DNA of 37,863 nt from Planctomycetaceae bacterium (GTDB lineage Bacteria; Planctomycetota; Planctomycetia; Pirellulales; Pirellulaceae), in NCBI GenBank assembly GCA_002724245.1, contig PBOG01000096.1, positions 11,874 to 49,736 on the forward strand. Direction: 5' to 3'. Each line of letters begins with the position of its first letter. Positions within the stretch are counted from its first letter, which is position 1. The position numbers were made by a program, and so were the translations under genes. Below, in pieces: positions 1-37,863 of this stretch. The notes beneath the pieces are model-generated. The model did not search any database. It had not been told where the DNA came from and saw nothing but the letters and a program-made list of their open reading frames with translations.

Positions 1-807
1 AGGCGACACCGCCACTTCCCAGGGATTTGCGGTGACCAGATTCCCCAGGAACGCATCCATGGGGATCCGTTTGCGACGCCGGCCAGGTTCGTCAACTGTA
101 TCGACCACTGAAAGGTAAGGAAAAATCGACCCCTCTCCATGAACAGCCTTTACACGAGATCGCAGGTGGGGCAGATAAGCTTTGGGACGCGTCGGATGAA
201 CGGCAATTTGGCGACACAAGTTATCGGTTCGAGCCCCTACCCACTGGTCACGGACCTCACCGCTTGCCAGGTCGATTGATTGTACGCGGGTTGAATAATA
301 CTCTGTCACCAGGAGCTGACGCTGGTCGGACGTCAACGCGATGCCACGCAAGAAACGTCCTGCCTGGATCTCACGCTTGACCACACCCGTCGCCACTTCA
401 ATCTCAACAACGCGGCCGGGATAATCGAGTGTGGCAAAAATACGCGTACCCGCTCGATCACTAACAACCCCATACGGCTCGTCGAACACGCGAATACGAC
501 GGATGATCTTCCCCGAGTCAGAATCAACCAGTACGACCGCGTCCTCGGCATAGACTGCTACAGCGACGTGATGGGAATCACCGATGAAGGAAACACCCTC
601 CGGCTTCAACCCAACTGGAATCTGGCGTACGGTTTTCCGCTCCTGCAAATCAATGACCGACACGCTGCCATTGTCGCGATTGGAACAAACCAACAAGCGA
701 CCATCTGATGAAATGTCCATCAGGCTATTGGAAGATCCGGCTGTTGCGTAAACAGCCACTGATAGTCCCATCCAACAAGCCAATAAACTGCGGGCGACAT
801 TTATCAT
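1..807 (-). CDS. YncE-like beta-propeller protein (3' part cut by window edge)
   Basis: The frame is open from an ATG at 807 to the left edge, giving 269 residues with no stop, so the C-terminus lies outside. The N-terminus is a signal-like hydrophobic stretch (MINVARSLLACWMGLSVAVYA). After it come repeated blade-like units such as SSDGRLLVCSNRDNGSVSVIDL and LTSDQRQLLVTEYYSTRVQSIDL. These are the pattern of YVTN/YncE seven-bladed propellers, in which each repeat has a variable-in-time residue, an N or D turn and an I-D-L strand end. Proteins of this type are exported and often bind a ligand or partner; no specific substrate can be read here. An in-frame GTG at 819 is an alternative start, and neither start has a clear Shine-Dalgarno. 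The gene lies downstream of the redox protein on the same strand but is separated from it by a terminator, so it is probably transcribed separately. Confidence 0.75.
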   Translation of the reverse strand, partial: MINVARSLLACWMGLSVAVYATAGSSNSLMDISSDGRLLVCSNRDNGSVSVIDLQERKTVRQIPVGLKPEGVSFIGDSHHVAVAVYAEDAVVLVDSDSGKIIRRIRVFDEPYGVVSDRAGTRIFATLDYPGRVVEIEVATGVVKREIQAGRFLRGIALTSDQRQLLVTEYYSTRVQSIDLASGEVRDQWVGARTDNLCRQIAVHPTRPKAYLPHLRSRVKAVHGEGSIFPYLSVVDTVDEPGRRRKRIPMDAFLGNLVTANPWEVAVSP

Positions 808-845
808 TATTGAACTCACATGGTCAACTTGTGGGAGAGCAGATA

Positions 846-885
846 AACAAAAAACCCGCTCTTCACGAATGTGAAAAGCGGGTTT
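846..885 (-). terminator. Rho-independent terminator after the redox-protein gene
   Basis: On the minus strand AAACCCGCTTTTCAC pairs with GTGAAGAGCGGGTTT across a 4-nt loop (852-885, one mismatch), followed by TTTTTTGTT. It lies 35 bp beyond the stop codon of the gene ending at 920 and just upstream of the propeller gene. Confidence 0.9.
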
Positions 886-919
886 GAAACAATCCTCATC
901 TGCAGCACAGGAAAACTTC

Positions 920-1474
920 CTAGGGAAGAATCTTCTTGGTACTGTTGAGGACGATTTTCACTTCCTTGTCACTGAGCTTGCCAGCAGTGTAGGCGTGATT
1001 TGCCTTGACACGAGCTCGCTGCCACATCAACACCGTCTGTTCGGCATCTTTGGCAATCTTATAGGCTGGTGGACCGGCTAAACCATCGAACACCGTCAAT
1101 GGGATGTTCTTGATTTTGTGCTTCTTTGCGAAGGCAGCCAGTTGCTCTTCCCCCTCATCGGGGTCGTCAGTCAGCAGCACGACAAAACTCGCCATCCGCT
1201 CTGACTTGTTCTTGCCAACAACAGCGTCCATTTGTTTGACCAAACTGGTCAATTCGTCGGTGATCTTTCTGGTAAAGATGTTAACCACCGGACGAGAGCC
1301 GTACCGTCAGCGATAGCAAAGGGTCTTACCCTTATTAGGCCCCGTAATATCCTTCACGTTGTAGGCTGTGGCAAAGCCACCAACCTGCAAACCTGATTTA
1401 AAGTCGGCCGCGAATGCAGCAGCGCCTACGGACGCCACCAATACCGCGAGCGACAACACCGTCACTCTCTTCAT
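920..1474 (-). CDS. Exported thioredoxin-like protein with CxxU motif, candidate selenoprotein (in-frame TGA at 1307-1309)
   Basis: An ATG at 1474 with a strong ribosome site (GGAGGG, about 7 nt away) starts MKRVTVLSLAVLVASVGAAAFA, a classical signal peptide. The frame runs 55 codons to TGA (1309-1307) and then continues in the same frame for 128 more codons to TAG at 920. The join reads CYR-TGA-RYGSRPVVNIFTRK. From memory, planctomycete relatives of this exported family read LCYRCKYG followed by a hydrophobic RPVV strand, so the TGA sits exactly where the second Cys of a CxxC redox motif belongs. Reading TGA as selenocysteine gives a 184-residue protein with Cys53 and Sec56. The downstream half alone (GTG at 1288) would lack both the signal peptide and the motif and has no ribosome site. 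Alternatives are a nonsense mutation or a TGC-to-TGA sequencing error. TGA is a normal stop elsewhere in the window (ruvA, for example), so wholesale reassignment is excluded. The product presumably acts in periplasmic thiol redox; its substrate is unknown. Confidence 0.7.
1258..1306 (-). promoter_or_regulatory. Possible SECIS-like stem-loops directly after the in-frame TGA
   Basis: Two foldable elements follow the TGA on the mRNA. The first (1306-1289) is CGG, a bulged U, ACG, loop GCUCU, CGU, CCG. It has the bulged U and a loop-initial G as in the E. coli fdhF element, but starts with no spacer after the UGA. The second (1290-1258) pairs CGGUG with CACCG and AUCUUU with AAAGAU around loop ACCAG, with a 6-nt bulge. 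Its loop begins 34 nt after the UGA, a usual bacterial distance, but lacks a G in the first two loop positions. Neither is canonical, and coding sequence alone can fold this way. Confidence 0.3.
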
Positions 1475-1997
1475 AGAACATCCCTCCAAAGAAATACAAA
1501 CGAGTTTTCCAATAATGGATTTCCACTTGCAGTCGGTAATTCCGCCTTTCAGCGTGCACATCAGCTTACGCTCTGGGGCCTGAAAATGCAAAGGCCCAGG
1601 GATACGTCAAAATAGGGCGTAGTGTGGACACATTCCCGGTATGGCAAGCGAAAACCCGCGGAATTGCCCACTGTCGATGAGCACAGGACCTGCACCCTAC
1701 CGTCAAATGGCGGGTGCTCGAAAAGCGGGGTAAAACTCAAGGTGGAGCAAAATCGTAAAATGCACCGGTTCGCTTGGCGTGAACAGCACGCGCCCGCAAA
1801 CCGCTGAGAAATAGCAACGCGATGGGCCATTTACAGACCCTGGATTGTCCACAGAGGTGCACCCTGAAAGCCAACTACCACAAGAGTCCACACCAGCGAA
1901 GCAGAGCGTTAGCGCATCCTTATTTTCCCGAGTCGACTTCCCGCGTGAGGGGAGCTACAGCCGCCAGCGTCCCACACAACGTGAACAGGAAATGCAA
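1475..1997. other. Divergent intergenic region, 523 bp
   Basis: This region separates the divergent redox-protein and Gfo/Idh/MocA genes and should hold both promoters. On the minus strand an imperfect stem (CTGGGCCT against AGGCCCCAG, 1573-1599) would lie in the leader of the redox-protein gene. I see no convincing -35/-10 pair, no tRNA-like fold and no coding frame that resembles a protein; short open frames here are probably chance. Confidence 0.5.
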
Positions 1998-3143
1998 ATG
2001 AACGGTGACATATCTGGACGTCGTGCAGTATTGGGTGGACTCACGACACTAGGTGGAATTCAAACCTGGCAGTCCCATTGCCAGGGCCAGGCCGCCGCGC
2101 CGGACCACGCACCTATCGATGTGGTTTTTGTCACTGAACCAACCGCATCACACCGGAGGAGCTATCTGCGGATCCTGGGCAAATGCGATGGTGTACGACG
2201 GATTGCAGTCGTCGATCCAACAGGCCAGACCGCCGAAGAATCAAAGCGACTACTGGGAAACCGCTTCGCCTATGCCGGCAAAGACACAAACAAAGTACTC
2301 GCAAACTTGCGCCCCGCGCTGACAGTCATCACACTGGAAGCACACCACACTCCAGCTGCCATCGCAGAGGCGCTACGTCTCCACAGTCACGTCTTGACCG
2401 AAAAGCCGGCTTGTGTCGACCGAGCCCAATTGAATCGAATCGTAACCTTAGCCGACAACCATCGCCGTCAACTCATGCTGGCAATGGCCACTCGTTCCAG
2501 TCCCTTAATCCAACGCGCACGTAGTCTTATTCAAGAGAACTTCCTGGGAAAACCCTATGCCGCCACGATGGACTGGATAGCCGACCAGACACGTCTAAAA
2601 AACCTAGACTACCAGGCTTCGTGGTTGTCGTCCAAAAACCGCGCCGGTGGTGGCAAGTTGATTTTCCATGGCATCCACTACCTGGACATTATCACATTCC
2701 TGGTCAATCAGCCGATCCAGCATATCTCAGCGATGTGTGCCAATGTCGGTGGACAACCGATCGAAGTGGAAGATGCCGCAATCGTCAACTTCCAGACCGA
2801 CAAAGGATTGCTGGGAACCCTGAATACCGGCTACTACCTCGAACGCGGCAAACAGAATCAAATACGAATCTGGGGGGCTCGTGGTTGGCTTGAACTGCAA
2901 ATGCTGCCAGAAAGACGCATGCTCTGGAGTTCTTCCCACCCGGACGCACCTCAAGGAATTCAAGAAGTCACCTGTCCAGCAACTCCCGGCCTCTACGAAT
3001 TGTTCTTCCAAGCAGCGATCGCCTTTACACGTGGCCTGGGAGAACCGCCCATCACAACAACAGAATCCGCGCACGCACTGGAGACCGTCTTCTGTGGATA
3101 CCAGGCTGCAGCAAATGGCCAGACACAGACTCTTGCATCATAA
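1998..3143 (+). CDS. Tat-exported Gfo/Idh/MocA-family oxidoreductase
   Basis: The predicted protein has 381 residues. It starts with a twin-arginine leader (SGRRAVLGGL), a common feature of planctomycete members of this family. Next comes an NAD(P)-binding Rossmann domain, where IDVVFVTEPTASHRR takes the place of the usual GxGxxG strand, with the signature LTEKPACVDRAQL around residue 135. The rest is the family's alpha/beta C-terminal domain, including HGIHYLDIITFL. Typical members oxidise or reduce sugars or inositols; the substrate cannot be told here. I chose ATG 1998 because AGGA lies 7 nt before it. An ATG at 1992 and a far upstream TTG at 1845 are also in frame, but they have no proper ribosome site and would push the Tat motif inward. 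The gene stands alone, with a short gap to a converging alkyltransferase gene. Confidence 0.85.
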   Translation: MNGDISGRRAVLGGLTTLGGIQTWQSHCQGQAAAPDHAPIDVVFVTEPTASHRRSYLRILGKCDGVRRIAVVDPTGQTAEESKRLLGNRFAYAGKDTNKVLANLRPALTVITLEAHHTPAAIAEALRLHSHVLTEKPACVDRAQLNRIVTLADNHRRQLMLAMATRSSPLIQRARSLIQENFLGKPYAATMDWIADQTRLKNLDYQASWLSSKNRAGGGKLIFHGIHYLDIITFLVNQPIQHISAMCANVGGQPIEVEDAAIVNFQTDKGLLGTLNTGYYLERGKQNQIRIWGARGWLELQMLPERRMLWSSSHPDAPQGIQEVTCPATPGLYELFFQAAIAFTRGLGEPPITTTESAHALETVFCGYQAAANGQTQTLAS

Positions 3144-3245
3144 AACACTTCAGCCCGACGGTAACGATGTCCTCCAACACCGGTTCGAAAGACCGACTCC
3201 TGAAGGACATCCGCCGACAGCCAGCCCAAACAAGATGCCGAGAAA

Positions 3246-3782
3246 TCACCAAGCCTTCTCATTGCGCAACAGACGCACCTTGATCGTCAGGCCGTTCGGT
3301 GCCGAGTACCCCCCCAGCGCCCCATTTGCGGCAACCACACGATGACAGGGCACCACGAGTGGAAAACGATTCGTCGCCATCACGTTGCCAACGGCGCGCG
3401 CAGCGCGGGGCGAACCAACCTGTCGAGCCAGTTCGCCATAATTCACCGTCGCGCCATAGGGAATCGCACGGCACTGCCGAATCACCCGTTGTTGAAATGC
3501 GGTCAAGTGGCTTAGATCCAGCTGCACGCTAGAAAAGTCGACCCGCTCTCCTTCAGAGAACCGCTGCAAACGTCGCACAATGCCTTGAATCCGTCGGGGG
3601 GGGCGATGTGGCTCGCTCGCCCCCAGAACAGCAAGTGCCTGCTGAGGAGTCGATTGACCAAAAATGACCCTGGTCAGACTCACTCCTTTCCAGGCCACAG
3701 CCATCCAGCCAAATGCCGAGGAAAAGATCGTAACATGATCCTGATCCAGTCCATCCGGCTCTTGACCTGTACTTCGCGCCAC
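3246..3782 (-). CDS. ogt: Methylated-DNA--protein-cysteine S-methyltransferase (O6-alkylguanine repair)
   Basis: The enzyme transfers the alkyl group from O6-alkylguanine to its own cysteine in a suicidal repair reaction. The C-terminal domain is complete: a helix-turn-helix segment (IPYGATVNYGELARQVGSPRAARAVGNVM), the acceptor-site motif PCHRVV and the following GALGGYSAP loop before the terminal LLRNEKAW. The N-terminal ribonuclease-like domain starts near IFSSAFGWMAVAWKG. The start is uncertain. GTG at 3782 has AGGA 8 nt upstream and gives 178 residues, close to the usual length. GTG codons at 3833 and 3848 extend it to 195 or 200 residues without a better ribosome site. It converges with the oxidoreductase gene ending at 3143. 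No Ada-type regulatory domain is fused to it. Confidence 0.9.
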   Translation of the reverse strand: MARSTGQEPDGLDQDHVTIFSSAFGWMAVAWKGVSLTRVIFGQSTPQQALAVLGASEPHRPPRRIQGIVRRLQRFSEGERVDFSSVQLDLSHLTAFQQRVIRQCRAIPYGATVNYGELARQVGSPRAARAVGNVMATNRFPLVVPCHRVVAANGALGGYSAPNGLTIKVRLLRNEKAW

Positions 3783-4082
3783 GTGAATGTTCCTGCAACA
3801 GGTCAAGACCACTGGTTCAGAGAGGGTACTCACGGCCCAGCACCCCACACTCTGGTCGCTTCTGGTTGACCATCATATACTACTAAGAGGCGGGTTACCT
3901 GATCGCATCAACATGCACTCTTCTAGCAACAAGTCGATTACAGAGACACGCCCGTCGTAGAATACAGAGTGTTCCGGTGAGGCGCCTCCTTTTGCATCAA
4001 GTTCGGACCCGCGAGCAGCGCAAGTGCTACATTCGATGGCACAGCTCCGCAGCGGTGTGGTAGGCCACAACAGGAGTATGCA
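3783..4082. other. Divergent intergenic region, 300 bp
   Basis: This region separates the alkyltransferase (minus) from the hypothetical gene at 4083 (plus). TATACT at 3876-3881 could be a -10 box for the plus gene, but no good -35 lies 16 to 18 bp before it. Nothing else is recognised. Confidence 0.3.
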
Positions 4083-4826
4083 ATGTCCCGCTATAGTAGC
4101 TTCAGTGATGATTTTTACATCAATCTCAATCTGAATACTGAAATGGACTTGCCGCAGAACCGGGAGACCGTGCTGCACTTCTTCGAGCAGGTTCAAAAAA
4201 TTTACCCGACGATGCGTAATTTTTACTCGCGTGAGCGCGGTGAATTCGTACTCGAAGAAGACAAAGAACGGGGACACTACCGCTGGACTTCAGTGGAATC
4301 CCGACGTGTCTGTTCAGGCCAAGTGAATCCAGAGTCCGTGTCCAGCGCGCTTCAGCAACATCGTTATGTGCTGGAATCCGTTCCGTACTCGCTGTCCATC
4401 AGTCCTCTCGACTGCGAGTCTCTCAACGTCATGTTTGGCTTTGACTTCACCTATCGAGGGAATCACAACCAGCTTGTTGCAGAAGCACTCGGGTTGATTC
4501 CTGCCTTCGATAAGTTAGCTAATCGGGATGGCACCACGCTGATCAGCAACGAACCCGCCATTCAGTTTTCGTTCGATCAGGAATGTCGCGTGCAATGCCG
4601 TCTGTCAATTGAACCACGGACTAGCGCCTACCACGTCCGCGCTGGCGAGTTTCCCGAGGAACAGTTGAGTGTATACATCACAGCGCGGCGGTACGGGAGT
4701 CTCGAAACTGGTGAGTCGTACGTCTCGACTATGGATCAATTGGCCGGGCTCTGCCAACAAGTCGTCGACGACTATGTCGTCGAACACATCCTCCAACCAC
4801 TACAACAGACTATCGCAATCAAGTAG
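4083..4826 (+). CDS. Conserved hypothetical protein, cytoplasmic
   Basis: The gene encodes 247 residues and starts at ATG 4083 with AGGAG 6 nt upstream, a well-placed ribosome site. There is no signal peptide or membrane segment. The sequence is acidic with an alternating strand/helix pattern. It has an N-terminal segment SDDFYINLNLNTEMDLP, a central part with ESVPYSLSISPLDCESLNVMFGFDFTYRGNHNQLVAEAL, and a C-terminal helix rich in Q and V. I do not recognise a Pfam-type domain, but the codon pattern and ribosome site leave little doubt that it is a gene, and it resembles soluble hypotheticals common in planctomycetes. It is flanked by converging transcription from the parvulin gene, so it is probably monocistronic. 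A short inverted repeat (TCCAGTT/AACTGGA, 4837-4860) follows the stop but lacks a T-tract. Confidence 0.8.
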   Translation: MSRYSSFSDDFYINLNLNTEMDLPQNRETVLHFFEQVQKIYPTMRNFYSRERGEFVLEEDKERGHYRWTSVESRRVCSGQVNPESVSSALQQHRYVLESVPYSLSISPLDCESLNVMFGFDFTYRGNHNQLVAEALGLIPAFDKLANRDGTTLISNEPAIQFSFDQECRVQCRLSIEPRTSAYHVRAGEFPEEQLSVYITARRYGSLETGESYVSTMDQLAGLCQQVVDDYVVEHILQPLQQTIAIK

Positions 4827-4935
4827 TCGCACGCTCTCCAGTTCACTCGTACAAACTGGAACTCAATAGCGCAGCTGTAGCGATCTTGCGACAAACCGCA
4901 CGCAAACAAGTGCCATATCCGCACACACCCCGACA

Positions 4936-6027
4936 CTATTTTGAATCTATTGCCTCGGGGCGTTCACTTGTTCCGTCAACCTCTACGGCCGACATGGGTC
5001 GCGAAATTACGCCAGTCCAGACAACTTGCGCAGTGCGTGATTGCTGGTCCGCTGCCCAGCTGAACAAATAGCGTGCGACAGACTCCCGTACCTGAGAACG
5101 CACCTCGGACCACTTCCGTGAACCGGGTGTCACCTCCAGACATTGAATCAAGTGTATTCCAAATCGTGTGCGCACAGGACCGCTCACCTCGCCTGCCTGC
5201 AGCATAAAGGCAACCCTAGCAAACGCGTCGGGCATTGGTTCATTTCGTTGGATCACTCCGATAGCCCCACCTTGACTCGCTGTGGGAGCATCCGAGTAAC
5301 GGCGAGCAGCAGCAGCAAACGACACTTCACCTTCACGGATTCGTCGGCTCAATTGGCCTGCCCGCTCGCGCAGTAGCACCTGTTGCTCTGCCGGTGTATC
5401 CAAAGAACATTTAAACAAAATGTGGGCCACACGCATTTTTGTCCCATCAAAATCTCGCACATTTTGGTTAAAGTACTTTTTGAGATTCGCCTCCGTCAGA
5501 TGGCGATCAAGATAACGCCGCCAGCCAATCTGCCATGCCAAGGTGGCACGCAATTCCGCTTCTGTCATACGCTGACGCTCGAGATGTTGTACCAGTGTCA
5601 AGTTCTGCTTGCCCAGTCGACTCTCCAGGCTCTCGACTGCAACTGCCACTTCCTGTTGGCTGGCTGCCAGCTGCTGCGCCTGAAGGTGCAGCTCGACCAG
5701 GCGGCGTTGGATCAGTTGCCGCAGCACCTCTGATTTCATACGCGGTGCCACGACCGACGAAATAGACTGCCGGCGTTGTATGCGGAGCATTTGTCTGGTC
5801 ACTTCACGCACCAGGATAGGCTGTCCATTGACTCGGGCCGCAACGGCCTCCGGCGATTGTTGCACTGGCAGACGATCTTGCTTTTCGCAGTAGCAAATCT
5901 GGCTGAACAACATCACCAGCCAAAGCACCGTCGCCTCCCGCCTGCCCGGTCGTATCCAGCGCCTGCAAAAGGTCAGTACAACGTTTCGGGGCATGGGTGC
6001 ATGCCAACCACTCAACAAGTGCAACAC
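4936..6027 (-). CDS. Membrane-anchored peptidyl-prolyl cis-trans isomerase (parvulin, SurA/PrsA type)
   Basis: The predicted protein has 363 residues. The N-terminus is basic, followed by one hydrophobic segment (ATVLWLVMLFSQICYC, about residues 32-47) that should be a signal or anchor. A SurA-like N-domain starts at AARVNGQPILVREVTRQML and is rich in Q and helix-forming residues. The PpiC/rotamase domain runs from about residue 200. It is marked by MRVAHILFKCS, the segment FAAAARRYSDAPTASQGGAIGVI and FARVAFMLQAGEVSGPVRTRFGIHLIQCLEV, the standard order for parvulins. It would assist folding of exported or outer-membrane proteins, which fits the TolC-like gene diverging from it. GTG 6027 has AGGA 7 nt upstream; ATG 5994 is an alternative that shortens the basic lead. 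Confidence 0.88.
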   Translation of the reverse strand: MLHLLSGWHAPMPRNVVLTFCRRWIRPGRREATVLWLVMLFSQICYCEKQDRLPVQQSPEAVAARVNGQPILVREVTRQMLRIQRRQSISSVVAPRMKSEVLRQLIQRRLVELHLQAQQLAASQQEVAVAVESLESRLGKQNLTLVQHLERQRMTEAELRATLAWQIGWRRYLDRHLTEANLKKYFNQNVRDFDGTKMRVAHILFKCSLDTPAEQQVLLRERAGQLSRRIREGEVSFAAAARRYSDAPTASQGGAIGVIQRNEPMPDAFARVAFMLQAGEVSGPVRTRFGIHLIQCLEVTPGSRKWSEVRSQVRESVARYLFSWAADQQSRTAQVVWTGVISRPMSAVEVDGTSERPEAIDSK

Positions 6028-6409
6028 CTTATTTTCCTGTGATCAAACGACCATCCTCACTACTTCGCCAGCTCACTGCGTTGCCGACCTGAAAACCAAT
6101 CTCTGCCAAGCCGCATTATGGCGCCCCCAGGGAATGTCAGGCAAATCGGCTGGGCAGATGACTATCCAGGCGCGTCTCAGCATCAAATCGACCAGAAACA
6201 GCCGCCGCAAAGTCCATTCAACCCGGCAACTCAGTGGAATCTGCCTAGCTTACGTAAACGGAACAGGTGGAAATACTGGGTTCACTTTCATTTCTAGTAC
6301 AAGTGAACGCGATCATAGACCTATGTGACGGCAAGTGGACCAGACATTCGTCATGACTTGATACATCTCACTGATCGTGTTGATCGTACAATCCCGCATA
6401 GGTTTACCG
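6028..6409. other. Divergent intergenic region, 382 bp
   Basis: This region lies between the parvulin and TolC-like genes. TACAAT at 6387-6392 lies just before the TolC start but has no matching -35 at the right distance. Open frames here do not look like protein. No repeat or RNA structure stands out. Confidence 0.4.
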
Positions 6410-9211
6410 ATGAAATTGAATCGCAAACCACTCCGCTGGGTGTTAAGCGCAGGACTCTGCTGCTTCTCACTAGGTTGCTCGAGAGAATACTATCGCCTCC
6501 AGGCAGACCGCGACGTTTACGAGACGATCGCGGGAAACTCGGATGACCCCCGCTGGGCCGAACCCCAATTCTCCATCGATCTCGATCCCCGCAGCCGATA
6601 CTACAGTGTCGACAATACGGATTTACCACCCAGGCCGGAAGATGACCCGGCTTCAGGGAAGTTCATGCGTGATGTCGACGCCAAAGAGTGGGAAAAGTAC
6701 GGAGAAAATCCGACATTCGAAAACCCACATTGGCGAGAGAAACTGGCCGAATACGTCCCCATGACGGAAGATGGCAAAATCATTCTTAATCGGGATTCCG
6801 TACTCAAGTTGAAGTACATTCACTCTCCTGAGTACCAGCAGCAGCTGGAAAACTTGTACCTGAACGCCGTCGATGTCACCACCGAGCGTTTTCGTTTTGA
6901 GACTCAGTTTTTTGGTGGCAATGACACGTCGTTCAGCGTTGGAGACAGCTTCAGCGGACCGGAAAGTACACTCCGTAGTGTGACCGGAGATCGCAATCGA
7001 CTGATAACACGGAACTTCAGAACCGCAGCATCAATGATGGTCGGCTTTGCCAACACGCTCGTTTGGCAATTCAGCGGCGACAACACCAGTGGAAATAGCT
7101 CACTGATTAACTTCTCGCTCGTCCAGCCGCTACTTTCCCGCGGTGGCGTGGCATTCACGATGGAACGGCTGACTAGAACCCAACGTGGCATGCTGGGCAA
7201 CCTGCGAAACCTGGCTCGGTATCGCAAAGGTTTCTACACCGACACCATCATCGGCTCCTCGGGGACCCGAGGGGTCAGCCGTAGTGGTGGTGGCTTTGGT
7301 GGTACGGGCCTGACCGCCTTCACGGGCACGGGTTCTGGTGGTCAGGGTGGTGTCGCCTCCGGTGGTGGTTTCGGTGGCTTTAACTTCTCTGGCGGTGGCG
7401 GTGCCGGAGCCACGGTCGGCGGTGCAGCCGGTGGTGGTGCAGGTACCGTAGGCGGCTTTGTCGGCTTGCTGCAACGCGTTCAACAAATTCGCAATGATCA
7501 ATACAGTGCCAGTCTGCAGGGGCGTACCTTGACGCTGTTGGAAGCAAACCTGGAAGCAGGTCTGATTGACCTCGTCCAGGTCGACAACTTCCGCCAGTCA
7601 TACCAGACACTGACTGCCAACCTGCTACAAACGACTACCGCATTCGAAGGTCAGGTCGAGAACTACCTGCAGGAACTGGGCTTGCCACCCGAATTGCCCG
7701 CGGAACTCGATGACTCCTTTGTCAGTCAATTTGAGTTTATTGATCGCAAGGTAACACGGCTGCAAGACGACCTGGCTGACTTCCAGGGCCGCATGGGGGC
7801 ATTACCTGCCGAACCGGACGCTGCCGCGTTGGCCACGTTTTTTGAAGAATCCGAGATGATGGTGGCCAGGATCCAGGTCCTCCTGGAAGCAACGGGTAAC
7901 GACCTGAATAAGATGGAATCGGTCGTTCCTATGCGAAAGCTCCTGATGTCGGAAGCCGCTCAGCAGACATTTGATAACGACCGCAAGCTGGTGGGTGAAG
8001 AGTTTGCTAAATTCGGACCCCAACTGGAAGAACTGCAAACCAGGCTGAATGAGCTGAAAGACGGGCTGACCGCAGAAACAGCAGCCAACACCCTGCGATT
8101 GCTGGTTGGCTGGAGCCGAGCTATCGGCAACCAGGTTCAATCCATCAGTCTGATCCAGGCACGAGCACGACTCGAGTCAGTGACGCTCGAACCTGTCACT
8201 ATCGACGCCACAACGGCCTACGAAACGGCTCGCACCTACCGACTCGATTACATGAACGCCAAAGCGAGCCTGGTCGATGCCTGGCGGCTGATCGAATACA
8301 ACGCCAACCAGCTGCAATCCGCGTTGAGCGTTAGCCTGAATGGTGGTATTGGAACCACTCCCGACAACCCGGTCGATTTCCGGGGTGCCGAAGGCAATAT
8401 GAGCATCGGGCTGTCTATCGACGCTCCTCTGACACGACTGATTGAACGGAACAATTACCGTCAACAGCTGATCACCTACGCACAAGGACTGCGAAGTTGG
8501 GTCAACTTTGAAGACGACCTGCGACAAGGATTTCGACAGAATATTCGGAATCTGAACCAACTACAGCAGAACCTGGAAATTCAACGGCAGGCGGTGGTCA
8601 TCGCGATTCGGCGTGTGGACTTCACGCAGTCTGAATTGAGTGCTCCGCTACCGGTTCCCGTACCCGGGTCACCACCACCAACATTTGGTCCAACCGCCGT
8701 GCAGAACTTGCTGCAGGCATTGGCTGATCTGAGTGCCGCTCAGAATAACTTCATGAGCGTTTGGCTCAACTACTACCAAAGCCGTATGGAACTGGTCCGC
8801 GACCTGGGAATCATGCAACTCGACGCCGAAGGACGCTGGATCGAGAAACCGATCCCCGAAATTCTCAAAGAGCTGCAACACGGTGCAGGCGGTACCCCGA
8901 CTGCTACCAACTTGCCAGAAGTTCCCAATGCGTTCTGGCGTCTGAGCCAGCCCCAGCAGCCCGCCGCCGCACAGGCTGCACCGCAACAAGCGGTAGGCTC
9001 AGCAGCAACTTATGTTCCAGCACCGGCTGCCGGAACACCGGTTGGCGTTTACCAACAACAACCGGCAAACCAAACTGCTGCACCGCCGGCAGGGTATCGG
9101 CCACCAGGCCAATACCAGACGCCTCAGTATCAGGCACCCAATCGCCCTGCCAACGCACCAGTTGGTAGTACCAGGGCCCCGGCAGCACGCTACCCGCTGA
9201 GCACGCCGTGA
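6410..9211 (+). CDS. TolC-family outer-membrane efflux lipoprotein with glycine-rich insert and proline/glutamine-rich tail
   Basis: The predicted protein has 933 residues, about twice the size of E. coli TolC. The start at ATG 6410 gives a lipoprotein leader (WVLSAGLCCFSLGC, lipidation Cys near residue 23); an in-frame TTG at 6377 is less likely. Long amphipathic helical stretches typical of the TolC barrel/tunnel fold appear as two related halves. One is around LNRDSVLKLKYIHSPEYQQQLE; the other is around TTAYETARTYRLDYMNAKASLVDAWRLIEYNANQL, with AQNNFMSVWLNYYQSRMELVRDLGIMQLD near the end. Between the halves lies a 68-residue Gly/Thr/Ser-rich block (about residues 283-350). The last 70 or so residues are Pro/Gln/Ala-rich low complexity. 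The protein should form the outer-membrane channel of a tripartite exporter, but no pump or adaptor gene is adjacent. A strong terminator follows at 9242. Confidence 0.85.
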   Translation: MKLNRKPLRWVLSAGLCCFSLGCSREYYRLQADRDVYETIAGNSDDPRWAEPQFSIDLDPRSRYYSVDNTDLPPRPEDDPASGKFMRDVDAKEWEKYGENPTFENPHWREKLAEYVPMTEDGKIILNRDSVLKLKYIHSPEYQQQLENLYLNAVDVTTERFRFETQFFGGNDTSFSVGDSFSGPESTLRSVTGDRNRLITRNFRTAASMMVGFANTLVWQFSGDNTSGNSSLINFSLVQPLLSRGGVAFTMERLTRTQRGMLGNLRNLARYRKGFYTDTIIGSSGTRGVSRSGGGFGGTGLTAFTGTGSGGQGGVASGGGFGGFNFSGGGGAGATVGGAAGGGAGTVGGFVGLLQRVQQIRNDQYSASLQGRTLTLLEANLEAGLIDLVQVDNFRQSYQTLTANLLQTTTAFEGQVENYLQELGLPPELPAELDDSFVSQFEFIDRKVTRLQDDLADFQGRMGALPAEPDAAALATFFEESEMMVARIQVLLEATGNDLNKMESVVPMRKLLMSEAAQQTFDNDRKLVGEEFAKFGPQLEELQTRLNELKDGLTAETAANTLRLLVGWSRAIGNQVQSISLIQARARLESVTLEPVTIDATTAYETARTYRLDYMNAKASLVDAWRLIEYNANQLQSALSVSLNGGIGTTPDNPVDFRGAEGNMSIGLSIDAPLTRLIERNNYRQQLITYAQGLRSWVNFEDDLRQGFRQNIRNLNQLQQNLEIQRQAVVIAIRRVDFTQSELSAPLPVPVPGSPPPTFGPTAVQNLLQALADLSAAQNNFMSVWLNYYQSRMELVRDLGIMQLDAEGRWIEKPIPEILKELQHGAGGTPTATNLPEVPNAFWRLSQPQQPAAAQAAPQQAVGSAATYVPAPAAGTPVGVYQQQPANQTAAPPAGYRPPGQYQTPQYQAPNRPANAPVGSTRAPAARYPLSTP
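7256..7460 (+). repeat. Imperfect GGT/GGC codon repeat encoding the glycine-rich block
   Basis: The DNA has many GGTGGT, GGTGGTGGC and GGCGGTGG runs and stays in frame with the TolC-like gene throughout. It is low-complexity coding sequence rather than an independent element, and a likely site for length change by slippage. Confidence 0.7.
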
Positions 9212-9241
9212 CGGGCAGGTGGAAACGCAGGCACCACTCTC

Positions 9242-9278
9242 TAGCCGATCGAGACAAACGTCTCGATCGGCTATTTTT
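9242..9278 (+). terminator. Strong Rho-independent terminator of the TolC-like gene
   Basis: A perfect 14-bp stem (TAGCCGATCGAGAC, loop AAAC, GTCTCGATCGGCTA) is followed by TTTTT on the plus strand. The second arm contains the TAG stop codon of the converging FAH-family gene (9271-9273). On the minus strand no T-tract follows the stem. Confidence 0.92.
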
Positions 9279-10122
9279 CTGCAACCAGCTTGTTCTTGAG
9301 GATGCCAACTCCCTGAATCTCGACCTCGACAGAGTCACCGATTTCCATCCCCTGAGTCTTGCCAGGCGTGCCTGTGAAAATCAAGTCTCCCGGCCTGAGA
9401 GTAATGCGTTTACTAATAAAACTGATTGTCGTTGCCAAGTCATGGATCTGATTCTTGGTATTGGTCTTCTGGCGAACCTCGCCATTTACTCTCAGCTCCA
9501 TGGCGAGGTTGTTGTAGTCCAACCCGGAAACAATATACGGACCAACCGGCCCGAAGGTGTCAGAACCTTTCGCACGCCACCACTGCACATCATTTTGTTG
9601 CCAATCGCGTGCACTAATGTCGTTGCCGCAAGTGATCCCTAGAACAAAATCCAATGCCTGTTCGGGCGTAACATTCCTGGCCTTCTTGCCGATGACCACT
9701 ACCAGTTCAGCTTCGTAGTGTACTGGTGCGTGATCTTTGGGCTGAATGATCCGACCACCGTGCCGAAGCAAGCTGGAAGGCAACTTGAAGAACGGTTCGG
9801 GCGTCTTCGGTGGTTCCTTATCTCCCAGGTGATCCTTATAGTTCCCAGCCAAGGCAATCACTTTGGTGGGCCGAGGACTGGGAACCAGGATTCGCACTTC
9901 CTTCAATGGGTGCGTTTTTTCAGTACGCTCCCATTTGCCAAATAGATTTCCCTTGAGCTGATGTACAACATCACCTTCGAGAATTCCATATGCCACGGTT
10001 TTTCCAGCGCGGAATCGCAGATATCTGGTGACTTTTCCCTGCCCCATACCAGCAGTCAAGAACAACACATTCAGTCCCATAGCCAGGAAAAAGATACTGG
10101 CTCTTTTCGAGTGAGATAACAT
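9271..10122 (-). CDS. Exported fumarylacetoacetate-hydrolase-family protein
   Basis: The predicted protein has 283 residues. The start at ATG 10122 has GGAG 7 nt upstream. The N-terminus (KRASIFFLAMGLNVLFLTAGMG) is a signal peptide or anchor, which is unusual because FAH-family hydrolases and decarboxylases are normally cytoplasmic. The FAH domain is well conserved: KVIALAGNYKDH, then HYEAELVVVIGKKARNV carrying the metal-binding glutamates, GNDISARDWQ, the SDTFGPVGPYIV loop and the C-terminal LRPGDLIFTGTPGKTQGMEIGDSVEVEI. Family members cleave or decarboxylate beta-diketo acids using Mg2+ or Mn2+; the substrate cannot be inferred. The stop codon is inside the terminator hairpin of the converging TolC-like gene. 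No pathway partners are next to it. Confidence 0.9.
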   Translation of the reverse strand: MLSHSKRASIFFLAMGLNVLFLTAGMGQGKVTRYLRFRAGKTVAYGILEGDVVHQLKGNLFGKWERTEKTHPLKEVRILVPSPRPTKVIALAGNYKDHLGDKEPPKTPEPFFKLPSSLLRHGGRIIQPKDHAPVHYEAELVVVIGKKARNVTPEQALDFVLGITCGNDISARDWQQNDVQWWRAKGSDTFGPVGPYIVSGLDYNNLAMELRVNGEVRQKTNTKNQIHDLATTISFISKRITLRPGDLIFTGTPGKTQGMEIGDSVEVEIQGVGILKNKLVAEK

Positions 10123-10265
10123 TCTTGCTCTCCTTCAAGCGACACGGGTCAAACCAGACCACGTTTTGTTTCACCAACAAGTTTTGAATTTAGCCCTCGC
10201 AATAGCGTGAAGCAAGCAGTTTTAACCCGTAACACGCCGGAAAGTCATCCCACCACAAATGGACC

Positions 10266-10293
10266 TTGCAAATGCCTCTGGTAGGCGTATTCT
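10266..10293 (+). promoter_or_regulatory. Weak sigma-70-like promoter before the membrane-protein gene
   Basis: TTGCAA and TATTCT are spaced 16 bp apart, each four of six matches to consensus. They lie about 105 bp before the ATG at 10400 in a 277-bp divergent intergenic region. This is sequence likeness only. Confidence 0.25.
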
Positions 10294-10399
10294 CTAAGGT
10301 CAGCAGCACGCTTGCAGACGACCTTCATCGTCGATCGGCTGCATCCTATAACCACCGTTTTGGACCCCGTCCCATCCCGCTCACAGTCGGCTGTCCGTT

Positions 10400-11887
10400 A
10401 TGAGCGAGATTCTCCTGGACTACAACCGAATACACGTGACGACATGGGGCTACCTGTCGTCACTACTGCTCATCGGTTTGTTCTTCAAGTTCAATCGTTT
10501 CTGGAGTGTCCGCAACCTGGATCTAATGGTTCTGATCCTGCTTGCTCCGGGGCTACTACTCGTCCAAGTAGGCCATCAACACAAATCACATCTCGCGCCG
10601 AAGCTTCTGGGATTGCCGGCACCAAACACTCAGGCATCGGAACAAGACCTGGCAACGAACAGTAGTCGTCAGAACCAGGCAGGGCTCCCTGCTTCCGGAG
10701 GGCTTACCGACAGCGGTCCAAATCCTGTTGCCACCTCTACTCCTGAAACGATCGCTTTAGAAGCCGAGTCCACGGTTCAAACCGCGCAGCAGAAACTCCT
10801 TCAGGACTCGCGTCAGATAGAACGCGCCGGTTACCTTTGGCTGTTCGTGACTGGCGGCCTGTTATTGATTCGTCTACTTGTAGATCCACAGATGATCCGC
10901 CGTCCCTTGTTAGAACCTAACCTGACAAGTGGCGGGCTGGCCTTCATTGGCTGTTCGTTGTTCGTGTTCCTGATCGCTAATGTCATAAGTAGCAACCCCA
11001 CTACTTCACAGCTGAAATCAGGGGCACCCGGAAACCCCATGCTGCAAGAAGTCACAGAATTCACTAATCTTCCTGATGAAAAACTTCCCAGCGGTGTCCC
11101 ACTGCCCGCGCCAGATCGTCAACTGACGCAGTCTGCCGCAGTGGTAGCGCAATTGGCCATCATGCTAGGAATCATCTGTGTCGGACACTGGCACTTCCAC
11201 AACCTCAAGATGGGTCTTGGGCCTGCCGTTATTTACTTGCTCCTACCATCGGCGGCAATTACTCCGGGGCAGCTGGCTCACGTGCTACCCGCAGCTTTAC
11301 TCGTATGGGCAATCGTCTGGTACCGCTACCCGCTCGTAAGTGGTGCACTTGTTGGCACCGCAATCGGGACGATTTATTACCCGCTGTTCCTTTTTCCGTT
11401 ATGGCTGAGCTATTACTGGCGCAAAGGCTGGAAACGTTTCCTGGCAGGCGCCCTCGTCGCCTCGAGCGCAATGGCTTTAGTCTCCGGTTGGATGACCAGT
11501 GGCGAGCGACCTTTCCTCGAGATGTTGCAACAAATGTACGGGATCATGCGACCACGCATGGAAGGCCTTAGCGGTATTTGGGACTTGGGCTGGGACCCCA
11601 TCTACCGCTTGCCTGTGCTGTTCGCATTTGCTGCCCTGAGCATCACATTTGCCGTTTGGCCGGCGCAAAAAAACTTTGGCACGCTATTGAATTGCTCAGC
11701 GACGATCATGCTTGCTACCCAATTCTGGCACGGAAACAACGGCGGCATCTATCTGGAATGGTATTTACCGTTGGTCTTGCTCACGATGTTCCGTCCGAAT
11801 CTCGACGACCGCCTGGCTGCTGCGGTCGTCGTCGGCCCGTGGCTGCCCGGGTGGCCCGGAAAAAGGACAGCTCGTCCGGAGGCCTGA
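10400..11887 (+). CDS. Multi-pass membrane protein of unknown function
   Basis: The predicted protein has 495 residues and starts at ATG 10400 without a clear Shine-Dalgarno. The N-terminal part has hydrophobic segments near residues 18-33 and 40-56. A soluble, Ser/Gln/Thr-rich loop follows (about 60-140, with APNTQASEQDLATNSSRQ). Next are TM segments near 147-160 and 178-195, another soluble stretch and then at least five more TM helices in the C-terminal 270 residues. Polar-aromatic motifs such as WYRYPLVSGALVGTAIGTIYYPLFLFPLWLSYYW and FWHGNNGGIYLEWYLPLVLL resemble integral membrane enzymes or polysaccharide-polymerase-like proteins. No known family motif is certain. I recall similar hypotheticals in other planctomycetes. 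It has no same-strand partner close by. Confidence 0.8.
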   Translation: MSEILLDYNRIHVTTWGYLSSLLLIGLFFKFNRFWSVRNLDLMVLILLAPGLLLVQVGHQHKSHLAPKLLGLPAPNTQASEQDLATNSSRQNQAGLPASGGLTDSGPNPVATSTPETIALEAESTVQTAQQKLLQDSRQIERAGYLWLFVTGGLLLIRLLVDPQMIRRPLLEPNLTSGGLAFIGCSLFVFLIANVISSNPTTSQLKSGAPGNPMLQEVTEFTNLPDEKLPSGVPLPAPDRQLTQSAAVVAQLAIMLGIICVGHWHFHNLKMGLGPAVIYLLLPSAAITPGQLAHVLPAALLVWAIVWYRYPLVSGALVGTAIGTIYYPLFLFPLWLSYYWRKGWKRFLAGALVASSAMALVSGWMTSGERPFLEMLQQMYGIMRPRMEGLSGIWDLGWDPIYRLPVLFAFAALSITFAVWPAQKNFGTLLNCSATIMLATQFWHGNNGGIYLEWYLPLVLLTMFRPNLDDRLAAAVVVGPWLPGWPGKRTARPEA

Positions 11888-12290
11888 CCACAAACTCGTC
11901 TATAGCCAGGCACCCCGACAGTTACTCCACACGCTGCCGTGACGGTCAGCAACACTTCGGAACATTTGGCAACTTTTCCATGGATTTGACGGCACCTTGC
12001 ACTGCCACATGGGTTCACATAGGTGCTATGAAGTCATCAAGTCCAATCACGCGACCACTTCAACCGAGACAACTGCCGGGAAAACGCGCCAAACTGCTGT
12101 CGACGCGATCCCCGTTATTTTTTCAGATTGCTATTCGTTTATGAATCACAGGTCTCCCTGGATTATTGCGCAGGAGTTGCCGGCGCGCTAGTACCATTAC
12201 AGCAGGTTCTTTGTACCTGCTGCCTTCGTCAGTGACCGGGACTGGACCCTTGTCATTCCCGGTCTATCCCTCCCGTCGAGGAAAATTCGC
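11888..12290 (+). other. Intergenic region with two inverted repeats, 403 bp
   Basis: Two hairpins lie close before the DUF1549 gene. CAGCAGGT/ACCTGCTG has a 7-nt loop, in the stretch 12200-12223. GACCGGGA/TCCCGGTC has a longer loop, in the stretch 12233-12266. Neither is followed by a T-tract, so they may shape the leader of the next gene rather than terminate transcription. I see no gene here. Confidence 0.4.
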
Positions 12291-13889
12291 ATGTTGCGCT
12301 CATTCATCTGCCTCAACCTGACTCTGTTGTTGATGAACTACGCAGCCGCACAGCCAACTTCAAAAGAAGCGGCAAACCAAATCGACCGTCGGCTTCAAAC
12401 AGAAACAGGCGCCGCGTCGGCTGGTAAACCTGCACCGCGGACGGACGACGCCACGTACTTGCGACGCGCGTTCCTGGATTTATTAGGAGAACTCCCCAGC
12501 GAGGAAGATACACTCGCCTTTCTTCTGGATGATGCGCCCACTAAACGTGAAAAACTGCTGGATGTTCTACTGGAAGATCCAGCGTTCGGATTGCATTGGG
12601 GCAGGTACTGGCGAGATGTCATCCTCTACCGTCGTACCGAACCACGGGCAGTCCTGAGTTCAGATGCACTCACTCAGTTCCTCAAAGCGGAGATAAACGC
12701 CGGAACCTCCTGGGACTCACTTGCCCGTCACTTCATTACCGCCAATGGAGATGTCAAACAAAACGGTGCAACAGGACTAATTATGGCCCATGGCGGTCGA
12801 CCAGAAGAAACCGTCGCTGAATTATCACGCATTTTCATGGGAATCCAAATCCAATGCGCCCAATGTCATGACCATCCCACCGACCGATGGAAACGTGAAC
12901 AATTCCATCAGCTGGCAGCGTTCTTTCCGCGGGTTGCGATTCGCCCGCAACGCAACGGAAATGAACGCACCTTTCTCGTGGAAGGAAGAGACACCTTTCC
13001 GCGGCGACGGCGCATGAACAACAACCGTTACATGGGCACCGCGGAACACCGGATGCCCGACCTGGAACATCCCGAACAACCTGGCGCTCTCACCCAACCT
13101 GTTTTTTTTGTAAATGGAAACCAGCTTGGCCTGGGTGCAGACGACACGCTCCGCAGGAAGCAACTTGCCGAATGGATGACTTCTACCGAGAACCCGTGGT
13201 TTGCCGCAGCGATCGTCAATCGCCTGTGGGCCCAACTGGTAGGCCAGGGTTTCTATGAACCCGTCGACGACTTGGGACCCGACCGACAGTGCACTGCACC
13301 ACAAACGCTGAACTCTCTGGCAACCGCTTTCCAGGCAAACAATCACGACTTGAAATGGCTGTTTCGCACCATCATGTCGACTGCAGCCTATCAACGAGAG
13401 AGCCGTAGCCAGCCTGTAGCAGAAACACCGGCATTCCTGGCAAATCGCCCGCAACGCCTGCGTGCCGATACGCTGTTCAACTCGCTCTCTGCAGCGCTGG
13501 GCATACCAGAACGCTTGCAACGCAACAACGGGCGTGCACGCAATGGTGCACGCAGACTTTTTAATAGCACGTTCGGATTCGACCCGAGCTTGAGCCGCGA
13601 CTCGATCAGCGGCTCCGTACAACAGTCTTTGTTAATGATGAACTCACAGCTAGTGAATAACGCTATTCAAGCCAAACCGGGAACCCAACTAGGGCGGCTG
13701 CTGCGACAAATCCAGGATAACCGCCGCCTACTTCTGGCACTCTACTTGCGCACACTTGCCCGGCAGCCAACACCAACAGAAGAAAAGACCTGTCTGAGCT
13801 ACGTTAGAGAAAGCACTAGCCGAGAAGAGGCCTTTGAAGACATTCTTTGGTCGCTCGTTAACTCAACCGAGTTTCTCCACCGCAACTAA
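12291..13889 (+). CDS. DUF1549/DUF1553 protein with CxxCH motif
   Basis: The predicted protein has 532 residues. The start at ATG 12291 has GAGGA upstream and begins a signal peptide (CLNLTLLLMNYAAAQP). The DUF1549 part carries DDATYLRRAFLDLLGELP and the family hallmark IQCAQCHDHPTDRWKREQFHQLAAFF (residues about 186-211), whose CAQCH looks like a c-type heme site. The DUF1553 part carries NPWFAAAIVNRLWAQLVGQGFYEPVDDLGP and LKWLFRTIMSTAAYQRES and ends with LVNSTEFLHRN. These families are greatly expanded in planctomycetes and are usually exported together with a DUF1501 partner, as here (next gene 66 bp downstream, same strand). Their reaction is not established. The protein is short for the family, without the N-terminal cytochrome and LamG domains that many longer relatives carry. 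Confidence 0.9.
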   Translation: MLRSFICLNLTLLLMNYAAAQPTSKEAANQIDRRLQTETGAASAGKPAPRTDDATYLRRAFLDLLGELPSEEDTLAFLLDDAPTKREKLLDVLLEDPAFGLHWGRYWRDVILYRRTEPRAVLSSDALTQFLKAEINAGTSWDSLARHFITANGDVKQNGATGLIMAHGGRPEETVAELSRIFMGIQIQCAQCHDHPTDRWKREQFHQLAAFFPRVAIRPQRNGNERTFLVEGRDTFPRRRRMNNNRYMGTAEHRMPDLEHPEQPGALTQPVFFVNGNQLGLGADDTLRRKQLAEWMTSTENPWFAAAIVNRLWAQLVGQGFYEPVDDLGPDRQCTAPQTLNSLATAFQANNHDLKWLFRTIMSTAAYQRESRSQPVAETPAFLANRPQRLRADTLFNSLSAALGIPERLQRNNGRARNGARRLFNSTFGFDPSLSRDSISGSVQQSLLMMNSQLVNNAIQAKPGTQLGRLLRQIQDNRRLLLALYLRTLARQPTPTEEKTCLSYVRESTSREEAFEDILWSLVNSTEFLHRN

Positions 13890-13955
13890 AACGGCCACAA
13901 TCATGGCATCGTGGCAGCAACTCCTTGCAGCACTCGCATTCAACCCGGAGATACA

Positions 13956-15251
13956 ATGACTCACGCTGGATTTTGGCAAACGGATATCTCCATCCACGGC
14001 AACCATGCCATCCATCGTCGCCAGCTGTTGCGTTTGGCAACTGGGTTGGGTAGCGCGCGCGCCCTGACGTTTCCAGCGTTGCTGGCACAAGGTGCAAACA
14101 AACTCAAACGGCAAGGAAAGTCCTGCATACTACTGTGGATGCAAGGAGGCCCTAGCCAGTTTGAAACGTTCTCGCCCAAGCCAACACATTCAAATGGTGG
14201 TGACACCAAAGCCATCTCAACCCAGGTTCCCGGCATTCAAATCGCAGAGAGCTTGCCCCAGGTCTCACGTGTCATGCAGGACATCTGCTTGATTCGGTCA
14301 ATGACCAGCAAAGAAGGCAGCCATCCGCGTGCGCAGAGCTTGTTGCACACCGGGTACCTGCCAACTGCAAGCGTCCAATTCCCTACCCTCGGCGCACATG
14401 CAGCCCACCAACTGGGGGATTCCGAAGACGAACTTCCCAACTTTGTGCGCATTGGTCGCGCAGGTCGTGGTGGCGGCGGCGGGCTACTCGGTGTCAAGTA
14501 CGACCCTTTTGTGATGGCTGACGCAAGTCGCATGCCGGAAAATACAACTATCACGACGACTGGCCGTCGCTACCGTCGCCGACTCAAATTACGCAATCAA
14601 CTGGAAAGCCAATTTGCGAAACGCGGGGCCCGCCAAGAAGTAGAGAATCAGAAAGAACTGTACGCCAAATCCTCCCGCATGGTGCTCAGCCCCAAGATGA
14701 ACGCTTTTGATATCAGTCAAGAATCAAAGGCTATGAAATCCGCATACGGGGACACGGCCTTCGGGAAAGGCTGCCTGTTGGCACGCCGCCTACTTGAATC
14801 CGGTGTTACTTTTGTCGAAGTCGTCGCCGGCAACTGGGATACTCACTTCGACAACTTCTCCCGATCCCAATCTCTTTGTCAGCAAATCGATCAACCCTAC
14901 GCGCAACTACTTGAAGATTTGAAGCAACGCGGAGTGCTCGAAAAAACGCTGGTGATCTGGATGGGAGAATTTGGCCGCACACCACGCATTAACCCCCGAG
15001 GTGGAAGAGATCACTTCCCACGTGCTTTTAATGTGGCCCTGTCGGGATCTGGTATTCGTGGCGGCCAAGTGATCGGGCGCACCAATGCCGCAGGTACCAG
15101 TGTGAGTGACCGTCCGGTTGGCGTTCCAGACCTTTTTCAGACCTTTTGTCAGGCCTTGGAAATCGATGCTAACCACGAAAACCTGAGTGGAATCGGGCGC
15201 CCCATCAAGATTGTTGACGGCGGATCGACCGTCACTGAAGCGTTCAGTTGA
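13956..15251 (+). CDS. DUF1501 protein (sulfatase-like fold, Tat leader)
   Basis: The predicted protein has 431 residues. ATG 13956 has GGAG 6 nt upstream; an in-frame GTG at 13911 is less likely. HRRQLLRLATGLGSARAL is a Tat-type leader. DUF1501 marks in order are LWMQGGPSQFETFSPKP, DICLIRSMTSKEGSHPRAQSLLHTGY, FGKGCLLARRLLESGVTFVEVVAGNWDTHFDN, TLVIWMGEFGRTPRINPRGGRDHFPRAFNVALSGSGIRGGQVIG and the closing VGVPDLFQTFCQALEID. These include the G-E-F-G-R-T-P and G-R-D-H motifs that relate the family to alkaline phosphatase/sulfatase-type enzymes. It forms a two-gene unit with the DUF1549/DUF1553 gene just upstream. The pair is thought to act outside the cytoplasm, perhaps on polysaccharide; no substrate is known. 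Confidence 0.93.
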   Translation: MTHAGFWQTDISIHGNHAIHRRQLLRLATGLGSARALTFPALLAQGANKLKRQGKSCILLWMQGGPSQFETFSPKPTHSNGGDTKAISTQVPGIQIAESLPQVSRVMQDICLIRSMTSKEGSHPRAQSLLHTGYLPTASVQFPTLGAHAAHQLGDSEDELPNFVRIGRAGRGGGGGLLGVKYDPFVMADASRMPENTTITTTGRRYRRRLKLRNQLESQFAKRGARQEVENQKELYAKSSRMVLSPKMNAFDISQESKAMKSAYGDTAFGKGCLLARRLLESGVTFVEVVAGNWDTHFDNFSRSQSLCQQIDQPYAQLLEDLKQRGVLEKTLVIWMGEFGRTPRINPRGGRDHFPRAFNVALSGSGIRGGQVIGRTNAAGTSVSDRPVGVPDLFQTFCQALEIDANHENLSGIGRPIKIVDGGSTVTEAFS

Positions 15252-15577
15252 CCGATTCTTTTGGCAAAGCGATAAGCCATCAAACTTATATTGCAGGTAA
15301 ATCCGGCGAGCCGGTGGTCTGTCGCGACGCAAACACCAAACAACGTCAAATGTCACTCCTCCCAGGGCCGCATTTTCGGGTTCCCTGGCGTTCAACTAGT
15401 ACGCCTCACTGTTGGCAGACTCGGAAATGACCGAAATCCCCGAGTCTGGGGGCTTTTGGATCACATTGTTGGAATCTGGGACTTGGTCTATAATCCCGCC
15501 GTCGCAGTGAAAAAACAGGCTTGGTTTTTCCGCTGCATCCCCCGCCCTCCCGAGGCTCCTGCTCAACTCTTTGAGAG
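15252..15577. other. Intergenic region before ispF, 326 bp
   Basis: Apart from the promoter candidate at 15466-15494 I see no gene or RNA here, and no hairpin with a T-tract after the DUF1501 stop. Confidence 0.5.
15466..15494 (+). promoter_or_regulatory. Sigma-70-like promoter for ispF
   Basis: TTGTTG, a 17-bp spacer and a perfect TATAAT are present. The start of transcription would be near 15501, leaving a leader of about 77 nt before the ATG at 15578. Confidence 0.5.
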
Positions 15578-16078
15578 ATGACGACGCTCGTGTTTCGCGT
15601 TGGGAATGGACACGATAGCCACCGACTCGCCGATGGCGGCCCATTAGTGCTGGGTGGTGTTTCAGTTCCGCACAATCGCCACTCAGTGGGGCACAGTGAT
15701 GCTGACGTGTTATTGCACGCAATCACTGATGCAATCTTGGGTGCAGCAGCAGAGGGTGATATCGGTGAATGGTTTCCCGACAACGACGAAGTAAATCGTG
15801 GACGTTGTTCGTCCGAGATGTTATTGGAAGTCTGGACGACCATCCAACAACAAGGCTACTCAATCGTCAATCTAGATTGCACCATTTTTGCTCAACGCCC
15901 CAAGTTGGGGAACCACAAACTGAAAATCCGCCAACACATCGCTGAACTGCTGAATGTAGAAATTACGCAAATAGGATTGAAGGCCAAAACAGGAGAACAT
16001 GTTGGCCCCATTGGCCGTGAAGAAGCAATTGCTGCACACTGTGCTGTGCTTCTGAGACAAACCGATTCAACAACCTGA
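15578..16078 (+). CDS. ispF: 2-C-methyl-D-erythritol 2,4-cyclodiphosphate synthase
   Basis: IspF converts 4-diphosphocytidyl-methylerythritol 2-phosphate to the cyclic diphosphate with release of CMP, the fifth step of the MEP isoprenoid pathway. It works as a cytoplasmic Zn-dependent trimer. The 166-residue length matches the family. The metal ligands are present: D13 and H15 in GNGHDSHRL and H47 in DADVLLHAITDAILGA. The flexible GDIGEWFPDND loop and the C-terminal GLKAKTGEHVGPIGREEAIAAHCAVLL follow. The first segment reads GNGHDSHRL where most relatives have GxGxDxH, a small variation. The start is ATG 15578 with only a weak GAGAG upstream. cysS follows after 140 bp; in many bacteria ispD/ispF and cysS are also neighbours. 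Confidence 0.97.
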   Translation: MTTLVFRVGNGHDSHRLADGGPLVLGGVSVPHNRHSVGHSDADVLLHAITDAILGAAAEGDIGEWFPDNDEVNRGRCSSEMLLEVWTTIQQQGYSIVNLDCTIFAQRPKLGNHKLKIRQHIAELLNVEITQIGLKAKTGEHVGPIGREEAIAAHCAVLLRQTDSTT

Positions 16079-16218
16079 AATGTACTGCATCATGAGCTCT
16101 CAAATTCGATGCGGCCTGTGGAAATGATCGTCACAAAAGTAGCCCACTACTACACCATCAGTCGCCATAATCTACCGGTAATAATTTCAATACTGACCCG
16201 CTGCAACTCGAGACACCG

Positions 16219-17781
16219 ATGCCCATTCGCGTATACAACACACTGACGAGAACCAAGGAAAATTTTCAGACGATCTCACCAGGCAAAGTTGGCATCTATC
16301 TTTGCGGACCCACTGTGTACAAGGAAGCGCACATTGGGCATATGGTCGGACCCGTCATATTCGACACCATCAAACGCTATCTTGCCTACAACCGGTTCGA
16401 AGTTACTTGGGTCGTGAATATCACTGACGTCGACGACAAGTTGATCGCGCAGTCAATAGCTCGCGGAATCCCAATGTCGCAGGTCGCAACTGAAATGACG
16501 ATGGACTATTGCGCCAACTTAATGGCATTGGGAGTCAACCAGATCACCCACATGCCCAAAGCGACTGAACATATCGACGATATCATCACGTTCATACGAA
16601 ACCTGATCGAGCGCGAGTACGCATACGAGTCAGAAGGTGATGTGTTTTTTGACGTCGGAAAAAACAGTGAATACGGGAAGCTGAGCAACCGACGTCCCGA
16701 AGAGCAAGCCGGGATGGGCGGTGATGCAGCTTCCAAGAAACGATCACCGGGTGATTTTGCACTTTGGAAAGCGGCAAAGGCAGACGAACCGGCCTGGCCC
16801 AGCCCTTGGGGACACGGCCGCCCAGGCTGGCACATCGAATGCTCTGCGATGTCCCACAAAATCCTGGGAAACAGCTTCGACATACATGGTGGCGGGCTGG
16901 ACCTCATCTTCCCACACCATGAGAACGAAGTCGCGCAGAGCGAGTGCTGCCACAACTTACCGATGGCCCGTTACTGGATGCACAATGGCTTGTTACGTGC
17001 CGGAGAGGCAGGCAAAGTCGGTGGCAGAGCAACGGCTGATGAAGATTCTCAACCGGAGATTGAACCAACCACGAAAAAAATGAGCCGCTCCGAGGGAGCG
17101 GGTGGACTGCGTGGATTAATCGAGCGCCTCGGCGGTGAACGCATTCGTTTTTACCTGCTGCGAACCCACTACCGCAGCACGATTGTTTTCAGCGAAGAAC
17201 GTGTCGCCGAAGCTAGTGCGGCACTGGAAAAATTCTACCTTTTCTTCGAACGCTACCAGCGCATCACCAAACAGCCATTCTATCCCACATCCGACCAGAT
17301 TTCGGACGCAGCACCCCGCTTCCGTGACCAGCAACAAAGCTATACCGGAAACTCATCCTTATTAAGTGAAGTGCACAGACTACGTGACGACTTCCTGCGA
17401 AAAATGGATGATGATTTCAATACTGGCGCGGCGATGAGCGACCTGTTCCAATTGCTCACCGCGCTCAACCGGTTTGCTGACGAAAACAAACTGGAAGACA
17501 GCAAAACGACGAATACTGCGCTCGAGGAATTTCGGACCGGCGTGGAGATTCTGCGCGAGCTGGCCTTTTTACTAGGGCTATTTATCACACCTCCAGTTCG
17601 CGCCAGCAATGAATCGGATGGAGAGCTCACCGACTCCCTGGTTGGTCTTCTCATCGACCTGCGAAACGCAGCTCGAGAGAATAAGAACTTTGACACTGCA
17701 GATCAGATTCGCGATTCTCTTACGAATATGGGTATCGTCCTGGAAGACGCACAAGGAACCACGCGATGGCGCAACGAATGA
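16219..17781 (+). CDS. cysS: Cysteinyl-tRNA synthetase
   Basis: This class I synthetase charges tRNA-Cys. The first zinc ligand is C29 in YLCGPTVY, and the signature AHIGHM (HIGH, 38-41) follows. Other zinc-site parts are GWHIECSAMS (C208) and FPHHENEVAQSECCHN (H233 or H234 region). The KMSKS loop reads KKMSRSEGAGGL (287-291). The C-terminal DALR-like helical part contains EVHRLRDDFLRKMDDDFNTGAAMSDLFQL and the end NFDTADQIRDSLTNMGIVLEDAQGTTRWR. At 520 residues it is about 60 longer than E. coli CysS. The excess includes an acidic insert (GEAGKVGGRATADEDSQPEIEP) just before KMSRS and a Gly/Lys-rich piece near residue 165. The start is ATG 16219, with no strong ribosome site. Confidence 0.97.
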   Translation: MPIRVYNTLTRTKENFQTISPGKVGIYLCGPTVYKEAHIGHMVGPVIFDTIKRYLAYNRFEVTWVVNITDVDDKLIAQSIARGIPMSQVATEMTMDYCANLMALGVNQITHMPKATEHIDDIITFIRNLIEREYAYESEGDVFFDVGKNSEYGKLSNRRPEEQAGMGGDAASKKRSPGDFALWKAAKADEPAWPSPWGHGRPGWHIECSAMSHKILGNSFDIHGGGLDLIFPHHENEVAQSECCHNLPMARYWMHNGLLRAGEAGKVGGRATADEDSQPEIEPTTKKMSRSEGAGGLRGLIERLGGERIRFYLLRTHYRSTIVFSEERVAEASAALEKFYLFFERYQRITKQPFYPTSDQISDAAPRFRDQQQSYTGNSSLLSEVHRLRDDFLRKMDDDFNTGAAMSDLFQLLTALNRFADENKLEDSKTTNTALEEFRTGVEILRELAFLLGLFITPPVRASNESDGELTDSLVGLLIDLRNAARENKNFDTADQIRDSLTNMGIVLEDAQGTTRWRNE

Positions 17782-17883
17782 GAGGCCATCCGCGCAACTC
17801 GTAACACGCGACCGCGTCACGCCTCCCTGATCCCAGCAGAATAAACCCATAGGCTAATAAACTCATAGGCAAGGAACGCCACC

Positions 17884-18444
17884 ATGCGAGATGGACCCGC
17901 GGCGGCCCCGTCCAGGATATTGGGAGTCGATCCAGGACTCGGCATAACCGGCTACGGTGTAGTTGAAACAACGCGTGGCAATCCACGCCTGGTCGAAGCT
18001 GGAGTTGTGCGAGGTGGCCGCGGCTCCTTGGAGAAACGCCTGCTAGCCATACACGAAGGAATCGCAGACGCCATCGCCTCTTTTCAGCCAACGGCGGTCG
18101 CGATTGAAGAACTGTACAGCCACTACGAACGCCCTCGCACAGCGATCGTCATGGGACACGCCAGGGGTGTCATTTGTCTGGCAGCAGCCCAGGCAAAACT
18201 ACCGGTGTTCCATTATGCTGCGACTCAAATCAAGAAATTGCTTACCGGCAACGGCCGCGCCCCGAAAGCGCAAGTACAGCTCGCCGTCTGTCAGGAATTC
18301 GCCTTGTCAAAAGCACCTGAGCCACCTGATGTGGCAGACGCTCTGGCGATTGCACTGTGCCACTCTTTTATGGAAAAAAACGCATTGTGTCAGCAACACA
18401 TTATTACCGATTCCGCCAACCAGTCACTTTCCCAGGCTCGTTAA
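17884..18444 (+). CDS. ruvC: Crossover junction endodeoxyribonuclease RuvC
   Basis: RuvC cuts Holliday junctions symmetrically after branch migration by RuvAB. It is a cytoplasmic Mg2+-dependent dimer. All four acidic catalytic residues are visible: D16 in ILGVDPGLGITGYGV, E75 in AVAIEELYSHY, and D149 and D152 in PPDVADALAIALCH. The 186-residue length is slightly above the usual 170 because of a short N-terminal extension and a polar tail. ATG 17884 has AAGGAA about 8 nt upstream. The gene is first in the order ruvC-ruvA-ruvB, with gaps of 97 and 104 bp, so the three are probably co-transcribed. SOS boxes were not seen. Confidence 0.97.
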   Translation: MRDGPAAAPSRILGVDPGLGITGYGVVETTRGNPRLVEAGVVRGGRGSLEKRLLAIHEGIADAIASFQPTAVAIEELYSHYERPRTAIVMGHARGVICLAAAQAKLPVFHYAATQIKKLLTGNGRAPKAQVQLAVCQEFALSKAPEPPDVADALAIALCHSFMEKNALCQQHIITDSANQSLSQAR

Positions 18445-18541
18445 GGATGACATAGCCTCACGGCCTACCATCCGCCCATCAAGAATCGCATAACAGCAAT
18501 TGCTGTTGCTGATTTAGCTCTCTAGAAAACAGGTATTTGTC

Positions 18542-19171
18542 GTGATTACCAGGATCCACGGAAAACTGCTCCGCGTTGGAGAAAACACAGCGACCTTGTC
18601 ATGTGCTCCATTCGACTACGAAATTCTCGTACCTGAGTTTGCCCGCCGCCAGCTCGAAACTGAAGTCGGCCAAGAAATCCACCTGCACACAGTCCACTAC
18701 CTGGAAGGGAATCCGGCCCAGGGCCGTCTGACCCCTAGACTGGTCGGGTTCACCAGCGATGTGGAGCGTGAATTCTTTGAATTATTCTGCTCCGTGGACG
18801 GAGTCGGCGTACGCAAAGCGTTGCGCGCCATGGTCCGTCCCGTGCGTGAAGTCGCATCTGCTATTGGCAATCAGGACGCCAAAGTGCTCTCCTCACTTCC
18901 AGGTGTCGGCCCAGCAACCGCCGAACGTGTGATCGCCAAACTACGTCGCAAAATGGCAAAATTCGCGTTACTCGTTGACGTCAGTCAAGCGAGCCACACA
19001 GCGGACGTAGAACAAGATGTGGTAGAAGAAGTTTTCCAGATACTGGTACATCTCGGACACTCTGAAAACGACTCTCGCAAATTGCTTGACTCGGTTTTGG
19101 CCAAAGAAACATCTTTCAAGGACGTCGACAGCATGTTACAAGCCGTGTATAGCAGCTCTGAAAAACCTTGA
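18542..19171 (+). CDS. ruvA: Holliday junction branch migration protein RuvA
   Basis: RuvA binds four-way junctions as a tetramer and loads the RuvB motor. The N-terminal OB-fold domain starts [21 protein letters not shown]. Two helix-hairpin-helix elements follow, [20 protein letters not shown] and [24 protein letters not shown], and then the flexible linker and the C-terminal RuvB-binding domain ([21 protein letters not shown]). The 209 residues match the family. The start codon is GTG at 18542; no other start fits the conserved first residues. The stop is TGA, one of several showing that TGA normally terminates in this genome. Confidence 0.96.
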
Positions 19172-19275
19172 TCGGGTTGCATTGGTAAATCAACTCAAGA
19201 CTACTAACGCATCGCTCTGTTCCCCAAGCTACTGTTGCTGATTTCGTCCCAACAAGTCCTTTCTGATTGAACGCT

Positions 19276-20286
19276 ATGGTCCGCGAACCCGTCATCGACG
19301 GAAGCAATCGCTCAGGTGAAGATCCTGAACGCGATTTGCGCCCCAAGCGCATCGATGAGATGGTCGGCCAACATGAAGTCATCGCTCGCTTACGGATTGC
19401 GATCGAAGCAGCACGCGTGCGGGGAGAAGCCCTGGGACATCTATTGCTAGATGGCCCGCCAGGACTGGGGAAAACAACTTTCGCCACCTGCATTCCGCGT
19501 GAAATGCAGGTAGGACTCCAGATGACCAGCGGCGCCATCTTGAAAGCGCCGCGCGATTTGGTGCCCTACCTGACAAATGCAGAGGAACACTCCGTTCTCT
19601 TCATTGACGAGATACACCGCATCCCCAAAATCGTCGAAGAATACCTGTACACGGCCATGGAAGACTTTCGCGTCGACATCATTCTCGGGGATGGGATCAA
19701 TGCTCGCACACACAATCTGTGGATCAAGCCGTTCACTCTGATCGGTGCGACCACACGCTCTGGAATGCTCACAGGGCCACTGCGAGATCGATTCCAAATA
19801 CGCGAACATCTCGGTTTCTATAGCGACGCGGAGCTGACACAGATCATCGTCCGCAACGCAACTCAGCTAAACACTGACATTGCACCCCAGGCCGCTGACG
19901 AAATCGCTCGTCGCAGCCGCGGTACCCCCCGCATTGCTAACAATCGCTTGCGTTGGGTACGTGACTACGCACAAACGAAAGCGGATGGTATCGTCACGAT
20001 GGACGTGACGGGCGCGGCACTGGAAATGCTAGGCATCGATAGAACGGGCATGGATTCGCTCGATCGCGAATACCTGAAAACGATGATTCGCGTGTTTGAA
20101 GGAGGTCCAGTCGGAATCGATGCACTCGCGCACACGATGAACACATCCAAGGATACGCTCGAGGACGAAGTCGAGCCGTTTCTATTACGCAACGGATTTG
20201 TTGTACGCACTCCACGTGGGCGCATGGTGACAAATAAAACATACGAGCACCTGCAAGTACTACCGCCGGAATCAGGAGTCGCTTAA
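19276..20286 (+). CDS. ruvB: Holliday junction branch migration ATPase RuvB
   Basis: RuvB is an AAA+ hexameric motor that drives branch migration with RuvA. Walker A is GPPGLGKTT, Walker B is LFIDEIHRIP, sensor 1 is LIGATTRSGMLTGPLRDRF (arginine finger region), and sensor 2 is RGTPRIANNRLRWVRDYAQ. The winged-helix C-domain ends VRTPRGRMVTNKTYEHLQ. The 336 residues are normal length. I chose ATG 19276 over the in-frame TTG at 19267. Two small deviations from common RuvB are visible: TSGAILKAP where TSGPALxxP is usual, and NNRLRW where NRLLRR is usual. Both leave the catalytic motifs intact. Confidence 0.96.
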   Translation: MVREPVIDGSNRSGEDPERDLRPKRIDEMVGQHEVIARLRIAIEAARVRGEALGHLLLDGPPGLGKTTFATCIPREMQVGLQMTSGAILKAPRDLVPYLTNAEEHSVLFIDEIHRIPKIVEEYLYTAMEDFRVDIILGDGINARTHNLWIKPFTLIGATTRSGMLTGPLRDRFQIREHLGFYSDAELTQIIVRNATQLNTDIAPQAADEIARRSRGTPRIANNRLRWVRDYAQTKADGIVTMDVTGAALEMLGIDRTGMDSLDREYLKTMIRVFEGGPVGIDALAHTMNTSKDTLEDEVEPFLLRNGFVVRTPRGRMVTNKTYEHLQVLPPESGVA

Positions 20287-20612
20287 GTGATGCCAAAGCA
20301 AGCGGTGCCCAAGTAACTCGACCGGCAATCAGAGTAGTCGTCCCAGCTGCATATTCCGAGAACGCTGCACGGCCACACCAGGCGCATTCCGGGCATCTAG
20401 ATAATGATGCTGGGTCTCAATACAACGAGGTGCGGCAACCCCACACTTGTTCCTCCGGTCGTACCCAACCAGCGATTTACTGGCTGGCCGCAGGAGTCCA
20501 ATTCGGACTAGACTTAGGACCAACACTCGTTATGATGCGATCGACAAGCAGAGAGCAAATCAGGTGAAGCAATTAGCAAACAAACTCCCTTACACAAAGG
20601 TTGGGAACGTCA
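20287..20612. other. Intergenic region after ruvB, 326 bp
   Basis: TATGAT at 20531-20536 could be a -10 box for the ferritin-like gene, without a clear -35. I see no gene, RNA or terminator with a T-tract. Confidence 0.4.
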
Positions 20613-21077
20613 ATGGATCCAGCGAAAATGATTGACCGACTGAATCAAGTGCTTCGTCACGAATGGACTGGACTGGCGCAGTACGCTCAAGCCAGCTTCG
20701 TCGTCACAGGCCTGTGGCGAGAAGTCTACGCGCAGATGTTCTGGGGCAGCGCACAAGAGTGCCTTGTACACGGCCAACAGATCGGCGAGAAAATCGTCTC
20801 CCTGGGCGGCATTCCGACAGTCGAGCGCAATGCGATCAAGCAATCCAATGAAATTGAAGAGATGCTGGATTTCTCACTCGACTTTGAAAAGACCGCCGTC
20901 GACCACTACGTGGGTGCTATTCAATTAGCAGAAGAAACTCCTGAAGACAGAGCTCTCGTAATCCTGCTGGAAGATATCCTGAAGCAAGAACAACAAGGCG
21001 TCGACGACCTGGGAAAACTACTTCGCGATCACCGGCAGATGTCAGTCAACATCGACAAGAACTCGATGGCCGGCTAG
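20613..21077 (+). CDS. Ferritin-like (bacterioferritin-type) diiron protein
   Basis: The predicted protein has 154 residues from ATG 20613 with GGGA upstream; an in-frame TTG at 20601 is the other choice. The four-helix pattern of bacterioferritin-like proteins is clear: helix 1 LNQVLRHEWTGLAQYAQA, helix 2 SAQECLVHGQQIGEKIVSLGG with its ExxH pair, helix 3 DFSLDFEKTAVDHYVGAIQLAEE and helix 4 LVILLEDILKQEQQGVDDLGKLL. The last iron-binding ExxH is EQQG here, so one ligand His appears lost. That could weaken the ferroxidase centre. It may store iron or protect DNA in Dps fashion, which cannot be decided here. There is no heme-binding Met in the usual place that I can identify with certainty. It stands alone after the ruv genes. 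Confidence 0.85.
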   Translation: MDPAKMIDRLNQVLRHEWTGLAQYAQASFVVTGLWREVYAQMFWGSAQECLVHGQQIGEKIVSLGGIPTVERNAIKQSNEIEEMLDFSLDFEKTAVDHYVGAIQLAEETPEDRALVILLEDILKQEQQGVDDLGKLLRDHRQMSVNIDKNSMAG

Positions 21078-21239
21078 AGATGGCAAACCGGCAAGAGCGA
21101 AGCCCCCTGCCGACGTATATCAGGAGTTGAATACCGGGCCACGCTGAAGGCCTCCTTCTGGCCGTCTGTACCGGCCACCGCGATGCCCTGCTGCGCCCGT
21201 AACGAGCCCAAACACAACAAGGTCCCATCCTGCTGAAAA

Positions 21240-21551
21240 TCAGGCTGAACCTGCACGTGCGATGCGAGGCTGCCAATGCCTTTCTGGCGCCTTGCGGAAT
21301 TTGGTAGGCAATCGCGGCTTTCCTTGAGAAACTCCCAAGACATTGCGCAAATCGGCAACCTGACTAGGGCTCATCTCAACCGAGCTCTGGGTAAACCAGC
21401 CTACCCCTTCACCCCACGATTGCTGTCGCAATTCCAGAGTGTTCGGCCCCATACCCTGCTGGCACAGGACAATCACCACGCGGTCATCTTCGGTCTGCCC
21501 AGGCAAAGTGCTGATAATAGTATCCTGCTGCATCCGTTCCACGCTCACCAC
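21240..21551 (-). CDS. Small conserved hypothetical protein
   Basis: The predicted protein has 103 residues from GTG 21551 (a second GTG follows immediately). The sequence contains VERMQQDTIISTLPGQTEDDRVVIVLCQQ, then LELRQQSWGEGVGWFTQSSVEMSPSQVADLRNVLG and a basic, Pro-rich end finishing ARAGSA. I remember similar short proteins in planctomycetes, with an S-W/F-G-E-G-V-G-W-F-T-Q core, but know no function. There is no signal or membrane segment. After its stop, another frame (21074 to about 21290) stays open with coding-like composition. A frameshifted longer protein is therefore possible, but I prefer the 103-residue reading. Confidence 0.6.
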   Translation of the reverse strand: MVSVERMQQDTIISTLPGQTEDDRVVIVLCQQGMGPNTLELRQQSWGEGVGWFTQSSVEMSPSQVADLRNVLGVSQGKPRLPTKFRKAPERHWQPRIARAGSA

Positions 21552-21651
21552 AAACAGGGCCCTAATTGAGTCTCAGTATCAAACTATTCTAAGCCCCCCC
21601 CAATAATTGTCAACGAGGCCCCTGCCCCATTCGCAAGGAAGCTGTCAAGAA

Positions 21652-21684
21652 ACAAAAAAACGACCACGTCTGCACGTGGTCGTT
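21652..21684 (-). terminator. Rho-independent terminator of the DUF1501 gene
   Basis: On the minus strand AACGACCACGT, loop GCAG, ACGTGGTCGTT is followed by a run of T (TTTTTTTGT). The stem is perfect over 11 bp and lies 29 bp after the stop at 21713. Confidence 0.92.
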
Positions 21685-21712
21685 CAATGTGTCCTAATTC
21701 AGAACCGAGCAC

Positions 21713-23182
21713 TCAAGCAAAGAGATGCGTCAGTGCCTCTGCTTTAACGAGTTCACGTGGCTGCTTGAGATGGTTCAAAACGATACTTTGTGGATTGATC
21801 CCAGTAGCGTGATAGATCGTGGCCAATAGCTCAATCGGATGTACCGGATCGGTCTTCGGAGCCGAAGCGGTTTGGTCTGACTCGCCGTGCACGTAACCGC
21901 GTTTAATCCCGGCCCCTGCCACGACTGCGGTGTAACAGTAGGGCCAATGGTCACGACCATCGTCAGTGTTACTGTTTCCAGAGGTACTCACACCACGTTG
22001 CGGACTGCGCCCAAATTCACCGAGGCACACCACTAATGTCTCATCCAACATGCCCCTTTGATCAAGGTCTTCGATCAAAGCAGACAAACCGGCGTCCAAC
22101 ATTGGACTATTTTCATTTTTCATACGACTTGAAAGGCCTTGATGGACATCCCATGAATGTCGATCTGAATTGGCGACCTTTGGCCAAATCACCTCAATCA
22201 CTCGTGTCCCAGCCTCCGCTAATCGCCGTGCCAACAAACAGCACTGCCCAAACGTGTTCCTTCCATATCGATCACGGACAGTATCAGACTCTTTATCCAA
22301 CGCAAATGCATTCCGCGCCTTACCCGAACTGATCAAGGTCAGCGCCGACTTGTAGTATTCGTTGAGATCATATTTTCCGACCGCGCGATCAACCTCAGGA
22401 AGCCCCTTATTGATCAGGTCCCGTAGTCGAGCTCGCCGCGCCAAACGGTACCGCGACACCTCATCACGCAACTTCAGATCATTAACGTTAATCTTGTCCA
22501 TCTTGCTCTGGTCCAGATCATCGCCTGGTGGGAACAAGTAATACGGGTCGTAAGCGCGTCCCAGGAACCCGGCAGTTCCCGCTTTGTTAACCACGTTACT
22601 CTCCTGGAGTGGACGAGGCATCATTACAAAGGGAAGCATCGGAGTTTCCGGTGGCTTGATCCGTACAATATTCGAACCAAAGTTGGGAAAGTCCTTCGGC
22701 GAAGGCGGCTCTAATTGGCCCGACGGACTGACCTTGTCTGCCGTGTAGCCGGTGTGGAGTTGATAGATGGCCGCGGTGTGATTGAATAAGCCCACCGGGG
22801 TATAGCTCATGGACCGAATCATGGTGAACTTGTCGTTCACCTTTGCCAACTCGGAAAGGTTTTCCGTATAGTGCACGCCCGGAAGCTGTGTCGGAATATT
22901 CTTGAAAACGCTCTGCACATTGTCGGGGCAATTTTCTTTTGGATCCCATAGATCCAAATGACTTGGCCCCCCTTGCAGGTAAAGCATGATGACCCGTTTG
23001 GCCTTGTTCCAACCTGGGCCACCAACAGAACCCTCATTAGCAGAAGCAGCCTGCAACTGAAGTACCTGCCCCAGACTCATTCCCATGAGCGCAGATCCAC
23101 CAACACGAAGAATATCTCGACGTGTCGAACCCAAATGGCGATCACAAAGGTCCTTACCAGGTTGGCCAGGAATACAGAACAT
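21713..23182 (-). CDS. DUF1501 protein, second copy, stand-alone
   Basis: The predicted protein has 489 residues. ATG 23182 has GAGG about 7 nt before it; a longer in-frame reading from 23272 would put extra residues before the Tat leader [28 protein letters not shown]1501 marks in order are [121 protein letters not shown] and [29 protein letters not shown]. It lacks an adjacent DUF1549/DUF1553 partner, unlike the copy at 13956. It has a good promoter at 23274-23303 and a strong terminator at 21652, so it is a single-gene unit. Confidence 0.93.
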
Positions 23183-23582
23183 CGTGTCCCTCGGTTCATT
23201 CGTGTGGAGAAAAAACAAATTCTGCGCGCGTCGCGTACGACACATACGCAAAACTGTCAAAACAGGTAGCAACAGTATACTGAGTCGGCCGCTCGTTTGT
23301 CAATCTTGCGTCAAACCAAAAACGCCTTAACCAATTGCGTCAAAAGGACTTGGGGGGGATATTTGCGGGGCCGAACTAAGCCTGCCCTCACCAATACGGC
23401 TGAACCGGGGTAAAGAAGCGAGAGAGACGGGCTGTGGACCACTTCGCCAGCCTTGCTAGCAGACCTCGCCCGGGTGCAAATATACAGCTTGCCGCTGCTG
23501 CCGCATTGCTGTACAAGACGCCCCCTTCTCTTGATTTCGGTCCTTTCGGACGACGCTTCTGATTAGCTTGCGAGGCACATCG
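23183..23582. other. Divergent intergenic region, 400 bp
   Basis: This region lies between the DUF1501 gene and the small exported gene. Besides the minus-strand promoter at 23274-23303 I see no gene; upstream sequence is G/C-rich with poly-G (GGGGGGG near 23353). Confidence 0.5.
23274..23303 (-). promoter_or_regulatory. Near-consensus sigma-70 promoter for the DUF1501 gene
   Basis: On the minus strand a perfect TTGACA (23303-23298), an 18-bp spacer and TATACT (23279-23274) are present. Transcription would start near 23267 and leave a leader of about 85 nt before the ATG at 23182. Confidence 0.6.
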
Positions 23583-23909
23583 ATGCGCACGACTGTATTC
23601 CGAGCTCTGTTGATGTTGGTCACGGCTTTGCCTCTGACAGGGTACTTTCGAGCTACCGCCACAGGTGGTGTGTTCAATCGCACATCCGCTCGAAAACTAG
23701 GCCTGAGTGACCAGCTACGACTCGGACTCCGAGCAAGAAACTCGGCAGACAGGGCGTATATTGAACGCGTGGTGAAATCCGTGGAACGAGGAAAAATTCC
23801 ACGTCGCCTCGTGAATGCGGCTTACAACTATGCGCGACGACGACGCCCTAATTACCCGCTGCCTTACTTCAAACGCGCGCTAGAAATCCTCACTGCGCGA
23901 CGCTGCTAG
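23583..23909 (+). CDS. Small basic exported hypothetical protein
   Basis: The predicted protein has 108 residues from ATG 23583; an in-frame TTG lies at 23568. The start of the protein (RTTVFRALLMLVTALPLTG) looks like a signal peptide. The mature part is strongly basic: ARKLGLSDQLRLGLRARNSADRAYIERVVKSVERGKIPRRLVNAAYNYARRRRPNY. It ends YPLPYFKRALEILTARRC. I recall short planctomycete proteins with a comparable RxRPNYPxPYFxRAL ending, but know no function. No partner lies close, and no clear ribosome site was seen. Confidence 0.65.
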   Translation: MRTTVFRALLMLVTALPLTGYFRATATGGVFNRTSARKLGLSDQLRLGLRARNSADRAYIERVVKSVERGKIPRRLVNAAYNYARRRRPNYPLPYFKRALEILTARRC

Positions 23910-24775
23910 AATTCATCTTGCCAAACAACATTTCGGCTGAATCGCCCCCAGGCCACGGACTTGCCCATGGCCCACGTCGACTGCTCACTGGTGACTCGAT
24001 TGTACGGTGAGCGAGATCAAGAATTGCGATTCAAAACCTCCGCTTCACGAACGACCGTTCTCGACGGCGGTTTCTGGCGACATTCCGGAGTGTCTCGCGG
24101 CAGCAAGCCCGGCCATGGAACAGAGCGACTTCGGTGAGGCAACAGCCGCCATCCTCGAACTCGTCCGCGTCTAGCTATCGCCACCTCCGTGAACGGAATA
24201 CAGTCGCCTCCCGCCCACCAACCAGCGATAAACGATCCGCCATCAAGGCAGCGCCCTGTTTATGACAGGCTAAATCCGGCTGGACAGGAGGGAACACCAG
24301 TCAGAGCTTTGTACATTACCACACATATGTGTTCCAGAAACCCCGAACACGGTGTCAATGCCGTGCGCATGAAGCGACTGGACTATCGCAATCCCGCCTG
24401 CCACCACATGCTCCATCCCGACCTTACCCAAGCAATATTACTTAGTACTGGTAGATCTATTACTCCGAGCGTAGATTCATTAAGTCTGCCGACGCGGAAC
24501 ATTTCGTCATAATTCAGCGGCCTGCATAACGCGTTACACACAATGCTTTCGCCCATTCCCAACAGTAACGCGCAACCTACACTTCCCTGCATGCTAGTAT
24601 CAACACGTCCATAGCCTGTTACGATGGGAACTATAGTTCCACGCGGAGCGACACGTGTTCCCCTGTCTAAACGCACTCCTGCTGATTACGACTGACGAGC
24701 AACAATACAATCGTAAACGCGTACCAGAATACCCCCTCAAGGGTTCTCATACCGAGGACGAACTCGAGCGATGTG
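23910..24775. other. Gene-poor stretch, 866 bp
   Basis: This is the longest stretch without a convincing gene. A GTG-initiated frame of 55 codons (24007-24174, plus; ends EATAAILELVRV) has protein-like composition but no ribosome site. Frames of 107 codons (24189-24512, plus) and 97 codons (24383-24676, minus) overlap each other and look like chance. From about 24420 to 24640 the DNA is richer in A/T than its neighbours. I see no IS-like ends, tRNA or array. Confidence 0.4.
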
Positions 24776-25360
24776 ATGAAAAACAAATACTACGCGAAGT
24801 TCTTTCGGGAGTTTCTATCACGGCCTCGCGCAGTGGGAGCGCTACTACCAAGTTCACCCCAACTAGCAACACGCATGGTCGGTAGTATCGATTGGAACAG
24901 CGTCAAGGTAGCACTGGAATACGGACCCGGGACGGGTGCGTTCACCGGACACATCATCAAGCGACTCAACCCGGATAACCGTTTACTCGCAATCGAACTA
25001 AGCCCACAATTTGCTCACCTGCTCACAGAACAATTTCCGCGGGCAACGATCTGTACCGGAAATGTCGCAGACGTCGCAGCCATCTGCGCAGAACACGACA
25101 TTGACCAAGTCGACGCGATTGTCAGCGGCTTACCGTGGGCGGTGTTTCACGATCAGGACCAGGAACAATACCTCGATGCAATGATGACTGTACTGCGCCG
25201 AGACGGACAATTTGTAACGTTTGGATACCTGCAAGGGCTCTTGCTCCCCGCAGCCCGCCGCTTCCGTCGGCGTCTCGACAAGTACTTCACCACTGTCGAA
25301 GCCAGCTCTCCTGTTTGGTCGAACTTCCCACCAGCAATCTACTACCACTGTCGACGTTGA
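24776..25360 (+). CDS. SAM-dependent methyltransferase, phospholipid N-methyltransferase-like
   Basis: The predicted protein has 194 residues from ATG 24776 (a GTG at 24773 adds one). The N-terminal KFFREFLSRPRAVGALLPSSPQLATRMVGSIDW resembles PmtA-type phosphatidylethanolamine N-methyltransferases. The SAM-binding motif I is VALEYGPGTGAFTGHI, the acidic residue after strand 2 is in LLAIELSPQF, and the motif IV region is DAIVSGLPWAVF. The end WSNFPPAIYYHCRR is also typical. rRNA adenine dimethylases share part of this pattern, but the size and the PSS segment favour the phospholipid type. The RluA-type gene starts 14 bp after its stop, so the two are probably co-transcribed. Confidence 0.85.
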   Translation: MKNKYYAKFFREFLSRPRAVGALLPSSPQLATRMVGSIDWNSVKVALEYGPGTGAFTGHIIKRLNPDNRLLAIELSPQFAHLLTEQFPRATICTGNVADVAAICAEHDIDQVDAIVSGLPWAVFHDQDQEQYLDAMMTVLRRDGQFVTFGYLQGLLLPAARRFRRRLDKYFTTVEASSPVWSNFPPAIYYHCRR

Positions 25361-25373
25361 CGGAATTGCACAC

Positions 25374-26078
25374 GTGTCAGATAGCCCTTCCGAATTTGAA
25401 ATACTCGACGAAGATGGACCTTGTTTGGTCATCGCAAAGCCCGCTGGAGTACCAACCCAGGCACCACCGCAATACGACAGTCTGGAACAACGCATCAGGC
25501 GATTTCTCAAACAACGTGAAGACCATCCCGGCCAACCTTATCTTGGCGTGCCACACCGACTTGATCGCCCTGTTTCCGGCGTCATGCTATTTGCCCGTAA
25601 CGTTCGTGCAACACGACGACTGGCAGAACAATTTCAAGGGCGAACCATCACCAAGAAATACTGGGCGCTCGTCGAAGGCCACTTACCAGTAAGCAGCGGG
25701 ACCTGGGTTGACTGGATGAGAAAAATACCCGGTGTCGCCCAGGCTGAAATCTTGGATCAAGAACATCCAGACGGTCGTCAAGCAATACTCCATTTTCAAG
25801 TGCTACGTCAGTCTTCGCGGTGGACGTGGCTGGAAATTGAATTAGTGACGGGACGCACCCACCAGATTCGATTACAGGCTTCCTCACGTGGATTCCCAAT
25901 TCTGGGCGATCACCAATATGGAGCTATTACGCCATTTGGACCATCCGTCCAGCACAAACGCGAGAAGTGGATCGGACTGCATGCACGTAGCATCGCATTT
26001 CGCCACCCAATGACCCATATCCACAAACGCAAGACAGCACCTCTGCCCAGCCCCTGGCAGGATCTACTGGATGAGTAA
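25374..26078 (+). CDS. RluA-family pseudouridine synthase
   Basis: The predicted protein has 234 residues. The catalytic motif is VPHRLDRPVSGVMLFARN, whose Asp attacks the target uridine; the usual HRLDxxTSG has V in place of T here. Other marks are FEILDEDGPCLVIAKPAGVPTQ, TITKKYWALVEGH and LVTGRTHQIRLQASSRGFPILGDHQYG. I chose GTG 25374, 14 bp after the methyltransferase stop, because the conserved domain starts a few residues later. Upstream in-frame starts would overlap the methyltransferase gene by up to 140 bp. There is no S4 RNA-binding domain, so it is the short form (RluC/RluD-like catalytic core only). It should modify rRNA or tRNA; the target is not evident. Confidence 0.9.
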   Translation: MSDSPSEFEILDEDGPCLVIAKPAGVPTQAPPQYDSLEQRIRRFLKQREDHPGQPYLGVPHRLDRPVSGVMLFARNVRATRRLAEQFQGRTITKKYWALVEGHLPVSSGTWVDWMRKIPGVAQAEILDQEHPDGRQAILHFQVLRQSSRWTWLEIELVTGRTHQIRLQASSRGFPILGDHQYGAITPFGPSVQHKREKWIGLHARSIAFRHPMTHIHKRKTAPLPSPWQDLLDE

Positions 26079-26215
26079 CGACACTCTCGCAGGTGTCCCG
26101 ACAAGAATACGCAACGCACTTCAACCAACGTGATCAGGCAGTACAATACTCGCACACATGGCAACGCTTGCATCACAATCTGTGATGTCACACTGACGCT
26201 GCGGCGCTACTATTG

Positions 26216-26770
26216 ATGACACGCCCTCCTCTTGACGACCGACGTCGCGGCCTACCGAAACCTCAGTTTGGATTGGTGTTTCTGTTCCTGGCCATATCCC
26301 TGGTCGGTGGTGTTTTCGCAGCGACGCGGTATTTCGGTGCTTATGGTTGCTTCGCGGCGTTACTCGGTTTGCTCTGTGTTGCAGCACATGTGATTGGAAA
26401 TGCATGGGGAACACAGCTACGGCAAAGTGGTAACTTACCCGTCGATAAAGATGGCGTTCCCATACCACCAGCAAGGCAACAGGAAAGACCACTTAACCAG
26501 GGTGATTTCGCTCCCACCACCCGGCTTAGTCGACGTCGTGCATTGGGAATGACAGTTACGGTTGCCACAGCTACCGGCATTCTGATCGGAATCAGCTTCG
26601 CCATTTACTTTTTTTTCACCAGCGAATCGACCGACACAACGTGGGAAGATTTCGGCGTGGGAGTCCTTGGCTTTGGCATCCTTGGTGGAGTCTGGGCATT
26701 TCTTGGAACGAGTTTTCTCTACGTCACCTGGGGTGCCATACGCCAGGCGACACAAGAATCGACCAAGTGA
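26216..26770 (+). CDS. Small membrane protein, four predicted TM segments
   Basis: The predicted protein has 184 residues from ATG 26216 (TTG 26213 is one codon earlier). The N-terminus is basic. Hydrophobic segments are FGLVFLFLAISLVGGVFAA, YGCFAALLGLLCVAAHVIG, ALGMTVTVATATGILIGISFAIYFFF and GVGVLGFGILGGVWAFLGTSFLYV. A polar cytoplasmic-type loop (about 70-105) separates the two pairs. No family is recognised. It follows the RluA gene after 137 bp and converges with the OmpA-family gene. Confidence 0.75.
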   Translation: MTRPPLDDRRRGLPKPQFGLVFLFLAISLVGGVFAATRYFGAYGCFAALLGLLCVAAHVIGNAWGTQLRQSGNLPVDKDGVPIPPARQQERPLNQGDFAPTTRLSRRRALGMTVTVATATGILIGISFAIYFFFTSESTDTTWEDFGVGVLGFGILGGVWAFLGTSFLYVTWGAIRQATQESTK

Positions 26771-26846
26771 CCCACCAGGCAAAATCCGTTCGCAAGGTAC
26801 TTCTTATTGCAGAGTACTTTTATGGCTGCAAAAACCCAGCCCAAAG

Positions 26847-27668
26847 CTAGGATGATCGATCCGGATAAATGACGATCTCAATGCGACGGTTCTTTACACG
26901 GCCCAGAGGAGTCGCGTTAGAAACGCGCGGATGGTTCGCGCCGTGGGAAACTGTCATCATCTGGTACGTGGGAAAGCGACGCCCGCTGGAAAATTGCTTC
27001 AACACGGTTTGCGCTTGGGCCGCTGCCAATTGATGATGGCTGATTCCTCCCACCAAAGGTGCGTTGTCGGTGTGGCCTTCTATGCCGATATGGTGCTCTG
27101 GATAGTTACGGACAATGACGGCGGCAACTCGATCCAGTAATTCAACACCGCTGGGGCTGAGTTGTGACAAACCGGCGCGGAATAGTTGATCCGCCGGCAA
27201 TGCAACACGAATGACATCAGCATCGCGGCGCACTTCCACTCCCGGAATAGTGATCATCTGCAGCGGCTGACCACCACTGCGATTAGCTCTTATCGTCGCC
27301 CCTCCTCGTGCGCGCGTTGAAGCCGCCAGGCGATCAATTCTCTTATCCGCATCCTGTTTTGCTTGTTGCCATTGTCGAGCCAAAGAAGCTGTTTCATTCA
27401 ACTGCTGTCTTAACAATCGAATCTGCTCAGCCATCTGCTGGCTGCGCTGCTGGTCCTGAGCCAGTCGCATCTGCAAATCCAAATTGTCCTGATCAAGCTG
27501 TCCTAAACGTCGATCACGTTCTTGCAATTGCCGGGCCTGCACTGTATTGGTCTGGCCTCGACCTCCCAATCCCTGATGGGACAAGAACGGACGGCCTTCC
27601 TGACAACCCACGAAAGCGGGCACGGCAAAGACAAGCAAGCTTGCGAAACGCAGGATTTGATGCATCAT
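26847..27668 (-). CDS. OmpA-family lipoprotein with coiled coil
   Basis: The predicted protein has 273 residues. I chose ATG 27668 (ATG 27665 is equally possible), as GGGAG lies just upstream and it gives the lipoprotein leader ILRFASLLVFAVPAFVGC. Next comes a long coiled coil rich in Q, R, L and D (about residues 38-105, LQERDRRLGQLDQDNLDLQMRLAQDQQ). The C-terminal OmpA/MotB peptidoglycan-binding domain contains LFRAGLSQLSPSGVELLDRVAAVI, HHIGIEGHTDNAPLVG and ATPLGRVKNRRIEIVIYPD. The lipid end should sit in a membrane while the OmpA domain holds peptidoglycan or its planctomycete equivalent. Two short ORFs lie in its leader. Confidence 0.9.
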   Translation of the reverse strand: MMHQILRFASLLVFAVPAFVGCQEGRPFLSHQGLGGRGQTNTVQARQLQERDRRLGQLDQDNLDLQMRLAQDQQRSQQMAEQIRLLRQQLNETASLARQWQQAKQDADKRIDRLAASTRARGGATIRANRSGGQPLQMITIPGVEVRRDADVIRVALPADQLFRAGLSQLSPSGVELLDRVAAVIVRNYPEHHIGIEGHTDNAPLVGGISHHQLAAAQAQTVLKQFSSGRRFPTYQMMTVSHGANHPRVSNATPLGRVKNRRIEIVIYPDRSS

Positions 27669-27741
27669 CCTGCTCCCAGGAAAGACCCAACCATACACCG
27701 GCAAGGGCTCAAAATAGAACCACACACGGAACCCGCTTCGG

Positions 27742-27804
27742 CTATGCAACAAGCTCAAATAGCCGGCAAAGAGTAGCAATGCACAGCTGGTCCGCCAAGG
27801 GCAT
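27742..27804 (-). CDS. Possible 20-residue leader peptide ORF upstream of the OmpA-family gene
   Basis: ATG 27804 has a near-perfect ribosome site (GGAGGTGA, about 3 nt before it) and encodes MPLADQLCIATLCRLFELVA before a TAG. The OmpA-family start lies 73 bp downstream. A strong ribosome site on so short a frame suggests either a leader peptide or chance. The ORF has three Leu-rich stretches but no repeated codon of the attenuator type. Confidence 0.3.
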   Translation of the reverse strand: MPLADQLCIATLCRLFELVA

Positions 27805-27866
27805 TTCTCACCTCCAGTAGAAACACTCGTCTCCTGTGTGTGGCCAGAGAACACAGCGACGATCAA

Positions 27867-28022
27867 CTAAAACCAACTAGGTGCTAGCAATCCGGGGAGT
27901 GTCTTTAACCAGTCGACACGCACACACGGCATCGCCAGCACATCCTCTACGAAAACCAGGTCTGTTGCCTGAGAGGAGATCCAGTCGCGAACGGCTGCCG
28001 GTAGCGGTATAATGACCCCCAA
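27867..28022 (-). CDS. Possible 51-residue small protein
   Basis: The reading from TTG 28022 has protein-like composition (VRDWISSQATDLVFVEDVL, then RVDWLKTLPGLLAPSWF) and ends at TAG just before the frame that leads to the OmpA-family gene. GGAGG lies only 3 nt before the TTG, which is tight. It could be chance coding or a remnant. It overlaps a TATAAT (28008-28013) that might serve the plus-strand gene at 28103. Confidence 0.25.
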   Translation of the reverse strand: MGVIIPLPAAVRDWISSQATDLVFVEDVLAMPCVRVDWLKTLPGLLAPSWF

Positions 28023-28102
28023 AGTCCTCCGCTCGGCAGTTCGATTTTGCTAGTCCGAGCGGGCTTCCCGTCTGCTTGTCTCTTACTGCCACAACCCATC
28101 CT

Positions 28103-29113
28103 ATGAAGTTACGCGTAGGCCTTGTTGGCCTGGGTGGTGCCTGGGAAAACCGCTACCGCACAGCGCTGCTTTCACTGGCCGATCGATTCCAAGTTCAGGC
28201 TGTATGCACCCCTGTCTCGGTGCGCGCTGAACAGGTTGCTCGCGATTTGGGGGCAACGGTCATCGATGGCTATCGGGCGATGGTAGTTCGCTCGGACATT
28301 GATGCGATTCTGATGCTTGCCCCAGATTGGTATGGGCCACTTCCAATCATGGCCGCCTGTGAGGCTGGCAAAGCCATCTATTGTGCCGCGGCACTCGACA
28401 TCGACCCTCAGCGAGCGATCGAAGTCCGAGAAAAAGTCGACGTTTCCGGCGTCGCTTTTATGGCCGAGTTCGCTCGTCGCCATGCTCCCGCCACACTTCG
28501 CCTGAAAGAATTGATCGTAACACGACTGGGGGCACCACGTCTGCTATTCTGCCACCACCGATTGCAAACCAGTAACAAACCCCACAAGCAACGCTACGCC
28601 CTCCCGCATCCATCGGTAACCAGAGACCTGATCGAACTGGTCGACTGGTGCTCTTGGGTAGTTGGTGACCGCCCGGTCTCAGTCGTTGGTACAAATCGAA
28701 AACAATCCGACGACGGAAAAGACGATTACCGGGCGTTAAGTCTCGACTTCGCGGCCGACACGGAAGGCGGAAACGGCCCTGTCGCTCAAATCAGTTGCGG
28801 CCAATACCTATCGTCAAAATGGCCAGAAGCAGTCGGCTTCCGACCTCCGGCAGAACTACAGGTCTGCTGTGAAAATGGCGTCGCATTTATCGACTTGCCG
28901 TCATCCCTTGTTTGGTACGACGAAGCGGGGCGGCACATGGAATCCTTGGACATGGATCGACCTGTAGGTGAACAACTGCTCACTCAGTTCCACCGCGCCG
29001 TCACCAGTCTAGTGCGACAAACCCAAGATCTCGACGACGCGTATGCTGCACTTCAAGTCGTAATGGCAGCACAACAAAGCCACGCACAAGGACGCCGAAT
29101 TGTTCTGAACTAA
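28103..29113 (+). CDS. Gfo/Idh/MocA-family protein with degenerate catalytic motif
   Basis: The predicted protein has 336 residues from ATG 28103. The N-terminal Rossmann domain starts KLRVGLVGLGGAWENRYRTAL, with GLGGAW in place of the usual GxGxxG. The EKP signature seen in most of the family (and in the 1998 gene) is absent: the equivalent place reads AIYCAAALDIDPQRA. The C-terminal domain is present, with HPSVTRDLIELVDWCSWVVG and the end SLVRQTQDLDDAYAALQVVMAAQQSHAQGRRIVL. There is no signal peptide, so it is cytoplasmic. The loss of the EKP lysine suggests altered or lost catalysis. TATAAT at 28008-28013 lies upstream without a good -35. Confidence 0.8.
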   Translation: MKLRVGLVGLGGAWENRYRTALLSLADRFQVQAVCTPVSVRAEQVARDLGATVIDGYRAMVVRSDIDAILMLAPDWYGPLPIMAACEAGKAIYCAAALDIDPQRAIEVREKVDVSGVAFMAEFARRHAPATLRLKELIVTRLGAPRLLFCHHRLQTSNKPHKQRYALPHPSVTRDLIELVDWCSWVVGDRPVSVVGTNRKQSDDGKDDYRALSLDFAADTEGGNGPVAQISCGQYLSSKWPEAVGFRPPAELQVCCENGVAFIDLPSSLVWYDEAGRHMESLDMDRPVGEQLLTQFHRAVTSLVRQTQDLDDAYAALQVVMAAQQSHAQGRRIVLN

Positions 29114-29218
29114 GTGGGCTTCTATTCATTCGGAGCGCACGGCTGGACTGAACAACACACCACCCGCAGGCCAGCTCCCAGCCGTAAATAGACCGACACA
29201 TTCGCAGCGTCCATCAAC

Positions 29219-30911
<1,693 letters not shown>

Positions 30912-33900
30912 CTATTGGGCCAGATAGCGAAAGAGATCACGTCGCTGTTGCGGCGTGAGCGGTGCGAGAAGTCCATTCGGCATCAGAGACGTGGGAATCG
31001 CGCGCAGCGAAACAAGCTGTTTGCGGGAAATACGTGTTTTCTGATTCTTGGCATCCGCTAAGGTCACACTTGCAGCATCCTCTTTGACTAACAAACCGTT
31101 GACGACACGGCCACTGTCAGTAATCGCCGCAAACTGCAAGTAATCGCGACGAATCACCGCACTTGGATCAACAAGATTCGCTAGTAACGCCGCCGAATCC
31201 TTCCGATTGGAAGACGTCAGGTCGGGTCCTAGCTGCGTCCCCTCTCCAAAGAGCTGGTGGCAAGTGGCACACAGCTTACGAAATACCACTTTACCACGCT
31301 GCGCATCGCCTGCCCCAGTCCGCAAATCATTGTTGTAACGTCTCATAATTGCCAGTTTCTCTTCCGTTGTTCCTGGCTGAATATTGCCCCAGAATTTCTG
31401 TACTTCGGCGTCGAGTGCTGCATTTTGATGTAGAGCAATCATCCGCAACTGGCTCAATTCCACTTCCTTCGAGTCAATGTGTCCTTTGGCAATTGCCTTC
31501 AAGAAAATACGTGCAGTAGCAACACGGCTAAATAAGATTTCTCGTGCCCGAAACCTGACTTGAGTAGACATGGCCGGGTATTTATCCAGAATGGCGTTCC
31601 CGATACGTGGGTCATCAAAACGTGCCAGGACACGCAATCCCGCTAGTTGTACTTGGGGAATGTCTGTTCTCGCAAACGATGCCAGCACGACAGGCAGGCA
31701 GTCAGGCTGGCCAAATTGCTCAAGCAGTTTGAATAGCGGATCCAGCTGATCCGCTTGATCCAGCGCTGCCACCTGCTGTTTCAGGTGCTGGTAGGCCGCT
31801 TGACTATTCGTCAGCAATGCAAGATGCAAGGCTGATGGTTCATTTGGATGAGTTTGCCACCATTGATGAAGGTATGTGCGGAAGCCTATGGTAACCGGGT
31901 CATATGCTGTGACCTCCTCGTCAGCTGTGCTGCGGTCGGGTCGGGCAAATGTAGAAAACAACCCTCCTTGGCCGATTCCACCAAGATCAGTCGCTCGCTC
32001 GGAAAGGCCGCGAGCCGCTGCCACGTGCATGTCTTTCCGCTGTTCCAGCGGCGCTGTATTGAGTAACTGCAAACAAGCGTCATAACCCGCTGCCGTCCCA
32101 TCCGCCGCCCAGCGCCGTACTAACCGCAAACGATGCTCATAAAGTCCAGCCTTCTTCCAAGCACCCGGACTGCCAAAAAAACGCACCAACGCGTCCCGCT
32201 GTGACATCACGTGTTGTTCCAGTCCCCACCAAAGCAGCAACGGGGCAAACGGATCATCCCGATCCAGCTCCCTGGCCAGTAAATGTTGCATAACAGGCCA
32301 TCCCTGATTCGCTGGGAGCCGACGGGCCGTTGCTGCCAATTGGCAGCGAACGGCCACGGAATTGTCACTTGCTGCCAGATCACGCAGCATCCCGCTCAAT
32401 GGGTCCGCAACCGTTTTACTGTCGCCCAGAATACGCACCATCCAGCTGCGAATCGCCGGGTCGGAATGCGCCAAAAAGTACCTGGCATGTTCAAGATCGA
32501 TCCCATCACTAGCATGCAAGCCCCACAGTGCAGCTAGTTCGGAGGGTGTAGCAGTAGGCCGGTCCGTTGTTCGCGAACGGTCGAGATCCGGCTTCGTTTC
32601 CCTTTTCTCTCCGGAATTCAAAGTCAACCAACTCCGCAACAACGGAATTGCAGCAGGATCTTTCCGGCTGGCCAGCTCAACTCTTGCACGCGTGGCGTAC
32701 CAGGCATTCGGATGCCGCAACAGTTCAACCAATTCAGCTGTCTTGCGAGTACGTATATCAGGAATCCGATCGCTATTACCTGAGCGCCCCTCAATTCGGT
32801 AAATGCGCCCATTAGTACGATCCCACGCAGCATCCGGATCGGGATGCGAGGTCCGACGATCGTAGAAATCGCAGATATAGAGAGAGCCGTCAGGGGACAG
32901 GCACATATCCGTTGGTCCAAACCAGGTGTCACGGGCATCGAGCAGGCGTCCGGAAAAGTTCGCTGCAAAGGTCGACCCGCGCGGTTTCACATACCACCAC
33001 GAAGCCGAATGCCCCAGAAAGTTCCCGGCAATAAACGCATGTCGAAAGCGATCTGGAAATGACTGCCCTAAATAAATCGTCCCTCCTGTCGGTGGGCCTC
33101 CCGGGACTTGATCCCGCTGCAATGGCCCGAAATAGCCATACGCAAATCGATTATGTAGCGGCCCGTGCTTGCCAAAACTTTTGTAGTAGTAAGCACCTTG
33201 CCAGGCGTGCACAAAGGGGCCACCGTTGGTGCTGTAAAACAGATTGCCCAACACATCAAATGTCAAACCAAATGTATTGCCACCACCTTCACAAAACAGT
33301 TCAAAGTGTTTGGTCAGAGGGTGGTAACGCCATACACCCTGTTGGAATTCAATTCCTCGAATGTGACAAGTTGTCGTACTTCCATTCACCCCGTACAACC
33401 AGCCATCAGGACCCCAAGTAAGATGGTTGGCTAATGACTGGGCATCCTCCATTCCAAATCCCTCGAGCAAAACCTGTGGGTCCGAGTCCGGAACATCGTC
33501 TCGGTCCCGATCCGGATAAAACAACAAGTAGGGAACCTGCAAGACAAAAACACCCCCATGGCCAAAAGCCAGTCCCGTTGCCAGGTTCAGCCCGTCGACA
33601 AAATCCCGGCACCGGTCAACGCGGCCATCACCATCCGTATCCTCCAAGATTGAGATTCGATCTGCTCCGCGAGGCCCGTGCGGTGGAGGTTTCGGAATCC
33701 GGTCGTAAACCGTCCGCGACCAACGGTCGATTTTCGTGCGTTTCAGTCCTGCGGGATTAGGGTATTGCAAATACTGAATTGTCCAGAGGCGTCCTCGGTC
33801 ATCGACCTTGACGAGGATCGGCTGGCGTACTTGTGGTTCACTGGCAACTAGTCGGACTTGCAAGCCTTCAGCCACCTGCATTCGGCTTTCGGCCTCCACA

Positions 33901-33986
33901 GGTGTAAATCCCTGACCATAGACCTGCGGCCCAATGGCGAGACAGCAAATACCTATACCCATGGCAACAAAGTACCTGCTGCTCAT
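30912..33986 (-). CDS. PVC-type exported protein: dehydrogenase-like propeller, HEAT-like repeats and C-terminal cytochrome c
   Basis: The predicted protein has 1024 residues. ATG 33986 has GAGGA 6 nt upstream and starts a signal peptide (YFVAMGIGICCLAIGPQVYGQ). The N-terminal half is the membrane-bound-dehydrogenase-like propeller (PVC-type), with VDDRGRLWTIQYLQYPNPAG, ISILEDTDGDGRVDRCRDFVDGLNLATGLAFGHGGVFV, LANHLTWGPDGWLYGVNGST and FGPTDMCLSPDGSLYICDFYDRR. The middle (about 400-880) has helical repeats of HEAT type (LVELLRHPNAWYATRARVELASR, AGLRVLARFDDPRIGNAIL). The end has a heme c site CATCHQ at 906-911 in KVVFRKLCATCHQLFGEGTQLGPDLT, followed by a capping domain. Such proteins probably oxidise carbohydrate-like substrates outside the cytoplasm and pass electrons through the heme; no substrate is established. 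It lies alone, facing the vWA cluster on the same strand. Confidence 0.92.
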   Translation of the reverse strand: MSSRYFVAMGIGICCLAIGPQVYGQGFTPVEAESRMQVAEGLQVRLVASEPQVRQPILVKVDDRGRLWTIQYLQYPNPAGLKRTKIDRWSRTVYDRIPKPPPHGPRGADRISILEDTDGDGRVDRCRDFVDGLNLATGLAFGHGGVFVLQVPYLLFYPDRDRDDVPDSDPQVLLEGFGMEDAQSLANHLTWGPDGWLYGVNGSTTTCHIRGIEFQQGVWRYHPLTKHFELFCEGGGNTFGLTFDVLGNLFYSTNGGPFVHAWQGAYYYKSFGKHGPLHNRFAYGYFGPLQRDQVPGGPPTGGTIYLGQSFPDRFRHAFIAGNFLGHSASWWYVKPRGSTFAANFSGRLLDARDTWFGPTDMCLSPDGSLYICDFYDRRTSHPDPDAAWDRTNGRIYRIEGRSGNSDRIPDIRTRKTAELVELLRHPNAWYATRARVELASRKDPAAIPLLRSWLTLNSGEKRETKPDLDRSRTTDRPTATPSELAALWGLHASDGIDLEHARYFLAHSDPAIRSWMVRILGDSKTVADPLSGMLRDLAASDNSVAVRCQLAATARRLPANQGWPVMQHLLARELDRDDPFAPLLLWWGLEQHVMSQRDALVRFFGSPGAWKKAGLYEHRLRLVRRWAADGTAAGYDACLQLLNTAPLEQRKDMHVAAARGLSERATDLGGIGQGGLFSTFARPDRSTADEEVTAYDPVTIGFRTYLHQWWQTHPNEPSALHLALLTNSQAAYQHLKQQVAALDQADQLDPLFKLLEQFGQPDCLPVVLASFARTDIPQVQLAGLRVLARFDDPRIGNAILDKYPAMSTQVRFRAREILFSRVATARIFLKAIAKGHIDSKEVELSQLRMIALHQNAALDAEVQKFWGNIQPGTTEEKLAIMRRYNNDLRTGAGDAQRGKVVFRKLCATCHQLFGEGTQLGPDLTSSNRKDSAALLANLVDPSAVIRRDYLQFAAITDSGRVVNGLLVKEDAASVTLADAKNQKTRISRKQLVSLRAIPTSLMPNGLLAPLTPQQRRDLFRYLAQ

Positions 33987-34188
33987 TCTCTTCCTCAGAT
34001 CAATCCTGGAAGTAAACTACCCATTCGCAGACCGCCCACACGGCACCGCAGACAATTGCAATACAGCTTAAGGTGTCCACGTAGCGACAGCCAAATCACG
34101 AAACAAACCCCACAGCAACCGCAGGGCCGGCAATCAACCCATCATCCCGGTAGTGGACAGACTAGCTGACCTTGTGGGAGAGTCATTA

Positions 34189-35208
34189 TCACCAAACGCC
34201 ACTTGGCTTCCGCCCTGGTCGAACACCAGGACGCCAACCCGTGCCCAGCAACTGCAAAAAGAGAGGCAATAGAGCATATACCGAACCACCTGCGATGACC
34301 GCAGCGATCGCGTATTCTCGCCGGGTCAACTGAGCACCACGTTCCCCTCCGCCCCCATCAGCAAATCGTTCCAACAGTGATGTCCCGATCTGTTTTGCAT
34401 TTCCGTTGTGATAAAAGCCCCTTAATCGCTGCGCCAATTGCCGCAACGTCGATGCATCCTGCCGAGATTGGCGACCGTCAATAAATTTACCCGCAATCGG
34501 GTCGCCAACTCCGACCACCAGCACATCCTTAACCGCAGCAGGCATCTGTGGCATCCCTGTCGCTGGCACCGTGTCGCCATCACTGATCACCAGTACCGTC
34601 GTACTACGAGGGCGCCAAGGACGCGCCAACCGGGCGGCCTGCTCCAGGCCCGCAAACAAATTCGTCTTTCCGGACGGAAACGCATATTCCAGTGGCAAGT
34701 CGTCCAGAATATTTCTAATGACTTCAATGTCACGTGTGTCCTCAACAACCGGTTTTGCCCCGTTATACACAGCGATTACGCTGACCTTGTATTCCGGCAA
34801 TGCAACGCGATCAAATAGCGAATCCATCAAGTCGCGAGCTCGTTGCCGCCGGCTCTTCTGCTTGTCCGGACCCGCATCCTGCAGTCGCATACTTGGCGAA
34901 ACATCGAGTACCAAAACCAGGTGCTTCAGATCCGCTTCAGGCATCCTCGCCAGCAGCTGGTGGACACGGGGTGGCAACTGCAGAAGTGTCACCAAGCCCC
35001 AAACCAGAGCCCCCACGGCAAGCACTCTTAACAGCGGCACGACATACACCCAGCTCGCGGGCCGCAAACGCGGGCCAAAGGCCAACGGCGCCAACCGGCG
35101 ACAGCGACGCGCATGTAGAATCTCTGCAATAGCGGCCACGAACATCGTGGCACAAGCCACCAACTCGGCGAACATGACAAGGGTGACGGTTCCGTCGTTC
35201 TCTACCAC
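34189..35208 (-). CDS. vWA-domain membrane protein, BatA/BatB-like (second copy)
   Basis: The predicted protein has 339 residues. Start choice: GTG 35208 overlaps the end of the preceding vWA gene by 7 nt and has GAGG about 8 nt upstream. The longer reading from 35274 overlaps by 73 bp. Two TM segments precede the domain (ELVACATMFVAAIAE and WVYVVPLLRVLAVGALVWGLV). The von Willebrand A domain starts LVLVLDVSPSMRLQ with an intact MIDAS DxSxS and contains TTVLVISDGDTVP. The C-terminal TM is YAIAAVIAGGSVYALLPLFLQLL. It is the last gene of the DUF58/vWA cluster. Such clusters are driven by MoxR ATPases and are thought to help assemble or activate protein complexes at the membrane. Confidence 0.88.
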   Translation of the reverse strand: MVENDGTVTLVMFAELVACATMFVAAIAEILHARRCRRLAPLAFGPRLRPASWVYVVPLLRVLAVGALVWGLVTLLQLPPRVHQLLARMPEADLKHLVLVLDVSPSMRLQDAGPDKQKSRRQRARDLMDSLFDRVALPEYKVSVIAVYNGAKPVVEDTRDIEVIRNILDDLPLEYAFPSGKTNLFAGLEQAARLARPWRPRSTTVLVISDGDTVPATGMPQMPAAVKDVLVVGVGDPIAGKFIDGRQSRQDASTLRQLAQRLRGFYHNGNAKQIGTSLLERFADGGGGERGAQLTRREYAIAAVIAGGSVYALLPLFLQLLGTGWRPGVRPGRKPSGVW

Positions 35209-36125
35209 GGCACGAACCTCAACCCAAAAAGACAGAGCGTGCCAGTTCCCAGCAGCCCCAAACCGACCATGCAAAACGGCAGAAAATAGTCCATCGATTC
35301 CGCAGCCATCTTTTCAAGTTCAGCTGGCTGCATTCGGTCAATCCGCTCAAACACTGATTTCAGAGCAGTGTCGTCTCCCGGATTAAACACCTCTCCACCT
35401 GTGTAACTGGCAATATTGACAATCTCGTTGGGAATAGAAGTCTCTGAGATGTGGACAGCGTAGACGGAAATGTTGTTGTCTTTCAATTGCCGTGAAATCT
35501 CATCTGCCTTGCCACCGGACAAATCCGCACTAAACCCATCGGACACCAAGACAATCATGCGATCACCCGCGTTCGCTTGCCGAATCAACCGGCGTTGGCA
35601 AGCCAACAGCGCCTTTCCAATCTCCGTTCCGCCAAAACCGGGGGGTGCATTCTCTGGCCGCATGTAAGGCGGTGCACAACGAATCGCCGAACCATCCGAG
35701 GTAAGAGGCGTCCAGTGCAAAACGGAGTTACCAAAGAACGTCAACCCAAAAGCATCACCAGTGCGAAAATCCAGAAACGAGTTGATTGCTTCCATGGATG
35801 CATCGTATCGTGACCCCTCACCGAAGCGCGCCGTCATACTGCCGGAGATATCGACACAAAATTCTATATTTGTCAGTTTCCGGCGGGTGGTCGGTTTCCC
35901 CAGTTGCTGAGGCCCGGCAAGCACGAGTATTGCAATCACCAACACGCTCGGGGGCAACGACTCCGCAAGGTTGAGCACCACACGCAGTGTCCACCCGCCT
36001 CGCGCCTCAACATGATCAAAAGGCAAAGCAACAGGTTGATCTGGTCGTCTCCAAACACGTACCAGCAATACCAGCGGTATAACCAGCAGGGCCAGTAACG
36101 ACGGATAGGTAAAGGGAAGTGCCAT
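35202..36125 (-). CDS. vWA-domain membrane protein, BatA-like (first copy)
   Basis: The predicted protein has 307 residues from ATG 36125 (a GTG at 36137 is four codons earlier). TM segments are YPSLLALLVIPLVLLVRVW at the N-terminus, LPPSVLVIAILVLAG before the domain and FCMVGLGLLGTGTLCLFGLRF at the end. The vWA domain carries an intact MIDAS (IEFCVDISGSMTARFG), the second-site segment GGTEIGKALLACQ and MIVLVSDGFSAD. The layout matches BatA of Bacteroides-type and planctomycete aerotolerance/MoxR operons. The gene follows the single-pass protein by 71 bp and overlaps the next vWA gene by 7 bp, so the cluster is an operon. Confidence 0.9.
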   Translation of the reverse strand: MALPFTYPSLLALLVIPLVLLVRVWRRPDQPVALPFDHVEARGGWTLRVVLNLAESLPPSVLVIAILVLAGPQQLGKPTTRRKLTNIEFCVDISGSMTARFGEGSRYDASMEAINSFLDFRTGDAFGLTFFGNSVLHWTPLTSDGSAIRCAPPYMRPENAPPGFGGTEIGKALLACQRRLIRQANAGDRMIVLVSDGFSADLSGGKADEISRQLKDNNISVYAVHISETSIPNEIVNIASYTGGEVFNPGDDTALKSVFERIDRMQPAELEKMAAESMDYFLPFCMVGLGLLGTGTLCLFGLRFVPW

Positions 36126-36196
36126 GGGATGGCGCACCGCATACAGGAATCAACACAACGGATCGGGACGTCAAATAAACCGACGTCACGGGACAA

Positions 36197-37006
36197 CTAA
36201 TCGGACCGGGAAAGCATCTCTTCATAAGGTCTCAAAAGACTGTCGATCGACTCTCGTTCACCGGTATCAGGTCGATGCAACCAGTGCTCTAACTTCACGA
36301 GGAGCTGTCCTGCCTCTTCATGAGAACGCAACATGCTCATCGCTTCGATCGCGGAGACTCCTTCAAGACCCAAACGCTGCCGCCAAAAGCTCAAAATCAA
36401 ACGCTCCAGATCAGCCTGCTGCCGGCTCGAGATTCCCCCCTCACGGGCGCACTCCAAGAGCGGCCGCAAACGCTCCACAACTGACCGACCGGCTTCAATA
36501 GGTTCAACATCCTGGCGCAAGGTCCGCATTCGCTGCCGAACCATCCAAGCCACGATTCCCAGCAAGCCGAAGACCCAGCCGACACCAGCCACGAAAATCA
36601 TCCTGCGGTAACCACCTAATTGCGGCAGCGAGGCAGGTTCAAGTGGATTGGGCTCGACCTGCCCCGGCGGTAAAGACGAACCGATCACCACCTGTACTTC
36701 GGGCAACGATACAGGCTTTGCTCCATCACGGGGCTGAAGAAACGAGACAAGGTCAAACGTGCCTGCCTGTTGCCCGAAATATTCCAGGTCATAACGCCAT
36801 TCAGTCCCGTGGCGGTAATCCTGCAAGATACGAACAACAATCTCTGCTTTCTGCCGAGGTAAAGGGCGCACTTCGAGGCGCGGACCGGGCAACACAAGGC
36901 CTTCAAGTCTCCGCGGCACTCCCACCGTAGCCTGACTTTGCTCCTCCGCGGGAAGTGCACGCGTGCTCAGCACGAGAAGTATTACGGACAGTCCACGGGA
37001 AGTCAT
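36197..37006 (-). CDS. Exported single-pass membrane protein of the DUF58/vWA cluster
   Basis: The predicted protein has 269 residues. The longest reading runs back into the DUF58 gene; I chose ATG 37006 because GGAG lies 9 nt upstream and it opens a signal peptide (MTSRGLSVILLVLSTRALPAEE). ATG codons at 37015 and 37021 are also possible. A beta-rich outer part contains LEVRPLPRQKAEIVVRILQ and FDLVSFLQPRDGAKPVSL. A TM segment follows (MIFVAGVGWVFGLLGIVAWMV, about residues 137-157), then a helical cytoplasmic part with SSRQQADLERLILSFWRQRLG. The position between DUF58 and the vWA genes matches DUF4381-like or similar accessory proteins of MoxR operons, but the sequence itself is not clearly recognised. 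Confidence 0.7.
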   Translation of the reverse strand: MTSRGLSVILLVLSTRALPAEEQSQATVGVPRRLEGLVLPGPRLEVRPLPRQKAEIVVRILQDYRHGTEWRYDLEYFGQQAGTFDLVSFLQPRDGAKPVSLPEVQVVIGSSLPPGQVEPNPLEPASLPQLGGYRRMIFVAGVGWVFGLLGIVAWMVRQRMRTLRQDVEPIEAGRSVVERLRPLLECAREGGISSRQQADLERLILSFWRQRLGLEGVSAIEAMSMLRSHEEAGQLLVKLEHWLHRPDTGERESIDSLLRPYEEMLSRSD

Positions 37007-37022
37007 CGCGTGCATCTCCATA

Positions 37023-37863
37023 TCAGCGAGCACCCTTTCCCAACAAATCACGCGAACCGAAAAAATGCCGCAAATGGTGGATAAAGGGCTGGTCGGTCCG
37101 CAATAGGAGATGGTCAATCCCGTATTTCTTGAGACGTTCTCTAACGTCATTCGGATCGATCCACCGTTGTCTGCCATGCGCAATAAACGACCTTCCGGTT
37201 TCCGCTTCACGAGCCCGAAACAAGCCAGCGCCCGGGAAGTACAGCTCCGCTGGGTCCTGAAACTGCAATACCACCACATCGTGCTGTTGCTGTAACCGAC
37301 GAAGTGTCTTGATTGCTCCAGCCTCATGCAGATCACTCAACACGATAACGAGCGCTCGATGAACGAGGCTGGGCTGTAATTCCACTAGCCGTCGGACTAA
37401 AGTGGTTTTTTCGTCGTATCGAAAACGACGTAACCGATGTAGCCATTGGAGAATCTGCTGTCGAGAAAGACTGGGCTGCACACGCAGATTCGCCTCACCT
37501 ACCCCCACAACGCCTACCGGACTTACCCGGTCCAGACACGCCAGGGCAATTCCACCTGCCACATGCACAGCCAATGCATACTTGCTGAGACTCTGCGAAC
37601 TCACGGTCATTGAAGCTGACGTATCGATGAGTAGATAGCAAGGCAAACACTTGGGAGCTTCGTATTCTTTGACATGCAGCTTGCCAGTGCGAGCCGTAAC
37701 CCTCCAATCGATACTGCGCGGTGGGTCACCGTACTCATAAGTCCTGGACTGCACATACTCGACACCGGCGCCGAGAAACGGGGATCGATCCGTGCCGTAG
37801 CTCAAGCTATCAGCCAGTTTCTTGACCGCCACGGCAAACTGCCGTGCGTCCAGCGTCTCGAGA
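37023..37863 (-). CDS. DUF58 protein (5' end outside window)
   Basis: The frame stays open to the right edge, reading LETLDARQFAVAVKKLADSL, so the true start is beyond the window. GTG 37832 is internal. DUF58 marks are GAGVEYVQSRTYEYGDPPRSIDWRVTARTGKLHVKEYE, then a vWA-like stretch LLIDTSASMTVSSQS and LVIVLSDLHEAGAIK. DUF58 proteins partner with MoxR AAA+ ATPases; a moxR gene is likely just upstream outside the window. The stop at 37023 is 16 bp from the start of the next gene, consistent with one operon. Confidence 0.9.
   Translation of the reverse strand, partial: LETLDARQFAVAVKKLADSLSYGTDRSPFLGAGVEYVQSRTYEYGDPPRSIDWRVTARTGKLHVKEYEAPKCLPCYLLIDTSASMTVSSQSLSKYALAVHVAGGIALACLDRVSPVGVVGVGEANLRVQPSLSRQQILQWLHRLRRFRYDEKTTLVRRLVELQPSLVHRALVIVLSDLHEAGAIKTLRRLQQQHDVVVLQFQDPAELYFPGAGLFRAREAETGRSFIAHGRQRWIDPNDVRERLKKYGIDHLLLRTDQPFIHHLRHFFGSRDLLGKGAR

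Follow-up and report, generated by a model that had tools for sequence, protein, structure and literature searches.

A probable new CxxU selenoprotein family of Planctomycetota with an unusual, proposed two-hairpin SECIS layout

The window analyzed in the present study is a stretch of 37,863 nucleotides from a Planctomycetaceae bacterium (GCA_002724245.1, contig PBOG01000096.1), the minus strand of which carries, at positions 920-1474, one reading frame that begins with ATG at 1474, ends with the stop codon TAG at 922-920, and contains a single in-frame TGA at 1309-1307 (codon 56). When this TGA is read as selenocysteine (Sec), the frame comprises 184 codons and the 184-aa product contains the motif CYRU. 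The original prediction, made from the sequence alone, described one in-frame TGA in an otherwise intact 184-codon frame, which held, and also claimed a strong ribosome site and a signal peptide. Regarding the former, a Shine-Dalgarno-like GGAGGG is present at 1482-1487, 7 nt 5' of the ATG. The latter, assigned to codons 1-22 (1409-1474), was judged by eye without a predictor: the N-terminus (MKRVTVLSLAVLVASVGAAAFA followed by ADF) resembles a signal peptide, and a hydrophobic stretch also appears by eye to start other family members. The Sec56 codon (1307-1309) was assigned from the sequence and family alignments, and its partner in the CxxU motif, Cys53 (TGC, 1316-1318), is the only other cysteine-type position in the protein. 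Two hairpins follow within the coding region, namely, HP1 at 1254-1295 (+14 to +55, the T of the TGA being 0), which was assigned from the fold of the window and from group statistics, and HP2 at 1236-1252 (+57 to +73), with the sequence TTGACC-AGTTT-GGTCAA. All of these features are on the minus strand, as is an intrinsic-terminator-like hairpin with 15 pairs and a T tail at 852-885, 3' of the gene, which is one of three such sites in the region, whereas shuffles would lead one to expect 1.3.

In its own genome (7.79 Mb, 98.8% complete), the gene is single-copy, with one TGA form and three weak matches; two of the latter (L018 and L019) possess neither cysteine, and the third (L020) was left out of the alignment. 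The downstream neighbor, below approximately position 810 on the same strand, encodes beta-propeller and cytochrome c/MauG-like domains, as detected with Pfam on the L140 copy (L140:5624-7516), and 17 of the 69 loci for which context was available (9 Sec and 8 Cys) carry a same-strand homologue of it in their flanks. Since the terminator-like hairpin follows the window gene, we do not claim an operon with this beta-propeller/cytochrome gene.

Near or distant matches to the protein were found in 48 of 60 relatives (E up to 0.001), 52 of 392 genomes sampled across the phylum and 141 of 241 genomes of the same taxonomic family (both at E up to 1e-10). A collection scan yielded 76 loci, the record titles of which named Planctomycetota taxa apart from four: one MAG, labelled Bacteroidales, accounts for two of these records, and the other two bear no label more precise than 'bacterium'. 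Candidatus Kuenenia, a planctomycete, is the label of two of the 76 loci. The original prediction placed the TGA at the second Cys of a CYRC motif that is CxxC in relatives and proposed an alignment of homologues at this column; this part held, with the column being TGA or Cys in most homologues. In the first sets, 56 of 121 family matches carried TGA at exactly this column, and among 204 pooled matches, the sources of which overlap and are partly redundant, columns 53 and 56 read CC in 112, CU in 82, CS in 2, gaps in 4, DK in 2, RV in 1, and DR in 1; position 53 is thus Cys in all 82 TGA and all 112 Cys matches. The TGA-bearing rows that were examined, which cover only part of the same-family set, contained that TGA alone and no other internal stop. 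Because the same TGA recurs in separate assemblies, a base-calling error is very unlikely.

Selection on the codons 3' of the TGA was also apparent. Between the window gene and L140/L021 (one sequence seen in two collections, 97% protein identity), this part of the gene showed 23 synonymous and 3 non-synonymous changes (pN/pS 0.04). The ratio was 0.10 against L139 (4 changes in all), 0.16 against L022, and 0.40-0.42 against L118 and L146, for which synonymous sites were near saturation. Purifying selection persists beyond the TGA, and the accumulation of further lesions in close strains, which would have refuted the original prediction, was not borne out, with near relatives keeping both the frame and the selection on it. 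The in-frame TGA of the window gene is real and more than a product of chance. In a tree of 175 rows from which codons 50-82 had been excluded, the family switched between Sec and Cys at least 14 times. Some members depart from the common pattern: one (G488:C75:112559-113119) has an in-frame TAG and represents a broken gene or an error, two family members share one locus in the case of L100 (G103:C214), L197, and L198, and a distant member, L112 (G140:C80:160690-161046), has the TGA in a CPVU motif with no HP2 at +57.

The original prediction also called for a search for selA, selB, selD, and a tRNA-Sec with a UCA anticodon, and all four are present in the genome. The tRNA-Sec scored 70 bits, above the Rfam cut-off, and was called SeC(tca) by ARAGORN (anticodon TCA); SelB scored 366.8 bits; SelA (TIGR00474, 542 bits) lies directly downstream of selB at a locus that stops before the end of the gene; and SelD (350.8 bits) contains one in-frame TGA of its own, at ...CAGUAGK.... 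This selD gene (L137, G000:C89:28294-29220) also has a SECIS-like hairpin at the usual distance, CTGCAC-AGGTT-GTGCAG, the AGGTT loop of which lies 31 nt from the selD TGA. The machinery and the selD TGA indicate that the cell is able to make and insert Sec and that another of its genes appears to use it.

Across relatives, Sec forms occur mostly in genomes with Sec machinery. Among the first 60 relatives, 18 genomes had the Sec form, with SelB in 16, tRNA-Sec in 17, and at least one of the two in all 18; the corresponding figure was 18 of 42 for relatives without the Sec form (p 1.0e-5) and 5 of 19 for Cys-only genomes (p 2.4e-6). In a second set, which was picked by the analyst, SelB was found in 29 of 34 Sec genomes (28 above the cut-off) versus 4 of 30 Cys-only genomes (p 7.5e-9). 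The association was incomplete: in the first set, SelB was below the cut-off or absent in 2 of the 18 Sec genomes and tRNA-Sec absent in 1, and in the second set, SelB was absent in 5 of the 34, one more having a sub-cut-off fragment only. Five of the eight Sec genomes lacking a part of the machinery were less than 90% complete, but G004 (99%) and G007 and G638 (91% each) were not.

The SECIS element goes beyond what was originally predicted and represents both the strongest evidence and the most unusual part of the present analysis. When codons were tabulated for 20 Sec and 27 Cys genes, Sec genes favored TTG-GCC-AGT-TTG-GTC-AAG at +57 to +74, with TTG first in 19 of 20 and AGT in 17 of 20, while Cys genes were variable. 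The stretch from +57 to +73 forms a 17-nt hairpin, TTGRCC-AGTYT-GGYCAA, with all six pairs in 64 of 71 distinct Sec stretches and five in another 5; one of the two remaining (L100_1) has the hairpin 3 nt further on, next to a one-codon insertion, and the other, L112, has none. All six pairs were present in 3 and five in 9 of 106 Cys stretches. When a stem of at least 5 of 6 pairs was combined with a stricter loop rule, both were met by 67 of the 71 Sec stretches versus 1 of the 106 Cys stretches. In 67 rows, 98.8% of cells were paired (60% or less in slid structures), 15 cells were changed on both sides versus 1.6 in shuffles (reached in 0 of 500), and three pairs had both-side changes versus 1.2 (reached in 12 of 500). 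RNAalifold recovered HP2 from the Sec rows, and no structure from the 25 Cys rows. HP2 is conserved with compensatory changes almost only in Sec genes.

The energetics of HP2 followed the same division, with a synonymous-shuffle z of -2.61 for 39 Sec genes versus -0.36 for 51 Cys genes. The minimum free energy of the stretch from +54 to +78, as a mean of the 39 Sec genes, was -10.4 kcal/mol, below the upper limit of -7.5 kcal/mol that the canonical bSECIS model sets (PMC13188914); the HP2 of the window was not folded by itself. When folded from +12, 67 of 68 Sec stretches formed HP2, versus 4 of 106 Cys stretches. Among six supported independent pairs, HP2 tracked Sec in five and the opposite in none (sign test p 0.0625), a test that was partly circular because the hairpin state drew on loops from Sec genes. 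An HP2 covariance model, to which the window had itself contributed, matched the window HP2 at 30.3 bits (E 4.5e-6), and among 17 matches in the own genome at E up to 10, the window gene stood out. The next match (20.9 bits) lies in a gene that appears cyclophilin-like by eye, in a frame without TGA, and 6 of the 16 other matches have an upstream TGA with more than 25 open codons on both sides, candidates that were judged by eye without a comparison of homologues. A Cys homologue (TGT) at L080 (G410:C2:22300-22827) keeps the HP2 stem and loop in a genome that retains SelB, and we regard its hairpin as a probable SECIS fossil left by a Sec-to-Cys change.

The HP2 loop, at +63 to +67, is 60 nt from the UGA. 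Bacterial SECIS elements mostly have their apical loop 16-37 nt from the UGA, and some genes do not fit that range, indicating distinct SECIS classes (PMC13188914). In the window, the gap is occupied by HP1, with 11 nt separating it from the UGA and 1 nt from HP2. Compared with synonymous recodings, the stretch from +3 to +57 had extra stability in Sec genes (mean z -1.79, SE 0.19, n 39) and hardly any in Cys genes (mean z -0.39, SE 0.18, n 51); stretches downstream and upstream gave z between -0.16 and +0.29 in both groups. A single hairpin of at least 30 nt over +12 to +56 was found in 66 of 68 Sec stretches versus 45.6 +/- 3.7 in synonymous shuffles, with the same count in Cys genes being 65 of 106 versus 66.1 +/- 4.6. 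At least 8 pairs were present in the HP1 region in 68 of 68 Sec stretches folded from +12, no count having been made for Cys genes. Sec genes carry excess structure in the HP1 region, the evidence for which consists of energies and hairpin counts: RNAalifold returned no consensus HP1 helix, and HP1 pairs vary between species. A 3-bp helix at +9 to +18 appeared besides HP2 in one RNAalifold run and was gone in another. Folding of the window from +3 onward gave HP1 and HP2 at -22.0 kcal/mol; when the TGA itself is included, HP2 is disrupted in the minimum free energy fold, the stability of which is equal (-22.1).

A canonical SECIS at 16-37 nt was considered and rejected. Stem lengths there were similar in Sec and Cys genes, the best in the window had 4 pairs, and no clear excess of fitting hairpins at this distance was found in Sec over Cys genes. 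A search of the window with Rfam at gathering thresholds returned no match, which does not show that a SECIS is absent.

Regarding the protein, the mature part was predicted at pLDDT 96.7 and pTM 0.92 from 65 aligned family members, a model that superseded a poor single-sequence prediction (pLDDT 49.9). Searches with Foldseek and VIA-align returned thioredoxin folds of the TlpA/ResA/DsbE-like and peroxiredoxin types, with a best E of 2.3e-8 and a best Z of 17.1, which places the predicted model in the thioredoxin-fold superfamily. A profile search of PDB sequences gave one match that was not meaningful (E 1.3). CYRC corresponds to model residues 31-34, ahead of the strand at 40-46; the classical CxxC place of thioredoxin and TlpA, at the start of the helix after the core strand, is not occupied by CxxC, the window protein reading RKIT there. 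This correspondence was judged by the order of elements without coordinates. The protein is thus predicted to have a thioredoxin fold in which CxxU is unusually placed, and the two invariant thiol positions, together with the lack of another Cys in the window protein, indicate an intramolecular S-Se pair.

Considering these results, the gene very probably encodes a CxxU selenoprotein, probably exported and predicted to have a thioredoxin fold, with Sec at UGA 56, signaled by a two-hairpin SECIS, as yet without an experiment. In the proposed mechanism, UGA 56 would be decoded as Sec by SelA, SelB, SelD, and tRNA-Sec, and the signal would be the pair of hairpins inside the coding region. The ribosome occludes approximately 11 nt of mRNA in its tunnel (PMC4513850), and HP1, starting 11 nt past the UGA, would begin about where the tunnel ends. 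HP2, with the bacterial SECIS apical loop N1-G-[G/U]-N-N2 in which N1 and N2 pair, is the likely SelB site, and HP1, once folded, would reduce the effective length of the 60-nt gap, bringing SelB and its Sec-tRNA within reach of the A site. Outside the cytoplasm, Cys53 and Sec56 may reversibly form an S-Se bond, by which the protein would serve as a selenol/thiol oxidoreductase. That Sec is incorporated, that SelB binds HP2, that HP1 serves as a spacer, and that the protein is exported and performs redox chemistry are all inferences with no experiment behind them. The original claim of a selenoprotein with Sec at the CxxC motif is supported by the machinery of the genome, the homologue column, and selection.

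Among other explanations, a nonsense mutation or sequencing error in an otherwise CxxC gene may be suggested because TGA is one base from TGC and Cys forms are common in the family; however, TGA occupies the same column in many separate assemblies, purifying selection continues 3' of it, and the RNA hairpin is present almost only in TGA genes, which all but excludes this possibility. The UGA may also encode one of the standard amino acids, with no selenium involved, owing to code reassignment or a suppressor tRNA, and the frame would be open under such a code. This appears very improbable: column 56 in the 122 non-TGA matches is Cys in 112 (Ser and Lys in 2 each, a gap in 4, and Val and Arg in 1 each), the genome holds a full Sec system, a gene of the same genome that is cyclophilin-like by eye terminates at TGA, and the hairpin accompanies the TGA.

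A closer rival accepts Sec and assigns SelB to the proximal HP1 at the usual distance, with HP2 being accessory, for example in ribosome pausing or in stabilizing HP1. HP1 sits where a canonical SECIS would sit, and its stability relative to synonymous recodings is a property of Sec and hardly of Cys genes. On the other hand, HP1 has no consensus pairing across species, perfect stems at 16-37 nt with G in the first two loop positions are of similar length in Cys and Sec genes, and the conserved loop belongs to HP2 and is of the same kind as that of the own selD hairpin. We consider this rival unlikely and retain HP2 as the probable SelB site. A bolder reading, also likely though less secure, is that the element represents a new class of bacterial SECIS, with a displaced SelB hairpin and a variable folded spacer, and that the selenoprotein family using it is new, spans the phylum, and has its redox pair at an unusual position in the thioredoxin fold.

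The present results add a widespread, unnamed selenoprotein family of Planctomycetota, the genes of which ordinary gene calling would truncate at the UGA. Since such a SECIS geometry would go unscored in a search confined to 16-37 nt, other selenoproteins may be missed likewise. The modular layout, a spacer hairpin followed by a minimal hairpin, makes the effects of distance and mRNA folding on Sec insertion directly testable, and the natural Sec/Cys switches together with the hairpin-keeping Cys gene at L080 provide a ready evolutionary series.

The original prediction did not know this family as a described selenoprotein, and we found no such family in the literature or models compared. The window protein matched no Pfam or NCBIfam family above the cut-off and no NCBIfam model at E up to 0.1. 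Among 65 members scanned with a limit of E 0.01, no family matched more than two (best E 0.0013 for Pfam and 0.0038 for NCBIfam), with AhpC-TSA in 2 and Redoxin in 1 among these weak matches. None of the 119 prokaryotic selenoprotein families in Table 1 of PMC13188914 (2026) resembles it, in a comparison by name, motif, domain, and NCBIfam/Pfam models in which sequence comparison did not extend to representatives lacking an NCBIfam model. Neither the family nor a distal two-hairpin bacterial SECIS was described in the open-access literature searched, which also included PMC12013277, PMC1794560, PMC9312934, PMC1242214, and PMC9622424; an earlier listing is possible in the supplementary planctomycete selenoprotein table of PMC4807772, which was outside the search.

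In comparison with known systems, the listed CxxU selenoproteins (SelW-like, AhpD-like, Trx7/PDZ, DUF1858, GrdA, the FCYXU TonB receptor, and others; PMC13188914 Table 1) share the motif, but are named for other domains. The predicted fold is similar to 3gl3_B (Z 17.1, 139 residues, rmsd 2.1), ResA 2h1b_A (Z 16.8, 136 residues, rmsd 2.2), and E. coli Tpx 3hvv (Z 16.6, 146 residues, rmsd 2.6), although at only 12-15% identity, and it differs from TlpA/ResA/DsbE-like proteins and peroxiredoxin/Tpx in that CxxC/U precedes the core strand, while the position following this strand, where a Cys usually stands, has none. HP2 agrees with the bSECIS consensus (PMC13188914) in its stem of 6-7 bp, its loop with N1-N2 pairing, and its location in the coding region 3' of the UGA, while it differs in its distance from the UGA and in the separate hairpin that fills the gap. 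In the selD gene of the same genome, a 6-bp hairpin with a similar loop likewise lies 3' of an in-frame TGA, but within the usual range. Taken together, we regard the gene as belonging to a new selenoprotein family, the SECIS layout of which is unusual.
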